Source: Crossiella cryophila (GTDB lineage Bacteria; Actinomycetota; Actinomycetes; Mycobacteriales; Pseudonocardiaceae). From it: a stretch of DNA of 64,000 bases. This document shows positions 1 to 64,000 of the stretch, in pieces (position 1 is the stretch's first letter; every line of letters starts with the position of its first letter). The stretch lies in contig NZ_JACHMH010000001.1 of the NCBI RefSeq assembly GCF_014204915.1, positions 6,287,501-6,351,500 on the forward strand. The letters run 5' to 3'. The notes below the pieces were generated by a model. That model was given only the letters and a program-made list of their open reading frames with translations, was not told the origin of the DNA and searched no databases. The translations under genes were made by a program, and so were the position numbers.

Positions 1-2
1 GG

Positions 3-485
3 CTGCTGCCCAGGCTGGTGGCCGGGCAGATCGGCTGGGCGCACGCGCTGGTCTTCGGCGAGATCGGGCGGCGCACGGTGGCCGGGCAGCGACCGGCGAC
101 CATCGCCGCCGCGGTGCTCCGGCTGCTGGACGGGGTGCAGGACGTGCTCGGGGACCGGGTGCTGGGTTATGCCGTACGAGAGGACAGAGTGGTGTTCCGG
201 ATCAGTATCCGCGGGAAGTTCGAGCCGTTGTCGGAGGCGCAGCGCGCGGCGCTGGCCGCGGCCAGCGGGATCGGGTTCACCGAGGCGGGATCGTTCAGCC
301 ACGACGCGGGCGCGACCGTGTTCACCTTCCGCTGCCAGCTGCCTGCCGAACCGGACGACGATGACGAGGTCGCCGAGCTGAAGGCCCTGGATGTGCTTGC
401 CGCGCACGGGCTTCCGGTGCGCGATGGGTACAAGGTGGCGGTCACCGACATGCGCGATATCAAGATCAACCGCAAGGGCCGTTGA
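3..485 (+). CDS. DUF6204 family protein (5' end outside or uncertain)
   Basis: The frame is open from the window edge, so the gene may be 5'-truncated. The last ~98 residues match what I know of DUF6204: an opening FRISIRGKF strand, a TEAGSFSH...VFTFRC segment, an acidic DDDDEV stretch, and the closing VTDMRDIKIN signature. DUF6204 has no known function. A GTG at 192, 6-7 nt after a GAGAGGA Shine-Dalgarno-like run, would give a protein beginning V(M)FRISIRGKF, the usual family start. The ~60 upstream codons look like real helical protein, perhaps the tail of another gene such as a TetR C-terminal domain, read in the same frame. So either there is an in-frame fusion or the true start is 192. 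Convergent with the TetR gene that follows. Confidence 0.6.
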   Translation: MLPRLVAGQIGWAHALVFGEIGRRTVAGQRPATIAAAVLRLLDGVQDVLGDRVLGYAVREDRVVFRISIRGKFEPLSEAQRAALAAASGIGFTEAGSFSHDAGATVFTFRCQLPAEPDDDDEVAELKALDVLAAHGLPVRDGYKVAVTDMRDIKINRKGR

Positions 486-488
486 GGG

Positions 489-1022
489 TCAGCTGGCGCG
501 CAGTCCGTCCACGGCCAGGGTGAGCAGCCGGTCGGCCAGGCCGGGTTCGTCCGGGTGTTCGTCGGCGACCAGGCCGATCGCGGTGGCCAGCCGCATCAGG
601 TCGCGGACCTGGGCGTCCGGGCGGGCCGAGCCTGACTGCTGGGCGCGGGTCAGCAGGTCGGCGCCCGCCTGTTCCACCGGGGCTTTGAGGTCGGCCAGGA
701 TCGCCTGGGACTCCCCCGTGGCCTGGGCGATGGCCAGGCAGGCGCGGTGCCGGGCGAGCACCGCGCGCAGCCAGGTGGCCAGGTCGGCGAACGGGTCCGC
801 GGTGCGCAGGTCGGCGGCCAGGGTGAGCAGGGCCTGGGCTTCGCCGTGGAAGACCGCGTCGACCAGGTCGCCCCTGGCCGGGAAGTGCCGGTACAGGGTG
901 CCGATGCCGACCCCGGCCCTGCGGGCGATCTCCTCCAGCGAGGCGGTTGTCCCGGCGGCCAGGAACGCCGTCCTGGCCTCGGCGACCAGCCGGTCGCGGT
1001 TGCGCTGGGCGTCCGCCCGCAT
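489..1022 (-). CDS. TetR/AcrR family transcriptional regulator
   Basis: This 177-residue protein has an N-terminal TetR helix-turn-helix; the recognition part is near residues 28-48 (SLEEIARRAGVGIGTLYRHF). The C-terminal helical ligand-binding domain resembles the small TetR regulators that carry a conserved HRACLA-like helix. The ATG at 1022 is chosen because GGGGAGG lies 5 nt upstream; an ATG at 1049 lies inside the operator. It diverges from the SnoaL-like gene at 1070, and a perfect 8+4+8 palindrome sits between them. It is therefore likely an autorepressor that also controls the SnoaL-like gene. The ligand is unknown. Confidence 0.9.
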   Translation of the reverse strand: MRADAQRNRDRLVAEARTAFLAAGTTASLEEIARRAGVGIGTLYRHFPARGDLVDAVFHGEAQALLTLAADLRTADPFADLATWLRAVLARHRACLAIAQATGESQAILADLKAPVEQAGADLLTRAQQSGSARPDAQVRDLMRLATAIGLVADEHPDEPGLADRLLTLAVDGLRAS

Positions 1023-1048
1023 CCAGTCCTCCCCTGGTTCCCGATCCA

Positions 1049-1068
1049 ACCGGAGGGTAGCCTCCGGT
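1049..1068. promoter_or_regulatory. Palindromic TetR operator candidate
   Basis: ACCGGAGG-GTAG-CCTCCGGT is a perfect inverted repeat with 8-nt arms and a 4-nt spacer. It sits between the divergent TetR (start 1022) and SnoaL-like (start 1070) genes and directly abuts the latter start codon. Position and symmetry fit an autoregulated TetR operator; binding itself is inference. Confidence 0.6.
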
Positions 1069-1069
1069 C

Positions 1070-1525
1070 ATGGGTATTTCCAGTGCGCAGGCGATCGAGC
1101 ACCTGATGCTGCGCTATGCCGAACACGTGGACGCCGGTGAGTTCGACCAGGTCGGCGAGCTGTTCGCGGAGGGGTCCTTCCGGGATGGCAGCGAGGCGAG
1201 CGGGGCGGCGGCGGTCGCGGCGAAGTTCCGGGAGATGCTGGTGGTCTACCCGGACGGCACGCCGCGGACCAAGCACGTCACCACCAACATCCTCATCGAG
1301 GTGGACGAGGACGCTGGCACCGCGACCGCCCGCGCCTACTTCACCGTGTTGCAGGCGGTGCCGGAGCTTCCGTTGCAGATCATCGCGGCCGGGCGGTACC
1401 GGGACACCTTCCGGCGGCGGGAGGGCCGGTGGCGGTTCGCCGCCCGGCACGCCCAGGCCGAGCTGCTCGGCGAGCTGCGGTTCCACCTGAGTCCGCGGGT
1501 GCTCGCCGGGATCGCGGGGCGCTGA
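1070..1525 (+). CDS. SnoaL-like / NTF2-fold protein
   Basis: This 151-residue protein has the layout of SnoaL_4/NTF2-like polyketide-cyclase or dehydratase-related proteins. It has an N-terminal helix (IEHLMLRYAEHVDAGEFDQV), an F-A-E-G-S-F strand, TKHVTTNILIEVDED and a C-terminal GRYRDTFRRREGRWRF hairpin. Family members include ring-fold enzymes and many uncharacterised proteins, so the substrate cannot be named. It is divergent from, and probably repressed by, the adjacent TetR regulator through the palindrome that ends 2 nt before its ATG. Confidence 0.85.
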   Translation: MGISSAQAIEHLMLRYAEHVDAGEFDQVGELFAEGSFRDGSEASGAAAVAAKFREMLVVYPDGTPRTKHVTTNILIEVDEDAGTATARAYFTVLQAVPELPLQIIAAGRYRDTFRRREGRWRFAARHAQAELLGELRFHLSPRVLAGIAGR

Positions 1526-1530
1526 GCGGG

Positions 1531-2343
1531 TCAGGTGGTGCGGTGGTTGCGCACGGCCTGCTCGAAGCCGGCCAGCCGCGGCGCGAGCAGGGCGTCCACG
1601 TCGAGTGGGTCGATCGCGTTGCGCCGCTGGACCTCCTGCCGGGCGGCGGTGCTGGTGTTGATCTCGTGCGTGCCTGATTCCAGCGCGGCGATGATCTCGC
1701 CGACCACCTCCTCCAGGGGGCGCAGGCCCATGCCGTACTCCTCCCCCGCCTCGGTGCTGGTCATCATGTCGGTGTCGGTGGCGCCCGGGTAGGAGGTGGC
1801 CACGTGCAGGCCGGTGCCGTGCAGTTCGCGGCGCAGGGATTCGCCGAACCGGGCCAGGCCGGCCTTGGTCGCGGCGTAGACGCTGTAGCTGGGCAGGCCG
1901 AGCAGGGCCATGCCGCTGGCGATGTTGAGGATCAGGCCGCCGTTGATGGGTGCGGCCGCGCGCAGGGCGGGCAGCAGGGCGCGGGTGAGCAGGATGGGCG
2001 CGGTCAGGTTGAGGTCGATCATCGCGTGCACATCGCGGATCTCGTGCTCCTCCAGGCGTCCGGCCCGCACATTGCCGGCGTTGTTGACCAGCAGGTCGAC
2101 CCGGCCCAGCCCTTCGCCTGCCGTGGCGACCTCCTCGATCGCGCCCTCGGCGGTGAGGTCCGCGGCCAGCACGTGCGCCTTGCCACCGGCCGCGGTGACC
2201 AGTTCCGCGGTGTCCCGCAACAGGTTCTCCCGGCGGCCGACCAGCAGCAGCTCGCCGCCGCGACGGCCCAGTTCCACCGCGAGGGCCCGGCCGATCCCGC
2301 TGCCGGCTCCGGTGACCACGCCCGCTCGATCGTGCAGATCCAT
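1531..2343 (-). CDS. Short-chain dehydrogenase/reductase (SDR)
   Basis: This 270-residue classical SDR has the Rossmann TGAGSGIG motif at residues 11-18, NNAG at 87-90, Ser143 and the catalytic Y156-x3-K160 pair. It should be an NAD(P)(H)-dependent oxidoreductase. The long ~40-residue tail after the cofactor core resembles the DltE/YdfG-like cytosolic SDR groups. It is divergent from the HxlR regulator at 2422 (78-nt intergenic region), which probably controls it. The substrate is unknown. Confidence 0.9.
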   Translation of the reverse strand: MDLHDRAGVVTGAGSGIGRALAVELGRRGGELLLVGRRENLLRDTAELVTAAGGKAHVLAADLTAEGAIEEVATAGEGLGRVDLLVNNAGNVRAGRLEEHEIRDVHAMIDLNLTAPILLTRALLPALRAAAPINGGLILNIASGMALLGLPSYSVYAATKAGLARFGESLRRELHGTGLHVATSYPGATDTDMMTSTEAGEEYGMGLRPLEEVVGEIIAALESGTHEINTSTAARQEVQRRNAIDPLDVDALLAPRLAGFEQAVRNHRTT

Positions 2344-2421
2344 GACACTCCCTCTGGATAGGTATCACCAACCTAGCGCACTAAATAGGAGTGGCCAACC
2401 CAGTGGGGTACCCTCGGCGCC

Positions 2422-2874
2422 ATGACGCAGGCGATCAGCAGGCAGGCGCGGTGCGCGGTGGCCCGCGGCGTTGACCTGCTCGGTGAGAAATGGGTGCTGA
2501 TGATCACGCGGGAGGCGTTCTGGGGTCGCACCCGGTTCTCCGACTTCCGCAAGAACCTCGGCGTGGCGCCGGATGTGCTGGCCAACCGGCTGGCCGCGCT
2601 GGTGCACGAGGGTGTGCTGGAGCGGCGCACCTACCAGGTGACCGGGGCCAGGGCGCGCGAGGAGTACGTGCTCACCCCCGCCGGACTGGACCTGGTGTTC
2701 GTGCTGGCCGGGCTGGCTCGCTGGGGCCAGGAGCACCGGCCGGTGGACGCCGGGACCGCACCGGTCTACACCGACGCGGAGACCGGCGAAGCGGTCGAGT
2801 TGTGCTTTGTCACCAAGGACGGCCGCCGGGTCGAGCCGGGTCAGCTCGCGGTGCGCACGGGCGAACCCGCCTAG
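2422..2874 (+). CDS. HxlR family winged-helix transcriptional regulator
   Basis: This 150-residue protein carries the HxlR signature: an N-terminal Cys (RQARCAVARGVDLLGEKW), then RFSDFRKNLGVAPDVLANRL and LVHEGVLERR with the winged hairpin. HxlR proteins often sense redox or electrophiles through the N-terminal cysteine; that role here is inference. It is divergent from the SDR at 2343 and upstream of another SDR (2943), which makes it the likely regulator of one or both. Confidence 0.9.
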   Translation: MTQAISRQARCAVARGVDLLGEKWVLMITREAFWGRTRFSDFRKNLGVAPDVLANRLAALVHEGVLERRTYQVTGARAREEYVLTPAGLDLVFVLAGLARWGQEHRPVDAGTAPVYTDAETGEAVELCFVTKDGRRVEPGQLAVRTGEPA

Positions 2875-2942
2875 GGTTCCCCTGGCCTGGGTACCCAGCG
2901 CAGGGGCACGCGCGGCGCCTGGCGCGCTGTCAGCGTGGGGGC

Positions 2943-3692
2943 ATGAGCGAAAAGACGATCACCGCGGGACCGCTGAGCGGGCGGGTGGCGCTGGTGACTG
3001 GTGGGTCCAGAGGTGTTGGCGCGGCGGCGGTTCGCCGGCTGGCCGCGGATGGCGCGCGGGTGGCGTTCAGTTACCTCAACGCCGCGGACAGGGCGCGGGA
3101 GGTCGCCGAGTCGGTGCCGGGTTCGGTGGCCTTCCGGGCGGATGTGGGCGAGGACGCCGAGATGGTCCGGCTGGTCGAGGACACGGTGCGCCACTTCGGC
3201 AGGCTGGACATCCTGGTGCACAACGCGGCGCTGTTCCACGGCGGCCCGCTCACCGATCCCGGGCGGGACGAGGCGTTGCTGGCCCGGCAGTTCCGCACCA
3301 ACCTGCACGGGGTGGTGGCCGGGACCAGGGCCGCGGCCGCGCATCTCGGCGAGGGCGGGCGGATCATCCTGATCAGCACCGCGGGTTCGGACCGCAGCAA
3401 CGGCCTGCTCATCGGGGACTACGCCGCGACCAAGGCGGCCCTGGAAGCCTACGGGCGGGCCTGGACGCACGAGTTCGGACCGCGTGGCATCACGGTGAAC
3501 AGCATCCGGCCGGGGGCGGTCGACACCGACATGCTCGATCGGGCCGGCGCCGCGGCCGCGGTGCCCAGCATTCCGCTGCGCCGCATCGGCACCCCCGAGG
3601 AGATCGCCGACGCGATCGCCTACCTGGCCGGTCCCAGCGCCGGCTACATCACCGGGGCCGTGCTGCGCATCGACGGCGGCCTGTACGCCTGA
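2943..3692 (+). CDS. Short-chain dehydrogenase/reductase (FabG-like)
   Basis: This 249-residue SDR has TGGSRGVG at 19-26, HNAA at 93-96 in place of the usual NNAG, Ser145 and Y160-x3-K164. The C-terminus (IGTPEEIADAIAYLAGPSA...TGAVLRIDGGLYA) is typical of FabG-like reductases. The ATG at 2943 follows a GGGG run. It lies 68 nt downstream of the HxlR gene on the same strand and may be co-transcribed with it. Substrate unknown. Confidence 0.9.
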   Translation: MSEKTITAGPLSGRVALVTGGSRGVGAAAVRRLAADGARVAFSYLNAADRAREVAESVPGSVAFRADVGEDAEMVRLVEDTVRHFGRLDILVHNAALFHGGPLTDPGRDEALLARQFRTNLHGVVAGTRAAAAHLGEGGRIILISTAGSDRSNGLLIGDYAATKAALEAYGRAWTHEFGPRGITVNSIRPGAVDTDMLDRAGAAAAVPSIPLRRIGTPEEIADAIAYLAGPSAGYITGAVLRIDGGLYA

Positions 3693-3771
3693 GAAGTGGT
3701 TGGGCACGAATCGGACACAACCCCGAATTCCCGTTGGCCGGACTGGATACGCTTCGGCCAGGTAAGCGTCA

Positions 3772-4713
3772 GTGGGGGTGGGGGTTTTGGGAATCGTGCT
3801 GGGTAGCAGGCTGCCCGTGATCGCTGTGGTGGCCGGGGTGCTGGTGGTCGTGGCCGGGTGTGGCGCCGGGGAGGGCGGGGGCGGGACCACGCCGCCGAGC
3901 ACCTCGGCCACCGTGGCCGCGATGTCGGTGCCGGAGTACCAGGCGGTGCTGACCGGGGTGGAGCAGGCGGTGCGGCCGCTGATCGACCGGATCAACTCCG
4001 CCGGATCGGTCGAGGATCTCGCCGTGGTCCGGGAGGAACTGGCCAAGCTGCTGGAGGCCAAGCGCGCGGAGATCGACAAGGTGGTGCCGCCTGCCGCGGC
4101 CAAGCAGGCGCACACCCGCCTCGCCGCGTTCGTCGCGGGGTCGGCGTCGTTGCGGGTCGCGCCCAAGCTGGACACCGAGGCCAACGAGTGCGGGATCGCG
4201 CCGGGGCCGGAGGTCCACGTGCCCCAGGCCAAGCGGTACGTGCGGACCGCGCTGTACACCGCGCTGACCGGGGTGGCCGAGGAGCTGGACAAGCAGAACC
4301 TCAAGCTGGGCAACCTGATCCCGGCCGAGCCGGAGACCCCGGCCGAGCAGAGCAGGCAGGCCAAGAACGGCGAGGTGGTGCACCGCAGCGGGCCCAAGGG
4401 CCGGGCCCGGCTGGAGATCAGCAACGACGGCGACGGGGATGTCGCGGTGTCCGCGGTGGTGGGCAAGCCGGACAACCCGAGGGCCACGATCTACGTGCGG
4501 GCCAAGTCCAAGGCCACGCTGAGCAGCCTGGCCGGGACCTACGAGGTGTACTTCAAGACCGGCACCGATTGGGACGGCAAGCGGCGCGGGTTCACCAGGG
4601 ACTGCGCGTACCAGAAGTTCGACCAGTCCTTCAGCGGCAACGCGCACTGGCAGATCACCCTGACCCCGGTGATCGGCGGCAACGCCTCCACAACCAAGAT
4701 CCCCGCCTTCTGA
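3772..4713 (+). CDS. Putative lipoprotein of unknown function
   Basis: This 313-residue protein has a lipoprotein signal peptide: a hydrophobic segment at residues 14-28 ends in the lipobox VAGC, with Cys30 as the lipidation site, followed by a Gly/Thr/Ser linker. The mature part has a helical region (EYQAVLTGVEQAVRPLIDRI, then a Lys/Glu-rich helix) and a C-terminal beta-rich part. No known domain is recognised. Starts at GTG 3772, GTG 3778, TTG 3787 or GTG 3796 are all possible. It is expected to be anchored to the outer face of the cell membrane. A long hairpin lies directly after the stop codon. Confidence 0.8.
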   Translation: MGVGVLGIVLGSRLPVIAVVAGVLVVVAGCGAGEGGGGTTPPSTSATVAAMSVPEYQAVLTGVEQAVRPLIDRINSAGSVEDLAVVREELAKLLEAKRAEIDKVVPPAAAKQAHTRLAAFVAGSASLRVAPKLDTEANECGIAPGPEVHVPQAKRYVRTALYTALTGVAEELDKQNLKLGNLIPAEPETPAEQSRQAKNGEVVHRSGPKGRARLEISNDGDGDVAVSAVVGKPDNPRATIYVRAKSKATLSSLAGTYEVYFKTGTDWDGKRRGFTRDCAYQKFDQSFSGNAHWQITLTPVIGGNASTTKIPAF

Positions 4714-4823
4714 CCGGTGTGTTGGCCGTTCTCGTACGGTGTGTTGGCCGAACTGGACGGTGTGTTGGCCGAGGGGTGTACCAGTTCGGCCAAGACTGTG
4801 TACGAGAACGGCCAACACGCCGG
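4714..4823. repeat. Compound hairpin built from three GTGTTGGCC units
   Basis: Between two convergent genes the unit CGGTGTGTTGGCCG occurs three times in direct order, at 4715-4728, 4737-4750 and 4758-4771. The same block forms a long hairpin. Outer arms of 24 nt (4714-4737 and 4800-4823) match with one G-T wobble, and inner arms of 13 nt (4744-4756 and 4781-4793) match perfectly. It could act as a bidirectional terminator, since it starts right after the TGA at 4711-4713. The ordered repeats suggest a dispersed intergenic repeat family instead of a simple terminator. Confidence 0.75.
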
Positions 4824-4840
4824 CGGGGGGTGGACCGGAT

Positions 4841-5797
4841 CTAGGTGGGGAGTTCGGCGGCGATCTCCAGGAGCCAGTGCGCGATCTCGGCGGTGTCGTC
4901 GAAAGTGGCGTGCGCCGGGCCGTCCGGGGACCAGTTCCCGTCGGGGCCCTGCAGGGACAACAGGTGGTCGGCGATGCCGGTGGCCAGTGCCGTGTGGCTC
5001 TGGTCGCCGGTGTGCCGGGCCAGGATCGCCGCGCCCCAGCCGACCTTGTGGCTGAACGGGGTGCGGATCAGGTTCTCTCCGCAGAGATGCGCGTACTCCG
5101 CGTAGCTCTGCGCCGCGACCAGGTGATTCGGGTGCTCGCTGACCTGGTGCAGCCGGATCAGGAAGGCCAGCGGGTAGCCGATCATGAAGTAGGGCTGGTC
5201 CGGGGCGCCGGTGGTCAGCACGTGCAGTGGTGACTCGTCGGACTCGCGCGGGCCGTTCTCGTCGGTGCGCAGGTAGAACTTGGCGAACGGATCCGGTTGC
5301 GCGGCGAGCAGGTGGAACAGCCACTCGGCCGCGGTCGCGGCGGTGTCCACATCGCCGAGGGTCAGTGCCAGGTAGCCCAGGTGGGCGGTGCTGATGGCGT
5401 CCGGGATGCCGGAGTCGTTGGCGCTGAACGCGCCTTCGGGTGTCCGGTACTTCAGCAGGTGCGCGTATGCCTGGTAGGCCACGCCCAGCCGCCCGAGCCG
5501 GGCCGCGCCCAGGGCCAGCCAGCCGTTGGGGTAGGACCAGAACTCGCCGAAGATCGGGTTCGCGCTCTTCACGCCTGGGCTGGTGACGAAGTCGCCGTCG
5601 CCGGTGCGGAAGCGCTCGACCGCGACCTCCAGCAGCCGGCGGGCCTGGCGCGGATATCCGGCCAGGCCCAGGGCGGACGGGGACTTGTAGTAGCAGGCGA
5701 GGTCGGCTTCGCCGTAGGAGCCATCGGGCCTGAGCTGGGCCAGCAGCCAGTCGACACCCCGGCGCGCGGCCTGCTCGTAGCGGTCAGCCGAACTCAT
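4841..5797 (-). CDS. Terpenoid-cyclase/prenyltransferase alpha-toroid-like protein
   Basis: This 318-residue soluble protein consists of alpha-helical repeats with recurring QxxDGSYG/GNWSPDG-type turns: LRPDGSYG near the N-terminus, TPEGAFS in the middle and LQGPDGNWSPDG near the C-terminus. Such turns are typical of squalene-cyclase/prenyltransferase alpha-toroid folds. No DxDD class II cyclase motif is visible, so cyclase activity is unproven; a single-barrel non-cyclase protein is equally possible. It sits upstream-adjacent, on the same strand, to an esterase gene whose stop is 5853, and near a P450. This hints at a small tailoring set, but that is inference. Confidence 0.65.
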   Translation of the reverse strand: MSSADRYEQAARRGVDWLLAQLRPDGSYGEADLACYYKSPSALGLAGYPRQARRLLEVAVERFRTGDGDFVTSPGVKSANPIFGEFWSYPNGWLALGAARLGRLGVAYQAYAHLLKYRTPEGAFSANDSGIPDAISTAHLGYLALTLGDVDTAATAAEWLFHLLAAQPDPFAKFYLRTDENGPRESDESPLHVLTTGAPDQPYFMIGYPLAFLIRLHQVSEHPNHLVAAQSYAEYAHLCGENLIRTPFSHKVGWGAAILARHTGDQSHTALATGIADHLLSLQGPDGNWSPDGPAHATFDDTAEIAHWLLEIAAELPT

Positions 5798-5852
5798 CAG
5801 ACACCCCTCACCCCGACGGTGCGGCCAGTGTTCCAGCAGTGCCGGGGTTCCG

Positions 5853-7325
5853 TCAGCGAATGGCGTCCCAGAGGGTTCGTTCGTCCGCCCGATCGTCCGT
5901 GGTGATCGCCGGGACGGTGTCGAAGAGCCTGCTGACCCGGTTGTCCGGCCGGTAGGCGGGCCAGCCGGGATCGCCGGTGGTGGCGAAGTCGACCCAGGCC
6001 CGGTGCACGCTGTCGGCCAGCGCCTGCGGGGGCTGCTCGCCCAGCAGGCGGCGCAGCCCCGGATCGGCCAGGGTGTCGAAGACGAAGCCCAGTTCGAGGG
6101 CGTGGCAGGAGCCGAGCGTGCCGTCGAAGGCCGGGGACCGCCAGGCGAACTCGTAGACGTGCGTGCGCGGATGGGTTTCGGCGATGCGCAGCAACGGGAT
6201 CCGGTAGAACCAGTCGGTCATGACGGCGGAGACCAGCTCCCCCGTGCTCGCTCCCGGCCGGTTGGCGCGGTAGCGGTCCAGGCTCTCCGCGGGCAGCCGG
6301 TAACCCGCCGCCATGCCGAGCAGGAGCGGTTCGGTTGCCAGGCCGAACAGGCCGGTGGGCACCAGGAACAGCCGGGCCTCCTCGGTGTTGCTGCCGATCA
6401 GGATGTCCACGTCCGCGCTCGCCCCGGCCGCGATGCACTCGAACGGCGGCGCCGGCAGCAGTTCGCCGTCCACGACCGGCTCGAACGGCATGAGCTGGCG
6501 GGTCACCTCACCCCAGAGCGCGGGATCGGGCTTGGCCTGGACCTCCATCCCCACCTGGTCCTGGGCCGCGACCAGCCTGGCCGGCTCGACCTCGGCGATG
6601 GCCTCGCGGGTGGGCGCCACACCGAGGATCTCGGCCAGCCGGGTGCCGATGAGCCCGGCGGTGGCGGGGCTGAGCACCAGGTGGGCGGCGCCGGATTCGG
6701 CGATGGCGCGGTGGAACAGCCCGCGGGCGGCTGGCATCGCCAGCAGCGTGCACACGCTCATCCCGCCCGCGGACTCACCGAAGATGGTGACGTTGGCCGG
6801 GTCCCCGCCGAAGCAGGCGATGTTGTCCCGCACCCAGGTCAGGGCCGCGATCTGGTCGAGCAGCCCCAGGTTGGGCGTGCCCTGGCCGAACCACAGGAAC
6901 CCGTCCGCGCCGAGCCGGTAGTTGATGGTCACCAGCACCACGCCGTCCCTGGCGAACGCGCTGCCGTCGTAGCAGGGCACCGAGCCGGAGCCGCTGGTGA
7001 ACGACCCGCCGTGGATGAAGACCATGACCGGGCGGCGCGCGTGGGTGTCGGCGGTCCAGACGTTGAGGTTGAGGTAGTCCTCGCCGGGGATCACCACCCG
7101 GGGCAGCAGGGCGAGCGCGGGGTCCTCCGCAGGGGACTGCGGGGCGGTCGGGCCGTACTGGGTGCCGTCCCGGGGCGTTGACCAGGGCTGCGGCGGGCGC
7201 GGCGGCTGGAACCGGTTCGGGCCGACCGGGGGCGCGGCGTAGGGGATGCCCTTGAACGCGAGGATGCCTGCCGCGGTGCGGGTGCCGCGGACATCGCCGT
7301 GCCGGGTGCTGACGAGGGTGTCCAT
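5853..7325 (-). CDS. Type-B carboxylesterase
   Basis: This 490-residue carboxylesterase/lipase of the alpha/beta-hydrolase type-B family has the oxyanion-hole HGGSF at 105-109 and the nucleophile elbow GESAG at 183-187 (Ser185). The family's FKGIPYAAPPVG signature lies at the N-terminus and a C-terminal CHALELGFVF region carries the probable catalytic His. Length is normal for the family. The ATG at 7325 is chosen because the family's VSTRHGDVRG start follows it; the open frame further upstream runs antisense to the P450. It is divergent from the P450 gene (97-nt gap), suggesting shared control. It hydrolyses esters; the substrate is unknown. Confidence 0.92.
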   Translation of the reverse strand: MDTLVSTRHGDVRGTRTAAGILAFKGIPYAAPPVGPNRFQPPRPPQPWSTPRDGTQYGPTAPQSPAEDPALALLPRVVIPGEDYLNLNVWTADTHARRPVMVFIHGGSFTSGSGSVPCYDGSAFARDGVVLVTINYRLGADGFLWFGQGTPNLGLLDQIAALTWVRDNIACFGGDPANVTIFGESAGGMSVCTLLAMPAARGLFHRAIAESGAAHLVLSPATAGLIGTRLAEILGVAPTREAIAEVEPARLVAAQDQVGMEVQAKPDPALWGEVTRQLMPFEPVVDGELLPAPPFECIAAGASADVDILIGSNTEEARLFLVPTGLFGLATEPLLLGMAAGYRLPAESLDRYRANRPGASTGELVSAVMTDWFYRIPLLRIAETHPRTHVYEFAWRSPAFDGTLGSCHALELGFVFDTLADPGLRRLLGEQPPQALADSVHRAWVDFATTGDPGWPAYRPDNRVSRLFDTVPAITTDDRADERTLWDAIR

Positions 7326-7421
7326 GATCAAAGGTTCTCGTGGGTGCCGCCGACCCGCCACCGGACCCGAGGAAGCGGCGCTGAAACCACGGTGAAACCG
7401 GCCGCGGACAACCTCGGCGGC

Positions 7422-8621
7422 ATGACCACGAACCCCGTCCTGACCACCGTGCACCAGCAGTTCCCGTGGATGCGCGGCGAGCACCCCGAGGAGTCCGTCC
7501 GCTTCAACGCCCAGCAGGGGCTGTGGGAGGTCTTCATGCACGCCGAGGCCGTCGCGGTGCTCGGCGACAACCAGAACTTCTCCTCCAACTCCCTCAAGTT
7601 CCTCGCCGGGGAGGAGGCGGCGGCCGAACTCAACGACGGCAACCTGATCCAGACCGACGCACCCGAGCACCGCAAGCTGAAACGGCTGATCAGCCACGCG
7701 TTCACGCCGAAGACCGTGGCCGACCTGGAGCCGCGGATCGCCCAGCTCACGCACAAGATGCTGGACGAGGTGGAGGGGCGGGACGGTTTCGAGTGGGTGG
7801 CGGAGCTGGCCTACCCGCTGCCGGTGACCATCATCGCCGACCTGCTCGGGGTGCCCAGTGGCGACAAGGAGATGTTCCGGTCCTGGGTGGACGAGCGGTT
7901 CAGCGGGGACATGGAACTCTCGCTCAACCCCGACGACGCCGAGCAGCAGCAGGTGCTCGGGCAGCGGCAGTACGAGCTGACCACCCAGCTCGGCGCGTAC
8001 ATGTCCGAGCACGCCGCCGAGCGCCGCCGCAGGCCACGGGCCGACCTGCTCACCGAGCTGGTGCAGGCCGAGGTGGACGGGGAGCGGCTCAGCGACCGGC
8101 AGGTCTCCACCTTCGGCTGCCTGCTGCTGCTGGCCGGGCACATCACCACCACCATGATGCTGGGCAACACGGTGCTGTTGCTGGACGCCAACCCGGAGCA
8201 GGGCGCGCGGGTGCGGGCGGACCGGTCGCTGATCCCGCCGGCCATCGAGGAGGCGGTGCGGATGCTCAGCCCGTTCGCCAGCGCCTACCGGATCACCACC
8301 GCCGACGTGCAGGTCGGCGCCGAGACGATCCCGGCGGGGCAGATGGTGCGGTTGTGGACGGCCGCGGCCAACCGCGATCCGGAGGTGTTCGCCGACCCGC
8401 ACGGCTTCGACGCGGGCCGGGACCCGAACCCGCACCTGGCCTGGGGCCGGGGCATGCACTTCTGCCTTGGCGCGCCGCTGGCCCGGCTGGAGGGGCGGGT
8501 GGTGCTGGACATCCTGTTCGACCGGTTCCCGCAGCTGCGCACCGACCCGGACCGCCCGGCGGAGTTCATGCCCAACCCGGAGACCCTTGGCGTGCGCACA
8601 CTGCCGCTGCTCACCCGGTGA
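7422..8621 (+). CDS. Cytochrome P450 (bacterial CYP107/105-like class)
   Basis: This 399-residue soluble P450 has the K-helix E277-A-V-R280 motif, the I-helix segment LLLLAGHITTTMM (about 235-247) and the haem-ligand loop WGRGMHFCLG with Cys348. Trp341 replaces the usual Phe of FxxGxxxCxG. The I-helix has AGHITT instead of AG(D/E)T, so the acidic residue before the conserved Thr is Ile; this could alter proton delivery. The ATG at 7422 gives the usual P450 length. It ends overlapping, tail to tail, with the SARP regulator gene. It needs ferredoxin partners not encoded here. Substrate unknown; a secondary-metabolite tailoring role is inference. Confidence 0.93.
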   Translation: MTTNPVLTTVHQQFPWMRGEHPEESVRFNAQQGLWEVFMHAEAVAVLGDNQNFSSNSLKFLAGEEAAAELNDGNLIQTDAPEHRKLKRLISHAFTPKTVADLEPRIAQLTHKMLDEVEGRDGFEWVAELAYPLPVTIIADLLGVPSGDKEMFRSWVDERFSGDMELSLNPDDAEQQQVLGQRQYELTTQLGAYMSEHAAERRRRPRADLLTELVQAEVDGERLSDRQVSTFGCLLLLAGHITTTMMLGNTVLLLDANPEQGARVRADRSLIPPAIEEAVRMLSPFASAYRITTADVQVGAETIPAGQMVRLWTAAANRDPEVFADPHGFDAGRDPNPHLAWGRGMHFCLGAPLARLEGRVVLDILFDRFPQLRTDPDRPAEFMPNPETLGVRTLPLLTR

Positions 8622-11600
8622 GGCACAGCTCGACCAGCGCGCGGGCCGCCGCCTGCAGCTCGTGCAGCGAGCGGCCCGCGTAGGCCAGCGCCGCCTCGGC
8701 GTAGGCCGCCGGATCGGCCCGCACCGCGGTGTCCCTGATCCGCTCGGCGGACATGGTCGGCTGGAACGCGCGGGCGTACCGGAACCGTTCGGCCAGCGCG
8801 ATCAGCCGGGCGGCCACCGCCGGGTCGCCGCGGTCCAGCCGCACCATGGCCAGGGCCACCAGCAGCACCCCGGCGGCCGGGAACTCCTCCACCTGGGTGC
8901 GCGGCCCGGCCGGGTTGGCCAGCAGCGCGGACAGCCGTGCGGGCAGCACCCGGACCAGTTCGGTCACCTGGTCCAGGCGGCCGTGCTGGGCGTGCGCGAC
9001 CACCGCGACCCCCTGGGCCTGCAACGCCCAGGTCTCCCGCACGGGTTCCTCGGCCGGACCGGCGAGTTGGCGGTACTGGTCGAGGGCGGCCTCGATCTCG
9101 CCGCGGGAGAGCAGGATCTCGGCGCGCACACCGAGCCGGAAGCCCTCCTGGTAGTCGGCCTGGTCGCCGGGTTCGGCCGGGGGCAGCCACTGTTCGGCCT
9201 CTTCCAGCGCGCCCAGGTGCAGGCTGGCCAGCATCAGTCCGGCCCTGGTGCCGACGAAGTCCGGGCTCAGCCGCAGCGCGTCCAGTTCGGCCAGCGCGGT
9301 GCGCAGCTGGGTCAGCGCGAGGTCGGCGCGGTCGAGCTGGAGGTGCAGTTCGGCCAGCCTGCCCCTGGCCAGCACGACCAGCAGCGGGACCTGTGCGGGC
9401 AGCGCGGCCAGCATCCTCTCGGTGCAGCACAACGCCCGTTCCGGCACGCCGTCGCGCTCCCACAGGTAGCCGGCCAGGAACTCCGCGGCCGCGGCCAGCA
9501 GGGGTTCCTGGCGTTCGCACAGCGCGCGCAGCAGCGGGTCGTCCGCGCCGCTGACCTGGACCAGCACGGTCAGCACCTGGGCGAAGGCGCGGATCGGCGA
9601 GTCCGGCGGCCCTGGAGGCAGGCGGCGCAGCGCCACCAGCGCCCGCCCGGCACGCAGGCCGCTGCCCTGGAAGTTGTAGAGCGAGCACAGGGTGAGCGCG
9701 GTCCGGGCGAGTTCGACCAGCTCCGGCGGCGGGCGGTGGCGGACCAGCACCGGGCCGGACAGTTCGACCACCTGCCGCAGCCGCAGCAGGTTGTTGTCCA
9801 GCAGGCCCAGGGTGGCCAGCAACGCGGTGGCGGCGGTGGCGGCCGGTCCGTCGGCGAGTTCCACGGCCAGGCGCAGCGCGTGCGTGAGGTTGTCCTGTTC
9901 GGCGCGGATCAGCTCGGCCGGTGTGGCCGGGTCGGCCAGGAACACCGTCTCGTGGTGGCGGCGGCCGAATTCGGTGGCCCAGGCCAGGAATCCGGCGCTG
10001 ACCCGCTGCCGCTCCCCCGCCTCGACACGTTGGGCCGCACCGAATTCGCGCACCGCGGCCAGCATCCGGAACCGCGCGCCCAGCGGGGTGTCGACCACCT
10101 TCAGCAGCGACTGGTCGACCAGGTGTTCCAGTACCGCCAGCACATCCGGCACGCCGAGCAACTCCGCCGCGCTCGCCGCGGTGAACCCGCCGGGGAAGAT
10201 CGACAGTGCTCGCAGCGCGGCCTGTCCGGCCGGTTCGAGCAGCGTCCAGCTCCAGTCCAGGGCGGCGCGCAGGGTGTGGTGGCGGGCCGGTGCGTCCCGG
10301 GAACCCCCGGCCAGCAGGGAAAACCGGTCGTCCAGGCGGCGGGCGATCTCGGGCACCGAGAGCACCCGGACCCTGGCCGCGGCCAGCTCCACCGCCAGCG
10401 GCAGGCCGTCCAGGCGCCGGCACAACTCGGCCACGGTGTCCGCGGGCAGCGGCACCGCGGGCCGGGCGGCGCGGGCGCGCTGGGTGAACAGCTCCACGGT
10501 GGCCGCCGGGCTCAGCTCGGGCAGCGGGTAGACCGCCTCGGAGGACAGGCCGAGCGGGGTGCGGGTGGTGGTCAGGAACCGGGCCTCGGGGGTCAGCGCG
10601 ACCAGCGCGCCGACCAGTTCGGCCACCCCGCGCACCACGTGCTCGCAGTTGTCCAGCACCAGCAACGCCGAACCGCCGGAGAGCATCCTGGCGATCCCGC
10701 GCACCGGGTCGGTCCGGTCCGCGCCGAGGGCGGTGGCCACGGTGAGCGCGACCTCCTCCTCCGCGCCGATCCCGGCCAGTCCGACCACCTGGACCAGGCG
10801 GTGCCCGGCGGCCCGGCTGACCGCGTAGGCCAGCCGGGTCTTGCCGAGTCCGCCGGTCCCGACGATCGAGGTGACCCTGGACTCCCGCAGCAGTTCGGCC
10901 ACCCGGGCCAGGTCGTCTTCCCGGCCCAGCAACGGATTCGGCTCATGCGGCACCCCGCGCCGAACCACCGGCTGGGTAGCCCGCAGCAACTCACCGTGCA
11001 TCCGGCGCAGTGCCTCGCCCGGCTCCGCGCCCAGCTCCTCGCGCAGCCCGCGCCGGTAGTCCTCGTACCGGGCCAGCGCCGCGGGCACGCCGGCCGTGGC
11101 CTGCTCGGCGCGCAGCAGTTCGAGCAGGAGTTCCTCATCCCGCGGCCGCTGTCCGACCAGCCCGCTCAGCGGCCCCACCGCGGCGTCGAACCGGCCCAGC
11201 CGGGCCAGCGCCAGCGCCCGGACCCGGCCCAGCTCCACCCCGGTGGCCGCCCGCCCGGCCCGCAACCGCGCCACCGGATCATCCCCGCTCGCGGGCTCGA
11301 TCCCTTGGCACAGCGCGATTCCGGCCTCCGCCGCGGTCAGTGCCGCCAGGTGTTCCCCGGCCAGCGCGCACCGGCGGGCGGTCTCGGCGTGGGCCAGTAC
11401 CGCGGCCGCGTCCACCTGCTGTTCGGACAGTGCCAGCCGGTACCCGGTCGGCAGGCTGTCGATGACCTCCGTGCCGAGCCGCGCCCGCGCCCGGGAGACC
11501 AGGATCTGCACCGCCTTGACCGGGTGCTCGGGCCGGATCTCCGGCCACAGCCCCGCGATCAGCGAGCCGACACTGCGCCCGGCCCGCAGGTCCTCGGCGA

Positions 11601-11724
11601 GCAGGGCCAGCAGCGCGTGGATCCGCGGTCCGGTGATCTCGTTGCCGCGAAAGGAAACCCGGCCCAGCAGGGTCAGCTCGGGCAGCCCATCCCCGGCCAC
11701 GGTTTCCGGTCCCCCCAGTCCCAT
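8611..11724 (-). CDS. AfsR/SARP-type regulator with BTAD, NB-ARC and TPR regions
   Basis: This 1037-residue regulator has three parts. An OmpR-like DNA-binding domain spans about residues 15-100 (LTLLGRVSFRGNEI...VDSLPTGYRLAL). A BTAD helical domain spans about 103-250. A STAND/NB-ARC ATPase has the P-loop GTGGLGKT at 289-296 and ALLVLDNCEHV as Walker B, followed by an AMLSGGSALL-type hinge region. A long alpha-helical, TPR-like C-terminus closes it. Family members activate secondary-metabolite genes or act as pleiotropic regulators. The last 11 nt overlap the P450 3' end in convergent orientation. Nearby P450, esterase and terpenoid-cyclase-like genes are plausible targets but this is inference. 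Confidence 0.92.
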   Translation of the reverse strand: MGLGGPETVAGDGLPELTLLGRVSFRGNEITGPRIHALLALLAEDLRAGRSVGSLIAGLWPEIRPEHPVKAVQILVSRARARLGTEVIDSLPTGYRLALSEQQVDAAAVLAHAETARRCALAGEHLAALTAAEAGIALCQGIEPASGDDPVARLRAGRAATGVELGRVRALALARLGRFDAAVGPLSGLVGQRPRDEELLLELLRAEQATAGVPAALARYEDYRRGLREELGAEPGEALRRMHGELLRATQPVVRRGVPHEPNPLLGREDDLARVAELLRESRVTSIVGTGGLGKTRLAYAVSRAAGHRLVQVVGLAGIGAEEEVALTVATALGADRTDPVRGIARMLSGGSALLVLDNCEHVVRGVAELVGALVALTPEARFLTTTRTPLGLSSEAVYPLPELSPAATVELFTQRARAARPAVPLPADTVAELCRRLDGLPLAVELAAARVRVLSVPEIARRLDDRFSLLAGGSRDAPARHHTLRAALDWSWTLLEPAGQAALRALSIFPGGFTAASAAELLGVPDVLAVLEHLVDQSLLKVVDTPLGARFRMLAAVREFGAAQRVEAGERQRVSAGFLAWATEFGRRHHETVFLADPATPAELIRAEQDNLTHALRLAVELADGPAATAATALLATLGLLDNNLLRLRQVVELSGPVLVRHRPPPELVELARTALTLCSLYNFQGSGLRAGRALVALRRLPPGPPDSPIRAFAQVLTVLVQVSGADDPLLRALCERQEPLLAAAAEFLAGYLWERDGVPERALCCTERMLAALPAQVPLLVVLARGRLAELHLQLDRADLALTQLRTALAELDALRLSPDFVGTRAGLMLASLHLGALEEAEQWLPPAEPGDQADYQEGFRLGVRAEILLSRGEIEAALDQYRQLAGPAEEPVRETWALQAQGVAVVAHAQHGRLDQVTELVRVLPARLSALLANPAGPRTQVEEFPAAGVLLVALAMVRLDRGDPAVAARLIALAERFRYARAFQPTMSAERIRDTAVRADPAAYAEAALAYAGRSLHELQAAARALVELCLTG

Positions 11725-11735
11725 GTGGCCGGAGT

Positions 11736-12197
11736 CTAGTCCGGCGCGTCCGTCCCGGATCCGGCCCGGACCTTGAGGTTCCCGCCGGTGATCGCCCGGT
11801 CCGGGGCCGGGCCGAGGCAGTGCGCCGCCTCCTGCTGCCAGGCCATCCCGATCCGGTCCCGCCGCCCGTGGTCGTACACGCTCAGACTGAACCGGTCCCC
11901 CGGCTTGAGCCAGCCGATCCGGTGCACCCGGTCGACCTTGCCGGTCACCACACCCACCGGTCCGCCGGTGCGCACGCAGTCCACGATCCCGGTCGCCCAG
12001 CCCGACTCACCCTGGAAGCGGTGCTCGAACCGGATCGTGCCCGCGTCACCCCTGGCGTCCACGGTCACCTCGAACACACTGTCCGGATTGTGCACCTGGA
12101 TCAGCGCCGTCCCCTGCACCGAGGCGCCGACTGGCACTCCCGGCATCGCCAGCAACGCCGCTGCCAACATCGTCCCGATCATCCTGACTCCCCTCAA
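11736..12197 (-). CDS. Secreted protein of unknown function (Repetin-like)
   Basis: This 153-residue protein has a clear Sec signal peptide (MIGTMLAAALLAMPGVPVGA) with cleavage near residue 25. The mature beta-rich part (VFEVTVDARGDAGTIRFEH...DRFSLSVYDHGRRDRIGMAW) resembles small exported actinomycete proteins sometimes labelled Repetin. Two cysteines (in IVDCVRTG and AHCLGP) may form a disulfide. It ends 11 nt from the SARP start on the same strand, so it may be transcribed just upstream of that regulator. Function unknown. Confidence 0.75.
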   Translation of the reverse strand: MRGVRMIGTMLAAALLAMPGVPVGASVQGTALIQVHNPDSVFEVTVDARGDAGTIRFEHRFQGESGWATGIVDCVRTGGPVGVVTGKVDRVHRIGWLKPGDRFSLSVYDHGRRDRIGMAWQQEAAHCLGPAPDRAITGGNLKVRAGSGTDAPD

Positions 12198-12274
12198 CGT
12201 CCGTCAGGACCAGGGTCGTCCGGAAACGGGTGCGCCGGTTCCCACCAGAGCGGGAACCGGCTCACCCGCGGGGG

Positions 12275-12565
12275 TCAGACCCGGCAGGCTGTCCGGTTGG
12301 ACCAGGCGAACCGGATGACCGCGGAGTGACCGATCTTCGTGGTGCCGGTGTTCACGCAGGTCTGCCGCTTGCCGCCGTTGTGGTCGTCGATGTAGACCTC
12401 GACCGGCCACTCGTCGTGCGGACAGTGGTTGTACAGCGCGTCCTCGCCGCGTTCGAAGTAGCCGCACGGGTCCGCCACCGGTGCGGCGCTCGCGGTGCCC
12501 GCGAGCAGCCCGGTGGTGGTCAGGGCCAGCGCCGAAGCGACGGCGGCGAGCTTGGACATGCGCAT
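12275..12565 (-). CDS. Small secreted four-cysteine protein (DUF6355-like)
   Basis: This 96-residue protein starts at ATG 12565 behind a strong GGGAGG Shine-Dalgarno. It has a textbook Sec signal peptide (residues 1-28, AxA site at TASAA). The mature ~68 residues contain exactly four cysteines (34, 48, 70, 94) in the order CGYFERG...YNHC...QTCVNTGTTKIG...TACRV. This layout resembles DUF6355 'natural product biosynthesis' proteins, which are small secreted proteins of unknown role. Two disulfides are expected. It lies upstream, on the same strand, of the other secreted-protein gene. Confidence 0.8.
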   Translation of the reverse strand: MRMSKLAAVASALALTTTGLLAGTASAAPVADPCGYFERGEDALYNHCPHDEWPVEVYIDDHNGGKRQTCVNTGTTKIGHSAVIRFAWSNRTACRV

Positions 12566-12660
12566 GTCTGCCTCCCAAGATCGGATTCCATCCGAACATA
12601 GCGAGGCGAAACCCACACTGAACAAGGGTTTCAGCGGTACATGAACCCGTTGACAGTCGA

Positions 12661-13620
12661 TCAGGTGGCGAACTTGCGCCGGTAGGCGGTCGGGGTCAGC
12701 CCGGTCTGCCGCCGCATCAGCACCCGCAGGTTCGAGGCCGTGCCCAGCCCGCTCGCCGCGGCCACCCGCGCCAGCCGCAGCTCCCCGCGCTCGATCAACC
12801 GGCAGGCCAGCGCCACCCGCTCCCCCGTCAGCCAGGCCAGCGGCGTGCTGCCCAGCTCGGCCTGGAACCGCCGGTGCAGGGTCGCCGCGCTCACCGCCGC
12901 CCGCGCGGCCAGGTCCGCCACGGTCAACGGGGTGTCCAGCCGCGCCCGCGCCCATTCCAGCACCGGCCCCAGCGACACGTCCGGCACCGCGGCCACCGGC
13001 CGTCGCACGAACTGCCGCTGCCCGCCTTCCCGGTGCGCGGCGAAGACCAGCCGCCTGCTCACCGCGTTCGCGATCTCCGCCCCGTGATCGAGCCGGATCA
13101 GGTGCAGCCCCAGGTCCAGCGCGGCCGCACTGCCCGCCGCGGTGAACACGTTCCCGTCCTCGACGTAGAGCACATCCGGCTCCAGCAGCACCGCCGGATA
13201 CCGCGCCCGGAACGCCGCCGCCCACTGCCAGTGCGTACTCGCCCGCCGCCCATCCAGGACCCCCGCCTCGGCCAGCACGAACGCCCCGGTGCAGAAGCTC
13301 ACCAGCCGCGCCCCGCGCTCCCCCGCCGCCCGCACCGCCGCCACCACCTCGGGTGCCGCGCCCGTCTCCGGATCCGGCCGGTTGGGCACGATCACGGTGT
13401 CCGCCAACGCGACCGCGTCCAGCGCGGCCACCCCCGACATGGTGAACATCCCGCCGTGCATCACCACCGACGGCTCCGCCGCGCACAACGCGAACTCGTA
13501 CCAGGCCCGATCCAGCTCCGGCCGCCGCAACCCGAACAACTCGGTGGCGATCCCCAGCTCGAACGGGTTCGAGCCGTCGTCCACGATCATGACCACCCGA
13601 TGCGAGGATCCACGCGACAT
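12661..13620 (-). CDS. GlxA/FtrA-type AraC transcriptional regulator with DJ-1/PfpI domain
   Basis: This 319-residue protein has an N-terminal DJ-1/PfpI-like domain (about 8-190) with the nucleophile-elbow-like LVSFCTGAFVLAEAG segment. The C-terminal AraC double helix-turn-helix spans about 220-319 (LTVADLAARAAVSAATLHRRF; LARVAAASGLGTASNLRVLM). This is the FtrA/GlxA architecture, in which the amidotransferase-like domain senses a small molecule. It is divergent from the cupin gene at 13673 with a 52-nt gap, so that cupin is a likely target. Confidence 0.92.
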   Translation of the reverse strand: MSRGSSHRVVMIVDDGSNPFELGIATELFGLRRPELDRAWYEFALCAAEPSVVMHGGMFTMSGVAALDAVALADTVIVPNRPDPETGAAPEVVAAVRAAGERGARLVSFCTGAFVLAEAGVLDGRRASTHWQWAAAFRARYPAVLLEPDVLYVEDGNVFTAAGSAAALDLGLHLIRLDHGAEIANAVSRRLVFAAHREGGQRQFVRRPVAAVPDVSLGPVLEWARARLDTPLTVADLAARAAVSAATLHRRFQAELGSTPLAWLTGERVALACRLIERGELRLARVAAASGLGTASNLRVLMRRQTGLTPTAYRRKFAT

Positions 13621-13672
13621 ACGCGATTCCTAGCACTCCCCCGGCCGCCCCGGCCAGCCACAAGATGAACCC

Positions 13673-14071
13673 ATGACCAACCCCATCGCCCTGTCCACCG
13701 CACTGGCCGCCTTCCAGGACCTGTGGAGCCCGCGCATCCTGACCCACGTCAACGACTACGACGTCCGCCTGGCCAAGGTCCGCGGCGAGTTCATCTGGCA
13801 CACCCACACCGACACCGACGAGTTCTTCCTGGTGCTGGAGGGGGAGGTCGGCATCGGGTTGCGGGAGGACGGGGCCGAGCGGGTGGTGACCCTGCCGCGC
13901 GGGTCGGTGTTCGTGGTGCCGCGCGGGGTGGAACACCGGCCGTTCTCGGCGGCGGGGGCCTCGGTGCTGCTGTTCGAGCCGACCGGGACGGTGAACGTGG
14001 GTGACGCGCATGAGGAGGTGCCGGGGCACATCACCGCGACGACCGGGGAGCGGCTGGGCGGTGCCGGGTAG
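13673..14071 (+). CDS. Single-domain cupin protein
   Basis: This 132-residue cupin carries the first metal-binding motif as H-T-H-T-D-T-D-E-F-F-L-V-L-E-G (HxHx...E) near residues 43-57. The second-motif PRGSVFVVPRGVEHRP supplies the C-terminal His. All usual ligands (two His, Glu, His) are present, so it likely binds Fe, Mn or Ni. It is divergent from the GlxA-type regulator. The reaction is unknown; many such cupins are isomerases or dioxygenases. Confidence 0.88.
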   Translation: MTNPIALSTALAAFQDLWSPRILTHVNDYDVRLAKVRGEFIWHTHTDTDEFFLVLEGEVGIGLREDGAERVVTLPRGSVFVVPRGVEHRPFSAAGASVLLFEPTGTVNVGDAHEEVPGHITATTGERLGGAG

Positions 14072-14072
14072 G

Positions 14073-16064
14073 TCAGATCAGCGTGGGTGCGGTGGGAAGG
14101 TCGAGTCCCTGCACCCAGCTGCGCTGCTGGCCGCGGCGGGAGATCCGCCAGCCGCGCGGGGTGCGGACGTACTCGTCGGTGTACCACATGCCCAGCAGCG
14201 CGACCGGCGGTTCGCCGCTCCCGGCCCCGACCGGCAGCGCCATCGAGTTCAGGCACATGACCCGCCCGGTCGCCCGGTCGCCGTCAACGCGGATTTGCGG
14301 GTTGACCATCAGGTGCTGGAACGCGGGGTACTGCGCCATGCTCTGCCGGAGCCATTCCTTGACTTCGGGGAAGGTGGTCGCGATACCGCCGAAGGCCCGG
14401 TAGTCGATTGGGGCGCCGTCCTCGAAAACCTCGTCCAGGGCGTCGTAATCCCGGCTGTCGATCGCGGTCGCGTACGCCACGATCAGTTCCTGGATCTCCA
14501 ACCGATCGGAAATTTCCTGAATGCCGAGCATCTGTTCTCCTAGTACATTCGTCATCCGCGCAATGGCGGCGTCTCTCATCTCGCCGCGCCGGACCTTGCC
14601 GGCGTCATCGCGCAGTGGTTCGTCGATGAACTCCACCGAGCGCGGCACCTTGTAGCGCACCAGGTGCTCGCCGAGGTGCTGGAGCAGGTCGTCCACGGTC
14701 AGTCCGGGCCTGGCCTGCACCAGCGCGTGCACCCGCTGGCCGAGGTCGGTATCGGGCAGTCCGACCACCACGCTGGACAGGACGAGCGGGTGCGCGTCGA
14801 GGGCGGCCTCCACCTCGGCTGGGTAGATGTTCGCGCCGCCGGCGATGATCAGGTCCGTGCGCCGGTCGCTGAGGTAGAGGTAGCCCTCGGCGTCCAGCCA
14901 GCCGAGGTCGCCGAGCGACTCCCAGTCGTCCCGCTTCCTGGCCTCCGCGCCGAGGTAGTGGTAGCTGGGCGGGGCGCCAGCCGGTCCGCGCAGGTAGATC
15001 TCGCCGATCTCGCCGGCCGGCGCCTTCTTCCCGTCCGCGTCGAGCACCACGATCTCGCCGAGCGCGGCCCTGCCGACCGACCCTCGATGGGTGAGCCACT
15101 CCGGGCCGGTGATGAGGGTGGCGGCCTGGGATTCGGTCCCGCCGTACATCTCGAAGACCTTCTCCGCGCCGAGCAGGGTGATCCAGGCTTCCTTGAGCCA
15201 CGGCGGACAGGCCGAGGCCCCGTGCCACAGCGCGCGCAGCGAGGACAGGTCATACGCGCCAGGGCTTTCCTCGATGAGCCGCAGCATCCGCAGCATCATC
15301 GTGGGTACCAGCTGCACCCAGCCGATCCGGTGCTCGGCGATCGCCGTCAGCGCGCGATGGGCGTCGAACCTGGGCAGCAGCACCAGGTGCTGCCCCACGA
15401 GCAGCCCGGTGATCGAGGCTGTCAGCGGGGAGTTGTGGTAGAGCGGGCCGGCGACCAGCTGGCTGTCGGCCGACCGCATCCGGGCGATGGCGGCGGCCAG
15501 TGCCGGGGTTCCCTTGGCCGCGGCGCCTGCCACGATCAGTTTCGGCCGACCGGTGCTGCCGCCGGAGGTCGATGCCTTCCACGCCGGTGACACCACCTCC
15601 GGCAGTGGACCATCGGCCAGGACCGGGTCGGGCTGGAAGTCCGCGGCGACGCAGGTCCGGCCGGGGTGATCGGCCGGGTCGGCGCCGACGACGAGCGCGG
15701 AGTCGGCCAGTTCGACGATCGCCGCTCGTTCGGCGGCCGGCAGCCGTGGGGAGAGCGGCTGGGGCACCGCGCCTAGCTTCCAGCAGGCCAGGACGGTGAC
15801 GAAGAAGTCGATCGAATTCGGCAGGCCGATGGTGACGAAGTCGCCGTACCTGACCCCGAGTGTCTCGAACGCCCGTGCGAGCCGGTTCGACCGTGCCGCC
15901 AGTTCGGCCCGTGTGATCGTCTCGCCGGCGCAACTGATGGCGAGCTGTGCAGGATCCTCGGCTGCCAGCCGACCCAGGATTCGCACATAGGGCTCAGCGT
16001 CGCCGGCATAAAGCGCGGCGGCGAGATCCAGCTCAGCGTCATCAGCAACATAATCAGCAGGCAC
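14073..16064 (-). CDS. Acyl-CoA ligase (AMP-binding) fused to a SnoaL/NTF2-like domain
   Basis: This 663-residue protein starts at GTG 16064. Residues 1-505 form an ANL-superfamily adenylate-forming enzyme: the AMP-binding loop STSGGSTGRPK, a YGGTE motif, LGDLGWLDAEGYLYL, DRRTDLIIAGGANIYPAEVE, and a C-terminal GKVRRGEM with the conserved catalytic Lys. From Met512 a SnoaL_4/NTF2-like domain follows (EIQELIVAYATAIDSRDYDALDEVF...). The ligase resembles bile-acid or steroid/aryl CoA ligases (BaiB-like), and BaiE-type dehydratases have the same NTF2 fold. Acyl-CoA activation plus a ring-processing step is therefore plausible but unproven. The join carries a good internal ribosome site. It is divergent from the LysR gene. 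Confidence 0.85.
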   Translation of the reverse strand: MPADYVADDAELDLAAALYAGDAEPYVRILGRLAAEDPAQLAISCAGETITRAELAARSNRLARAFETLGVRYGDFVTIGLPNSIDFFVTVLACWKLGAVPQPLSPRLPAAERAAIVELADSALVVGADPADHPGRTCVAADFQPDPVLADGPLPEVVSPAWKASTSGGSTGRPKLIVAGAAAKGTPALAAAIARMRSADSQLVAGPLYHNSPLTASITGLLVGQHLVLLPRFDAHRALTAIAEHRIGWVQLVPTMMLRMLRLIEESPGAYDLSSLRALWHGASACPPWLKEAWITLLGAEKVFEMYGGTESQAATLITGPEWLTHRGSVGRAALGEIVVLDADGKKAPAGEIGEIYLRGPAGAPPSYHYLGAEARKRDDWESLGDLGWLDAEGYLYLSDRRTDLIIAGGANIYPAEVEAALDAHPLVLSSVVVGLPDTDLGQRVHALVQARPGLTVDDLLQHLGEHLVRYKVPRSVEFIDEPLRDDAGKVRRGEMRDAAIARMTNVLGEQMLGIQEISDRLEIQELIVAYATAIDSRDYDALDEVFEDGAPIDYRAFGGIATTFPEVKEWLRQSMAQYPAFQHLMVNPQIRVDGDRATGRVMCLNSMALPVGAGSGEPPVALLGMWYTDEYVRTPRGWRISRRGQQRSWVQGLDLPTAPTLI
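14531..14541 (-). promoter_or_regulatory. Internal ribosome-binding site and ATG at the ligase-SnoaL junction
   Basis: On the minus strand AGGAG (14537-14541) lies 5 nt before an in-frame ATG (14529-14531). That ATG would start a free 152-residue SnoaL-like protein ending at 14073. No stop codon separates it from the ligase, so both a fusion and an independent shorter product are possible. Confidence 0.5.
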
Positions 16065-16168
16065 AGCACATCAACCTTTCCAACGGCTTTGCTCCCCAAG
16101 TCGCGGCGAAACACGGCATTAGCCTGCCGAGCCGCGGCTTACGCCACCAACGCGGAATGGGGATGCAT

Positions 16169-16189
16169 ACTATGCGTATGCCGCATAGT
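16169..16189. promoter_or_regulatory. LysR-type operator candidate overlapping a regulator start
   Basis: ACTATGCG-TATGC-CGCATAGT is a perfect inverted repeat with 8-nt arms and a 5-nt spacer, carrying the T-N11-A layout seen in LysR-regulator boxes. It overlaps the first codons of the LysR gene and lies ~105 nt from the divergent ligase start. Binding would fit autoregulation; this is inference. Confidence 0.45.
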
Positions 16190-17083
16190 GATCTCGGGCT
16201 CTTGCACGACCTGCGTGCGCTCTCCATCCTGCTCGAGGAGCGCAATGTGACCCGGGCCGCGGTGCGGTTTCACCTGAGCCAGTCCTCGATGAGCCGGACG
16301 TTGCAGCGGCTGCGCGCGCTCTTCGGGGACGAGCTGCTGGTCCGCTCCGGCGGCGACTACGAGCTGACCCCGAGGGCGCGGGAGATGCAGCGTGAACTCG
16401 CCCTGCTGCTGCCGCGGCTGGAGAGCCTGGTGGCGGGCCGCGGCTTCGACCCCGCCCAGGCGACCGGGATCGTGCGCATCATCGGCACCGACTACAGCAC
16501 CGCGACCCTGGGCCCGCACCTGCTGCCCCGGCTGCACCTGGCCGCGCCCGAGCTGGAGATCCGGATCGAACCGCGGGACCAGGACTCCTACGCCGAACTC
16601 GAACGCGGCCGGGCCGACCTCGCGCTGTCCGTGCTCCGCCCGGCCGAGCCGCTGCGCTGGGAGCGGTTGTTCACCGACGACGTGGTCTGCGCGGTGGACC
16701 GCGATCACCCGGTGCGGGACCGCTTCACGCTGGCCGACTATGTCGCGGCCCGGCACGTGGTGGTGGCCCTGATCGGACAGGAGCAACCCATGATCGAACG
16801 GTGGTTGCAGGCAGTCGGCCGCAGCCGCACGGCCGCGGTGCGGGTGACGCACTTCAGCGCGGCCTTCGGCGCGCTGCCCGGCACGGCGCTGGTGGCCAGC
16901 ATTCCGCGGCGGCTGGCCGAGGTGCGGGCGGCCACCGATCCGCGGGTGCGGCTGGTGGAGGCGCCGGAGGGGTTCGACGCGTTCCCGTACGGGATGATCT
17001 GGCATGCCCGCCTGGAATCCGATCCGATGCACTCCTGGTTGCGGGAGATGATCCGGGCCGCGGCGCGGGATCTGACCGGCTGA
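16172..17083 (+). CDS. LysR family transcriptional regulator
   Basis: This ~303-residue LysR regulator has an N-terminal winged HTH (LRALSILLEERNVTRAAVRF...QSSMSRTLQRLR) and a periplasmic-binding-protein-like effector domain (IVRIIGTDYSTATLGPHLLPRLH onward). I choose ATG 16172 because of the GGGGA 8 nt upstream; ATGs at 16157, 16163 and 16178 are alternatives. It is divergent from the CoA-ligase-SnoaL gene, its probable target. An 8-nt-arm palindrome overlaps its start. The effector is unknown. Confidence 0.9.
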   Translation: MRMPHSDLGLLHDLRALSILLEERNVTRAAVRFHLSQSSMSRTLQRLRALFGDELLVRSGGDYELTPRAREMQRELALLLPRLESLVAGRGFDPAQATGIVRIIGTDYSTATLGPHLLPRLHLAAPELEIRIEPRDQDSYAELERGRADLALSVLRPAEPLRWERLFTDDVVCAVDRDHPVRDRFTLADYVAARHVVVALIGQEQPMIERWLQAVGRSRTAAVRVTHFSAAFGALPGTALVASIPRRLAEVRAATDPRVRLVEAPEGFDAFPYGMIWHARLESDPMHSWLREMIRAAARDLTG

Positions 17084-17094
17084 CCACTGTTGCC

Positions 17095-19281
17095 TCACAG
17101 CAGCTTGTCGAGGGTGATCGGCAGGTCGTGCACGCGGATCCCGGTCGCGTTGAACACCGCGTTGCCGATCGCCGCGGCGGCCGAGACCAGGCCGATCTCG
17201 CCCAGTCCCCTGGCGCCGAACTCGCTGATGTGCGGGTCGGGGCGGTCCAGCCAGTGCACGTCGATCTCGGGGGTGTCGGCGTGTACCGGGACCAGGTAGT
17301 CGGCCAGGTTCGCCGCGGCGAACCGGCCGTCCGGTTCGATCGGGTCGGCCTCCAGCAGGGCGTGCCCGATGCCCCAGATGATCGAGCCGACGAGCTGGCC
17401 GCGGGCCGCCTTGGCGTTGACCACCCGGCCAACGTCGAAGACCGAGGTGAACCGGTTGACCCTCGGTTCGCCGGTGAGCCGGTGCACCCGCACCTCGCAG
17501 AAGTGCGCGCCGAAGCAGTGGAACCGGTACTGGTCCGCGCCCGCGGCCGGTCCCGTGCTGCCGAGCGCCTCCACCGACGGCATTCCCATGGTGCGCAACA
17601 AGGAGCGGAAATCGGTCGCCCGGCCGCCCGCCTCGATCCGGCCCCGCCGGTAGCGCACGGTCGCGGGGTCGAGTCCGGCGAAGGGCGACTTCGGGTTGTC
17701 CACGGCCGCCTTGACGAGTGCGGTGACGGCTGCCCGGCAGGCGGCCTGGACCGCGGGCACGGTGCTGGTGGTGACGCTGGAGCCGTAGGCGCCGACGCCG
17801 CCGGGTGGCAGTGCGGAGTCGCCGACCTCCGCCTCGATCGAGCTGACCGGCAGGCCCAGTTCGTCCGCGCCGACGGCGGCGAGCATGGTGCGGGCGCCGG
17901 TGCCGATGTCGGAGGTGGCCGAGGCGATGGCGACCATCCCGTCGTCGCGGAACCGGGCGCGCGCCGAGGCGGCCTGGCGCCAGGCCGGGTAGATCGCGCT
18001 GGCCATGCCGAGGCCGATCAGCCAGTCGCCGTCGGTGCGGGAGCGGGGGCGGGCCTGGCGGCGGTGCCAGCCGGATCGTTGGGCGCCGAGCCGGTAGCAC
18101 TCGTCGAGGTGCTTGCTGGAGAACGGGCGGCTCTCGATCGGGTCCGCGCTGGCGTAGTTGCGCAGCCGCAGTTCCACCGGGTCGACCCCGGTGCGCACGG
18201 CGAGTTCGTCCATCGCGGTCTCCAGCGCGAACATGCCGGGCGCCTCGGCCGGTGCCCGCATGGACCAGGTCGGCGGGGTGTCCAGGGTGACCAGGCGCTG
18301 GTCGATCCGGATGTTCGGGGTGCGGTAGGCCACCGCGGAGGTGTCCCGGCCGGGCATCATCTGCCAGCCACCGGCCGCGGGCAGTTCCCCGTCGCTGTCG
18401 TGGCTCAGCGCCAGGAGCCTGCCGTCGGCTTCGGCGCCGAGCCGGATGGTCTGTCGGACGGCTCCTCGGTGGCCGATGGCGGTGAACACCTGTTCCCGGC
18501 TGAGCACGAGTTTCACCGGCCGTTTGAGCACGCGGGCGGCGGCCGCGCACAGCAGCGCCTCGTTCCACACCGGTGAGCGCTGGCCGAACCCGCCGCCGGT
18601 GTGCCGGCAGATCAGCCGGACCTTGGCCCGATCCACCCCGAGCCGGGCGGCGATCGTGGCGGCGGCCCGTTGCGGCGCCTGCGCTCCACAGTAGACGGTG
18701 AGCTGGTCGTCGACCCAGACCGCGGTGGTGGCGTGCGGTTCCATCGCGATGTGGTGCTGGGCGTGCTGGCTGACCGTGGTGCTGACGGTGACCGGGCTCG
18801 CGGCCAGCGCGGCCTCGATGGAGGGCACTCCCGGCGCGAGCTTCTGCAGCACGCCCTGGGACACCCCTGGACTCGCCGCGGCCAGCGAGGTCCGCGACGG
18901 GGTGATCGTGTAGTCGGCGGTGACCAGCGCGGCCGCGTCCCTGGCCTGCTCGAAGGTCTCGGCCACGACCAGGCCGATGATCTGCCCGCGGAAGCGCACC
19001 GCGGTGTCCTGCAACGCGCTGTAGTTCTCCCCGCTGTGCCCGGGTTGCGGCGAGCTGAGCGGGAGCGAGCGGAAGGGCGTGAACACGGCCAGGACCCCTG
19101 GCGCGGCCTCGGCGCGGCTGACGTCCATGCCGCGCACGGTTCCCCGGCCCACGGTGGCCTGCACGAGGTAGCCGTGGAGCAGGCCCTCGGGACGGTAGTC
19201 GGCGGCGTAGGGCGCGTTGCCGGTGACCTTCAGCGGTCCGTCGACGCGATCGATCTCGCGCCCCAGCGGTGAGCCGGTCAT
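17095..19281 (-). CDS. Molybdenum-cofactor-binding subunit of a PaoABC-like aldehyde oxidoreductase
   Basis: This 728-residue subunit has the layout of the xanthine-dehydrogenase-family large subunit, and its length is close to E. coli PaoC. The C-terminal GARGLGEIGLVSAAAAIGNA motif supplies the catalytic Glu (about residue 695). Mo-cofactor-binding segments include GGFGQRSPVW and MRAPAEAPGMFALE. It works with the FAD and 2Fe-2S subunits encoded just upstream, starting with a 4-nt overlap on the FAD gene (19278-19281). The complex oxidises aldehydes. It should be exported with the Tat-signal-bearing 2Fe-2S subunit, because it has no signal of its own. A dedicated XdhC-like chaperone is not seen nearby. 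Confidence 0.9.
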   Translation of the reverse strand: MTGSPLGREIDRVDGPLKVTGNAPYAADYRPEGLLHGYLVQATVGRGTVRGMDVSRAEAAPGVLAVFTPFRSLPLSSPQPGHSGENYSALQDTAVRFRGQIIGLVVAETFEQARDAAALVTADYTITPSRTSLAAASPGVSQGVLQKLAPGVPSIEAALAASPVTVSTTVSQHAQHHIAMEPHATTAVWVDDQLTVYCGAQAPQRAAATIAARLGVDRAKVRLICRHTGGGFGQRSPVWNEALLCAAAARVLKRPVKLVLSREQVFTAIGHRGAVRQTIRLGAEADGRLLALSHDSDGELPAAGGWQMMPGRDTSAVAYRTPNIRIDQRLVTLDTPPTWSMRAPAEAPGMFALETAMDELAVRTGVDPVELRLRNYASADPIESRPFSSKHLDECYRLGAQRSGWHRRQARPRSRTDGDWLIGLGMASAIYPAWRQAASARARFRDDGMVAIASATSDIGTGARTMLAAVGADELGLPVSSIEAEVGDSALPPGGVGAYGSSVTTSTVPAVQAACRAAVTALVKAAVDNPKSPFAGLDPATVRYRRGRIEAGGRATDFRSLLRTMGMPSVEALGSTGPAAGADQYRFHCFGAHFCEVRVHRLTGEPRVNRFTSVFDVGRVVNAKAARGQLVGSIIWGIGHALLEADPIEPDGRFAAANLADYLVPVHADTPEIDVHWLDRPDPHISEFGARGLGEIGLVSAAAAIGNAVFNATGIRVHDLPITLDKLL

Positions 19282-20255
19282 CGGGTTCGCTCCAGTTCCA
19301 GCAGGGCACGCACGATGGTCCGCTTCATCAACTCCGGCTTGAACGCGTTGTGCCGCAACGGACGTACACCCTCCACGGCGGTGGCGGCCGCGGCCGCGTA
19401 GGTGGCCTCGGTGGCCGGTCGCCCGGCCAGCGCCCGTTCCACCGCGGGCAGCCGCCAGGGCCGGGTGCCCATGCCGCCCACCGCCACCCGCGCCTCGACG
19501 ATGGTGCCGCCCGCGGTGCGCAGGGCCACCGCCGCGGACGAGAGCGCGAACTCGTAGGACCGCCGGTCGCGGACCTTCAGGTAGAGCGAGTGCCGGGCCC
19601 AGTCCAGCCCCGGCACGTGCACGCCGGTGATCAGTTCGCCGGGCCGCAGGTCGTGCTCATGCTGGGGTGTGTCGCCGGGCAGCAGGTAGAACTCGCGCAG
19701 CGGCACGGTGCGCTCGCCGTCCCGGCCGCGCAGCCGCACCGTGGCGTCCAGCGCGACCAGTGCCACCGCGAGGTCGCTGGGATGGGTGGCCACGCACGAG
19801 CCGCTGGTGCCCAGTACGGCGTGCATCCGGTTCTCCCCCTCGACTGCTGGGCAGCCGCTGCCGGGCCGCCGCTTGTTGCAGGGCGTGCTCACCTCGCGGA
19901 AGTAGCCGCACCTGGTGCGCTGCAACAGGTTCCCGCCGATGCTGGCCATGTTGCGGAGCTGACCGGACGCGCTCGACTCCAGCGCCTGGGTCAGCATCGG
20001 GTAGGCGCGGCGGACGCGGGGATCCGCGGCCACCTCGCTCATCCGGGCCAGCGCGCCGATCCGCAGGCCGTCAGCCGTCACGTCGATCCCGTGCAGTGGC
20101 AGGCGGTTGATGTCCAGCACCCGGCCCGGGTTCATGACCTCGAGCTTCATCAGGTCCACCAGCGTGGTCCCACCGGCGAGGAAGGCGGTGTCCGAACCGG
20201 AGCGGCGCACCGCGTCCTCGACGGTGCCAGGACGCTCGAAGACGTAGCCGCGCAT
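19278..20255 (-). CDS. FAD- and 4Fe-4S-binding subunit of a PaoABC-like aldehyde oxidoreductase
   Basis: This 325-residue member of the CO-dehydrogenase/xanthine-dehydrogenase FAD-binding family has AGGTTLVDLMKLEVMNP, GALARMSEVA and ASIGGNL as FAD contacts. Four cysteines at about residues 116, 126, 135 and 154 (RCGYFRE...PCNKRRPGSGC...GSCVATHP) match the extra 4Fe-4S cluster segment of PaoB-type subunits. Ordinary FAD subunits lack this segment. Its ATG overlaps the stop of the 2Fe-2S gene (TGATG at 20255), and its stop overlaps the next start by 4 nt. The three genes therefore form one translationally coupled operon. Confidence 0.9.
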   Translation of the reverse strand: MRGYVFERPGTVEDAVRRSGSDTAFLAGGTTLVDLMKLEVMNPGRVLDINRLPLHGIDVTADGLRIGALARMSEVAADPRVRRAYPMLTQALESSASGQLRNMASIGGNLLQRTRCGYFREVSTPCNKRRPGSGCPAVEGENRMHAVLGTSGSCVATHPSDLAVALVALDATVRLRGRDGERTVPLREFYLLPGDTPQHEHDLRPGELITGVHVPGLDWARHSLYLKVRDRRSYEFALSSAAVALRTAGGTIVEARVAVGGMGTRPWRLPAVERALAGRPATEATYAAAAATAVEGVRPLRHNAFKPELMKRTIVRALLELERTR

Positions 20256-20842
20256 CAGGCAGGCTCCGTCCGGGCCTGGCGGATCGCGGCCAGGATGCCA
20301 GGGTAGGCACTGCACCGGCAGATGTTGCCGGACATCCGCTCCCGGATCTCCGCGTCAGTGCCCGCGCCCCCTTCGCTGATCAGCGCCGCCGCGGACATGA
20401 TCTGCCCCGGGGTGCAGAACCCGCACTGGAGGCCGTCCTGCTCGATGAAGGCCCGCTGCACCGGATGCGGGCGATCGCCGTCGGCCAGCCCTTCGATCGT
20501 GGTGACCGCCGCACCGTCCACTGTGGCCAGCAGGGTCAGGCAGGACAGCACCCGCCGCCCGTCCAGGTGCACGGTGCAGGCGCCGCACTGACCGCGGTCG
20601 CAGCCCTTCTTGGTGCCGGTCAGCCGCAGCCGCTCGCGCAAGGCGTCCAGCAGCGTCACCCGCGGGTCCACGGTCAGCGAGGTGGCCGCCCCGTTGACCG
20701 TCAGGCGCACGGTGACGTCCCCGGCCGCCCCGGCCGGCGTCGCGGCCTCCGCACTGCCCAGCGGAACGGTGGCGGCCGCGGCCGCGGTGCCGACCAGGCC
20801 GCCGAGCAGGCCACGTCTGGTGATGCCCTCGTACTGCGTCAT
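20255..20842 (-). CDS. Tat-exported 2Fe-2S subunit of a PaoABC-like aldehyde oxidoreductase
   Basis: This 195-residue protein starts at ATG 20842. It carries a twin-arginine signal (TRRGLLGGLVG followed by an Ala-rich hydrophobic stretch) at residues 8-35. A plant-type ferredoxin domain has CDRGQCGACTVHLDG...SC for cluster I, and a C-terminal helical domain has QCGFCTPGQIM and CRCSAYPG for cluster II. All eight ligand cysteines are present. The order 2Fe-2S, FAD, Mo and the Tat signal match the periplasmic E. coli PaoABC (YagTSR) aldehyde oxidoreductase. The complex should thus act outside the membrane, perhaps in aldehyde detoxification. Confidence 0.92.
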   Translation of the reverse strand: MTQYEGITRRGLLGGLVGTAAAAATVPLGSAEAATPAGAAGDVTVRLTVNGAATSLTVDPRVTLLDALRERLRLTGTKKGCDRGQCGACTVHLDGRRVLSCLTLLATVDGAAVTTIEGLADGDRPHPVQRAFIEQDGLQCGFCTPGQIMSAAALISEGGAGTDAEIRERMSGNICRCSAYPGILAAIRQARTEPA

Positions 20843-20941
20843 GCGGGTCAGCGTTCCCGGCGGATCAGGTCGCCACCAACGCGAATCGCGGATCATCGGG
20901 ATGCGTCCGGCGCATGGCGCGCGGGGTCAGCCTGCCCGCGG

Positions 20942-21544
20942 TCAGGACTGGTTCAGGGCCCGTTCGATCGCGCGGCGGGCCCGGTCCCCGGCCGTCCGGT
21001 CGTGCTGGAGCTGCATGGCCGCGTTCAGCGCCAGCCCGGCGGCGATGATCTCGAACAGCGCCTGGTCCACGTCGAACCCGGCCGGTAGCTCGCCGCCCTC
21101 GACCGCCGCGATCAGCTCCGCCCGCAACTGTTCCCGCCAGCGTGTCCACACCTCGGCCACCGCGTCCCGGACCCGGCCGGGGCGGCCGTCGTACTCACTC
21201 AGCGCCGCGGTCATCAGGCAACCGCCGGGCAGCAACGGCGCCTCCAGGTAGTCCACGGACTTCCCGCACACCGCGCGCAGCCGCCGCAGCCCCGGCGGCT
21301 CGGCCAGCGTGGGCTCGACCACCCGGTGCCAGAAGTCCACGAACGCCTTGTCCAGGGTGGAGATCTGCAGCGTCTCCTTGGTGCCGAAGTGCTTGTGCAC
21401 CCCGGACTTGCTCATCTCCAGCTCCTCGGCGAGGCGGCCGATGGTGATGCCGTCAAGACCTTCGGTGGAGGCGATCTCAGCGGCACGGGTGAGGATCCGG
21501 CCCCTGGTGGCCTGGGCTTCGGCCGCCGAGCGTCGTGGTGACAT
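20942..21544 (-). CDS. TetR family transcriptional regulator (YcdC/TetR_C_6-like)
   Basis: This 200-residue TetR protein has its HTH at about residues 30-55 (ITIGRLAEELEMSKSGVHKHFGTKE) and a C-terminal domain of the kind found in TetR proteins with a LPGGCLMTAALSEYDGRPG segment. It lies directly upstream of the Pao-like operon on the same strand (99-nt gap) and has a near-palindromic operator candidate before its start. It is probably autoregulated and possibly controls the operon. Confidence 0.9.
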   Translation of the reverse strand: MSPRRSAAEAQATRGRILTRAAEIASTEGLDGITIGRLAEELEMSKSGVHKHFGTKETLQISTLDKAFVDFWHRVVEPTLAEPPGLRRLRAVCGKSVDYLEAPLLPGGCLMTAALSEYDGRPGRVRDAVAEVWTRWREQLRAELIAAVEGGELPAGFDVDQALFEIIAAGLALNAAMQLQHDRTAGDRARRAIERALNQS

Positions 21545-21554
21545 GCGACCAGGA

Positions 21555-21574
21555 TAGCGTACGTACGTTCGCTA
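21555..21574. promoter_or_regulatory. Near-palindromic operator upstream of TetR gene
   Basis: TAGCGTACGTACGTTCGCTA is a 20-bp inverted repeat in which 9 of 10 arm positions pair. It starts 11 nt upstream of the TetR start codon. Size and place fit an autoregulatory TetR operator; binding is inference. Confidence 0.5.
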
Positions 21575-21742
21575 ACTTCCAGTGCGGCCACGTCGCGCGG
21601 TGCGTTTCGGGTCGGTTGTGGCGGCGACTGGAGCACTTGCCGGGAGCATTTTTCCTTTACTGACCGGCTGGTCGAGGATGGCGTGGCCGGAGTTCATGTC
21701 GCCCGCTCCGGCCACGCGTGCCCGACGATGCCGGCGCGATTC

Positions 21743-22159
21743 CTAGGCGTAGTACCCCTCCACCGGGACCTTCGCCTCCTCATACAGATACGGCCCGTCG
21801 ATGGGCACCTCCGGAAAGCCGCCTGCGGTCTTCAACCCGTTGAGCTGCTCGCCCGACAGCGCGAAGACCACCTGCCCGATCCCCGAGCGCGCCAACGCGC
21901 CCGCGCACATCCCGCACGGCTGGCAACTGGTGTACATGGTGGTTCCGGCGGCCGTGTCCGCGTCCAGTGACCGGGCCGCCCAGCGGGCCAGCTTCAGCTC
22001 GGGGTGCGCGGTGATGTCGTTGTCGGTGAGGCTGGAGTTGCGTTCCTCCGCGAGCACGGACCCGTCCGGCCCGACCAGCAGTGAGCCGAACGGCGGGTTC
22101 CCGCCTGCCCGAGCCTCGGCCGCCAGCGCGATGGCCCGCCGCAGGTGTTCTTCGTTCAC
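21743..22159 (-). CDS. Nucleoside/CMP-type zinc deaminase
   Basis: This 138-residue protein starts at GTG 22159 behind AAAGGA and overlaps the stop of the upstream LLM gene by 4 nt. It has the cytidine-deaminase-like zinc site: an H-P-E-L-K motif (the more usual form is HAE) with the catalytic Glu, and P-C-G-M-C (PCxxC) for the other two zinc ligands. It resembles guanine/tRNA-adenosine-type deaminases of the CMP_dCMP family. The Pro replacing Ala in HAE is seen in some actinomycete members. The substrate is probably a free nucleoside or base, not settled here. Confidence 0.88.
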   Translation of the reverse strand: MNEEHLRRAIALAAEARAGGNPPFGSLLVGPDGSVLAEERNSSLTDNDITAHPELKLARWAARSLDADTAAGTTMYTSCQPCGMCAGALARSGIGQVVFALSGEQLNGLKTAGGFPEVPIDGPYLYEEAKVPVEGYYA

Positions 22160-22983
22160 CGGAATTCCTTTCGTACCGCGGCCAGTGCCTGCCAGGCGGG
22201 TTCCGGATGCCGCGTCTCCTCCGGATCGCCGACGAACGGGTCCAGCACCACGGCCCGCGCGCCGTCGGCACGCAGCCGGTCCAGATCGCCCACGACCTGT
22301 TCGAGCGTGCCCTCGCCCAGCCGCCGCTCCGCCAGCGACCGCTCGGTCAGCCGCAGCAGGATGCGCGGTGCCGGCTCGGGCAGCGGGCGTTCCTCGGCGG
22401 CGGCGACCTGTCCCAGTCGGGCCAGGGATTCCCGCCACTGCTCGGCGCTCTGCCGCAGCGGGTGCCAGGCGTCGCCGAGCCGGACCGCGCGGCGGAGCGC
22501 GGCGTCGCTGTTGCCGCCCACCCAGATCGGGATGCGGCCCGCGCGGTAACCCGCGTCCCGCCACGCCGCGCGCACGGTGGTGATCAGCTCGTCGGTCAGC
22601 GCGCCGCGGCGCTGGAACGGAATCCCGAGCGCGGCGAACTCCTGGCGCGCCCAGCCGATCCCCACCCCGAGCACCAGCCGGTCGCCACTGAGTTCACTCA
22701 GGTTCGCCGCCATCCGCGCGACCAGCAGCGGGTGCCGGTAGGGCGCGATCAGCACGGTCGTGCCCAGCCTGATCCGCTCGGTGACCCCGGCCAGCCAGGA
22801 CAGCGTGGTGAACGGCTCGTAGAACGGGGCAGGGTACTGCTCGGCCACATCGGGTGTCACCACCACGTGGTCGGAGACCATGAGCAGGTCGAAACCCAGA
22901 CCCTCCACCGTCCGCGCCCAGTCGCGCAGCACGGCCGGGCTGGTGCCGGGACCGAAGTTCGGGACGTTCACGCCGATCAACAC
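22156..22983 (-). CDS. LLM class F420-dependent oxidoreductase
   Basis: This 275-residue luciferase-like monooxygenase-fold protein contains LLMVSDHVV, LSWLAGVTERIRLGTTVLIAPYRHPLLVARMAANL and LGVGIGWARQEFAALGIPF. These are the hallmark segments of TIGR03619/TIGR03560-type F420-dependent oxidoreductases. It should use F420 (or FMN) for hydride transfer. It is the first gene of a two-gene unit with the deaminase (4-nt overlap) and diverges from the Lrp/AsnC regulator at 23078, a likely controller. Substrate unknown. Confidence 0.9.
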   Translation of the reverse strand: MLIGVNVPNFGPGTSPAVLRDWARTVEGLGFDLLMVSDHVVVTPDVAEQYPAPFYEPFTTLSWLAGVTERIRLGTTVLIAPYRHPLLVARMAANLSELSGDRLVLGVGIGWARQEFAALGIPFQRRGALTDELITTVRAAWRDAGYRAGRIPIWVGGNSDAALRRAVRLGDAWHPLRQSAEQWRESLARLGQVAAAEERPLPEPAPRILLRLTERSLAERRLGEGTLEQVVGDLDRLRADGARAVVLDPFVGDPEETRHPEPAWQALAAVRKEFR

Positions 22984-23077
22984 GCGATCAAGGCTAGGTC
23001 AGCACACCCCGGCCGCAGAAGGGACTGTTCCCGGCGTTCGACGGCGCACGCCAAGGATTCCACGGTAAATTCGCCAG

Positions 23078-23542
23078 ATGATCGAGACCCTGGACCTGAC
23101 CGACTGGGCGATCCTCGCCGAGCTGCAACGGGACGGCCGCATCCCGCTCACCGAGCTGGGCCGCCGGGTCAACCTCAGCGCCTCGGCCACCACCGAACGC
23201 GTGAAACGCCTGGAGAGCACCGGGATCATCACCGGCTACCGCGCCACCGTCGACCTGGACAAGGTGGGCTACCGGGTGCTGGCCGTGGTGCGCCTGAAGT
23301 ACCCCGGCAGCCAGCACGAGCCGCTGCACCGGCTGCTCGCCGAACGCCCCGAGATCCTGGAATGCCTGCGCACCACCGGCGAGGACTGCTACCTGCTCAA
23401 GGTCGCCGCCCCGTCAATGCCCTACCTGGAGCAGGTGGTCAACGAGCTGACCGCCTTCGGCAGCACCACGACCAACATCGTCTACAGCCAGACCCTGCCC
23501 TACCGGGGCGTAAGCCCAACGCCGCCGGACCAGCCTTCCTGA
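23078..23542 (+). CDS. Lrp/AsnC family transcriptional regulator
   Basis: This 154-residue protein has an N-terminal winged HTH (LTDWAILAELQRDGRIPLTELGRRVNLSASATTERVKRLESTGII) and a C-terminal RAM/AsnC ligand-binding domain (YRVLAVVRLKYPG...CLRTTGEDCYLLKVAA). It typically forms octamers that respond to amino acids. It is divergent from the LLM-deaminase unit (94-nt gap) and is probably its regulator. Confidence 0.93.
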   Translation: MIETLDLTDWAILAELQRDGRIPLTELGRRVNLSASATTERVKRLESTGIITGYRATVDLDKVGYRVLAVVRLKYPGSQHEPLHRLLAERPEILECLRTTGEDCYLLKVAAPSMPYLEQVVNELTAFGSTTTNIVYSQTLPYRGVSPTPPDQPS

Positions 23543-23549
23543 GCGCCCA

Positions 23550-24290
23550 TCAGGTTTCGGCGACCACCGTCAGCCCCGCCAACTCGGCCGGTGCCGCCGA
23601 CGGGTCCAGGCCGCGGACCGCGATGCCGTACAGACCGGCCGGGCTGCCCTCGGTGAAGCGCACCTCCGCGCCGGGCAGAGCCACCGTGTCACCGACGGCC
23701 GGACACCCGACGAGATCGGCGAGCAGCCGGGCGTCGGCCGCGGGCTCGGGGCTGCGGGCCAGCAGGGCGACCAGGTCGGGGCGGCTCGCCAAGGTGATGC
23801 CCTGGCTCGCCCGGTGCTCCGCGCGCATGCGGGCGATCTCGGCACGGGGCGGGGAGTAGGTGATGAAGAAGGGGAAGTACGTCGGCGCGTCCCGGACGAA
23901 CACCTCGACGAACCCCGCGTCCCGCTCCTCGAACCACACCTCGATCTCCTCGACCTCCCGTCCGGCCTGGCGCAACCGGGCCGCGGTCGCCCGCGCGTCC
24001 GGCACGTCGACGGCGAAGGTCAGCAGGCCAGGCCCGTCGAGTACGTCGACGGCGGGCTTGAGGATCCGCAAGCCCTCGGCGTACTTGGAGTTCGCCACGG
24101 CCGCCCAGTCGTCCACCGCGGCCAGCTCGACGTACCGTTCATCGTCAACGCCCCAGGCGGCGTTGCGGAACCCGGGCATGGTGAGTGCGGCGTGGGTTGG
24201 CAGGCCGAGCGCGTCGTAGGAGGCCATGGCCGCCCCGACGTCGCCCACCCAGTGGATGAGGTGGTCGAAGGTGGCGGTGTGTTCTGACAT
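23550..24290 (-). CDS. VOC/glyoxalase-like domain protein
   Basis: This 246-residue protein of the vicinal-oxygen-chelate superfamily (Glyoxalase_3-like) begins TATFDHLIHWVGDVGAAMASYDALG. It contains AAWGVDDERYVELAAVDDW and repeated beta-alpha-beta-beta elements; His9-type and Glu metal-ligand positions are plausible. A DtxR/IdeR-type iron box lies 27 nt upstream, suggesting iron-dependent expression. Function unknown; it could be a metal-linked dioxygenase or resistance protein. Confidence 0.8.
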   Translation of the reverse strand: MSEHTATFDHLIHWVGDVGAAMASYDALGLPTHAALTMPGFRNAAWGVDDERYVELAAVDDWAAVANSKYAEGLRILKPAVDVLDGPGLLTFAVDVPDARATAARLRQAGREVEEIEVWFEERDAGFVEVFVRDAPTYFPFFITYSPPRAEIARMRAEHRASQGITLASRPDLVALLARSPEPAADARLLADLVGCPAVGDTVALPGAEVRFTEGSPAGLYGIAVRGLDPSAAPAELAGLTVVAET

Positions 24291-24316
24291 CGGCCCTCCC
24301 AGGAAGCACTCGGCAC

Positions 24317-24330
24317 TTAGGCAAGCCTAA
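24317..24330. promoter_or_regulatory. DtxR/IdeR-type iron box candidate
   Basis: TTAGGC-AA-GCCTAA, extended as ACTTAGGCAAGCCTAACTT over 24315-24333, matches the palindromic core of actinobacterial IdeR/DmdR iron boxes (consensus TTAGGTTAGGCTCACCTAA-like). It lies 27 nt upstream of the minus-strand VOC gene and 9 nt from the upstream-gene side. Iron-dependent repression of the VOC gene is the inference. Confidence 0.6.
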
Positions 24331-24338
24331 CTTCTGGA

Positions 24339-27056
24339 TCAGCCTTCCCCGGTCAGCCGGAACGAGTACGGCCCGGTCCGGCCCTCCGCCGACCACACCG
24401 CCAGCAGGTACCGCCGCCCAGGCTCCAACCGGCCCATCCCGACGCCGTAGCAGACCCCGTGCGGCGTGTGCGCCGACGGCGCCGCGGAGTCCTCGACCAG
24501 GGCCATGGTGATCTCGCAGCCGGTGCCGTCCACTGGAACCAGCTGCACCGCCTCGGTGGCCTGGAAGGCGTACAGGTCGACCCGGCCCGGCACGTCCAGC
24601 CTGCCCCGCACCGTCTCGCCGAGGCTGACCGGCAGGCGCCGTTCCTTGGCGGTGTTGAGCCGGAAGGCGAAGGACCCGGTCGCGCCGTCGTCACCGGTCA
24701 CCGTCAAGGTGTACTTGCCGCCCTTGACGATCCGGTACTGGTACACGCTGGTGATGGTGAAGCCGGGCGAGTCCGGATCGTAGTAACCCTCGAGTTTGAT
24801 CTCCAGTTTGCCGCGGTCCAGGAGGTCGCCGCGGACCTCGTGCAGCCGGAACACGGTGGCCTCGCCCAGTTCCAGCCGATAGGTGTGCACCATGCCGGGC
24901 TTGCTCACCCGGCCGGACACCGTCGAGCCGTCGCGCAGCACCCCCTGATCACCGTTGACCCGCTTGGGTTCCGGGCCCCGGGACAGGGTGTCGGCCATCG
25001 CGGCCGCGCTGCGGGCGAAGGCGGGCTGGCCGGTGAGCGCCAGGTCCAGCGTGCAACCGTCCAAAGCCTGGCCGGACAGACCCAGCGCGGCGCAACGGCG
25101 AGCGGCGGCCTCGCGGCGCGGCGCGGGCAGGTCGGCGACCACGACCTCCTTGTCCGGGAAGGACCGGTCGGTGTAGTCGGCGGTGCCGCGCCCGCCCGGA
25201 TAGTCCAGCAGCGACTCGGCCCCAACCCGCCAACGATCGGCGAACTCACCGTAAAGCTGTTCCCTGGAAGGCTTCTCCGGCAATGGCCGACCATCCTTTG
25301 TGGACAGATCGTTGCCAGGGTCGCCATTGAGGTCGCCGAGCAGTCCACTGAGCTTCCCAGCCAGTTCCGGACGCGGGAACAACAGCACATGCAGCCCCCA
25401 GCGACCGATCGGGTCGATATCGGCCTCACTGCCATCCGGGAAGCGCACGGTGTGCCCCGAGTCGGTGGCCACGATCCGCCCACCACCGGGCAGCCGCTCA
25501 TCGGCCGGACTGATCTGCTTGCCGTTGACCAGGATCCGCTGCTCACCCGAGTCGGCGGCGAGGTCGAAGACCACCCGGTCCGCACCAGCGCGCAACGCGA
25601 CCTGCTGGTTGACCGAGACGGTGCGGCTACCGGCGAGCGGACTCTGCCGAACCTGCACCTCCCACTGCGGCGACTTGGCGAGCACGAACTCCCCCACTGC
25701 CTGGAAGTCGTACTCCCTGCGGTCGAAGGTGGTCAGGTGCGGATCACCGACACTCCCGCCGGGCACCAGCTTGCTCCGATCCGACCCACCCTTGGCCGGC
25801 GTCTTGTTCTTGTCCTCACCACATTGGGCCTTGATCTTCGCCGCGTCCAGCTCCTTGCCGGGCGGGAGCTGGGCGCCACCGTAGTTGTTTCGCGGCGGCA
25901 AGCCCTGGCTGGCCCGGAACTCGTTCTCCGCCCGGACCGCCCGGACATCCTTGGTGGGCACCCGTTTGCCGGCCTTGGTGGGCTTGGCCGCGCCACATTC
26001 CCCTTCGGGCAACTGGTTGTTCCCGGCGTCGAAGGCGTGCGTCAGCTCGTGGTAGAGCGCCGAACAGGCGTCGTAGGAGACGCCGGGATCCCCGATCAGC
26101 GGACTGTTGTCACTGGGATCCCAGTAAATCGAGGACCACTCCGCGGTGCTGCGAGTCTCGACATTGGTCTGCCCCGTGACCGGCTTGATCCACACCTTGT
26201 AGGTGCCATCCAGGTAAGGCATGATCTTCGCCGGATCCAGCGCCCCCCGCGGCGGCCCCTTGGGATCATTACCCCGGAACATCGACAAACAGCCCGCGAC
26301 CGCAGCCCCAAACCCATCATCACCCCCGACAACCTTGATGGTCGCCTGTGCCGTCCGCATCGGCGCGAACTGCCCGACCACCACAGCCAACAACACCAGC
26401 GCCACCACCCCGGTACGCCGACGCCGCCGCAACAGCAACACAACCAGCAGCACCAGTACCAGCGCACCGGCCGAGATCCCACCGATCACCAACCAGGACA
26501 AACCATTCCCACCAGGCTGCCCCACCACAAGCGCGGCCGTAACAGGCGCACTCGCCGCCCCGCACACCGCACCCTCGCCGATCTCCACGTCCTGCGGCAT
26601 CCGGTAGGCGGCGGTCACCGCGTACCGACCAGCCTGCTCCAACGCCCAACGCGCACCAAGCCCGCCACCAGCCATCGGCGTCACCGTGTCCAGCACACCA
26701 TCCCGCGTCAGCGAAAAGGACAAACTCTGCCCCGGCCCCACCTCCCGGGTAGCGGCAGCGAACATCCCATCAAACCCAGCGTGGTAAGCGGTCTGGATGA
26801 ACTCCGGCTCCACCGCCTGCCCATCCCTGGTGACCGACAGCACCTCCACCGTGCCAGCCGGCGTGGCAGCCAGCTTGCACGCCCGCTCCCCCCGGTTGGT
26901 CACAGTCATGGTCAGCCCACCCGACCCGCCACCCTCACCCCGGCTCTGGATCGCCACCCCAACCGACGCCTCCGCCGCCACCGCAACGGCCGACGTAGTC
27001 AACCCCAGCCCACCCAGCAACAGCACCAGCAACGCAGCGCGCGTCGTTCTCCCCAT
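24339..27056 (-). CDS. Large membrane protein with HELTH metallopeptidase motif and vWD domain
   Basis: This 905-residue protein starts at ATG 27056 with a Sec signal peptide. An N-terminal beta-domain of ~190 residues is followed by two adjacent TM helices (about 205-230 and 236-254). A peptidase-like part has the zinc-type motif YHELTHAFD near residue 333, reminiscent of M91/NleD-like metallopeptidases. A von Willebrand type-D domain starts GDPHLTTFDRREYDFQ near residue 435. The C-terminal part has two bacterial-pre-peptidase-like beta modules (VSGRVSKPGMVHTYRL..., VRGRLDVPGRVDLYAF...). Extracellular or surface action is likely. The substrate and the orientation of the catalytic part are unknown. 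Overall this is an unusual arrangement. Confidence 0.82.
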   Translation of the reverse strand: MGRTTRAALLVLLLGGLGLTTSAVAVAAEASVGVAIQSRGEGGGSGGLTMTVTNRGERACKLAATPAGTVEVLSVTRDGQAVEPEFIQTAYHAGFDGMFAAATREVGPGQSLSFSLTRDGVLDTVTPMAGGGLGARWALEQAGRYAVTAAYRMPQDVEIGEGAVCGAASAPVTAALVVGQPGGNGLSWLVIGGISAGALVLVLLVVLLLRRRRRTGVVALVLLAVVVGQFAPMRTAQATIKVVGGDDGFGAAVAGCLSMFRGNDPKGPPRGALDPAKIMPYLDGTYKVWIKPVTGQTNVETRSTAEWSSIYWDPSDNSPLIGDPGVSYDACSALYHELTHAFDAGNNQLPEGECGAAKPTKAGKRVPTKDVRAVRAENEFRASQGLPPRNNYGGAQLPPGKELDAAKIKAQCGEDKNKTPAKGGSDRSKLVPGGSVGDPHLTTFDRREYDFQAVGEFVLAKSPQWEVQVRQSPLAGSRTVSVNQQVALRAGADRVVFDLAADSGEQRILVNGKQISPADERLPGGGRIVATDSGHTVRFPDGSEADIDPIGRWGLHVLLFPRPELAGKLSGLLGDLNGDPGNDLSTKDGRPLPEKPSREQLYGEFADRWRVGAESLLDYPGGRGTADYTDRSFPDKEVVVADLPAPRREAAARRCAALGLSGQALDGCTLDLALTGQPAFARSAAAMADTLSRGPEPKRVNGDQGVLRDGSTVSGRVSKPGMVHTYRLELGEATVFRLHEVRGDLLDRGKLEIKLEGYYDPDSPGFTITSVYQYRIVKGGKYTLTVTGDDGATGSFAFRLNTAKERRLPVSLGETVRGRLDVPGRVDLYAFQATEAVQLVPVDGTGCEITMALVEDSAAPSAHTPHGVCYGVGMGRLEPGRRYLLAVWSAEGRTGPYSFRLTGEG

Positions 27057-27257
27057 GGCGCGCACCTTAGGGCCGCACCGGCCATAGTGGACGGTGTTGC
27101 CCGCGTGCCTGCCCACAGGGGCAGCGACTTCCGAGAGGCGGCCCAGCGCACGACGGGAGTGACCGTGTACAGGGCAAGCCGTGGTGGACGCGGAGCCTGC
27201 GCAGGCGTGATCGTGTTCGTGCCGAGGACGTGCACCAACGCCCAGGTCGTGCACTGA

Positions 27258-27339
27258 CCGGGGAACCCCGGGAGAGGTGAAGGAAGTGTGTTCATGCGTG
27301 CTTGAACACGACAACGTCAGATGTGGCAAATGTGCCACA
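27258..27339. other. Intergenic segment with small inverted repeats
   Basis: The 525-nt stretch 27057-27581 holds no convincing protein gene. It contains a GTTCA/TGAAC repeat near 27292-27306 and a 7-nt-arm palindrome TGTGGCA-AATG-TGCCACA at 27322-27339. The tRNA-like element follows immediately. These repeats could mark a recombination site; nothing else is recognisable. Confidence 0.35.
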
Positions 27340-27345
27340 AGATTG

Positions 27346-27441
27346 TGTCCGAGGGGGGACTCGAACCCCCATACATAGCGTCCCCGTGGAGTCCACGGGT
27401 TCATGTGGAACACCGTACTGCGCTACCTGCGATTTGTCGAA
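27346..27441 (-). other. tRNA-like 3' end (possible tRNA relic / att site)
   Basis: Read on the minus strand, GGGGG-TTCGAGT-CCCCC forms a perfect T-arm with the canonical loop. It is followed by CTCGGAC-A as acceptor 3' strand. About 70 nt upstream GTTCGAC can pair with it at 6 of 7 positions (one G-T). A strong 7-bp hairpin (CCCGTGG-ACT-CCACGGG) sits where a class-II variable arm might be. The D-arm and a proper anticodon loop (U33) cannot be drawn, and no CCA is encoded. It is thus a degenerate tRNA or tRNA-derived attachment site, at the border where accessory genes begin. Confidence 0.35.
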
Positions 27442-27581
27442 CAGGTGGATCCGCCAGAGGCGAGCGAATACGCGCCGGAGTGTCCCCGATCTTCAACCCT
27501 GCGCCTCGCCCCATTAGTGCCACCCCCAAGTGCGCCGTCGTCTGAACCGCACGACGTCGAGTGAACGCGCCGTTGTCCCGA

Positions 27582-28121
27582 CTAGTCGGGGTCGTCGTGA
27601 ATAACGAGCCTGTGCTTGCTGATGACCGTCTTGCCGGTGCCGAGGTCGGCTTCGCCGCGCAGGGTGGCCGCCGCCAGGGAGTGCTTGCGGCGCACAAGCG
27701 CTCCCATTTCGTGCAACCAGACCGCGTTCATGCCGATGGTGATACTGTCACCGGTCTCGACACGAGCGGGTAGCTTCGCCCCCCAGTCGCCTCCACCGAG
27801 GGTGCCGAATGCCTCCCGTGTCTCAGCGCGGAACTGAACCGAGCGGACAGTCAACGCTGTTCTCCCGACATTGCGCACCGTGATGAAGTACGCCAGGTCG
27901 CCGTCGACGCTGTTCCGCTGCATCTCTCGGCGCGCCTGGTCGATGCCGCCACGTGACAGCGGAAAGAGGACGTAACGCGTCGAGAGCCTTTCGACGAAGC
28001 CGACGGCGAGTTCGACCCGGCCGCGGCCTCCGGTCAACAGCCACGACGCGATGTTCCAGCCCAGTGCGAGCGCGGCTGTTACCCAGCCGGCCACGGCGAT
28101 GACGAAGGTCGCGATCTGCAT
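27582..28121 (-). CDS. Membrane-anchored protein of unknown function
   Basis: This 179-residue protein starts at ATG 28121 with one N-terminal TM helix (about 4-28, ATFVIAVAGWVTAALALGWNIASWLL). A soluble, probably cytoplasmic beta-rich domain follows (DLAYFITVRNVGRTALTVRSVQFRAE). No family is recognised; such small TM-plus-beta proteins are common in accessory regions. A perfect palindrome CCCGACTAGTCGGG (27577-27590) overlaps the stop codon and may terminate transcription. Confidence 0.65.
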   Translation of the reverse strand: MQIATFVIAVAGWVTAALALGWNIASWLLTGGRGRVELAVGFVERLSTRYVLFPLSRGGIDQARREMQRNSVDGDLAYFITVRNVGRTALTVRSVQFRAETREAFGTLGGGDWGAKLPARVETGDSITIGMNAVWLHEMGALVRRKHSLAAATLRGEADLGTGKTVISKHRLVIHDDPD

Positions 28122-28177
28122 GTGCGATCTTAACCGCTGCGGGAGGGTCTTCCCAGTCGCTCCGCGGGTACTGGCAC

Positions 28178-28549
28178 TTGAACCAAAGTGCGGAAGTGGT
28201 GGCCTCGCCGTCAACCGGTCCGTGGACAACTACACCAAATCTCGGCCTGCTCACCCCGGCCGAACGCACCGGCGGCAACTACCGCCCCTCCGACGTCGAG
28301 CACATCGCCCTGGTCCGGTGCATGGAAGATCAGGCCCTGCCGTTGGAGGAGATCGACACGGCCTAGGCCGACCGTCAGCACAACCTGGCCACCCTCCTAG
28401 GCCGGATCGACGACGATCTTCAGGCGTCACAGGCTGTGGCGGACACCACGTCACCGGCTGCGCAAGAGCCCATCGCCGCGGTGGTCAGCTGCATCCACTC
28501 GCTAATCCTCTTCGCCTTGCACATACCGCCGGATCTCCCGCTGATCTGA
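28178..28549 (+). pseudogene. MerR family regulator remnant with in-frame stop
   Basis: The frame from 28178 encodes a MerR-like stretch (LGLLTPAERTGGNYRPSDVEHIALVRCMEDQALPLEEI) like the C-terminal half of a MerR HTH domain. It is cut by TAG at 28364-28366. The same frame then continues with a plausible coiled-coil/effector part (ADRQHNLATLLGRIDDDL...) to a TGA at 28547. The N-terminal half of the HTH is missing. I read this as a decayed MerR gene. Confidence 0.5.
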
Positions 28550-28577
28550 CATTTAGTGTAAGGCCAAGCGAGAACGA

Positions 28578-29438
28578 TCAAACCTCGTTCGCGCTGCGGG
28601 TCTCGGGTGGCTGTTCGAGATTTTGCTGTCGCTTGCGTTGTTCCGATTTCAGCCGATGCACCTCTTCGACGAAGTCCGACAGTGCCTGGTCTTCGTCCTT
28701 GGCCCGCTTATACCGCCCGACACCGACCTCAAACGCTTCCCATTCGTGTTCAATCGCATCTGCGGTTTGCTGCAGGTAGAAGCTACGCTCCTTATACTTG
28801 TAGTAGCCCATGAATCCGCTGGAGACACCGACAAAAAAGGTGATGCCGAACGTGACCCAGCGAAGCTGCTCAAGTTCTGCGGAGAGGGCCGAAGAGCCGG
28901 TCGCCGCCAGCGAACCAACGATCAGCACGCCCTGGAGGAGGTTGTTGACGTGACGATAGAGCTTACTGTCCTTGCGTAGCTTATCAATGTCTGCGTAGGC
29001 GTCTTCCTTGTAAATCAGCTTTCTGGTTCGCGATTCGTAAGTGCCGAGCGCAACTTTCAGCTTGCGGCTGTCGCGCGCTTTGGCCAGCTCAAGTTCCAGC
29101 TGACTTTCCGTTTGACGCCCCTGTTTTTTGTCCTGGAGAGTTCCGGCCGGGCCGCCAGGATTTCGACTCAGGAAGGCTGCGAGTACGCAGAAGCCGATGG
29201 CCAAAGGGAAGCCTGGAACACAGATGGCGGTGAGAGTGACGGCGTCGAACCACGGAAGCCAAAAGAGTACGTACAGCAACAGCAGCAGCACGGGGCCGAG
29301 GAAGTAGGACAAGATAGCCAACCGCCGTCGCCGTCGGGCGATTGCGATGTGGTGTTCGATCTGCCGGATCTGATGGTTCATTACGAGGAGTTGCTCGCTC
29401 GCCGCAACGCCCCGCTGCTGCTCTTGCTCGGTTGTCAT
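28578..29438 (-). CDS. DUF4231/SLATT-type membrane protein
   Basis: This 286-residue protein has an N-terminal coiled coil (9-40), a first TM pair at about 41-62 and 67-90, and a basic/charged linker. A C-terminal DUF4231/SLATT-like unit follows: a helix with YKEDAYADIDKLRKDSKLYRH, a TM pair at about 165-185 and 193-212, then YYKYKERSFYLQQTADAIEHEW. SLATT domains are predicted pore-forming effectors in nucleotide-signal and other conflict systems (established proposal for the family). It is the second gene of an operon, 27 nt after the SepF-like gene. No nucleotide cyclase is visible nearby, so the trigger would be different. The pairing is unusual. Confidence 0.8.
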   Translation of the reverse strand: MTTEQEQQRGVAASEQLLVMNHQIRQIEHHIAIARRRRRLAILSYFLGPVLLLLLYVLFWLPWFDAVTLTAICVPGFPLAIGFCVLAAFLSRNPGGPAGTLQDKKQGRQTESQLELELAKARDSRKLKVALGTYESRTRKLIYKEDAYADIDKLRKDSKLYRHVNNLLQGVLIVGSLAATGSSALSAELEQLRWVTFGITFFVGVSSGFMGYYKYKERSFYLQQTADAIEHEWEAFEVGVGRYKRAKDEDQALSDFVEEVHRLKSEQRKRQQNLEQPPETRSANEV

Positions 29439-29465
29439 CGTGCCCCCTGGCTTGGACCAGTCGTG

Positions 29466-29945
29466 TCAGTCGATCCGTGGCGTCAGCAACACCACGGTGC
29501 TGGACACCTGATAGAAAACCCCGCGTGATACCAGCGTTGTCCCGCTGCAGAAATCGACCAGGCGACAGGCCGTGGCCTCGTCCGCGGCGGCGAGGTCGAC
29601 AATCACCACATGACCGGCCCGGAAGTGGTCGCTGATCTGTCGGGCGGCATCGCGATAGTCCGACGGGACGAGACGGATTGCCTGCTGCAGATGCACCACG
29701 GGATTCGCCGGTGGTGCAGCCTCCAGTGAGGCGAGTTCCTCAGCGTCCGCGATCGAGGCTGTCACCTTTCCGGCGCGGCCCTTGTTCAGCTCGTCCCAGG
29801 ACACAGCGCGGGTACCTATCGCCGCGGACTCGGGTCTGGTGAGCCGGTGCGCAACCAGGGTGGCTGCCAAGTACAGCGCAAGGCCAATCGCAGCGGGCCA
29901 GATCAGGACCTTGACATACTCCAATATGAGGCTGGCCGTCGGCAT
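29466..29945 (-). CDS. Membrane-anchored SepF-like protein
   Basis: This 159-residue protein has an N-terminal TM helix (about 11-30), a charged linker and a C-terminal SepF domain (about 84-157). The domain includes DYRDAARQISDHFRAGHVVIVDLA, CRLVDFCSG and VFYQVSSTVVLLTP. Canonical SepF, the FtsZ membrane anchor, uses an amphipathic N-terminal helix and is encoded near ftsZ. Here a true TM segment replaces it and the partner is a SLATT-type membrane protein. It may be a division-linked sensor or an inhibitor in a conflict system. The start ATG lacks a strong Shine-Dalgarno, so a slightly different start is possible. It is the first gene of the two-gene unit. Confidence 0.8.
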   Translation of the reverse strand: MPTASLILEYVKVLIWPAAIGLALYLAATLVAHRLTRPESAAIGTRAVSWDELNKGRAGKVTASIADAEELASLEAAPPANPVVHLQQAIRLVPSDYRDAARQISDHFRAGHVVIVDLAAADEATACRLVDFCSGTTLVSRGVFYQVSSTVVLLTPRID

Positions 29946-30220
29946 GTCCGCATGCTAGGGCAGATAGTGGTACCCATTCCGGTGATCTGCTGCAGCTGTT
30001 TGGGTTGAAATCGAATAGAACCCTAGCACTTGAGCTGGCAATATGGTGATGGCGTTGAGCTATTCCGGTGAAATTCCCACCAGACCTTGCAGCCACCCCG
30101 GACAGTGATCTCACCACATGCTGCCTTCACGCCGACCTGATGCGCCCTGCCCGGGTGCTCCCACGCCACCGCAGCCAAAAGTTCTATAGCTGTGCGTCAC
30201 CGGACTTCCGACCAGTTGGG

Positions 30221-31108
30221 CTATCGGAGACGCGTCTCGCTAAGCCGGTAAGCAGCCCAGGTGCTGGCAGCCTCGACAAGCCGGGCTCGTTGCGGCGCAG
30301 GGTATTTCACTCGAAGCCACTCCCACCAGCCGAACACCGTCACGGCGAAGGCCGTGAGTTTCTCGGGTGCGGAGCCGGACCCCCCACGAAGGGACGCCGC
30401 TCGCGCCTCCGCGTCCTGCGGTGCGTGCCCGGACGCGATGAGGCGGATCACCAGGTGGGCCGAATCGACCCAGGGGGCGGCTCGGTGGGCCCAGGCCCAG
30501 TCGATGATCTTGGCTCGGTCGGTGATGAGGATGTTGAGCGGGTTGAGGTCGGTGTGGGCCAACGAGTCCCCGCGGACCGCCTCGATTGCCACGCCCTCCA
30601 GGGCAATGAACTCGTCGAAGCGGTCCCGCCACGGCTCCAACTCCTTCGGCGGGGCTTGCCGAAGCCGGCGCCAGGGGGCGACCCGGGCCAGCTTGTCTGA
30701 CAGGTGGGGTACCTCTACCGGAGGGCAAGGCGTAAGTGCCTCGGTGAGGATGTGTAACGCCTCCACGACGAGGTCGATGTGCGGGGACTCCGGCGAGAGG
30801 TCGGCGTGCTGCCCGGCGACGTGCTCGAAGCCGAGCAGCAGCCAACCTGATTCGTCGGTGTGCCAGAGAAGGCGTGGCGCCGCAACTGCCGGGAGGTAGG
30901 GGGCTACCCGCACCTCGGTGCGGTGGGCGGCCGAGGTGGTGTCGGTCGTGCCCTTGCAGAAGACCAACCCGTCCTCCGTGTGCAGGGTGGCGGCGAAGGC
31001 GGAGTTCACCCCGGTGGTGGCGTAGTCCACCGCGGTGACGGGACCGCACTGCTGCTGGACGGCTTCCCGCACGGAGGTGGGCAGGTCTTCCCACCGGCGA
31101 CGTTGCAT
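30221..31108 (-). CDS. Aminoglycoside-phosphotransferase-like (APH/ChoK) kinase
   Basis: This ~295-residue kinase-fold protein has the catalytic loop H-T-D-L-N-P-L-N (His185, Asp187, Asn192) and the metal-binding I-I-D-W-A-W (Asp203), plus Lys52 and Glu65 candidates for the N-lobe. Such proteins phosphorylate small molecules such as aminoglycosides, macrolides, homoserine or choline. The substrate is unknown and resistance should not be assumed. It is the last gene of the nine-gene minus-strand operon that starts at 39103, 29 nt after the GRDP-like gene. Confidence 0.82.
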   Translation of the reverse strand: MQRRRWEDLPTSVREAVQQQCGPVTAVDYATTGVNSAFAATLHTEDGLVFCKGTTDTTSAAHRTEVRVAPYLPAVAAPRLLWHTDESGWLLLGFEHVAGQHADLSPESPHIDLVVEALHILTEALTPCPPVEVPHLSDKLARVAPWRRLRQAPPKELEPWRDRFDEFIALEGVAIEAVRGDSLAHTDLNPLNILITDRAKIIDWAWAHRAAPWVDSAHLVIRLIASGHAPQDAEARAASLRGGSGSAPEKLTAFAVTVFGWWEWLRVKYPAPQRARLVEAASTWAAYRLSETRLR

Positions 31109-31140
31109 CACGCCTCATCTTCTCCGGTACGAGGTGTCGA

Positions 31141-31638
31141 TCAGGCGGCGCCGTGCCGTGGGCGGTCGGAGCAACCGGCGTGACACTGCGAGCAGTCCTT
31201 CGCCCGGCAGTCCTTCGCCTCGCAGTCACCCGCGCACCTTTCCCACAGTTCCGGGTGGAGGGTCAGCCCGGTGGAGTGGATGGCCGCCACGGTCCGGGCG
31301 AGGGCCGCGGCTTGGTCTTCGCCGCCGTCCTCGCCTTCGCTGGGGTCGGTGGGGACGTGGTGGAGGAAGCGGCCGGCGAGGTTCCAGCAGAACCGCTCGT
31401 ACTCCAGGGTGTCCAGGATGAAGGTGTGCCAGCCGATGTCGACCTTGGCGGAGGGCACCAGCGGGCGGCCGTGGGGAACCGAGCAGGCTTTGAGGAAGGC
31501 CAGCGCGTCGGCCATGACGGCTTCGGCCTCCGGGCGGTCCAGGCCCTCCCTGGTGACGATCCTGGTGACCAGCCTGTTGAACAGTTCGTCGGACACGAGC
31601 GATGCGCCGGTGACGCCGTTGTTGAGCACTGCGGTCAT
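31141..31638 (-). CDS. GRDP/DUF1399-like protein with cysteine-rich tail
   Basis: This ~165-residue protein starts at ATG 31638 with GGAGAAG 4-6 nt upstream. The core VDIGWHTFILDTLEYERFCWNLAGRFLHHVP (residues 67-96) matches the 'glycine-rich domain-containing protein'-like family, in which an H-W-H-F-I type helix pair is conserved. Its role is unknown. The C-terminus (about 140-165) has a run of six cysteines spaced C-x3-C-x4-C-x4-C-x2-C-x3-C, probably a metal-binding tail. It sits in the STAND operon, 41 nt after the mini zinc-ribbon gene. Confidence 0.72.
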   Translation of the reverse strand: MTAVLNNGVTGASLVSDELFNRLVTRIVTREGLDRPEAEAVMADALAFLKACSVPHGRPLVPSAKVDIGWHTFILDTLEYERFCWNLAGRFLHHVPTDPSEGEDGGEDQAAALARTVAAIHSTGLTLHPELWERCAGDCEAKDCRAKDCSQCHAGCSDRPRHGAA

Positions 31639-31679
31639 GATCTTCTCCATTCACCTGGGATGCGGCGATTCGGTCGGGT

Positions 31680-31901
31680 TCAGGTGGCTGGCGTACCCAC
31701 GGCCGCGAGACCGCGGTCCCGCCGGGAAGGCACAGGTGTCGGTAACTCGGTGACTGGCCACAGCAACAGCCCGCAGCGCTTGCAAGGCCAGTACTTCCCG
31801 CCGGTGGCCGGGTCGAGGCGGGGAATGTCGGCCAGGTCGCACCAATCCCCGGTGACCGAGCACTTCTCGTCCGCCCCGCGTGGGCGGTCCAAGGGCGTCA
31901 T
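31680..31901 (-). CDS. Small zinc-ribbon-like protein
   Basis: This 73-residue protein has a Cys pair as C-x6-C (EKCSVTGDWC) and a C-x2-C knuckle (PCKRCGLLLWP), probably one zinc ribbon. ATG 31901 is chosen because its start overlaps the stop of the HTH gene by 4 nt (ATGA at 31898-31901), implying translational coupling. It is part of the STAND operon; it may bind nucleic acid or act as an adaptor. Confidence 0.6.
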   Translation of the reverse strand: MTPLDRPRGADEKCSVTGDWCDLADIPRLDPATGGKYWPCKRCGLLLWPVTELPTPVPSRRDRGLAAVGTPAT

Positions 31902-32827
31902 GGCCGCTCGATCGGCGGGAAGGTGGCGTTGCAAGGTGGCTCGGGTCGGTCATCCGCATTCGCGCGGTGCCCGCCGGTCCGCGGCCGAGTGGCGCTGGGC
32001 TTGAGCTGTCGTAGGTAGTGGCCAACGGCGGAGGCGCTCCGCCCGAGGATGTAGGCGACCTCCGCGGTAGTGAAATGCCGTTCGTGGCGCAGATGCCAGG
32101 CAGTCAGTGCGGAGCGCACCTGTTCTGGGCGGGACGACCGGGCACCGTGGTTCTTGGTACTGAACAACGTGACGTCGACCAGGGGCCGGGTGCTCACCGT
32201 TGGGTGGACGGGCCGGATCGCGGGCGCGCCTGCTGCCGGGAGACCGATTGTGGGCGCCTCGGCGTGAGGATGAGCGCGTGCTGCACCGGTCATCGCTGTC
32301 GAGACCAACCCGAGCTGGTGCCGGCTGGGGTCCAGTTCGGAGAGTGTTGTTCTCTGGACAGGACGCTTCCGGCAGTGGGCACCACGGCGGCCAGGCAGGG
32401 GGACTTCGTGCTGGACAACCTGCTGCCAAGCGTGCCGTTCAGCTGTGGGGACGGTGCCGGTGTCGAATGGGTCGGGGAACTGCTGGAGGGCGTCAGCCTT
32501 CTCCTTCTCGCTCCACTGGTTCAGGTCCTCTTTCAAGCACCTCCGGATGGCCTGCGGCGATCGCCCGGTGACCTCGGAGAGGTCGTCGATGCTCATCGTC
32601 GGGCGCTTCTGGTTGAGCCACACGAGGGCCGCGATCCGCTTCGGGCCGGCGAGCCAGGTCCAGGTTCGCCGCGGCGGATCACTGCGGGTGACCCGGAGCA
32701 GCTTGTTGACCGCCCTTGGGGCCAGGCCGAGCCTCTCCCCGATCTGGCGACCGGTGAGTCCTGCATCCCACAGCCGGTCGATTTCCTCGGCCTGCAACTC
32801 GGCGGCCCGGAGCTGGGTGGTGCTCAC
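31898..32827 (-). CDS. Protein with N- and C-terminal helix-turn-helix domains
   Basis: This 309-residue protein has an N-terminal HTH (residues ~12-45, EIDRLWDAGLTGRQIGERLGLAPRAVNKLL), a second HTH-like segment (IDDLSEVTGRSPQAIRRCL), a Pro/Arg-rich low-complexity middle and a C-terminal HTH (FTTAEVAYILGRSASAVGHYLRQL). It overlaps both neighbours by 4 nt. It could be the DNA-binding component of the STAND operon. No clear family match. Confidence 0.75.
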   Translation of the reverse strand: MSTTQLRAAELQAEEIDRLWDAGLTGRQIGERLGLAPRAVNKLLRVTRSDPPRRTWTWLAGPKRIAALVWLNQKRPTMSIDDLSEVTGRSPQAIRRCLKEDLNQWSEKEKADALQQFPDPFDTGTVPTAERHAWQQVVQHEVPLPGRRGAHCRKRPVQRTTLSELDPSRHQLGLVSTAMTGAARAHPHAEAPTIGLPAAGAPAIRPVHPTVSTRPLVDVTLFSTKNHGARSSRPEQVRSALTAWHLRHERHFTTAEVAYILGRSASAVGHYLRQLKPSATRPRTGGHRANADDRPEPPCNATFPPIERP

Positions 32828-35800
32828 CAGTCCTCCAGCGGCTTGAGCGCGGCGGCAAGCAGCTCGTCGTCGGGGGCCTCGGGCAGCACGGCCAGCGCGG
32901 CGTCGCGGAAGGCGATCGCCTGGCGCCGGTCATTGCGCATCCCCGACAGCAGCGCGCAGGCGGCGTGCACCTTGGCCAGCAGGTCCGCATGCTCGGGCTG
33001 CTGGAGCAGGGTGGCGGCGTGCTCCAGCACCCCGATGCCGCGGTCCAGGCGTCGCTGGTCGGCGAAGAGCACTGCGGCCGAAAGCAGCACCGCGGCCTTG
33101 TCGACCGGGTCAAGCAGGAGCTGGTCGGCGGTCTGGAAGGCGGTCAACGCCTCCTCGTCCTTGGCTTCGGCCATCCGGATCGTGCCCAGCACCCAGGTGT
33201 GCAGCCCACGCGCTCGCTGGTCGTCGCCGTGGTGAGCGTTGTCGATCGCCAGCCGGTGCAGGGTTTCGGCAACCTCGCGGTCGTCAAGGTGTGGCTGGGC
33301 GACGCGGGTGGCATCGGCCAGTGCCTTCACCACCATCGACTGTTGGCTCCCGGCCAGTTGGCGCGCCTGGTGGAGGTGCTGTTCGGTCTCCTGCACGAAC
33401 TCACCGCGGTCGTGCGATGGGACGGCGCGAACTCCGCAGAGGGAGACCACGCTGAACATGGTCAGCATCTGCACCTGGATCGTGCGGTATCGGCCGGGCT
33501 TGCGCCGGTCGTGCTCGCGGGCGCCGTCCCGGATGCACTCGGTCGCCAACTTCAGCAGGTTCATGCCTTCCGGAACACCGCCGTGGCACAGGCACAACCG
33601 TCCCAACGCGACGGAGGTCATCCAGGCCAGCGACAGGTTCGACCGGTCGATGGCGGCGATCGTGGCCTGGATGACCGAGATCCTCTCGCGCTCCAGCCAG
33701 GCGTACGCGTCGGCGCCAGCGAGTTGGGTGGCGGGCGGGACAGCGCCCACTGGTGACTGGCGGTTGCCCAGCCACATGCGCAGGCTTTCGCGTTCGCCCG
33801 CCGCGCGTTGTCCGACGATCGCAGCCTCGTAGCCGAGCTGGGTGATGCCGTTGCTGATCACCTTGTTGCACGCCCTGAGCCCCTCCGCGGTGCCGGCCAG
33901 CTTGTGCAGCAACGGGCCGAGGGCATCGGGAATGCAGTAACGCGCAGGGGCCTCGCGGGTGAGTAGACCGCGGTCGGCGAGCGTTTCCAGTAGTTCGAGT
34001 CCTTCGTCCACCGTGGATCGGCCGAGTGCGGCCGCGGTGATCGACGGGCTCAGCGTGGTCAGCGGCAACAGGGACAGCCGCCGATAGTCACGAACCGTCG
34101 CCTCTGGCAGCCAGGAGCACGCCACCTGCAGTACCGCGTCGAGCGTGGAGTCGTTGCTGGACAAGGCGTTCTCCAGCGAGGTGGCCACCTCGGCGAGCGA
34201 CACGGTCGGCTGGGGTGCCAGGCCAGCGGCAACGATCAACAACGCGACCGGGATACCCGCGCACACGTACGCGATACGCCGGGCCGCAGGCCGTTCCTCC
34301 TCAACTCGTTCGGTGCCCAGAACGTTGGCCAGCAGCGTGGTGGACACGGCGGTGGACAACCTGTCCAGGCTGATCTCGACCTGCCCGGCGCTGCAAGGCG
34401 GGAGCGCGTCGACACTGGTGACGATCACCATGCTGTGCGGCGATCCCGGCAACAGGAACGGGACCATCTCGGGATCAACGACGTCGTCGAGCACCATCAA
34501 CAACCGCTTGCCCGCGGTCACCCGCCGGAACAGCGCGCGCTTGGCCTCCAGCGCGCTGGAGGCGTCGATCTCGGTGACCGGAACACCGAGCGCCCGCAGG
34601 AACTGGTCCAGGGCGATGCTGGTGGCCAGCTCCGGTGACAGCGCGCCGTGATCAAGCACGGCATGTAGAAGCCCGTCGGGGAAGCGGGCTCTGTCGCGAC
34701 CGACGCCGTGGGCCCACCTGAGCGCGAGGGCCGTTTTGCCGATGCCGGTAAGGCCGCTGATCCCGACCACCATGGGCGCGGTCACCGTGATCGTGTCGCT
34801 GGCCTTGGTCAGCAGGTCCAGTTCGCCGGCCCGGCCTACGAGGCGCCAGGGCGACTGGGACGGGAGAACGCGGGCCACCGCGGGCGGTGCCGATGGTGAG
34901 CCGGCTGCCCGCGTCGAGCTATCGAGGCGCCGCAGGCCGGTGAGCATCGCCGCCTGCGGCAGGGACGCTGGCAGGTCCAGCACCTCCTGCACCGCCAGGG
35001 CCGACGGAGTTCCCGGCCGGACCAGCGCGAGTGCTTCGGCGCGCTCCTGGTCGGCCTCCGCGCGCTGGCCGAGTTCGTGGTGGATGACCGCCTTCCACGC
35101 CTTCGCCACGGCCAGGTACCGGGGATAGCCGAGGTATCGCAGCATCCGGACCGCGGTGACGGCATCCACCAGATGGTCGTGGGCGCGGAACTGGTGCAGC
35201 CCGAGGCGGCATCGAGCAGCGAACACCCGCGCCAGGCCGAGGTCATCTCCGGCGGCGGCCAACAGCCCCATCGCCGCGAAGAAGTGCTGCTGCGCTGCCT
35301 GATAATGCCCCTGATCGGCGATGATCTCCGCCAACAGCCACGTGTGCATCCCCTGCGTCTGCGCGTCCGACACCTGCCGACCCACCGCCACGGCGTCGAT
35401 CGCGTACCGTTCAGCCGACTCCAGATCGCCCGCTCTACGGGCGATCTTTGCCAGGGCGCCGGCGGCAAGCTCCTCAGCTTCGTCGACATCCGCAGTTCCC
35501 GTGTTGGCTTTGATCAGCAGGGATGCGAGGTGGACTTCGTGCTTGGCGAGTTCAACGACAGACCGGCTGTGGCAGGAGTCGACCAGCAGGGACGCCAGGC
35601 CGGACCGCAGCCTGCTTTCGGCCAGGTTCGAGCCCCATGCCTGGGCCGACTGAATGGCGGTTCGGTAGCTGCAGATGCCCACCGTGACGTTGTCGAAGTG
35701 CGCCAGCAGGTGCTGCCCGAGCGCCTCGCACAGGTACACGGCCAGTTGGTATTCGCCGATCGCAGCGGCGCGCTGGACCGCGGTGATGAGCCGCGCCTGC

Positions 35801-35994
35801 AGCTGATGCAACGTGCCCAGAGCCACCCGGCAAGCGGCCGCGCGCTTGGTCTCTTCCCATGCTGAGGGTTGGGAACGCGCAGTGGCCGCGAGGACGTTGT
35901 TTGCCGCGCTCGCGACTTCGAGGATTTGGGCGAGATCCTCATGAGTCCACTGTGGACTGTTGAGGATGTCCGGAAGTTCGGTGGGCTCGTTCAT
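32824..35994 (-). CDS. STAND-type NTPase with flanking TPR-like repeats
   Basis: This 1056-residue protein has three parts. A helical TPR-like N-terminus spans ~1-350. A central STAND/NB-ARC-like ATPase has an intact P-loop GLTGIGKT near residues 412-419, RLLMVLDDV as Walker B near ~497, and LFRRVTAGKRLL / LTREAPARYCI segments. The C-terminal TPR/helical region extends to 1056. It lacks a SARP DNA-binding domain. STAND proteins act as ATP-dependent switches in signalling, regulation or antiviral defence. It sits 10 nt after the degenerate-P-loop STAND gene and overlaps the HTH gene by 4 nt. These may work as a sensor/effector pair; that is inference. Confidence 0.8.
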   Translation of the reverse strand: MNEPTELPDILNSPQWTHEDLAQILEVASAANNVLAATARSQPSAWEETKRAAACRVALGTLHQLQARLITAVQRAAAIGEYQLAVYLCEALGQHLLAHFDNVTVGICSYRTAIQSAQAWGSNLAESRLRSGLASLLVDSCHSRSVVELAKHEVHLASLLIKANTGTADVDEAEELAAGALAKIARRAGDLESAERYAIDAVAVGRQVSDAQTQGMHTWLLAEIIADQGHYQAAQQHFFAAMGLLAAAGDDLGLARVFAARCRLGLHQFRAHDHLVDAVTAVRMLRYLGYPRYLAVAKAWKAVIHHELGQRAEADQERAEALALVRPGTPSALAVQEVLDLPASLPQAAMLTGLRRLDSSTRAAGSPSAPPAVARVLPSQSPWRLVGRAGELDLLTKASDTITVTAPMVVGISGLTGIGKTALALRWAHGVGRDRARFPDGLLHAVLDHGALSPELATSIALDQFLRALGVPVTEIDASSALEAKRALFRRVTAGKRLLMVLDDVVDPEMVPFLLPGSPHSMVIVTSVDALPPCSAGQVEISLDRLSTAVSTTLLANVLGTERVEEERPAARRIAYVCAGIPVALLIVAAGLAPQPTVSLAEVATSLENALSSNDSTLDAVLQVACSWLPEATVRDYRRLSLLPLTTLSPSITAAALGRSTVDEGLELLETLADRGLLTREAPARYCIPDALGPLLHKLAGTAEGLRACNKVISNGITQLGYEAAIVGQRAAGERESLRMWLGNRQSPVGAVPPATQLAGADAYAWLERERISVIQATIAAIDRSNLSLAWMTSVALGRLCLCHGGVPEGMNLLKLATECIRDGAREHDRRKPGRYRTIQVQMLTMFSVVSLCGVRAVPSHDRGEFVQETEQHLHQARQLAGSQQSMVVKALADATRVAQPHLDDREVAETLHRLAIDNAHHGDDQRARGLHTWVLGTIRMAEAKDEEALTAFQTADQLLLDPVDKAAVLLSAAVLFADQRRLDRGIGVLEHAATLLQQPEHADLLAKVHAACALLSGMRNDRRQAIAFRDAALAVLPEAPDDELLAAALKPLEDW

Positions 35995-36004
35995 GATGTT
36001 GCCT

Positions 36005-37741
36005 TCACAGTGGATCGGTGTCGTTCAGGGCCGCTGGGGATCGTCGCGATCTGTCGTCTGGCCCCGGTAAGTCCGCGCCTCCGGCCCGGGGCAACCGGTG
36101 GCTGAACGCGGGGGCTTGGCCCGCCTGGATGACGCCTGCGCCGTCAATGCTCACTCGTTCGGCAAGCTCGGCCGCGGACCGGAACCGTTCCCGCGCCGCC
36201 CGGCGGCCGGCCGCGGTGCCCTGGCGCAGGTACGCGGTTGCGAGCTGCCACTGCAATTCCGCTTCCACGGCCGGGTCATCGAGGGTCCTGGCCGCAATGA
36301 CGCCGTTCTCCAACATCACGATCCACTCCGCGACCCCGCCGCAGTCCAGGAAGTACCCGTAGACCGCGTCGCAGAGGTGGCAGGCCAAGGCGGGCCGCCC
36401 GATCGACACGGCGGCCACGACAGCGGCGACCAGGTTGGGGCGCAAGTGGTCCATCGCGGTGCGAGCCGCGGCCCGACTTGGATACACCGGCCGTGTTCGG
36501 CTACGGCTAGCGAGGCGAGCTGTTGCGAACAGGTACTGGCGACCCGGGAACAGAACCAGGTCTGCGTCGAGCGCTGCGTGGTGGAGGACCATCAAGCAGT
36601 CCACCAGCACCGCAGACCATGTACTCCACGCCCAGGTGTCGTGAACGTGCTGCCGAACCAGGTCAGCGAACGAGGCGGAGAGCCTGTAGCGGTCCGGACC
36701 GTTGCGCTGCAACAACTTGCTCCGAGCGAGGGTGTCCAGCAGCTCCCCGGCCGCCGTCAGCAACAGCCCGGTGGCTCCGACTGCGACAGCGGAGTTGAGC
36801 ACGGACCCTGGATAGATTGCCAGGCAGCACAAGGCGTTTGCCTGAGCAGGCGACAACTGGTCGAACGCCAGTTTCCTCGTGGCAGCCACGGCCAACGTCG
36901 CCGAGAGATTCGTCGTCAGGTTCCCGCGGTCCCGGTGGAACGCAGCCAGGTTCGCAATGACGTCGCCCACCTGAACATCTGGATGCTCCGCCAGGGTCGT
37001 GGCGGCGAGCACCAGGGCCAACGGCATCCCGGCGCAGAGGAACGCCAACTCCACGACGTAGTCAGCCCTGCCCGCGATGCGTTCCGGGTCGATCGCCGCG
37101 GTCAGCAAGGTGTTCGAGGAGGCCGGGTTCAGCGGCATCAGCGGCAGGTGGACTGCCCTGTCCCGGTCAGTCAGTCGAGCCGGTGACTCAGGGAGGACTG
37201 CCAGAACGAGGTTGCCGGGTTCAGCTGGGAGCAGGGCTTCGATCTGGGACTCGGCGTCGGCGTTGTCGATAACCACCAGTAGTTCCAGGCCCGCGGTCAT
37301 GCTGCGGAAGAGTTCGGTGGCCTGCTCCATGCCAACAGCCCGGTCGACCAGGTCAACCGGCGTGCCGAGCGCGCGAAGCCACCCGCGAAGCACATGGTCG
37401 AGGATGACGCGCCCGCGGAGGATGCCGACCCGGCCGAGATCGGCGTACAGCTGGCCACCCGGGAAGGCGTCGGCATGCTGGTGCGCGGTGCGGAGCACAA
37501 GGCTTGTGACGCCGACACCGGCTGGGCCGCTGAGTACCACCAGGCTGTTGCCGTCAGCAATGCGTTCGGCGAGCCAGGCGAGTTCGTCGTCACGACCGAT
37601 GAACGGCTCCTGCGGGTCCAGCTCGCCGAGCTGGTGGGGAGGAGTTGGAGGCCGCGGTGCCGATGTCTGACTGGCTGACGGGCTCAACGGTCCCGTGCCG
37701 CTCGCGCCCAGGGTGTCCACCTGCCTGCTGGCGATCATCAT
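36005..37741 (-). CDS. STAND-like ATPase homologue lacking the Walker A lysine
   Basis: This ~578-residue protein has the FIGRDDELAWLAERI motif typical of AAA/STAND proteins before a P-loop. The P-loop reads SGPAGVGVTSL near residue 67-76, so Val replaces the lysine of GxxGxGK(T/S). A Walker B-like LLVVIDNADAES is still present. A helical and TPR-like C-terminus follows, ending in a charged, disordered tail. ATG 37741 is chosen for its 4-nt overlap with the upstream stop (37738). The substitution suggests a non-hydrolysing or nucleotide-independent partner of the intact STAND protein encoded next. Confidence 0.75.
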   Translation of the reverse strand: MMIASRQVDTLGASGTGPLSPSASQTSAPRPPTPPHQLGELDPQEPFIGRDDELAWLAERIADGNSLVVLSGPAGVGVTSLVLRTAHQHADAFPGGQLYADLGRVGILRGRVILDHVLRGWLRALGTPVDLVDRAVGMEQATELFRSMTAGLELLVVIDNADAESQIEALLPAEPGNLVLAVLPESPARLTDRDRAVHLPLMPLNPASSNTLLTAAIDPERIAGRADYVVELAFLCAGMPLALVLAATTLAEHPDVQVGDVIANLAAFHRDRGNLTTNLSATLAVAATRKLAFDQLSPAQANALCCLAIYPGSVLNSAVAVGATGLLLTAAGELLDTLARSKLLQRNGPDRYRLSASFADLVRQHVHDTWAWSTWSAVLVDCLMVLHHAALDADLVLFPGRQYLFATARLASRSRTRPVYPSRAAARTAMDHLRPNLVAAVVAAVSIGRPALACHLCDAVYGYFLDCGGVAEWIVMLENGVIAARTLDDPAVEAELQWQLATAYLRQGTAAGRRAARERFRSAAELAERVSIDGAGVIQAGQAPAFSHRLPRAGGADLPGPDDRSRRSPAALNDTDPL

Positions 37742-38112
37742 GCGCACCGGCCTTCCTGGGCCTGGTGCTGCTGCGCCACCTCAGCCGCCGCCGGGAGTAC
37801 GGCATCCGCTCCGTTGTGGTCCGCGCTCTCCACAAAATGCGGCGCCGGAACAGGTTCGTCGATCCACCGGCCGTCTCTCCCACGAGGACAGGCGTGTGAC
37901 GTGCGTAGGTAACGAAGGTCCTGGATGCGGAGCGTGCTGAGACCACCGCCAACCCTGGCCGCCGTTGCGCTCATCCACGCCACCGATGGACCAGAGGTCC
38001 AGTGGACAACGTAGCGACCTACCTGCCTATCGAAGATCGCCACCACAGGGGCGTTGGCCTCTTGTTCCAAACGTGTTGCCAAGACGCGGGAATGACGCGC
38101 TCGTAGGCTCAT
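37738..38112 (-). CDS. Protein of unknown function in the STAND operon
   Basis: This 124-residue soluble protein has no recognised domain. An N-terminal beta-like part (VVAIFDRQVGRYVVHWTSGPSVAWMSATAARV) is followed by LSTLRIQDLRYLRTSH and a charged C-terminus. It overlaps the genes on both sides by 4 nt, so it is translated as part of the operon. It may be an adaptor for the adjacent STAND proteins. Confidence 0.65.
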   Translation of the reverse strand: MSLRARHSRVLATRLEQEANAPVVAIFDRQVGRYVVHWTSGPSVAWMSATAARVGGGLSTLRIQDLRYLRTSHACPRGRDGRWIDEPVPAPHFVESADHNGADAVLPAAAEVAQQHQAQEGRCA

Positions 38113-38540
38113 GCCAGCCGCCCACTCAGTCCATAGAGGACGGTCAAGCCGGATCCGAGACCGGCCAACATCGCTATGAGCACAAGGGCTCCGGCCAATG
38201 GCGTTCCCTCGCGCACCTGGCGGTGTCGGTGGAACAACAGCTCGAACGCCGCCAATGCCGCAACGGCGCTGGCGGCGCCGAAGAGGAAGCCGTTCGGTAG
38301 ATCAGCTGGCGCGGACGAAGCTGCGACAACGGGGCCGGCGGTCATACAGAGGGTGGCAACCAGCAGGATGTCATTGCGGGAGAACAGGTTCGCGAGCAAT
38401 CGCCCTGGCCGACTGCGCCGACGCGGGTAAAGGACCTGCGCCGCCTTCAGGTCGGGCACCTTTTGTGGCGCAAGGTGTTTGGGTGAGTACTGGCCCGCAG
38501 TGGACCGTTGCCGGGCAGTCTGGAGAAGATCGCGATTCAT
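38109..38540 (-). CDS. Three-TM membrane protein in the STAND operon
   Basis: This 143-residue protein starts at ATG 38540 and has a basic N-terminal 50 residues. About three hydrophobic segments follow (ILLVATLCMTAGPVVAASSA; LFGAASAVAALAAFELLF; LAGALVLIAMLAGLGSGLTVLYG). It overlaps both neighbours by 4 nt. No family recognised. As the only integral membrane component of this operon, it could be an effector (membrane-damaging) or an anchor. Confidence 0.7.
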   Translation of the reverse strand: MNRDLLQTARQRSTAGQYSPKHLAPQKVPDLKAAQVLYPRRRSRPGRLLANLFSRNDILLVATLCMTAGPVVAASSAPADLPNGFLFGAASAVAALAAFELLFHRHRQVREGTPLAGALVLIAMLAGLGSGLTVLYGLSGRLA

Positions 38541-39103
38541 TCGATGCCTCCCTGGTGGGCTGCTTCGAGGACGCTGGTGTCGTTCAGGTCGTCGGTGGCG
38601 GCCCACTCAACGGCCACCCTGGCCGGGACGAGGAACCGGAATCGTTCGGGACCAAGCGCACGTGGCCGGTCCGCGGACCAGGAGTTCGGCAGTCGCACTA
38701 CGACGGACGCGCCGAACCTGGGCAAGGTCATCGAGGTCAGCCACGGATGATCCGCCAGCGTCAGCGACGGCTCTACGACGCCAGCGAGTTGGACGCCCCA
38801 CTGCCAGCCCGCTGCTTCGAGGGCGGGTGCGTAGAAGTCCACGAGATCGGGGTTGTCGACGTCCGGCATGGCCGCGCGGAGACATCCAACGCAGGCCCGG
38901 CCCCGGAAGTTCGGCTGGATCTCGATCTCATGGCGGTACCGCGGCCGCTCGGCACATCCCTTGCACAGCAACGGAAACTGGTCCTGCATACCTGGCTGCT
39001 CCGACGCCTCCCGGCGAACCAGGTGCACATCAACCTGCGCGCCCGGCGTCGGGGCGTACAGCTCCTGGACATAGGTCCAGCTGGCGGTGCCGTGGTTGAC
39101 CAT
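38537..39103 (-). CDS. Zinc-ribbon-containing protein of unknown function (first STAND-operon gene)
   Basis: This 188-residue protein has a four-cysteine ribbon: C47-x2-C50 and C71-x2-C74 (LLCKGC ... ACVGCLRAA). Beta-rich flanks include FRFLVPARVAVEWAATDDL near the C-terminus. It is the first gene of the overlapping minus-strand operon, and its 3' end overlaps the TM protein gene by 4 nt. A strong palindrome lies ~196 nt upstream, between it and the divergent XRE gene. Function unknown. Confidence 0.72.
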   Translation of the reverse strand: MVNHGTASWTYVQELYAPTPGAQVDVHLVRREASEQPGMQDQFPLLCKGCAERPRYRHEIEIQPNFRGRACVGCLRAAMPDVDNPDLVDFYAPALEAAGWQWGVQLAGVVEPSLTLADHPWLTSMTLPRFGASVVVRLPNSWSADRPRALGPERFRFLVPARVAVEWAATDDLNDTSVLEAAHQGGIE

Positions 39104-39298
39104 CCCGGCCGTCCTACGAGTTCACCGCGGTGCGGCGGACCGGCGACGCAGTTGCGATTCCCATTCCGTGTCCTCCCCGAGGCTGTCGCGAGGACCAGGG
39201 CGCCAATACAGCCCCGGTGTTGTTGCTGAAGCCAGCACGCTAGGTGACCGGAGGGCGGGAATGTAATAACGAATGCGGGTATCCGTGCTATCCTCAAA

Positions 39299-39315
39299 TA
39301 TGCGTGCGACGCATA
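39299..39315. promoter_or_regulatory. Palindromic operator between divergent STAND operon and XRE gene
   Basis: TATGCGT-GCG-ACGCATA is a perfect inverted repeat with 7-nt arms and a 3-nt spacer, ~57 nt upstream of the XRE ATG (39372) and ~196 nt upstream of the divergent operon. It is a likely site for the XRE protein. An AT-rich stretch with TATGCTTTAAT lies just downstream. Confidence 0.55.
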
Positions 39316-39371
39316 CCTATGCGAGTCCGTCTCATATGCTTTAATGAACAGGCATCGAGCCGGGGGTAGCC

Positions 39372-40877
39372 ATGGAACAGCGGCCTGTGTGCTGTGCCTG
39401 CTGGGAACAGCCGACGATCCACGTGTCTGGGCTGTGCGAGGGATGTCAGATTGCACGTTGCAGACTGCCTAGGGCTCCCGCCGGATTCTGGGATCGCGCC
39501 TCCCTGAGAGGCGCCGTGGCCAGCCAGAACATCGGCCAGGTGGTCAAGGTCTACCGGAAGGAATCCAAGCCTCCGGTTTCGCAGATGTTGCTGGGCGAGG
39601 CGTTGGGCGGGCTCTCGCAATCCCAGGTCAGCAGACTGGAGAGCGAAGGCTCCTACAAGCCCGTTCGTGAACTCCAGTCGATTGCAGTGATGATTGGCAT
39701 GCCGTGGGAGATTGCATGGTTCGCGCCGCCCCCACAGTTGCAACGGGGCATGTCCGCGCAGGCTCCGTGGGGAGCCTCGAACATGGACTTCTCCGGGTTC
39801 CGGAATTGCTCTCCCACGTCCACTGATGTGGCGATGTTCTCGCAGCGGGAAGATGAGCTTCAGCAAAAGACCGAGGCGCTGGACCATTTGACTGCGAGGT
39901 CCGCCCGCCTACCCAGGCGGGCCGCCGAGTACGACCCGGAGAACCTCAAGCACTTCGTGAGCATCCGAACAACGCTGGTTCGCGCCGACGCCTTGATGGG
40001 GCCTCGCACCGCGATGTCGTACGTGACCCAGGAGGTCCGCAATCTCAGTGCGTTGGTGAAGACCGTGCCCGAGGCGCTCCGCCCTGGGATCTACGAAGTC
40101 GCCGCCGCGTTCGCCGAACTTGCAGGCTGGCTCGCGGACGACCTCGGCAACCCCAAGGACGGCGCGGAATGGTCGAACACCGCGTTGCGCTGGGCCCACG
40201 CCGCGAACAGTCCGGAACTCGTGGCCTACGTCCTGGCCAGGCAAGCCCAGCAGGCTGCATCTGGTGGTGAACACGCCGATGCGGTAGCTCTGGCCAAGAG
40301 CGCGGCGGCGACCGGTGGAGTCCCCGGCCGTGTCGCGGCGATGGCCCTGCAACAGCAGGCCCGCGGGCACGCGGCCGAGGGCGACGAACGGGCGATGATG
40401 CGGGCGCTCGAAATGGCCCACCAGGCCCGGACCTCGAAGTCGAGTTCGCCATCCGGTCGCTTCGACCTGGCCAACTACTGCACCCTGCCGTACCTGCATT
40501 CTCACGAAGGCGCCTGCTGGACCGCCCTCGGCCAGTACGACCGCGCGGTGGCCGCCTACGACGAGGCGCTGGCGCACTGGTCGCCGGACTACCGGCGCGA
40601 GGAAGGACTGCTGCTGGCCCAGAAGGCTGGCGCACTCGCCGCAGGTGGCGAGGCGGAGTACGCCGCAGCGACGGCCCGTCAGTCGCTCAACCTGATGGAA
40701 TCCACCGGGTCGGCGCGCACCCTTGCCGTGTTGTTGGAAGTCGATAAAGTGCTGGACAAGATCCCGACCAAGGACGGGGAGGTCGCGCTGTTCCAGCACG
40801 AACTCACCACCCGTCGTCCAGCGCAGCTCAACACACCGAAGGACAGTCCACCTGATGACCGGTCCCACCCCCATTGA
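39372..40877 (+). CDS. XRE-type HTH regulator with zinc ribbon and TPR domain
   Basis: This 501-residue protein has an N-terminal C7-x2-C10 and C22-x2-C25 ribbon-like segment. An HTH region of XRE type (about 60-115, MLLGEALGGLSQSQVSRLESEGSYKPV) is followed by a long TPR-like helical region (about 190-480). Family members are typical actinomycete 'XRE + tetratricopeptide' regulators of accessory or secondary-metabolite genes. It diverges from the STAND operon through a palindromic region, and its last 23 nt overlap the RibD-C-like gene. Regulating both flanks is plausible. Confidence 0.88.
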   Translation: MEQRPVCCACWEQPTIHVSGLCEGCQIARCRLPRAPAGFWDRASLRGAVASQNIGQVVKVYRKESKPPVSQMLLGEALGGLSQSQVSRLESEGSYKPVRELQSIAVMIGMPWEIAWFAPPPQLQRGMSAQAPWGASNMDFSGFRNCSPTSTDVAMFSQREDELQQKTEALDHLTARSARLPRRAAEYDPENLKHFVSIRTTLVRADALMGPRTAMSYVTQEVRNLSALVKTVPEALRPGIYEVAAAFAELAGWLADDLGNPKDGAEWSNTALRWAHAANSPELVAYVLARQAQQAASGGEHADAVALAKSAAATGGVPGRVAAMALQQQARGHAAEGDERAMMRALEMAHQARTSKSSSPSGRFDLANYCTLPYLHSHEGACWTALGQYDRAVAAYDEALAHWSPDYRREEGLLLAQKAGALAAGGEAEYAAATARQSLNLMESTGSARTLAVLLEVDKVLDKIPTKDGEVALFQHELTTRRPAQLNTPKDSPPDDRSHPH

Positions 40878-41598
40878 CATCGATGAACTGGTTGGCCGTG
40901 CGGAATGGTCGGGGGTGAACGAGCGGGAGCAGCGATCCTTCGTGGTGTACAAGTACGCCGCGACCATGGACGGGCGGATCGCCGCCGCGGACAGCACCAG
41001 CCAGTGGATCACCAGCCCGCACAGCCGACGCGAAGTTCATCTGCTGCGCGCTGGTTGCCAGGCCACCGTGGTTGGCTCGGGAACCCAGCAGGCCGATAAC
41101 CCCAACCTCGCGGTGCGCGGCAACGACGACCCGCGGCTGGACCTGTCGATGATCGAGCCCGCCAACCAGCCGTTGCGCGTGATCGTCGACTCCAACGCAC
41201 GCACGCCGGCGGACGCCACGGTGCTGAACAACGCAGCGCCAACCCTCATCGCCGTCAGCGAGGACGCCGACACCACGCATCTGGAAGGTCGAGCCGAACT
41301 GCTTCGACTGCCTCGTACTGGGCGTGGCCTTGATGTTCGGGCTCTTCTGGCCGGGTTGTACAAGCGCGGCGTGCAGGCCGTTTTCCTTGAGGGCGGGCCA
41401 ACTTTGGCCGGTTCGTTTGTGGCCGCGGGCGTGATCGACCGGGTGATCAACTACGTCGCACCCGCATTGCTCGGCGCGGGGAAGCCTGGTCTCGGTGACG
41501 CGGGCATCACCACCATGGCCGACATCGTGCGACTGGAAGTCGTACGGGTCGACATGAGCGGACCGGACGTCCGCATCATCGCCCGCCCGCAGCGGTAG
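40855..41598 (+). CDS. RibD C-terminal-type pyrimidine/DHFR-fold reductase
   Basis: This 247-residue stand-alone RibD_C domain has the signature KYAATMDGRIA (33-43), GSGTQQADNPNL (74-85) and FLEGGPTLAGSF (177-188) of NADPH-dependent 5-amino-6-ribosylamino-uracil reductases. The N-terminal deaminase domain of RibD is absent. Such single-domain homologues occur in secondary metabolism and in riboflavin-like or F420-related pathways. ATG 40855 lies inside the end of the XRE gene (23-nt overlap), pointing to co-translation. Substrate unknown. Confidence 0.88.
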   Translation: MTGPTPIDIDELVGRAEWSGVNEREQRSFVVYKYAATMDGRIAAADSTSQWITSPHSRREVHLLRAGCQATVVGSGTQQADNPNLAVRGNDDPRLDLSMIEPANQPLRVIVDSNARTPADATVLNNAAPTLIAVSEDADTTHLEGRAELLRLPRTGRGLDVRALLAGLYKRGVQAVFLEGGPTLAGSFVAAGVIDRVINYVAPALLGAGKPGLGDAGITTMADIVRLEVVRVDMSGPDVRIIARPQR

Positions 41599-41711
41599 CC
41601 GTGCCGCGTTCACTCGGTCGGGCAAGGTCTCGGTCTTCACTGCGAGCAGGCCGTATACCCGATTACCCTGGATGACCGTGGGCCGATCCATCCCCCCGGA
41701 TCCGCCCTCCT

Positions 41712-41757
41712 GGGGAACGCTGGTCCGCCTCCTCCCCCCTGGTGGACCAGCGTCCCC
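41712..41757. terminator. Bidirectional hairpin terminator between convergent genes
   Basis: ACGCTGGTCC (41717-41726) and GGACCAGCGT (41744-41753) form a perfect 10-bp stem, extended by GGGG/CCCC with one bulge. The loop is 17 nt and pyrimidine-rich. It sits between the RibD-like gene (ends 41598, +) and the FAD enzyme (ends 41778, -), so it can serve both strands. No U-tract. Confidence 0.6.
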
Positions 41758-41777
41758 GCCAAGGCAGAACACCTTGG

Positions 41778-43175
41778 TTAGGTCGGCGTCGGTGCCAGGA
41801 CGCGGAGTTCCTCTTCGCTGAACGGCGGCAAGGTCAGGCCGGGCTTGCGTGCGGTGCGTAGCGCGTTGAGCAGGATGGTCGGTCGCAGCATGTTCGTCGC
41901 CGGCGCGGACAGGGTGAACACGTCGATCTGCGCCTCGGCGATCTTGTCGTTGTTCATCGCCTTGCGGCCCAGCCAGTCCTGGAACGCGTACTGCATCCGG
42001 GCTGCTCGGCCGGGGCGTGGGCAGTCGGTCTGGGGATAGCGGACATCCTGGGTGGTGGCCATGGTCCAGGCATCGTCGGCCGCGGCGGCGATCGACTGCT
42101 GGATCTGCCGGGCGCCGTCCGCGCCGTGCTGGGCGAGTCCGTCCCGGAGTGCGATGGCGGCGCGCGCGGCCACGGTCAGTCCGTGGCCGTAGACCGGGTT
42201 GAAGGTCGCGTAGGCATCGCCCATGACGGCCAGGCCGCGCGGCCACTGGGGCAGCCGCTCGAAGTAGAAGCGCCGGTTCGCGTGAGCACGGAACCCGAAG
42301 GCCGGGCCGAGCGGTTCGGCCGCAGCGATCAGCTTGGCGATGGTCGGGTCCGGCAGGCTGGCGGCGAAGGCGCGCTGACCCTCTTCATCCAGGGTGGGCT
42401 GGGAGCCGGTGGCGCCGGAGAGGGTGACGGTCCACTGTCCGTCCTCGATCGGGACGAGGACGCCGGAGCGGCGGGATCGGGTGGTGATCACCGGGTTGGC
42501 CTGGATGTTCACCGCGGGGAAGTTGTGCTCGGCGCCGGCGGGGGCGCGGAAGAGCCTGGTGCTGTAGAAGATGCCGGGGTCCACGATCGCCTGGCGTACC
42601 GCGGGCAGGCCGAGTTCGGTCAGCCAGTCGACCGCATTGGAGCTGCGGCCGGTGGTGTCGACCACGATGTCCGCGGACAGCTCGATGACCTCGCCGGTGG
42701 CCCGGTCCTTGCACCGGGCGCCGGTGACCGCGGTCGCGTTCCCGGTCAGTCCGATGACATCGGTGGCCTCAACGAAACGGAGCTGGTCCCCGCGGGGCAG
42801 GCGGGACCGGATGGTCCATTCGAGCAGGCGCCTGCTGCTGCCGATGATGAACTGGGTGCCGGGTCGGCGGTGAAACCAGCCGTAGGGGGTCAGGGCCAGG
42901 AAGCGGTCAGGCAGGCCGATCCGCTGCGCGCCGGCGGCCAGCAGCTCCTCGATCACTCCGGGCATGAGGTCGTCCAGGGCGCGGGCGCCACCGGAGACCA
43001 GGGTGTGGGTGTGGCGCGCGTGCGGGGTGCCCTTGCGGTGGGTGGGTTCGTTGGTGAAGCGGTCGCGGTCGACAACCGTGACGGTGTCGGCGACCTGGGT
43101 GAGCACGTACGCCGCGAGGGTTCCGGCGAAGCCGCCGCCGAGCACAAGGGCGTGTCGGATCCGAGGTGTCGGCAT
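41778..43175 (-). CDS. FAD-dependent monooxygenase/oxidoreductase (squalene-epoxidase-like fold)
   Basis: This 465-residue flavoprotein starts at ATG 43175 with GAAGGAA upstream. It has the dinucleotide-binding GGGFAG (13-18), a DTTGR motif (173-177), and the second FAD motif GDAYATFNPVYGHG (319-332). This is typical of the PHBH/geranylgeranyl-reductase-like group-A family. No TM helix is seen. It is the last gene of the XRE/ImmA/MAB_1171c operon, 20 nt after the membrane-protein gene. The substrate is unknown; the operon context suggests modification of a lipid or signal molecule. Confidence 0.85.
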   Translation of the reverse strand: MPTPRIRHALVLGGGFAGTLAAYVLTQVADTVTVVDRDRFTNEPTHRKGTPHARHTHTLVSGGARALDDLMPGVIEELLAAGAQRIGLPDRFLALTPYGWFHRRPGTQFIIGSSRRLLEWTIRSRLPRGDQLRFVEATDVIGLTGNATAVTGARCKDRATGEVIELSADIVVDTTGRSSNAVDWLTELGLPAVRQAIVDPGIFYSTRLFRAPAGAEHNFPAVNIQANPVITTRSRRSGVLVPIEDGQWTVTLSGATGSQPTLDEEGQRAFAASLPDPTIAKLIAAAEPLGPAFGFRAHANRRFYFERLPQWPRGLAVMGDAYATFNPVYGHGLTVAARAAIALRDGLAQHGADGARQIQQSIAAAADDAWTMATTQDVRYPQTDCPRPGRAARMQYAFQDWLGRKAMNNDKIAEAQIDVFTLSAPATNMLRPTILLNALRTARKPGLTLPPFSEEELRVLAPTPT

Positions 43176-43195
43176 GGTGGTTCCTTCGCTGGAGA

Positions 43196-44461
43196 TCAGG
43201 GCGATGTGACCACGCTGGCGGGTGCCGGCTTCGTGAGGCCCGGGATGGCCGCGAGTGCGTCGTGGACACGGTGGTCGTGGAACACCGAGGCAATGCTCAG
43301 CAGGTAGGCGCGTTCGGAGGCGAAGGCGTGGTGGGCTGGTTCGGTGGCTCCGTGTACCGGCCGGGCTGACGCGTCGACGCTGGGGTCTCCTCGCCGGTAG
43401 GTGGCCAGGGCGGCCCGGATTTCCGCGGCTTCCTGCAATGACAGCGCCCGGGTCCTGGTCAGCCCGGTGGAATCGAGTCGCTCGCTGATCGCGGCGGCGA
43501 CCGGTGCGGCTCGGTAGGGCTGGAGCACCTGGAGCCAGTCGTTGATCTCGATCATCCGCCAGAGCAACCGTAGGTCGAACTGGAGCCGGTCGGCGACCGA
43601 CCGGTATGGGTGGACCATCGCGGGGTCGATCGGCAAGAGCGCCTGCCACAACGGCTGCAACCGGCGGTAGGCCCGGTAGGCGGCGGGATAGCCGGCGATC
43701 CGCTGCAGGCTGCCGGGCAGCTTGGGACCCCACACCGGGATGGACATGCCCACGATCACCAGCGGGGCGGACAGGATGTTCAACGTCGGCCCGACCTTGG
43801 TGCTCAGCAGACTCCAGTCGAGATCGAACCAGGTGGCGATGATCGACACGAAGGTCACCGCGCCGAACCCGACCGCGACGAGGAAGCCCGCCGCGGTGAA
43901 GCGCAGCCCACGGCGCAACCACACCCGGCCGACCGTGGTCTGCTCGGTCGACCACTTCCAGCACATGTAGGCCAGGCTGACCATGCCCACGGTGTAGGAC
44001 AGGAAGTGCAGCGCCATCTGCTCGCCGAAGAACGGCGCGGCCGCATAGACGACCAGGAACTCCAAGTGCAGGTCGGCCGGCGGGCCGCCGAGGATGAACA
44101 GCGTCACCTGGGCCGCGGCGATCGTGCCGTAGATCGCGATGATCCAGCGTGCGATCCGCCAGGCGCAATCCGGGGAATGCCTCCAGTACAACAACATCGT
44201 CTGACCGGAGGCCACCCACGCCATCGTGGTCACGCCCAGGACGATGACCGACAGGCTGGGAATCCCGGTGAGCCAGTTGAGGTTCACCCCCACGATGGGC
44301 ACGGCGACCAGGAACCCGGCGGCGACGAAAATTCCGGAGGTGCACACCGGAAGGATCGCGGGACGCTGTTCGGGCGGAGCAGCGATCCAGGAGCGGAACT
44401 TGTGCACCACGAGGACCACAGTGCCTGCGGCGCAAAGGAAATAGAAGATTCCGGAGATCAT
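43196..44461 (-). CDS. MAB_1171c-type multi-spanning membrane protein
   Basis: This 421-residue protein has about seven TM helices in its first ~260 residues and a long cytoplasmic helical tail (DRLQFDLRLLWRMIEINDWLQVLQPY...). The pattern, length and neighbours fit the 'MAB_1171c family putative transporter', known from mycobacteria and related genera next to ImmA/IrrE and XRE genes. The transport role is only a label. It begins 1 nt after the ImmA stop codon, in a compact operon. Confidence 0.8.
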   Translation of the reverse strand: MISGIFYFLCAAGTVVLVVHKFRSWIAAPPEQRPAILPVCTSGIFVAAGFLVAVPIVGVNLNWLTGIPSLSVIVLGVTTMAWVASGQTMLLYWRHSPDCAWRIARWIIAIYGTIAAAQVTLFILGGPPADLHLEFLVVYAAAPFFGEQMALHFLSYTVGMVSLAYMCWKWSTEQTTVGRVWLRRGLRFTAAGFLVAVGFGAVTFVSIIATWFDLDWSLLSTKVGPTLNILSAPLVIVGMSIPVWGPKLPGSLQRIAGYPAAYRAYRRLQPLWQALLPIDPAMVHPYRSVADRLQFDLRLLWRMIEINDWLQVLQPYRAAPVAAAISERLDSTGLTRTRALSLQEAAEIRAALATYRRGDPSVDASARPVHGATEPAHHAFASERAYLLSIASVFHDHRVHDALAAIPGLTKPAPASVVTSP

Positions 44462-44462
44462 G

Positions 44463-45008
44463 TCAGCCTCGTTCCCCTGCGAAGCCCAGCGAGTACCAGA
44501 CCCGGGTCGCGCCGTCGCTGCCGGTGGGCTCGAACGGTTCGACCGGCTGTTGGCCGGCCCAGGCCAGGATGTCCCGCATGAGGTCGCCGGCGACCGATTC
44601 GGCCTCCTCCTCGTCCCCGTCCGTCAACGCGGTCCGCCTGGCGACGATGTTGAGCAGCCCCGGCGGGAGGCTGGTGCCGGCCAGCTGTCTGCCTTCCTCC
44701 GCGCTGAGGTGAACGGGCTCGTGCTCACAGATCATGTGGGCCAGCTCGTGCAGCAGGATGAACAACCGGTGCGTCCAGCTGCGGGCCGTGGTGACCATGA
44801 TGATGTTGACGCCGTTGGGCAGCTTCGCCCAGTACCCGCTGAGCCCGCGGGCTTGGAGGTCGTCGAACTTGAGCTGGATCGATTGGCGCAGCCGCTTGCC
44901 CACGACGTCGCACAGCTTGAGGCAGATGTCGGCCGTGTTGGCGGAGCGGTCCAGCTCCATTTCCTGGACAAGCCCTCTGCGTAGCTCCTTGAGCTGCTGG
45001 CGATTCAC
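44463..45008 (-). CDS. ImmA/IrrE family metallopeptidase
   Basis: This 181-residue zinc peptidase starts at GTG 45008, with a 4-nt overlap (GTGA) on the XRE stop. The HELAH motif at residues 87-91 (His87, His91 zinc ligands, Glu88) is intact, with a probable third ligand in the E-A-E-S segment (~135). Known family members cleave an XRE-type repressor after a signal (ImmA/ImmR, IrrE/DdrO). The directly upstream XRE protein is therefore the predicted substrate. Confidence 0.9.
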   Translation of the reverse strand: MNRQQLKELRRGLVQEMELDRSANTADICLKLCDVVGKRLRQSIQLKFDDLQARGLSGYWAKLPNGVNIIMVTTARSWTHRLFILLHELAHMICEHEPVHLSAEEGRQLAGTSLPPGLLNIVARRTALTDGDEEEAESVAGDLMRDILAWAGQQPVEPFEPTGSDGATRVWYSLGFAGERG

Positions 45009-45739
45009 CGTTCCTCCTCGGCCGGCTCCTGCACAGTGCGCGACGGCCGGGCCAGGATCTCCGCGATCTCGTCTTCAGCTTCGGGCCTGAGCGCCTTGAC
45101 CAGGGTCCGCATGATCTCGGTGCGCACGTCCTCGGTGAGTCCGGAAGCACGTGTGGCGAGCGCGCTCACCCCGAGTTCGGTCATCGTGCGATGGAACCGC
45201 AGTTCACTGTTGATCCGCTGGGCCAGTTCCGCGTCGAGGAAGTAGTCCGGCCCGAGGTAGAAGACCTCGGCCAGCATGACCACGTGCCGGAGCCTGGGGT
45301 TGGTGTTCTTGCCGCTGCGGAGGTCGATGATCGTGCTCGGCGAGATCGTCCAGTTCGTGTCGCCGCGTTCCTTGCCCCGGTCGCGAACCGTCGCGACCAC
45401 CGCGTCCAGCGTCATCTCGCCCTTGCCTGGGGGGCGAGCCAAGTCGAACAGGCTGTTGAGCCGGGCGTGGAAGGAGTCCTGGGGCAAGCTCCCGGGGGCT
45501 CGGTCCCGTCGCCCACCCACGAAGTAGGCCGGGTGGATGTCGAAGAACCCCGCCAACGACTCGATTGTGTTGAGTGTTGGTTCGCGCTGCCCTTTGCGTA
45601 GCTGCGCGATGTAGCTGTGGCTCACGTCGATCGCCGCGGCCAAGCTGACGTTGGACAGCGGCCGGCCGTTGACGGACTCGGACTCGGCGCACAGCTGATT
45701 CAGGACAGCCGAAAATGGTGACTGACCACGCTCGGTCAC
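45005..45739 (-). CDS. XRE family repressor with two HTH domains
   Basis: This 244-residue protein starts at GTG 45739 behind GGGAGG, 7 nt away. The N-terminal XRE HTH is LAAAIDVSHSYIAQLRKGQREP (residues ~33-55); a second HTH-like unit follows (~105-150, WTISPSTIIDLRSGKNTNPRLRHVVMLAEVF). It is the predicted cleavage target of the ImmA-type protease encoded next. An 8-nt inverted repeat, CTTGTACT...AGTACAAG, lies upstream of it. Confidence 0.88.
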   Translation of the reverse strand: MTERGQSPFSAVLNQLCAESESVNGRPLSNVSLAAAIDVSHSYIAQLRKGQREPTLNTIESLAGFFDIHPAYFVGGRRDRAPGSLPQDSFHARLNSLFDLARPPGKGEMTLDAVVATVRDRGKERGDTNWTISPSTIIDLRSGKNTNPRLRHVVMLAEVFYLGPDYFLDAELAQRINSELRFHRTMTELGVSALATRASGLTEDVRTEIMRTLVKALRPEAEDEIAEILARPSRTVQEPAEEER

Positions 45740-45788
45740 GACGTCACCTCCCAGGCCGACGGTCGCTCACCTGGTCTCTCATCAAACG

Positions 45789-45838
45789 CTTGTACTGCCT
45801 CGGTGGCGATACCCCAATCGGGTCTACTTGAGTACAAG
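45789..45838. promoter_or_regulatory. Paired operator half-sites upstream of XRE/ImmA operon
   Basis: CTTGTACT at 45789-45796 and AGTACAAG at 45831-45838 are perfect reverse complements, 34 nt apart, in the region upstream of the minus-strand XRE gene (start 45739) and the plus-strand GGDEF gene. Two copies of one half-site fit binding by the XRE repressor. The second copy sits in a near palindrome CTTGAGTACAAG. Confidence 0.45.
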
Positions 45839-45937
45839 GTCTCCAGACCGGATCCGGACTGTGCTTATGCTGCCAATCTCGACAATCCCGCCGAAATGAA
45901 GATCATTTACTCAGAAGAGTTTCAGGGAGGGATGGCG

Positions 45938-46696
45938 GTGCGTACGACGCGAACAGCAGCCACGCTCGGAGACCGGGCTGCGGCCGAAGACCGCCAACAA
46001 CACGCTGAGTTACCAGCGCCGCGTACACAACATAGGGAGGACCAGCCGACTGCCGCGGCGGGTGCCGAGCAGCCTGTTGGAGCGTGTTGCCGTGCCTGCG
46101 GTCAGGCGGTCGGGAGCGCGGGCGTCGACTTCGTGACGAGGTTGCCGGATCGGTGGGGCTGGACGATTGGGGCGTCACAGCTTGTCGCCGAGGCCGCGGC
46201 GCAGGGGGAAGCGCTTGTGTTGCTGGTGCTGGACCTCGATGACTTCAAGGCGGTGAACGACGTGCACGGGCACCCGGCAGGGGACGTGGTGCTCGGCGCC
46301 GTCGCCGACGTGCTCCGCGGTGCCGTCGGACCGCGGGACGTGCTCGCCCGGTACGGCGGTGACGAGTTCCTGGCGTTGTGCCTCGTGGCGGACGCGCACG
46401 AGGCGATCCGGGTCGCCCACCGCCTGGGAAAGCTGGTGCGAGACCTGAGCATCGTCACCAGGGGTGCGCCGCCGGACGACTTCGCCGTGCGCATCTCCGT
46501 GACGGCCGCGGTCGGGGCCGCCGCGTTCCGGCCAACGCGACCAACTCGCGACGGGCGCGTTATCTCTCTTCTTGCAGCGGCGTTCCGGCATGCGGACAGC
46601 GCCCTGCTGGAGGCGAAGGGAGCTGACGAGGACCGTGAGGACCGTGAGTGCCTGGTGTTCCTTGGTCCGGCGGGAGGTGAGTTCGCGATCGTGTGA
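45938..46696 (+). CDS. GGDEF domain protein (diguanylate cyclase)
   Basis: This ~252-residue soluble protein starts at GTG 45938, with AGGGAGGG placed 6-7 nt upstream (ATG 45932 is the alternative). An N-terminal ~65-residue part with a C-C-R-A-C cluster is followed by a complete GGDEF domain (about 68-250): DLDDFKAVND (99-108) and the catalytic YGGDEF (139-144). The allosteric I-site Arg of RxxD is replaced (GPRD), so product inhibition should be weak. It probably makes c-di-GMP. It shares its upstream region with the XRE/ImmA operon on the other strand. Confidence 0.85.
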   Translation: MRTTRTAATLGDRAAAEDRQQHAELPAPRTQHREDQPTAAAGAEQPVGACCRACGQAVGSAGVDFVTRLPDRWGWTIGASQLVAEAAAQGEALVLLVLDLDDFKAVNDVHGHPAGDVVLGAVADVLRGAVGPRDVLARYGGDEFLALCLVADAHEAIRVAHRLGKLVRDLSIVTRGAPPDDFAVRISVTAAVGAAAFRPTRPTRDGRVISLLAAAFRHADSALLEAKGADEDREDRECLVFLGPAGGEFAIV

Positions 46697-46795
46697 ACTC
46701 AGGCCCGGCGGGGAGGGGCCGAGCTTGTTTTCGGGGAAGCGGGATCCGGTATCGCCAGCGCAGCGGTGGTGTCGGGTCTCAGGACGGGGAGAATG

Positions 46796-47140
46796 ATGGC
46801 CGGCGACGAGATCGACTGGGGCGAGGCGCAGGAGGCGCTCCGCGTTACCCGCATGGACTGGGCGGTGCCAGTGCTCGTGGCCTTGGCTAAAGGCCCACAA
46901 ACATGGACCAGCTTGCGTGCGCGGGTCCAGCAGAGTGGCATGAAGACCGGCCGGCCTCTGTTGTACGACAAGGCGTACAACAGGACCTTGGATGCCATGG
47001 TCAAAGCAGGGCTCATCATTCGGAAGGAGAAGGGTGGGTTTCCGCGCACGGTGACATATCAGTCGACCAGTAAAGCAGGCGGCGTGCTGTTCGCCTTGAG
47101 ATCATACAGCGACTGGTCGCACAATCACAAAGCGCAGTGA
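46796..47140 (+). CDS. HxlR-like winged-helix regulator
   Basis: This 114-residue protein has the winged-helix layout W-A-V-P-V-L-V-A-L-A-K-G...TSLRARVQQ...DKAYNRTLDAMVKAGLIIRKEKGGFPRTVTYQ, as in HxlR/PadR-like regulators with no N-terminal Cys. ATG 46796 has GGGGAG 5 nt upstream. It follows the GGDEF gene on the same strand with a ~100-nt gap. Target unknown. Confidence 0.75.
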   Translation: MAGDEIDWGEAQEALRVTRMDWAVPVLVALAKGPQTWTSLRARVQQSGMKTGRPLLYDKAYNRTLDAMVKAGLIIRKEKGGFPRTVTYQSTSKAGGVLFALRSYSDWSHNHKAQ

Positions 47141-47154
47141 CACGGACGGCTCGA

Positions 47155-47748
47155 TCAGCATGAACTAACGTCATTGATTTTCACTTTGGATACCTTCCAC
47201 TCGCCATCGGTGTTCCGCACGACCGCGGAGGTATGCCGCCGCCCAGCGGGCCGGTTCTCGGCAACCCCGCCTCTCGCCTTGTACTTTCGCCACGAGGTCG
47301 TGTCCACACAGTCGACAATGTCGGCCTCGATGGGCACCTCCGGAATCCGAACCGCGGCCACCCTCGGCGATAACGTCGGCTGCCCCAGGGTGACCAGGCC
47401 GGCGATCGAGTCGTCGTACAGCATGCCGCGCAGCGTGGTCAGCGCCTGGCCGGTCGCATGGCTGGCCAGCCCGTTGACCTGGTGATTGCTGCTCGCGGCG
47501 GCGATGGTGAGTTGGTGCCACATGCCGCGATACGCATCCAGTGCGGCTCGAACCGCATCTGAATCCCTGACCGGAGAAGTCGAGGTCGGCGCCGCGACTG
47601 TTGTCTGCGAACCGGGCGAAAAGCTCTGGTTTAGGACTGGGGTGTCTCCAGCCGGTTGTTTGACCGCGCCGCATCCGGACACCACGACCATGGCGCCTGC
47701 GGCGATTGCCACCCGGAAAAGAAGTGAGTTGGGTCGACCTGACTGCAT
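47155..47748 (-). CDS. Putative lipoprotein of unknown function
   Basis: This 197-residue protein starts at ATG 47748 after GAGGAGAG. Its lipoprotein signal ends in the lipobox VSGC (Cys26). A Thr/Ser/Pro-rich linker follows, then a mixed alpha/beta domain of ~140 residues with two cysteines (VDC... SSC). Its fold pattern (RAALDAYRGMWHQLT, GRRHTSAVVRNTDGEWKVSKV) resembles the Tad-locus lipoprotein at 48771, so it may be a paralogue serving the pilus apparatus. It is divergent from the Tad operon. Confidence 0.78.
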   Translation of the reverse strand: MQSGRPNSLLFRVAIAAGAMVVVSGCGAVKQPAGDTPVLNQSFSPGSQTTVAAPTSTSPVRDSDAVRAALDAYRGMWHQLTIAAASSNHQVNGLASHATGQALTTLRGMLYDDSIAGLVTLGQPTLSPRVAAVRIPEVPIEADIVDCVDTTSWRKYKARGGVAENRPAGRRHTSAVVRNTDGEWKVSKVKINDVSSC

Positions 47749-47799
47749 GATCTCTCCTCCTAGTTTTGTTCTCTACCTCTGATACCAGCGCTGGGGTAC

Positions 47800-47926
47800 C
47801 GGACCGCAAGGTGCGTAGCGCCGGACACTTCTGTCCGTACGGGGAATCTTGTCCGCCCGGCGTCCCCCGATCGGGTATTTACCCAGTACGGACACAAGTG
47901 TCCGCTCGTACGCACCTTGCGGTCCG
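47800..47926. repeat. Large compound palindrome upstream of the Tad locus
   Basis: In the 346-nt gap between divergent lipoprotein and Tad genes, the outer arms (47800-47817 and 47909-47926) are perfect 18-nt reverse complements containing GGACCGCAAGGTGCGTA. The inner arms CGGACACTTCTGTCCGTAC (47822-47840) and GTACGGACACAAGTGTCCG (47886-47904) match with one mismatch. Each inner arm is itself close to palindromic. This may be a stacked operator array or a cruciform, and it should control both divergent transcripts. Confidence 0.75.
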
Positions 47927-48094
47927 TAGGGGGTGACCCGATAGACAGGGACACGAAGCAGAAGACAAAACTGATCTTGAAAGTCGTGGCAGCCGGAGGC
48001 GAGTACGGAATGAACACCGTTGCGTCAGAACCACACGCGATCGGAAAGCATGCCGAGAACCCGAGGCCGGGCCAGCCGTATCGAGGAGAAGTCC

Positions 48095-48730
48095 ATGCTG
48101 TCGGTCGTCGCCTATCAGCTCGCCGGAGCTGGCACGGGGCTCCTGTGGGCCGCCTGTCAGGTCCGAATGGGACGAGCGCGGGATCGGCGCGAACTGTGGC
48201 TGCGGGGCATCGGGCTGTCCGTGGCGGGGTTGTTGCTGACCACCTGGTTGGCCTGCCGTTTACGCGACGCCCCGGCCACAGCGGCCTGGTGCTGGCTGGC
48301 GGTGTTCAGTCTGGTCTTGGCGGCCGTCGACCTGGAGCACAGGCGATTGCCGCACCCGCTGACCGCCGCGCTGGGGCTCGGCGGGGTGGTGCTACTCGCC
48401 TTGGCCTCGGTAATGCTCGGCGCGTTCGGCGGGCTGTGGCGCGCCCTGGCCGCCGCGGCCGTAGTCGGGCTGGTGACCGTAGCCGTGCACGTGCTCTGGC
48501 CTGCGGGGTTTGGCGGGGGCGACGCGGTGTTGTTGCCCGTCCTGGCCCTCTTCCTGGGGTTCCTGGGCTGGGAGCACGTTGTCCGCGGGCTGACGCTGTC
48601 GTTCTTGCTGACCGGGTTGGTCGCGGTCGCCCTGCTGGCCATCGGGCGCGCCCAGTGGGGGCACGGCGCCGGGTTTCCCGCTGGGCCGCCGCTGCTTGCC
48701 GGTGCACTGCTCGTGGTGATCACCCACTGA
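48095..48730 (+). CDS. Prepilin peptidase (A24, TadV/CpaA-like)
   Basis: This 211-residue integral membrane protein (about six TM helices) starts at ATG 48095 behind GAGGAGAAG. The two catalytic aspartates of A24 leader peptidases are visible: AAVDLEHRRLP (Asp79) and FGGGDAV (Asp143). It has no N-terminal Zn-binding methylase domain, like other TadV/CpaA. It cleaves the Flp and pseudopilin leaders encoded downstream. It is the first gene of the Tad operon. Confidence 0.9.
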   Translation: MLSVVAYQLAGAGTGLLWAACQVRMGRARDRRELWLRGIGLSVAGLLLTTWLACRLRDAPATAAWCWLAVFSLVLAAVDLEHRRLPHPLTAALGLGGVVLLALASVMLGAFGGLWRALAAAAVVGLVTVAVHVLWPAGFGGGDAVLLPVLALFLGFLGWEHVVRGLTLSFLLTGLVAVALLAIGRAQWGHGAGFPAGPPLLAGALLVVITH

Positions 48731-48770
48731 CCGCGGCGCGGATGCCGAGGCAATCAGAACGGAGTCGACC

Positions 48771-49319
48771 ATGACCACGCGCTACCTGCTCTGCAGGGCA
48801 GCCGCCAGCATGCTGGTGCCCGGCCTCTTGCTGGCCTCCGCCTGCACGCCGAAGAACTCCGCCGTACCGCAGCCGAAGCCGCCGCAGACCTCCTCGGCCT
48901 CACCCCCGAGTACGTCCTCCGATCCGTCCTCGTCGATCAGGTCGGCCTACCAGGAGTTCTGGCAGGTGGCTGGCACGATCGACAAGCAGCCCGAGTCAGA
49001 GTGGCAATCCCGCATGAGCACGGTGGCGGCCGACCCGCAGTTGCGCCGGACGGTGCAGGGGCTGGGCCTGTTGCGGGAGCAGGCGGTGGTCCTGTACGGC
49101 AGCACCACCGCGCGAATCACCAGCGTCGAACTCGACGGGGACCGCGCGACGGTGCAGGACTGCCAGGACGGCAGCAAAGCCGGGCAGGCCGACGCCAAGA
49201 CCGGAAAGCCGAAAACCGTTGGCGTGGAACGGAACCCGGTCACGGCCACGATGCAGCGCGGCACCGACGGACGGTGGCGGGTTTCTGACGTGGTCTTCGG
49301 GGGAGGTGCGTGCCGATGA
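48771..49319 (+). CDS. Tad-locus lipoprotein
   Basis: This 182-residue protein has a lipoprotein signal (LLASAC, Cys25), a Pro/Ser-rich linker and a C-terminal domain with RATVQDCQDG and WRVSDVVFGGGAC. These give a likely disulfide and an NTF2-like pattern. It resembles the divergent lipoprotein at 47155. It overlaps the next gene by 4 nt (ATGA at 49316). Its role in the Tad apparatus is unknown; perhaps envelope assembly or regulation. Confidence 0.78.
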   Translation: MTTRYLLCRAAASMLVPGLLLASACTPKNSAVPQPKPPQTSSASPPSTSSDPSSSIRSAYQEFWQVAGTIDKQPESEWQSRMSTVAADPQLRRTVQGLGLLREQAVVLYGSTTARITSVELDGDRATVQDCQDGSKAGQADAKTGKPKTVGVERNPVTATMQRGTDGRWRVSDVVFGGGACR

Positions 49320-50272
49320 CACGGGCCGCCGCCAGCACCGTGGCTATCGCCGCGGTACTCACCTTTGCCGTGGGCGCGCCGACGCCCGCTGAGGCAAGCC
49401 GGGATGGCCAGATCGTGGTGGTTCCCGGTGACCTCTTCGGCCACATCGGAGCCCCCTCCGTCGACCTCGGCGCCACCGCACCCAGTCAACCGGGCCGTCC
49501 AGGTCGCGGCGCGAGCGCCTCCACCGGCCGCGGCAGTGCGGCACCGACCTGCACCTACTCCCCCGCCGCGCACAGCCCGTCGGAGATGTTCGACCGGTAC
49601 CGCGAGTGGCACACAGGCTCCCTGGGCGGGGACGGCAAGGCCGCCTACACCCGCACCTGCAACGGGGCGACCAGCGGCTGGGTCACCGGACCCGCCCCAG
49701 GCCCAGGCGCCCGGTCGGCGCCGGTCCTGCCCAGCCCCGCAGAGTTGGCCGAGCGGGCCTTCGAGCAGCTCGTGTTGCCGCTGCCGATGCCCCGGATGTC
49801 CCCGGACGTGCAGCTCGCAGACGGGCGCCGGGCCACCGTGGTCGGCGAGCACACCTGGCTGTGGACCGAGCCGACGGTGTGGCGGCCGCAGGTGGAACGG
49901 GTGCAGGCCGGACCGGTCTGGGCCCAGGTCACCGCGACGCCCACTAGGTTGTCCTTCGACTCCGGCATGGGCCAGGGCCGCACCTGCACGGGGCCCGGCA
50001 CGCCGTACACCCGCGCGGCCGGGCTGCACGCCCCGTCGCCCACCTGTGACTTCGTCTACCCGCGCTCCTCCCACGGCCGCCCCGGCGAGCAGGTTCGCGC
50101 GCGGTTCACCATCACCTGGTCGGTGAGCTGGACCGGCTCCACCGGCACCGCGCCCGCCGGGGGCCGACTGCCCGATCTGATCTCCCGCGCCGAGCTAACC
50201 CTGGCCGTCGTGGAAGCCCAAGCCCTGCGGCGCGACCACGCAGCGAATTCCGCGTTATCAGGAAAGGGGTGA
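49316..50272 (+). CDS. Tad-locus secreted protein of unknown function
   Basis: This 318-residue protein has a Sec signal peptide (residues 1-~27, ending PAEA). A mature part is rich in Pro/Gly linkers with four-plus cysteines (SAAPTCTYSP, RTCNGATSG, GRTCTGPG, SPTCDFVYP), so it is exported and disulfide-bonded. ATG 49316 is fixed by the 4-nt overlap with the previous stop. No family is recognised. It may be a pilus-associated extracellular component. Confidence 0.72.
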   Translation: MTRAAASTVAIAAVLTFAVGAPTPAEASRDGQIVVVPGDLFGHIGAPSVDLGATAPSQPGRPGRGASASTGRGSAAPTCTYSPAAHSPSEMFDRYREWHTGSLGGDGKAAYTRTCNGATSGWVTGPAPGPGARSAPVLPSPAELAERAFEQLVLPLPMPRMSPDVQLADGRRATVVGEHTWLWTEPTVWRPQVERVQAGPVWAQVTATPTRLSFDSGMGQGRTCTGPGTPYTRAAGLHAPSPTCDFVYPRSSHGRPGEQVRARFTITWSVSWTGSTGTAPAGGRLPDLISRAELTLAVVEAQALRRDHAANSALSGKG

Positions 50273-50277
50273 ACACC

Positions 50278-50958
50278 ATGGGACATCCCCTGCCCAGTGC
50301 ACCCGCTGTCGCACGGAACAGTGCAGCGACCTCAGCAGCTCGGTCCGATCACCCGGCGCGGTTGCCGAGGCGGCGGCGCTGGTGGTTGCTGATCGCCGCG
50401 GTGGTGCTGGCCGCCGGGGCCGGCTACGGCAACTACCTGCTCATCTCCGCCCACGATGCCCGGGTCACGGTGCTGGTGCTGGCGCGCCAGGTCGAGTGGG
50501 GGCAGCGGATCACCGAGGCCGACCTGGCCACGGCCCGCATCGTCGAAGACCCCGCCGTGCACATGATCCGCGAGGAAGACCGCGCCACCGTGCTCGGCAA
50601 GACCGCGGCCACCGGGTTACCCGAGGGCAGCGTGCTCGCCCCGAAACACCTGACCGCAGACGCGATTCCCGCTGCGGGACAACACGTTGTCGCACTGGCG
50701 ATCAAATCGGGCCAGTTGCTCGCCCGCGGTCTGCACCCCGGCGAACGGGTCCAGGTGACCCCGATCGCCGCCAACCAGACCAGCGTGGACGGGGCGCTTC
50801 GGGGAACAGGGTTCGCCGCCCGGGTGCTGGTCGTCGGTAAGCCGGATACCCAAGGTGCGCTCACCGTCGACGTCGTGATCACCGCCGACCAGCTCACCAC
50901 GGCGACCGCGGCCGCGGCCGGTCCGGTGATCCTGACCCTGCTCGGCCCCGGGAACTAG
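50278..50958 (+). CDS. SAF-domain pilus assembly protein (CpaB/RcpC-like)
   Basis: This 226-residue protein starts at ATG 50278, 8 nt after AAAGGGG. One TM helix (~35-57) is followed by an SAF domain (~62-135, VTVLVLARQVEWGQRITEADL...GSVLAPKHL) and a C-terminal RcpC/CpaB region (GQLLARGLHPGERVQVTPI). In Tad systems CpaB/RcpC assists pilus assembly at the envelope. It overlaps, or nearly so, the preceding and following genes. Confidence 0.88.
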   Translation: MGHPLPSAPAVARNSAATSAARSDHPARLPRRRRWWLLIAAVVLAAGAGYGNYLLISAHDARVTVLVLARQVEWGQRITEADLATARIVEDPAVHMIREEDRATVLGKTAATGLPEGSVLAPKHLTADAIPAAGQHVVALAIKSGQLLARGLHPGERVQVTPIAANQTSVDGALRGTGFAARVLVVGKPDTQGALTVDVVITADQLTTATAAAAGPVILTLLGPGN

Positions 50959-50974
50959 GGAGGTGTGGCAGGTG

Positions 50975-51787
50975 ATGGCCGTGATCGCGATCGTCTCCGG
51001 CAAGTCCGCGCCTGGCGCGACCACCACCGTGGCCGCACTCGCCCACGCCTGGCCGGCGCCGCTGGTACTCGCCGACTGCGACCCCCACGGCGGCGACCTC
51101 ACCACCGGCTGGTTGTCACCGTGGTGGCTGCTGGGACAGCTGCGCCCCGAGCTGGGCGTGCTGTCCTTCGCCACCGCCACCCGGCACACCACCACCATCA
51201 CCGCAGACCTGCTCACCAGCCACCTCCAGACCGTGCCACCGGCGCCGCTGGCCAGGTTGCTGGCCGGGCTGGCCGACCCGGCCCAGGCCACCGCGCTCGG
51301 CGACGGCGGCTGGCAGCGGCTGGCCGAAGCGTTCACCGCGGCGTCCACGAGCCCGTACGGGGCGGTGGACGTGCTGGCCGACTGCGGGCGGATCACCGGC
51401 GCCACGGTGCCCTGGCCGGTGCTGGAGGCCGCCGACCTCATCCTGCTCGCCGTGCGCCCCGTGCCCCGGCACCTGCACTCCGCCCAACCCGCCCTGCTCG
51501 CGCTACGCGAACGCATCCCGGCCGACCGACTTGGCCTGGCGGTCTGCGGCACCACCCAGCTCGGCGTACGCGAAGTCCAGCGCCTGCTCGGCGTTCCGGC
51601 GCGCCTGAGCATGCCCGAGGACGCCACAACGGCCAGCGTCTTCAGCGACGGAGCCGACCGGCGACGCAGCGAGCGCACCGTGTTCGCCCGGGTTGCTGAG
51701 CGCACCGCGCTGCGCCTGCACACCGCCGGAACCCTCGCCCGTCCCGCAACCGCGGCACTGACCACCGTGAACGGAGCCCTCCGATGA
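50975..51787 (+). CDS. ParA/MinD-like ATPase (TadZ/CpaE-like)
   Basis: This ~270-residue Rossmann-type ATPase has a deviant Walker A SGKSAPGATTT (residues 8-18). The canonical KGGxGKT second lysine is Ala in GA-TT, as also in other actinobacterial CpaE-like proteins. Later motifs ADCDPHGGDLTTGWL and LADCGRI are as expected for this family. It probably places the Tad machinery at the cell pole or septum. GTG 50963/50972 starts are possible. It overlaps the TadA gene by 4 nt. Confidence 0.82.
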   Translation: MAVIAIVSGKSAPGATTTVAALAHAWPAPLVLADCDPHGGDLTTGWLSPWWLLGQLRPELGVLSFATATRHTTTITADLLTSHLQTVPPAPLARLLAGLADPAQATALGDGGWQRLAEAFTAASTSPYGAVDVLADCGRITGATVPWPVLEAADLILLAVRPVPRHLHSAQPALLALRERIPADRLGLAVCGTTQLGVREVQRLLGVPARLSMPEDATTASVFSDGADRRRSERTVFARVAERTALRLHTAGTLARPATAALTTVNGALR

Positions 51788-53259
51788 CCGCGGAACGACC
51801 CGAACCCGCCCGGCCACCCCGGCGCGGCGGACTCCACGCCGTCCCCACCGATCCCCACACCCCGCCGACCGATGCACCGAGGACGAGACCGGACCCGGAA
51901 CTGGTGCGGCAGCTCCGCCTCATCGTCGCCGCGCGTCGAGCCGAAGCCGACCAGGACGACGCCGATGGACAGGATCTCGCCGCGGAGCATGCCCGCGTGC
52001 TGGCGCTGGTGCAGGAGGAGATCACCGCCTGGGTGGTGCGCAACGCCCAGGCCGGGCACCCGCCGGTGACGATGACCTTCGAGCGCGAACTCGCCCAGGC
52101 AGTGGTCGCCTCCATGGCCGGGCTCGGCACCCTCTTGCCCCTGCTGGAACAGGAGGACGTCGAGAACGTCCACATCCACGGCTACGACCAGGTGTGGCTG
52201 GACCTGGCCGACGGCACGCTCCAACGCTGGCCGTACGCGGTGGCCGACTCCGACGCCACGCTCACCGCCATGGTGACCGATCTGGCCGCCCGCATGGGTC
52301 GCACCGCCCGCGAGTTCAGCTCGGCCAATCCCATGACCAGCTTCCGCCTGCCCATCGGCGGCGTGCTGGGCGCCCGGCTGTCCGCGGTGATCGGGGTGTC
52401 GGGCCGGCCGCGGATCGCCATCCGCCGCCACCGCCTGCACGATGCCGGCTTGGACGACCTGATCCGCGCCGGCACCGTCGACACGATTCTGGTGGCGTTC
52501 TTGCGGGCGGCGGTCCTGGCAGGGCGCAACATCCTGGTCACCGGCGGCCCCTACACCGGCAAGACCACCTTCTTGCGCTGCCTGGCCCGCGAGATCCCCG
52601 CCCACGAACACCTTGCCACCGTGGAAGATGACGCCGAACTGGGCCTGGACCTGCTGGGCACCCACACGCTGGTGACGCCGCTGGAGACCCGACAGGCCAA
52701 TGCCGAGGGCGTTGGCGCGATCGACCTGGACGACCTGCTCAAGCAAGTCCTGCGTCACTCACCGGGCCGGGTCCTGGTCGGGGAAGTCCGGGCCGGAGAG
52801 GTCACCTCACTGCTGCGCGCCTTGGGCAACGGCGCAGTCGGCGGCGGCATGGCCACCCTGCACGCAGGCTCCGCCGCCGCGGTCCCCGACCGCATCGCCG
52901 CCCTCGGCCAACTCGCCGTGCCACCGCTGCCGGTGGAGGCCGCCTACCGCTGGACAGCCTCAGCGGTGCACCTGATCGTGCATCTGGCCAAGACCGACCA
53001 CCACGACCCGCACTCCGGCCGATCCTGCCGCCAGCGCTACATCACCGAGATCGCCGAAATCGGCCCGGTCGGCGAGACCGGCCGCCCCGACCTCACCCGC
53101 ATCTTCAGCCCCCGCCCGGTCGACGGCCGGGCGATCCCGGACTTCCCGCCCAGCCCGGCCCTGCTGACCGAGCTGGTCCGGCACGGCTTCGATCCCGGTC
53201 TGCTGCACCAGGTCGACGGGGACTGGCAACCTGCACAACTCCGCCGGGACCTGCCATGA
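51784..53259 (+). CDS. Tad secretion ATPase TadA/CpaF
   Basis: This 491-residue hexameric secretion ATPase has Walker A GGPYTGKT at 254-261, an Asp-box ETRQANAEGVGAIDLDDLLK and Walker B LVGEVRAGE (331-339). The N-terminal domain (FERELAQAVVASMAGLG...VENVHIHGYDQVW) is typical of TadA/CpaF. It energises pilus extension and retraction with TadB and TadC, encoded directly downstream with 4-nt overlaps. Confidence 0.95.
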   Translation: MTAERPEPARPPRRGGLHAVPTDPHTPPTDAPRTRPDPELVRQLRLIVAARRAEADQDDADGQDLAAEHARVLALVQEEITAWVVRNAQAGHPPVTMTFERELAQAVVASMAGLGTLLPLLEQEDVENVHIHGYDQVWLDLADGTLQRWPYAVADSDATLTAMVTDLAARMGRTAREFSSANPMTSFRLPIGGVLGARLSAVIGVSGRPRIAIRRHRLHDAGLDDLIRAGTVDTILVAFLRAAVLAGRNILVTGGPYTGKTTFLRCLAREIPAHEHLATVEDDAELGLDLLGTHTLVTPLETRQANAEGVGAIDLDDLLKQVLRHSPGRVLVGEVRAGEVTSLLRALGNGAVGGGMATLHAGSAAAVPDRIAALGQLAVPPLPVEAAYRWTASAVHLIVHLAKTDHHDPHSGRSCRQRYITEIAEIGPVGETGRPDLTRIFSPRPVDGRAIPDFPPSPALLTELVRHGFDPGLLHQVDGDWQPAQLRRDLP

Positions 53260-54143
53260 CCACCGTGTCGGTGGTGCTGGGTGTGGTCTTGGCGGCCGCG
53301 CTCGGACTCGCTGTCGCCGGTCTCCGGACCTCGCCGGTGCCTCCGGTGCGGGATGGTTCTGGTTCCCGCGGGGGTGCCGTGGCGGTCCGGCCGCGGCAGT
53401 GGGCCTGGCTGAAGCCGTTGATGCTGGGCCTGGTGGTCGGCGGAGTGGTGGGCTGGGCCAGCGGGTGGCCGGTCGCCGCCGTGGCCGCCGGACTCGGCGC
53501 AGTGCTGGTGCCCCGCGCGGTAACGCAACCGGGCAACCGCGGCATGATCACCACCCTGGAGGCCGTGGCCGAATGGACCCGCCGGTTGGCCGACCTGCTC
53601 GGCACCGGCGCCGGCGGCCTGGAAACCGCGATCACCGCCAGCGCCGCCACCGCCCCCGCCGCCATCGCCGAACCCGTGCAGGCCCTGGCCGCCAGCACCC
53701 GCGTCGGCGGGCTGGACCCGGCACTGTGGGAGTTCGCCCGCCAACTCGACCACGCCGCCGCCCACCGCGTGGTGGCCTGCCTGATCCTGCGCCACCGCAG
53801 CGGCGGCCGCGGCCTGATCCCGATCCTCAACGAACTGGCCAGCTCCCTGCGCCAGGATGTAGCCGGACGCCGCCAGGTCGAAGCCGACCGCGCCAAGATC
53901 CGCACCTCCGTGCGCGCCCTGCTGGCCATCATCACCGCTATGACCGTGGGCCTGCTGGCCGCCACCGAGGACTACCTCGCCCCCTTCGACACCCTCACCG
54001 GACAGTTGTGGCTGGCCCTGGTCATCGGCCTGATCGCCCTGGCCTGCACCTGGCTGGCCGCGCTGACCCGCCTCCGGCCCGAGCCGGGATTCCTGCTGCG
54101 CCCCCAGACCTCCGGCAGTGCCGCGCGGAGGTGGCGGTCATGA
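53256..54143 (+). CDS. Tad inner-membrane platform protein (TadB-like)
   Basis: This 295-residue protein has TM segments at the N-terminus (~1-20, ~48-68) and two near the C-terminus (ALLAIITAMTVGLLAATEDY; LWLALVIGLIALACTWLAAL). A type II secretion F domain spans the middle (LEAVAEWTRRLADLLGTGAGGLETAI...). It overlaps TadA and TadC by 4 nt, so the platform is co-translated. It forms the inner-membrane base of the pilus. Confidence 0.9.
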   Translation: MTTVSVVLGVVLAAALGLAVAGLRTSPVPPVRDGSGSRGGAVAVRPRQWAWLKPLMLGLVVGGVVGWASGWPVAAVAAGLGAVLVPRAVTQPGNRGMITTLEAVAEWTRRLADLLGTGAGGLETAITASAATAPAAIAEPVQALAASTRVGGLDPALWEFARQLDHAAAHRVVACLILRHRSGGRGLIPILNELASSLRQDVAGRRQVEADRAKIRTSVRALLAIITAMTVGLLAATEDYLAPFDTLTGQLWLALVIGLIALACTWLAALTRLRPEPGFLLRPQTSGSAARRWRS

Positions 54144-55039
54144 ACTCCACGGTGGTGGTCGTGGCGCTGGGCGCCTGCGCCGGACTGGCGGTGGCGTTGC
54201 TGATCGCCGCATTGGTACCGGCACCGCGGATGGACCTGGTCGCGGCCATGACCCAGGTGCAGAACCGCCACAGCCCAACCGATGCAGCCGGGACGCCTCG
54301 TGCTCGGCGGCGGTGGCGACCAGGGCAGGTGCTGGAGGTGCTCGCCGAGCGCGCGGCCAGCTCGGACAGCCGGTGGTGGGGTGCCCCGGTGGTCGAGCTG
54401 GAGCTGTTGCAGCGCACCGTCATCGGCTACGTCGCCGCGCGCCTGGGATGGGGCCTTCTCACCTGCGCCTCCATCATCCTCATCGGCAGCGCGCTCGGTG
54501 TGGACGTGCTCACCGTCGTGGTACTGGCCGTAGCCGGTGCCTTCGCCGGGTCGCTGATCCCTGCGGCCCGGGTTCGGCGGGCCGCCGCCGCGGTGCGGCT
54601 GGAGTTCGCGCGCACCCTGGCCTCCTACCTCGAACTCGTCGCGCAGGAACGCTCGGCCGGTGCCGCGCCTACCGCGGCCCTGACCGAGGCCGCCACGATC
54701 GGCAACGGCCTGGTGTTCAACCGCATCCGGGAGATCCTCACCCGCACCCGACACACCGGAACACCTGCTTGGGACGCCCTTTCTCAGTGGGGGCAACGGT
54801 TCCAGATCCCCGCGATGGTCGAGCTGGCCGACATCACGGCCACCGCCGCGGACGGCGCGGCCATCTACACCACCCTGACCGCCAAGGCCGCCGCACTGCG
54901 CCAAGCCGCCCTGGCCAGTGACCGGGAAGAGGCCAACCGGCGCTCGGAAACCCTCGTCGGCCCCCTGGCCTGCCTGCTGTTCGCCTTCATGATCCTCATC
55001 ATCTACCCGCTGTTCACTCGCCTGCTCGAAAGGATGTAA
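54140..55039 (+). CDS. Tad inner-membrane platform protein (TadC-like)
   Basis: This 299-residue TadC-like F-domain protein has N-terminal TM segments (VVVALGACAGLAVALLIAAL), a large F domain (LASYLELVAQERSAGAAPTAALTEA...) and a C-terminal LLFAFMILIIYPLFTRLL helix. It pairs with TadB to form the platform. It overlaps TadB by 4 nt, and the Flp-like pilin follows 6 nt later. Confidence 0.9.
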   Translation: MNSTVVVVALGACAGLAVALLIAALVPAPRMDLVAAMTQVQNRHSPTDAAGTPRARRRWRPGQVLEVLAERAASSDSRWWGAPVVELELLQRTVIGYVAARLGWGLLTCASIILIGSALGVDVLTVVVLAVAGAFAGSLIPAARVRRAAAAVRLEFARTLASYLELVAQERSAGAAPTAALTEAATIGNGLVFNRIREILTRTRHTGTPAWDALSQWGQRFQIPAMVELADITATAADGAAIYTTLTAKAAALRQAALASDREEANRRSETLVGPLACLLFAFMILIIYPLFTRLLERM

Positions 55040-55045
55040 CCAGCC

Positions 55046-55303
55046 ATGCACCGCACACCCCGAGCCCAGACCGGAGACCCGAATCTCCGCATCCGGCTCC
55101 TCCTATTGCTCCTGCTCGCCACCGCGGCGGCTGACCAGATCGGCACCACTCTGCCCCGGCAGCTCCGGGGCCGCCGGGGCGGTGACGACGGGGTCGAGAC
55201 CGTGGAGATCGCCATCGCCATCGCCGCGGGCGTCGTCGTCGCGCTCGGGGCCGTGGCCCTCTACAAGCTCGTTGTCCAGAAGTACCTCAACCAACTGCCC
55301 TGA
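55046..55303 (+). CDS. Flp-type pilin with long leader
   Basis: This 85-residue protein has the prepilin site G49|V50-E-T-V-E54 followed by a hydrophobic helix (IAIAIAAGVVVALGAVALYKLVV), matching G|xxxxE of Flp/TadE prepilins. The mature pilin would be only ~36 residues. The 49-residue leader has its own hydrophobic stretch (RLLLLLLLATAAA) and is longer than the usual Flp leader of under 25, perhaps because of a misplaced start or a dual-membrane leader. It is the pilus subunit. Confidence 0.8.
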   Translation: MHRTPRAQTGDPNLRIRLLLLLLLATAAADQIGTTLPRQLRGRRGGDDGVETVEIAIAIAAGVVVALGAVALYKLVVQKYLNQLP

Positions 55304-55315
55304 CCGGTGAACACC

Positions 55316-55759
55316 ATGACCACCACCATCCACACAGGACAGACCCAGGCCAGCCGAGCCCGGCGGGATGATCGTGGTGCGGCGACGGTGCAGCTGGCCG
55401 TGCTGATGCCGGTCGTGCTCCTGCTGTTCGCCCTGGCCACTCAGCTCGGGCTCCTCTGGTACGCCCGCAGCCTGTGCCAAGCAGCAGCCCAAGCCGGACT
55501 TCAGGCTGCCCGCACCGTCACCGGCACCCCCGCCGACGGCCAGCAGGCCGCCCATTCCTTCCTGGAGCGGGCCGGCACCGGCCTGCTTACCAACACCGCG
55601 GTCACCGCGACCGCCACCACGAGCACGGTGAGCGTGGAGGTCTCGGCCACCGTGCCGCGCCTGCTTCCCTTGCCTGGGCTGGAGTTGCGGGTCATCCGAA
55701 GCGTCACCGGCGCCCAGGAACGCTTCACCACCCCCGCCGACACCGGGAGGCCACGATGA
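55316..55759 (+). CDS. TadE-like pseudopilin
   Basis: This ~147-residue protein has a basic N-terminus (SRARRDDRG), then G|AATVQLAVLMPVVLLLFALAT. This is a prepilin-like site with Gln where E5 is usual, and a TM helix. An extracytoplasmic domain follows. GTG 55307 is an alternative start. It is a minor pilin of the Tad system; the Gln in place of E5 sets it apart from the next gene. Confidence 0.8.
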   Translation: MTTTIHTGQTQASRARRDDRGAATVQLAVLMPVVLLLFALATQLGLLWYARSLCQAAAQAGLQAARTVTGTPADGQQAAHSFLERAGTGLLTNTAVTATATTSTVSVEVSATVPRLLPLPGLELRVIRSVTGAQERFTTPADTGRPR

Positions 55760-56202
55760 CCCGCCGCCCACGCCACCGCGGATGGGACGCGGCCGGGTCG
55801 GTCAGCGTGGAGTTCGCCGCCGCCGCAGGTCCCGTGCTGCTGCTGACGATCGCGGCCATGATCGCCGCCGGGCGGATCATGCTGGCCGACAACGTGATCA
55901 CCGACGCCGCCACCGCCGCGGCCCGCACCGCGTCCCTGGCCCGCACCGCTGCCCACGCACGCCAGACAGCCACCGCGACCGCGTACCGGGTACTCACTGA
56001 ACAGCGACTGCACTGCCGCAGTATCACCGTCACCCTGGACACCTCCGGCTTCACCGTCCCCCTCGGCCAGCCCGCGACCGTGTCCGCGACGGTGACCTGC
56101 GTGGCCGAGCTGAGCGACCTGGCCCTGCCTGGACTGCCCGGCACCCGAACCCTGCAGGAGACCTTCACCAGCCCCCTGGACAGTTTCCGGGGCCGAACAT
56201 GA
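55756..56202 (+). CDS. TadE/TadF-like pseudopilin
   Basis: This 148-residue protein has the prepilin site G|SVSVE (E at +5) after a basic N-terminus and an FAAAAGPVLLLTIAAMIAAGR helix. The extracytoplasmic part has two cysteines (LHCRSI, VTCVAEL). It overlaps the previous gene by 4 nt (ATG 55756) and the next by 4 nt. It is a minor pilin of the apparatus. Confidence 0.82.
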   Translation: MTRRPRHRGWDAAGSVSVEFAAAAGPVLLLTIAAMIAAGRIMLADNVITDAATAAARTASLARTAAHARQTATATAYRVLTEQRLHCRSITVTLDTSGFTVPLGQPATVSATVTCVAELSDLALPGLPGTRTLQETFTSPLDSFRGRT

Positions 56203-56627
56203 CACCCGCGGCTCGGCGGTTCGGCGACGAGGGGGCGGTCAGCGCGATGACCGCGATCCTGCTCGCCGCCCTCCTGCTCGTCTTCGCTCTCCTCGTCGAC
56301 GGCACGACACGGTTGCAGGCGCTGTCCCGGGCGGATGCGATCGCCGCGGAAGCCGCGCGGGCCGCGCTGACCGCGGTCGACACCCGCAGCACCCCCATCC
56401 AATTGGACACCACCACCGCACACACCATCGCCCACAGCTACCTGACCCGGTCCGGCTGCCCCGGCACGGTGGAGATCACCTCCGCCCGTACCGTCCGGGT
56501 TGAAGTGCGCTGCACCGCCCCGGCCCGCACCGGCCTGGTCGGCTCCCACCACACCGTGACCGGCACCGCCACCGCCCAGCTCGACATCGGCACCACTCCA
56601 CCACCTGGCCACGGTGCCCGGCCATGA
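56199..56627 (+). CDS. TadG-like pilus assembly protein
   Basis: This 142-residue protein begins RRFGDEGAVSAMTAILLAALLLVFALLVDG, a TadG/TadE-type anchor with G|AVSAM in place of the prepilin E5. A helical/beta extracytoplasmic domain with two cysteines (RSGCPGTVEI, EVRCTAPA) follows. It overlaps the neighbours by 4 nt, so it is part of the Tad operon. Confidence 0.8.
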   Translation: MTPAARRFGDEGAVSAMTAILLAALLLVFALLVDGTTRLQALSRADAIAAEAARAALTAVDTRSTPIQLDTTTAHTIAHSYLTRSGCPGTVEITSARTVRVEVRCTAPARTGLVGSHHTVTGTATAQLDIGTTPPPGHGARP

Positions 56628-59383
56628 CCAGCACCCGCCCGCCGCGCCGTCCGGGCGATCTCGCCCGGGGCCTGGCCGCCGTTCTGCTGGTGGCCACGAT
56701 GGTGGTGGGGCTCCCGGTCGGGTTGCTGGAGTTCGGTGCCGACCCGCGCCGCCTCATGCCGGACCCATGGCCCCGTTGGGCCGAGATCGATGTGTGGCTG
56801 GAACGAACCTGGCACGCCGCCCGCTTCGCCCTGGGTGACGGCACCCTGATCCCGGGCCTGCTGCTGGCCGTGCTCTGGTTGACCTGGCTGGTCATGCTCG
56901 GCCTGGTCCTGACCGAGACCATCCACCAACTGCGCCGCGGCATCCACACCGTGCGGTCGGGGGTCGGTCCGCGGCGGTGGATCGCCGGCCTGGTCGCCGC
57001 CATCCTCATAGTCCTGCTGCCCCAGTCCGCGGTCGCCCTGCCCGCCACTGGATCGACCCCAGTGGCCACCGCCCTCCACGACCCCGAAGGCTCCGGCAGA
57101 GGGACCGTCCGCAAGGCCACGGTGTCCACTGTGGACGCTGGGCTGGCGCGGCGCCGAACAGTAGACCCGGCGGTGCGCCCGGAGTGCCCCCGGCTCACAG
57201 TCCAGCCCGGCGACACGATGGCCAGCCTGGCCCGCACCCACCTGGGCGATCCCCGCCGCCACAACGAGATCCACCGCCTCAACGCCGACCGCATCCCCAA
57301 CGCGCACGCGCTCTACCCCGGCGACGTACTCCTACTTCCACCACCAGCCTCGAACACGCCACCGGTTGGGACCCGGACCGTGACGGTCAGTGCCGGGGAG
57401 ACCGCTTCCTCGATCGCACAACGGGAGTACGGCCACCACGGCGGCTGGTGGCGGTTGTGGAACGACAACCACCACCGCCCCCAGCCTGATGGCCGATCCT
57501 GGACCGACCCCGACCAGCTCCGACCCGGCTGGCGACTCTGGATCACCCAGCCACCAACCCGACCCGGCACCCCGCCACCTCCGACGCCGCCACCACCTCC
57601 CGCCACCACGACGACTTCCCCCAGTCCAAGCCCAGCTACCGTGGCACCCACCCCGAACCCCGGCCAGCCCAGCCCTGGCGCCCCGGCCGAGACCGTGGTG
57701 AAGATGCCCTCCGGCGCGATCGTGGGGATCGGCTTCGCCCTCTCGATCGCGGTGGCCGCCACGGCACTGCGCCTGCGCCGCCGGCACCGCCGCCGCCTCA
57801 CCGGAACCCTGCAACCACCCGCACCGTCTCCGGCCATGCCGCCCACCGTCGCCCTCCTGGAACGCGCTGCCCGCCCCCACGACCCCGAGCCTGCCCCGCG
57901 CCGCAGTTGGCCGCCGCCACCAGCCGTGCTCACCGCCCACACCGACACCGGCAACGTCCGCACCCTCGACCTGGCCGATGCGGCCGGGCTCGGCCTCACC
58001 GGGGAGGGCGCCACCGCGGCCGCCCGCGCCATGGTGACGGCGATCCTGGCCACCGACACCCGCTACCCCGCCGAACTGCTCCTCGCCGGCGCTCCCGCCA
58101 CCGAATGCCTGCCCGCCCTCGCCCCGGCTGAACAACCCGGGGTGCGCTGCTTTGCCGACCTCGCCCCGGCCCTGGAAGTACTGGAAGCCGAGGTCGCCCG
58201 CCGCACCCGGCTCCACGTTGACGCTGAACTTGATGATCACCGCGGCGCCCCGGCCACCGCGGAGACCGCGGAACGCCAGTTCGATCCGGACGAAGCCGTG
58301 CCCACCCTGCTCCTCCTGACCACCCCGGAGGCTGCGAGCACGCCGCGGCTGCGCAGCGTGCTGGAGTTGGGGCGCCAGCTGGGTGTGGTCGGCCTGTTAC
58401 TGGGCTCCTGGTCCAGCAGGCTGGACATCGCCGCCGACGGCCTGATCGCCACCGCCAGCGGCGAGCACACCGCCGCCATGGTCGGCGCCCGCGCGGAAAC
58501 GCTCACCGACACCGAAGCTGCCGAAACGCTCAGCGTGGTCCTGGCCGCTCGCGGTGGCGCAGACCCCGTCGCGAGCGCCCCGGAGGCGCGAACCGAGACC
58601 GCCACTGTCGAAGCCACGGCTGCGCCCACCCGGCCCGCACCGGTGCGGCTGCAGGTCTTCGGCCCACCACGGATCACCGTGGTGGGCAAGGAGATCACCC
58701 ACGGGCTGCGCAACCTGGGCCGGGAAGTGCTGGCCTACCTGGCCACCCACCCCAGCGGCACAGGCGCGGCCGCCCTCCAGGACCAGCTCATGCCCGAGGT
58801 CGCCGCCGACACCGGGCGCGCGCAGATCCACACCGCGGTCAGCAACATCCGCACCGCCCTGCGCAAGGCCACCGGCATCGCCGAAGCGCAGTTCGTGCAC
58901 AGCCGCGGCGGCCGCTACCGCCTGGACCCGGAACTGATCGCCGTGGACGCCCATGAGCTGGCCGCGACGATCCTCCAAGCCCGCGCCGCCATCGGCGAAC
59001 AGGACCAGAGCCGCGCCCTGCGCCGGGTCCTCGACCTCGCCCGGCCCGGACCGCCCCTGGACGAAGTCGGCTACCTGTGGGCCGAGGAAATCCGCGAATC
59101 ACTCCGGCAACAGGCGTCCAACGCGCTACTCCGACTGGCCACACTTGTTCGCGAACCCGACCCGGAAACCGCAATCGATGCCTTGTCGGTGGCCATCGCC
59201 CTGGACCCGTACGCCGAATCCGTGTACCAACAACTCGTCCAGCTGCACCTCGACGTCGGCCACCGCAGCGCGGCAGTCGCCATCTACCGGCAACTGAAAG
59301 TACGACTGGCCGACATCGACACCGAACCAACCCTGGAGACGGAGGCGCTCCTTCAGCAAAAAGTCCCGTCGAGCACAGCTTGA
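56624..59383 (+). CDS. Membrane LysM-BTAD (SARP-like) protein at the Tad operon end
   Basis: This 919-residue protein has several TM helices in the first ~150 residues, then two LysM-like modules (~189-240, LTVQPGDTMASLARTHLGD; ~251-310, VTVSAGETASSIAQREYG). A Pro-rich linker and a further TM (~363-385) follow. The cytoplasmic half carries a SARP-like winged-helix domain (~672-770, VRLQVFGPPRITVVGKEI...GGRYRLDP) and a BTAD-like helical domain (~775-910). LysM parts would face the cell wall while the DNA-binding-like part faces the cytoplasm, suggesting a wall-to-gene signal transducer. It ends the Tad operon. Confidence 0.8.
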   Translation: MTSTRPPRRPGDLARGLAAVLLVATMVVGLPVGLLEFGADPRRLMPDPWPRWAEIDVWLERTWHAARFALGDGTLIPGLLLAVLWLTWLVMLGLVLTETIHQLRRGIHTVRSGVGPRRWIAGLVAAILIVLLPQSAVALPATGSTPVATALHDPEGSGRGTVRKATVSTVDAGLARRRTVDPAVRPECPRLTVQPGDTMASLARTHLGDPRRHNEIHRLNADRIPNAHALYPGDVLLLPPPASNTPPVGTRTVTVSAGETASSIAQREYGHHGGWWRLWNDNHHRPQPDGRSWTDPDQLRPGWRLWITQPPTRPGTPPPPTPPPPPATTTTSPSPSPATVAPTPNPGQPSPGAPAETVVKMPSGAIVGIGFALSIAVAATALRLRRRHRRRLTGTLQPPAPSPAMPPTVALLERAARPHDPEPAPRRSWPPPPAVLTAHTDTGNVRTLDLADAAGLGLTGEGATAAARAMVTAILATDTRYPAELLLAGAPATECLPALAPAEQPGVRCFADLAPALEVLEAEVARRTRLHVDAELDDHRGAPATAETAERQFDPDEAVPTLLLLTTPEAASTPRLRSVLELGRQLGVVGLLLGSWSSRLDIAADGLIATASGEHTAAMVGARAETLTDTEAAETLSVVLAARGGADPVASAPEARTETATVEATAAPTRPAPVRLQVFGPPRITVVGKEITHGLRNLGREVLAYLATHPSGTGAAALQDQLMPEVAADTGRAQIHTAVSNIRTALRKATGIAEAQFVHSRGGRYRLDPELIAVDAHELAATILQARAAIGEQDQSRALRRVLDLARPGPPLDEVGYLWAEEIRESLRQQASNALLRLATLVREPDPETAIDALSVAIALDPYAESVYQQLVQLHLDVGHRSAAVAIYRQLKVRLADIDTEPTLETEALLQQKVPSSTA

Positions 59384-59441
59384 GGTGACCTGCCAGAAGA
59401 TGAGACAATGAATCAGACCGTCGACACCTGCCGAACTCTGA

Positions 59442-59472
59442 GACCGTTGCCATGCATGTCGGTCGGTTTTTT
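59442..59472 (+). terminator. Rho-independent terminator after the Tad operon
   Basis: GACCG (59442-59446) pairs with CGGTC (59460-59464) across a 13-nt loop; GG and a TTTTTT tract (59467-59472) follow. It starts ~59 nt after the last Tad-locus stop codon. The stem is short, but the U-tract makes intrinsic termination plausible. Confidence 0.5.
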
Positions 59473-59527
59473 CAGGCTTAGACAGATCGAGCGGCATGGG
59501 GTCCGAGATCCCGGTTACCCACGGGAG

Positions 59528-59591
59528 CCGTCGGGGACACCGTTAGGGGCACCGGCAGGACACCGCTTTAGAACCGGTGCCCTGCCGACGG
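59528..59591 (+). other. Strong two-stem structured element of unknown function
   Basis: CCGTCGG (59528-59534)/CCGACGG (59585-59591) and GGGCACCGG (59547-59555)/CCGGTGCCC (59574-59582) nest as two perfect stems. A GGACACCG motif is repeated in the loops (from 59534 and near 59558). It could be a second terminator, an RNA regulator or a protein site. No known RNA family is recognised. Confidence 0.55.
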
Positions 59592-60141
59592 CCCGACGGT
59601 GACCGATCAATCCGCGTCTACCCAGCTCACAGGCCATTCTGTCAGCCGAGGCGACCGGCCGGACTGATAACGATAGGTCACAGGGGGGCAGGTGTTGCTG
59701 CCAGCAACTGCGCCTGACCTACACGCACTCTCATTTCCCATTGTTCGTCACTACTTTTCCCATTTCGCACAGTTCGCTCTTCCTCCTATTCTCGTGCGGG
59801 GCACTTCTCGCACTGCCCCGCACTGCTCCGCCAGCCTCGACTGATCGGTTTCTCTGACTCGCGAGACATCAATGGGTCCCGTTTGCCCGCGGGTGCGCCA
59901 CAGGCTGACGAAATGGGCGCCAGGCGACTTCGAAGATGCCCCTGATTTTCGGTTGAATGTAGGCAAACTCAGAGGGTTCCTAATGATGCCATACGCGGTG
60001 GAGAATAGCTCACAAATACACCATTGCGCTATTGAAATCACTCACCCGTCGGGCTACGGTCGAATTGTCGCCCAGGGCTTGACTGAATCCCATGGAATCC
60101 GGCCCCCGGCGTGAGCTATGTCCACCGGAAGGAGCCCGCCC
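59592..60141. other. Gene-free AT-richer spacer before the A-B-B'-A' genes
   Basis: This ~550-nt stretch holds no convincing gene; one minus-strand open frame (59751-60041) is not supported by codon pattern or homology. AT content rises at 59730-60060. The 3' end holds a promoter candidate for the downstream gene set. Confidence 0.4.
60032..60060 (+). promoter_or_regulatory. Promoter candidate for the A-B-B'-A' genes
   Basis: TTGAAA (60032-60037), a 17-nt spacer, then TACGGT (60055-60060) fits the general actinomycete vegetative promoter form. It lies ~80 nt upstream of the first start codon (60142). Only the pattern supports it. Confidence 0.35.
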
Positions 60142-60501
60142 ATGCCTCACCACCAGCCCACCCAAACCCGGCAACCCGACCTCACCCCGGTGCCCACCGG
60201 GGGCCTGCACGACCAGCTGCGCCATCAGGAGGTGCGCATCACCGAGGACGTCCTCGCGCTCATCGACTACCTCTCCCGCATCGTGAGCGGCGCCGGCGCC
60301 GGCAACTGGTTCTACGTCCACGAGAAGCTGCCCGAGCTGATCCGCAGCGCTTACAGCCTCACCGAGGCGCTGTCCACAGCAGACGGCGAGGACTTCGAGG
60401 AACCCAACGTGCGTCCCGCCATGGTCATGGCCGCGATCACCAGCCGTGCCCACTACTACCTGTTGGGCTGCGCGATCAGCCCGCCGGAAACCACCAGGTG
60501 A
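60142..60501 (+). CDS. Unrecognised protein, family A (copy 1)
   Basis: This 119-residue soluble, mainly helical protein starts at ATG 60142 with GGAAGGAG 7 nt upstream. It carries EDVLALIDYLSRI, NWFYVHEKLPELIRSAYSLTEALST and EEPNVRPAMVMAAI. These line up residue for residue with the gene at 61989, so the two are paralogues. No known domain is recognised. It is the first of four consecutive plus-strand genes; two related genes of family B separate it from its paralogue. Confidence 0.75.
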   Translation: MPHHQPTQTRQPDLTPVPTGGLHDQLRHQEVRITEDVLALIDYLSRIVSGAGAGNWFYVHEKLPELIRSAYSLTEALSTADGEDFEEPNVRPAMVMAAITSRAHYYLLGCAISPPETTR

Positions 60502-60592
60502 ACAGCACCTGGAGCGGTTGGACCCCATGGCGGCACGTGCGCGCTGGCCCACTTCCGCCACCGTCACAACCCGAACGGCAGGAGGTGTCGGC

Positions 60593-61189
60593 ATGTCCGC
60601 CCAGCACTCGCGCATCCGGCTGGTGAACGGCCCGGCCGCGAACCTCGCGGCACAGGCGGCAGTCCGGGCCGCGGCGCTCCCCCAGCGCGCCCTGTTCACC
60701 TGCCCCGCACTCGACCACGCCGCTGCGCTGTTCGCCGCCGGCCGCCGCCGGGTGTGCGCCTCGGACCGGCCGGTGGCGGTCGAGGTGGCCTCCGCCTGCC
60801 TGACCGCGACCCACACCAGGTACCGGGTAAGCAGGCTCCCCACCCAGCACGCCGCGATCGAACTCCTGAACATCCTCACCCACGCGTTGCACACCCGAGG
60901 GCTGGCCGCCCGGCGCACCGGCCTGCTCGTGGCCTTGCCGTGGTCGGTGTCCCTGCTGGCCTCCAGGCGGCGCAGCGAGGCCCTCCAGCAGCCGAGTGTG
61001 TCCCTGGAGAGCGCCTGGCAACTGGTGCTGACCCGCGCCGCCGCCCAGCCCGCGATCACCGTCATCGCCTCCTATGACACCGCCGGCGCCCACGCCGTAG
61101 CCGAGCTGGTGCACGAACTCCTCACCGGCATGTACGGCGATCCGTTCGCCCGCGGGATCCCCGAACTGACCATCCGCGGCTGGTGGTGA
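60593..61189 (+). CDS. Unrecognised protein, family B (copy 1)
   Basis: This 198-residue protein starts at ATG 60593 behind AGGAGG. Its C-terminal half (LAARRTGLLVALP, SAWQLVLTRA, PAITVIAS, AGAHAVAELVHELLTGMYGDPFAR) aligns with the gene at 61292. It has a mixed alpha/beta pattern and no signal peptide or TM helix. No known domain is recognised. It sits between the family A and B' genes in one transcription unit. Confidence 0.72.
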   Translation: MSAQHSRIRLVNGPAANLAAQAAVRAAALPQRALFTCPALDHAAALFAAGRRRVCASDRPVAVEVASACLTATHTRYRVSRLPTQHAAIELLNILTHALHTRGLAARRTGLLVALPWSVSLLASRRRSEALQQPSVSLESAWQLVLTRAAAQPAITVIASYDTAGAHAVAELVHELLTGMYGDPFARGIPELTIRGWW

Positions 61190-61291
61190 CCCGCCAGCTG
61201 TTCTCCGCGCCTGACAGCCGATGGCCGGACTCGCGCCTGCTGTACCGCACCAGCTCACTCGCCAGCACCTGTTCGAACGGGAGGGATCGCC

Positions 61292-61885
61292 ATGCCCGCA
61301 ACACCCACGACCACCGCACCCCGGGAGAGCGCCGCGCTCCGGTTCGCGGCAGGCAGAGCCGTCCTCACCGCGGCGACCCGCCTGCGGGCCCTCCTGTTCA
61401 CCCGGCTCGCGCTGGAGCGGGCCACCGCGCTGCTGGACGACCTCTACGCCGTCGGCCAGAGCTACGACGTGCAACCCTCGCGCTGGGACATGGTGACCGA
61501 CCTGGCGGGGGCGAGCCTGTCGGTGACCTGCTCCCAGTACCGCGCCTCGATCCCGCAGACCGCCGAAGCCGCGGCCGCGCTCCTCGACGCCGTCGCCGAG
61601 TCGCTGCGCGAGCACGGGGTGGCGACCCGGCGCACCGAGCTGCTGGTGCCCTTGCCCCGGCGGGAGAACAGCCCGCATTGGGGACGCACGGGCCAGGCGC
61701 GCCTGGCCCTGAGCATGACCATCGACAGCGGCTGGCAGCTTGTCCTGGAGTTGCCCAACGTCTGGCCAGGTGCTTGGCCCGAGATCACCGTGGCAGCTCC
61801 GCACGACGAGGCCGGCGCCCGCGCGGTCGCCGAACTGGCGCTGGAGATCCTCGCCGGTCGGCACGCGGATCCGTTCCTCCGCTGA
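61292..61885 (+). CDS. Unrecognised protein, family B (copy 2, B')
   Basis: This 197-residue paralogue of the gene at 60593 shares the TRRTELLVPLP...SGWQLVLEL...ITVAAPHDEAGARAVAELALEILAGRHADPFLR layout. The N-terminal halves are more different, suggesting domain-specific divergence. It starts at ATG 61292 with GGGAGG 7-8 nt upstream. No known domain is recognised. Confidence 0.72.
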   Translation: MPATPTTTAPRESAALRFAAGRAVLTAATRLRALLFTRLALERATALLDDLYAVGQSYDVQPSRWDMVTDLAGASLSVTCSQYRASIPQTAEAAAALLDAVAESLREHGVATRRTELLVPLPRRENSPHWGRTGQARLALSMTIDSGWQLVLELPNVWPGAWPEITVAAPHDEAGARAVAELALEILAGRHADPFLR

Positions 61886-61988
61886 GTCCACCCCGCGCAC
61901 ACTGACCGGCACTCCGGGCCCGAGCAGCCGACCACCAGCAACGCGATCCTGCCCAGACCTGTCCCGCTCGCAAGAAGGAGGCCACGCT

Positions 61989-62345
61989 ATGTCGCGTCGA
62001 ACCCGCGGCCACCATCCCGGCACCGGCGCCGCTCAGGAGGCCGCTGACGACATCTACCGACAGCTCCGTGGCGAGGAAGCCCGGGTGGCCGAGGACTTCG
62101 TGGAGTTGCTCGACTACCTCTCCCGCATTGAGGCGGGCATCAGCCGCGGCGACTGGACCTACACCCGCAGCAGACTGCCTGGGCTGATTCGCGCGGCTAC
62201 CAACCTCACCGAGGTGCTGTCCACACCGGACGGTGCAGAGCTGGAAGAACCCGACGCGCGCCCGGAGTTCGTGATGGCGGCCATCAGCCAGTGGTCCCAA
62301 CGCTATCGGCTCGGCCGCGCCGCCTATCCCCTGACCGCGGGCTGA
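61989..62345 (+). CDS. Unrecognised protein, family A (copy 2, A')
   Basis: This 118-residue paralogue of the gene at 60142 shares AEDFVELLDYLSRIEAG, DWTYTRSRLPGLIRAATNLTEVLST and EEPDARPEFVMAAIS. ATG 61989 has GAAGGAGG 7 nt upstream. Together with A, B and B' this gives the gene order A-B-B'-A'. No known function. Confidence 0.75.
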   Translation: MSRRTRGHHPGTGAAQEAADDIYRQLRGEEARVAEDFVELLDYLSRIEAGISRGDWTYTRSRLPGLIRAATNLTEVLSTPDGAELEEPDARPEFVMAAISQWSQRYRLGRAAYPLTAG

Positions 62346-62447
62346 ACGACCACACCCACGGCCCTCACGCGCGCTGACTGCCTTCGGGCGGCGTGGCGGC
62401 CGAAGTCTGGACAGCACTGGGCGCAGGTTGGGTGAGCCTTCCGGGCT

Positions 62448-63350
62448 TCACCCGGCTGGCGGGGCAAGGCCGTTGCCCATTGGGGTCGCGCTCGGGCGGG
62501 TCGCACCGGCGTACCGGCCAAGAGTGGCCAGTTCGGCGATCTGCACGCGCTGGCCGAAGGTCGGAGCGTGGATGACCTTGCCGTCGCCGACGTGCAGCAC
62601 CACGTGGTGGATCTTGGTTTTCGGGTTTCCGAAGAACACCAGGTCGCCCGCCAGTAGCGGCGCGCCGGGCGGTACCGGCGGTCCGGCGAAATAGTGGGTG
62701 TGCGCGGTACGCGGCAACGTGATCCCGGCGGCGTAGGCGGCGCGGGTCAGCCCGGAGCAGTCGAAGCCGCCTTCGGCCGGGCCGTCACCGCCCCACACGT
62801 ACAGCTGGCCGATCTGGGCCTTCGCGAACTCGGTGGCGCGTTGGGCCGCCGCCGAGGACGGTGCGACGGAACGGCGGTAGCTGTCAACCAGCAGTAGCCG
62901 GTGTCCTGGACAGGCCGCAGCCATGCCGAGCCGCCACCACACCGGCCAGGCCCCGCCTGACTTGGCCAAGCATCGAGGGCAAGCGCGGCTGCGCATGAAC
63001 AACGCCCACTCCCTGCGCATCAGCGGATGCATCGAGCGATCATCGGACAAGTCCAGGCCGGTGGAATCCAGCGCTGTCCCGGAAAACCTGGACAGACAGA
63101 TCCTGTTGAACACCTCAGCAGGCAACCCGGTTGCCCCGGCCAGCCCCGCTCGGGACGCCACCGCCACCCCGTAGAACCGTGGCCGCAACGTGCTGCCGCC
63201 CGAACCCACCCGACACTCCAGGCCCAGCCACCGCGCCGCGTTCCCCGTCGACGTGCCATAGCTGGCCGCTACCCGATCGACCCACGACCCGAGGAAATCG
63301 CCCGTGCCTGGGCGCGGCACCACAGCCAACCGCCGTGGCCGCAACGCCAT
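62448..63350 (-). CDS. TniQ-NlpC/P60 chimeric protein
   Basis: This ~300-residue protein (ATG 63350; a GTG at 63425 is possible) has two unrelated parts. Residues 1-157 look like the N-terminal half of TniQ: LAVVPRPGTGDFLGSWVDRVA, HPLMRREWALFMRS, the zinc-type CPRC (C124, C127) and the CPGH (C147, H150). Residues ~165-285 form an NlpC/P60 peptidase with Cys198 (GFDCSG) and His249 (IHHVVLHVG), normally a secreted wall hydrolase. No signal peptide is present, so the peptidase part may be stranded in the cytoplasm. It looks like a gene fusion made by transposition, with the TniQ half truncated at its C-terminal zinc region. Confidence 0.78.
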   Translation of the reverse strand: MALRPRRLAVVPRPGTGDFLGSWVDRVAASYGTSTGNAARWLGLECRVGSGGSTLRPRFYGVAVASRAGLAGATGLPAEVFNRICLSRFSGTALDSTGLDLSDDRSMHPLMRREWALFMRSRACPRCLAKSGGAWPVWWRLGMAAACPGHRLLLVDSYRRSVAPSSAAAQRATEFAKAQIGQLYVWGGDGPAEGGFDCSGLTRAAYAAGITLPRTAHTHYFAGPPVPPGAPLLAGDLVFFGNPKTKIHHVVLHVGDGKVIHAPTFGQRVQIAELATLGRYAGATRPSATPMGNGLAPPAG

Positions 63351-63494
63351 CAATGGAGCAATCGTTGATGTGGTGATCCGCAACCACCCGACTACCAAAC
63401 ACGATAGGAACCCGCCAACAAACACTCTAAAGAGTGAATTGGGTGCAATCCATTGCGATACGCCAGATTCGGGTCAGCGACCGCTCGACCTGGA

Positions 63495-64000
63495 TCAGCA
63501 GTCGCGGAGTGCGAACGGGATCAGGGCGAGATGAATCTCCCGTTCTGGATCGTCCTGGGCGCACATGGTGAACTCGAACTCCTCACCCCCTGACCGAGCT
63601 GCACCGCGCTTGTAGTTCGGGTGATCCTCGATCTTCCTCACGGCCTTGTCGATCACCGCAGTGACGTCCTTGTTGCGGATGAACAGGAGGATGGCGGCCT
63701 TGGTGTCCCGCCACACGAGGTACCTGAAAAGTTGATCGAGCGCCTCGTCCATGGTCTTGGGGCCTGACCACACCTTGCATTCGCCGATGAAGATGTTGCG
63801 GTCGTCGACGCGGATGAGGATGTCGGTCTTGCCTTCCCCGTTGAACAACTCGCCGGCAGCGTCGCCCTCGAACTGGGCGTTCAGGCCGACTAGGAGAAGA
63901 TCCCGGATCTGTTCTTCCTTGAGCGTGGCGGCAAGAGACGGAGTCCGTTCAAGCGCGTTGCGTTGGTTCCGCAGAACGCGCAGTGCGGCCTGGTAGTCCG
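63495..64000 (-). CDS. PD-(D/E)xK-like nuclease protein (N-terminus beyond window)
   Basis: The frame is open to the window edge on the minus strand, so the N-terminus lies beyond 64000. The visible ~168 residues contain QIRDLLLVGLNAQFEGDAAGELFNG..., then KTDILIRVDDRNIFIGECKVW. Asp and E-C-K fit the D...ExK catalytic core of restriction-type nucleases. FRYLVWRDTKAAILLFIRNK follows. No methylase is visible; it may be a restriction or phage-defence enzyme. Confidence 0.7.
   Translation of the reverse strand, partial: DYQAALRVLRNQRNALERTPSLAATLKEEQIRDLLLVGLNAQFEGDAAGELFNGEGKTDILIRVDDRNIFIGECKVWSGPKTMDEALDQLFRYLVWRDTKAAILLFIRNKDVTAVIDKAVRKIEDHPNYKRGAARSGGEEFEFTMCAQDDPEREIHLALIPFALRDC

Follow-up and report, generated by a model that had tools for sequence, protein, structure and literature searches.

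Paired paralogues of two unnamed actinobacterial mobile-element families lie in a variable cargo spot of a putative integrative-conjugative element of Crossiella cryophila

The DNA considered here (the window) is a 64-kb stretch of Crossiella cryophila GCF_014204915.1, corresponding to positions 6287501-6351500 of the 10.06 Mb chromosome (NZ_JACHMH010000001.1), and it harbours four consecutive genes at 60142-62345, all on the plus strand, in the order A-B-B'-A'. Gene A (60142..60501) encodes a small acidic protein of 119 aa with a net charge of -6, whilst gene A' (61989..62345) encodes one of 118 aa whose nearest relative is the A-like gene of a second Crossiella element, G108:C5. Between them lie B (60593..61189; 198 aa, net charge +9), a divergent member of its family without the PR..TTPxWG stretch found in many of the other members, and the more typical B' (61292..61885; 197 aa). 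Both B' and A' are weakly acidic, with net charges of -2 and -3, respectively. The genes are separated by 91, 102 and 103 nt, and third-codon-position GC reaches 0.91, 0.87 and 0.91 in the reading frames containing A, B and B'. A purine stretch resembling a Shine-Dalgarno sequence precedes all four ATG codons, in agreement with the ribosome-binding sites reported in a preliminary description of this DNA. An array of gene cassettes with recombination sites was considered and ruled out, as no long repeat is common to the intergenic stretches.

That description had also proposed that the four genes form two paralogous pairs with no recognisable domain, and both points are upheld. Over query residues 21-114, A and A' are 50 % identical (E 1e-24), and their local score of 236 far exceeds the best value from 1000 shuffles, 54; B and B' are 43 % identical (E 1e-19), scoring 240 where 1000 shuffles reached at most 75. 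No third copy of either family occurs in the 10.06 Mb genome at E ≤ 0.001. None of the four proteins has a match above cut-off in Pfam or NCBIfam, and PADLOC leaves A, B and B' unmatched, returning for A' only typeIV_Cas11 at E 0.024. The top PHROGs match is phrog_8343 (E 0.005), a family of unknown function, and sequence searches of the PDB gave no convincing match (top E 0.047). We found no paper naming either family, neither of which has a name to search by. An AlphaFold2 model of B', built from a two-sequence input, is of low confidence (mean pLDDT 52.7, pTM 0.47), and its layout of four helices followed by strands and a helix was not assigned to a fold at that confidence; the B family is likewise predicted to consist of helices, then a beta region and a final helix. 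The notions that A and B are distant relatives of one another, or that either is related to the genes adjoining A-like genes elsewhere, were rejected, as hhalign probabilities for pairs involving A or B were 0.1 to 2.5.

Upstream of the array is a plus-strand module at 50263..59383 comprising SAF-like/ParA-like, TadA-type ATPase, TadB, TadC/TadE-like and LysM-BTAD genes. The ATPase (51784-53259) has a T2SSE match, the other Tad-module names having been assigned by eye from the reading frames, and the LysM-BTAD gene (56624-59383) lies upstream of A. Downstream, on the minus strand, follows a gene encoding TniQ fused to an NlpC/P60 remnant (62448..63425; Pfam TniQ E 1.6e-16, NLPC_P60 E 1.5e-20), confirming the TniQ chimera noted beside the array in the preliminary description. 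Beyond it is the 3′ part of a minus-strand gene (63495..64000), which extends past the end of the window (L024:2-1423). The product of this gene, originally called a nuclease, matches the PADLOC candidate PDC-S54 at E 3.1e-137 and has no Pfam match.

The PDC-S54-like and TniQ genes lie between remnants of a second SLT-NlpC gene (minus strand, window 62448-64000 and L024:1-1500), which match the intact gene at residues 37-108 and 190-325. The latter remnant is the one fused to TniQ, at 62897-62490, and judging by this arrangement the chimera looks like an insertion junction.

Past the array, and on the opposite strand, genes for SLT and NlpC/P60 domains, Replic_Relax, a VirB4-type TraG/TraC P-loop protein and PrgI are recognised above cut-off, together with a coupling-type and a TrbL-like protein whose matches fall below it. 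No tRNA gene occurs in the 64-kb window. As type IV secretion and coupling genes of this kind are expected of an actinobacterial conjugative element, the host element is probably of the integrative-conjugative type, with Tad-pilus and type IV secretion modules, and its gene content suggests that it would be mobile between cells.

Related elements were sought by using the TadA-type ATPase as a query in four other Crossiella genomes (G108, G055, G086 and G016). Close relatives (79-91 %) were found at four places, two of them in G108 and one each in G055 and G086; G016 holds only distant ones. With the element of C. cryophila itself, this gives five stretches from four genomes, each of which runs from the TadA/TadB-type and LysM-BTAD genes through a variable stretch to an SLT-NlpC gene on the opposite strand. 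Replic_Relax follows the latter in four of the five, and the G055 stretch ends before that point. The contents of the spot differ among all five. By profile, A-like genes are present in the spot of the C. cryophila element (two) and of G108:C5 (one), and B genes in that of the C. cryophila element only.

Scans of selected large proteins from these spots returned, in every case, either a defence-database match or a STAND-type NTPase. The C. cryophila element has the PDC-S54 candidate (PADLOC), G055 a ShosA/PsyrA-like DprA-fold protein as well as an HNH protein, and G108:C42 an NB-ARC/TPR protein; the nSTAND NTPases of G086 and G108:C5 score just above and just below cut-off, respectively. PADLOC has no match for the two nSTAND NTPases, such that designation of this site as a defence spot is based on mixed evidence.

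With regard to the distribution of the A-like family, direct searches reach few relatives. Amongst 297 genomes of the bacterial family, A' matches only its own genome and G108, and a genome-collection scan using a single short pattern from A' returned one Crossiella locus. Searching plasmids with A at E values up to 1 yielded three records, one of them a Sphingomonas plasmid, of which only L052 (E 1e-3) approaches significance. No plasmid match was obtained for A' or for the A-like protein of L023, no phage match for A', and no relative in viral contigs with the first A alignment. Starting from the L052 match, A-like genes were found on plasmids that are all from Streptomyces (14 of the 14 matched records), in phage ZL12 (two records of a single phage), in 2 IMG/VR contigs and in three further genomes among 394. 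Membership of the family was assessed with a profile of 12 A-like rows containing zero Crossiella sequences, with which 1155 reading frames were scanned. This profile finds A at E 9.7e-9 and A' at 1.3e-8. Together with the one in G108:C5 and a further gene of G108, these four Crossiella genes span E values from 4e-11 to 1e-8, and the next match comes only at E 2. On sequence grounds, A is thus a distant member of an unnamed family of small acidic proteins found on Streptomyces plasmids and in phage ZL12. Net charge is acidic in all 16 rows measured and none has a membrane-bound appearance; A is probably helical and soluble.

The genes that adjoin A-like genes vary; the tally of neighbours included 69 of 76 called genes and listed 25 of 64 families. 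On four Streptomyces plasmids the A-like gene overlaps, start to stop, a gene of about 248 aa from another unnamed family (L052:8500-9246, L053:8435-9175, L055:4476-5228 and L063:4497-5249), two members of which were scanned and have no Pfam match. At L056, L057 and L066 the overlap is instead with a tyrosine recombinase gene, for which the Phage_integrase match has an E value of 7e-12 in L066 and of 1e-5, below cut-off, in L057.

In an actinobacterial genome (G494), two A-like genes enclose a NUDIX gene, the three being consecutive on one strand (L073:8783-10314). By eye, a translocase-like gene lies upstream, and C5 DNA methyltransferase-like and SSB-like genes downstream.

The recombinase overlaps, and the placement of the L073 genes between putative translocase and methyltransferase or SSB genes, would suit a reading in which A is an accessory factor in the processing of element DNA, by site-specific recombination or transfer, with B as an unrelated bystander. 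We regard this as unlikely, for most A-like loci, including the window, have no recombinase next to the A-like gene, and the uniformly acidic charge of the measured rows argues against direct DNA binding.

The L073 arrangement bears equally on another proposal, namely that members of both families act as accessory partners to NUDIX proteins encoded on the elements, Pif of pSAM2 being one example. As described in PMC3218068, Pif is a NUDIX protein that blocks redundant conjugation, i.e. confers conjugal immunity. A motif search located a NUDIX box at four of the 19 A-like loci and two of the 14 B loci, with L030 added by similarity. At L060 and L061, a fused NUDIX-RapZ_C gene is directly upstream of the A-like gene, and at L010 NUDIX, RapZ_C and B genes are consecutive. 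Such neighbourhoods are nevertheless the minority: 15 of the 19 A-like and 12 of the 14 B loci have no NUDIX box, L059, L060 and L061 are close relatives, and the box, sought as one motif rather than a profile, is absent from the window and from two further stretches of the same genome (L024 and L051). Moreover, proteins matching the NUDIX-RapZ_C fusion appear in 365 plasmid records, a frequency that makes chance neighbourhood likely, and a general partnership with NUDIX proteins is accordingly given a low probability.

It may be added that NUDIX and RapZ C-terminal domains, whether fused or neighbouring, recur on actinobacterial plasmids (e.g. L060:3024-3908, L061:3021-3902, L010:8542-9728 and L049:7391-10991).

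Judged by sequence searches, B belongs to an actinobacterial family that is rarer than the A-like family and in part plasmid-borne. B' has relatives in 11 of the 297 genomes of the bacterial family, its own included, and on Amycolatopsis and Streptomyces plasmids; a B relative used as query added a match on a Prauserella plasmid, and the B profile finds members in four of 394 genomes of the class, again counting its own. A profile without the window rows recovers B' at E 3.4e-48 and B at E 1.4e-24. Several homologues reside in chromosomal contigs amid ordinary genes, with no obvious mobile element. Plasmid searches with the B proteins of L048 and L026, a phage search with B', and viral-contig scans with B' and three further B proteins all returned no relative. 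Amongst the loci collected, L025 and L054 are repeat records of L009 and L033.

The history of the array was considered from gene trees and from adjacency across genomes. In the A tree, which omits the genes of L062 (truncated), L066 and L073-L075, A' groups with the G108:C5 gene (support 93/92) and A falls outside. Correspondingly, A' is identical to the G108:C5 gene at 76 of 97 positions, whilst A matches A' at 51 of 107 and the G108:C5 gene at 53 of 102. A sister grouping of A with A' is not formally excluded by an AU test (p 0.075), which leaves room for a single ancestral duplication. Between A' and the G108 gene, dN is 0.18 and dS 0.52, indicating that A' has been kept as a protein. In the B tree, which omits L029 (a near copy of L028) and the fragments L035 and L050, the pairing of B with B' is weakly supported (72/70), and B' aligns about equally well with L026 of another genus (score 246), with B (240) and with the pAmyja1 protein (238).

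It had been proposed that the nested order arose by duplication and rearrangement of an A-B unit, as in diverged toxin-antitoxin or self/partner systems, with A-B and B'-A' as the resulting pairs. The even gaps, the single run of paralogous pairs, the opposite charges of A (acidic, -6) and B (basic, +9) and the candidate defence genes in the same spot all speak for this. Partner adjacency across genomes, as would be anticipated for a toxin and its antitoxin, is nonetheless not seen. Within flanks of roughly 4-10 kb, or less on certain contigs, the A profile finds no A at E ≤ 1 in any of the 14 other B loci, and the B profile finds in the 19 other A-like loci only two overlapping reading frames of L063, at E 0.1 and 1, neither of them convincing. 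On these searches we reject a conserved A-B pair, the A-B neighbourhood being known only from this array. In addition, the G108:C5 element retains a relative of A' without B, the sister status of B and B' is not clear, and weak acidity is common to B' and A'. We therefore consider toxin-antitoxin or self/partner pairs improbable, and the duplicated unit of the preliminary description is not borne out, with A' nearer to the G108 gene than to A. Most likely, members of the two families were gained, or kept, one after another in the spot to give the A-B-B'-A' order, a history that is preferred since stacking in a cargo spot requires less than duplication of a unit plus inversion.

In G108:C5, the relative of A' is itself flanked by two copies of a further unnamed family, the first of which overlaps it start to stop; this family and its stretch lie at L022:9891-10250 (minus strand), within L022:8219-9616 (minus strand), and at L087:10167-10457. 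Paired paralogues around a gene are therefore not special to A-B-B'-A' within this spot.

Taken together, the array is real and unannotated, and consists of members of two unnamed mobile-element families in a cargo spot. In the explanation we propose, A, B, B' and A' would be cargo genes of an integrative-conjugative-type Crossiella element. They would derive from two families, unrelated to each other, that mobile elements of actinobacteria carry, and would have accreted by successive gain or retention. They may serve the element in defence, in exclusion of rival elements or in DNA handling, with A as a putative protein-binding adaptor whose partners vary between elements; such an adaptor is suggested by candidate defence genes in the spot together with A-like overlaps with varied partners. 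The explanation as a whole, with accreted cargo serving the element, most likely in its protection, and A as adaptor, has in our estimation an even chance of being correct. Its specific component, that the role is to protect element and host by defence or exclusion of rivals, is more tentative and, taken singly, less likely than not. A bolder version would have the array as a new multi-gene module for defence or superinfection exclusion, in which the paired paralogues of A (a small acidic adaptor) and B (an alpha/beta protein) differ in the invaders that they recognise, and in which proteins of the wider A family would be common adaptors that actinobacterial plasmids couple to effectors such as recombinases and NUDIX proteins; this we hold to be very unlikely. 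These data provide a first outline, in terms of distribution, neighbours and profile, of two unnamed families carried by plasmids and conjugative elements of actinobacteria, and point to a cargo spot of Crossiella elements in which defence genes, known or candidate, occur repeatedly. If A does prove to be an adaptor common to many Streptomyces plasmids, it would offer a tractable route to how plasmids guard or process themselves.

In comparison with known systems, the A-like proteins encoded by Streptomyces plasmids and by phage ZL12 (e.g. WP_330335624, WP_006351133 and pZL12.90) have in common with A their family, small size, acidity and carriage on mobile elements, but are about 25-35 % identical to it, and B is not among the neighbours of their genes, which instead are a recombinase, the ~248 aa gene or NUDIX-RapZ_C genes. 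Plasmids pAmyja1, pZL1 and pPmarDSM45268, like the array, carry clear B homologues, yet as single copies with no A within the stretches searched. The NUDIX protein Pif of pSAM2 shares its protein class with genes adjoining some A-like and B genes, whereas A and B are themselves not NUDIX proteins and have no NUDIX box nearby in C. cryophila. Finally, although A and B, unlike recognised defence cargo, have no weighty PADLOC match of their own, the array occupies the same spot of related elements as such cargo, namely PDC-S54, ShosTA/PsyrTA and STAND NTPases.
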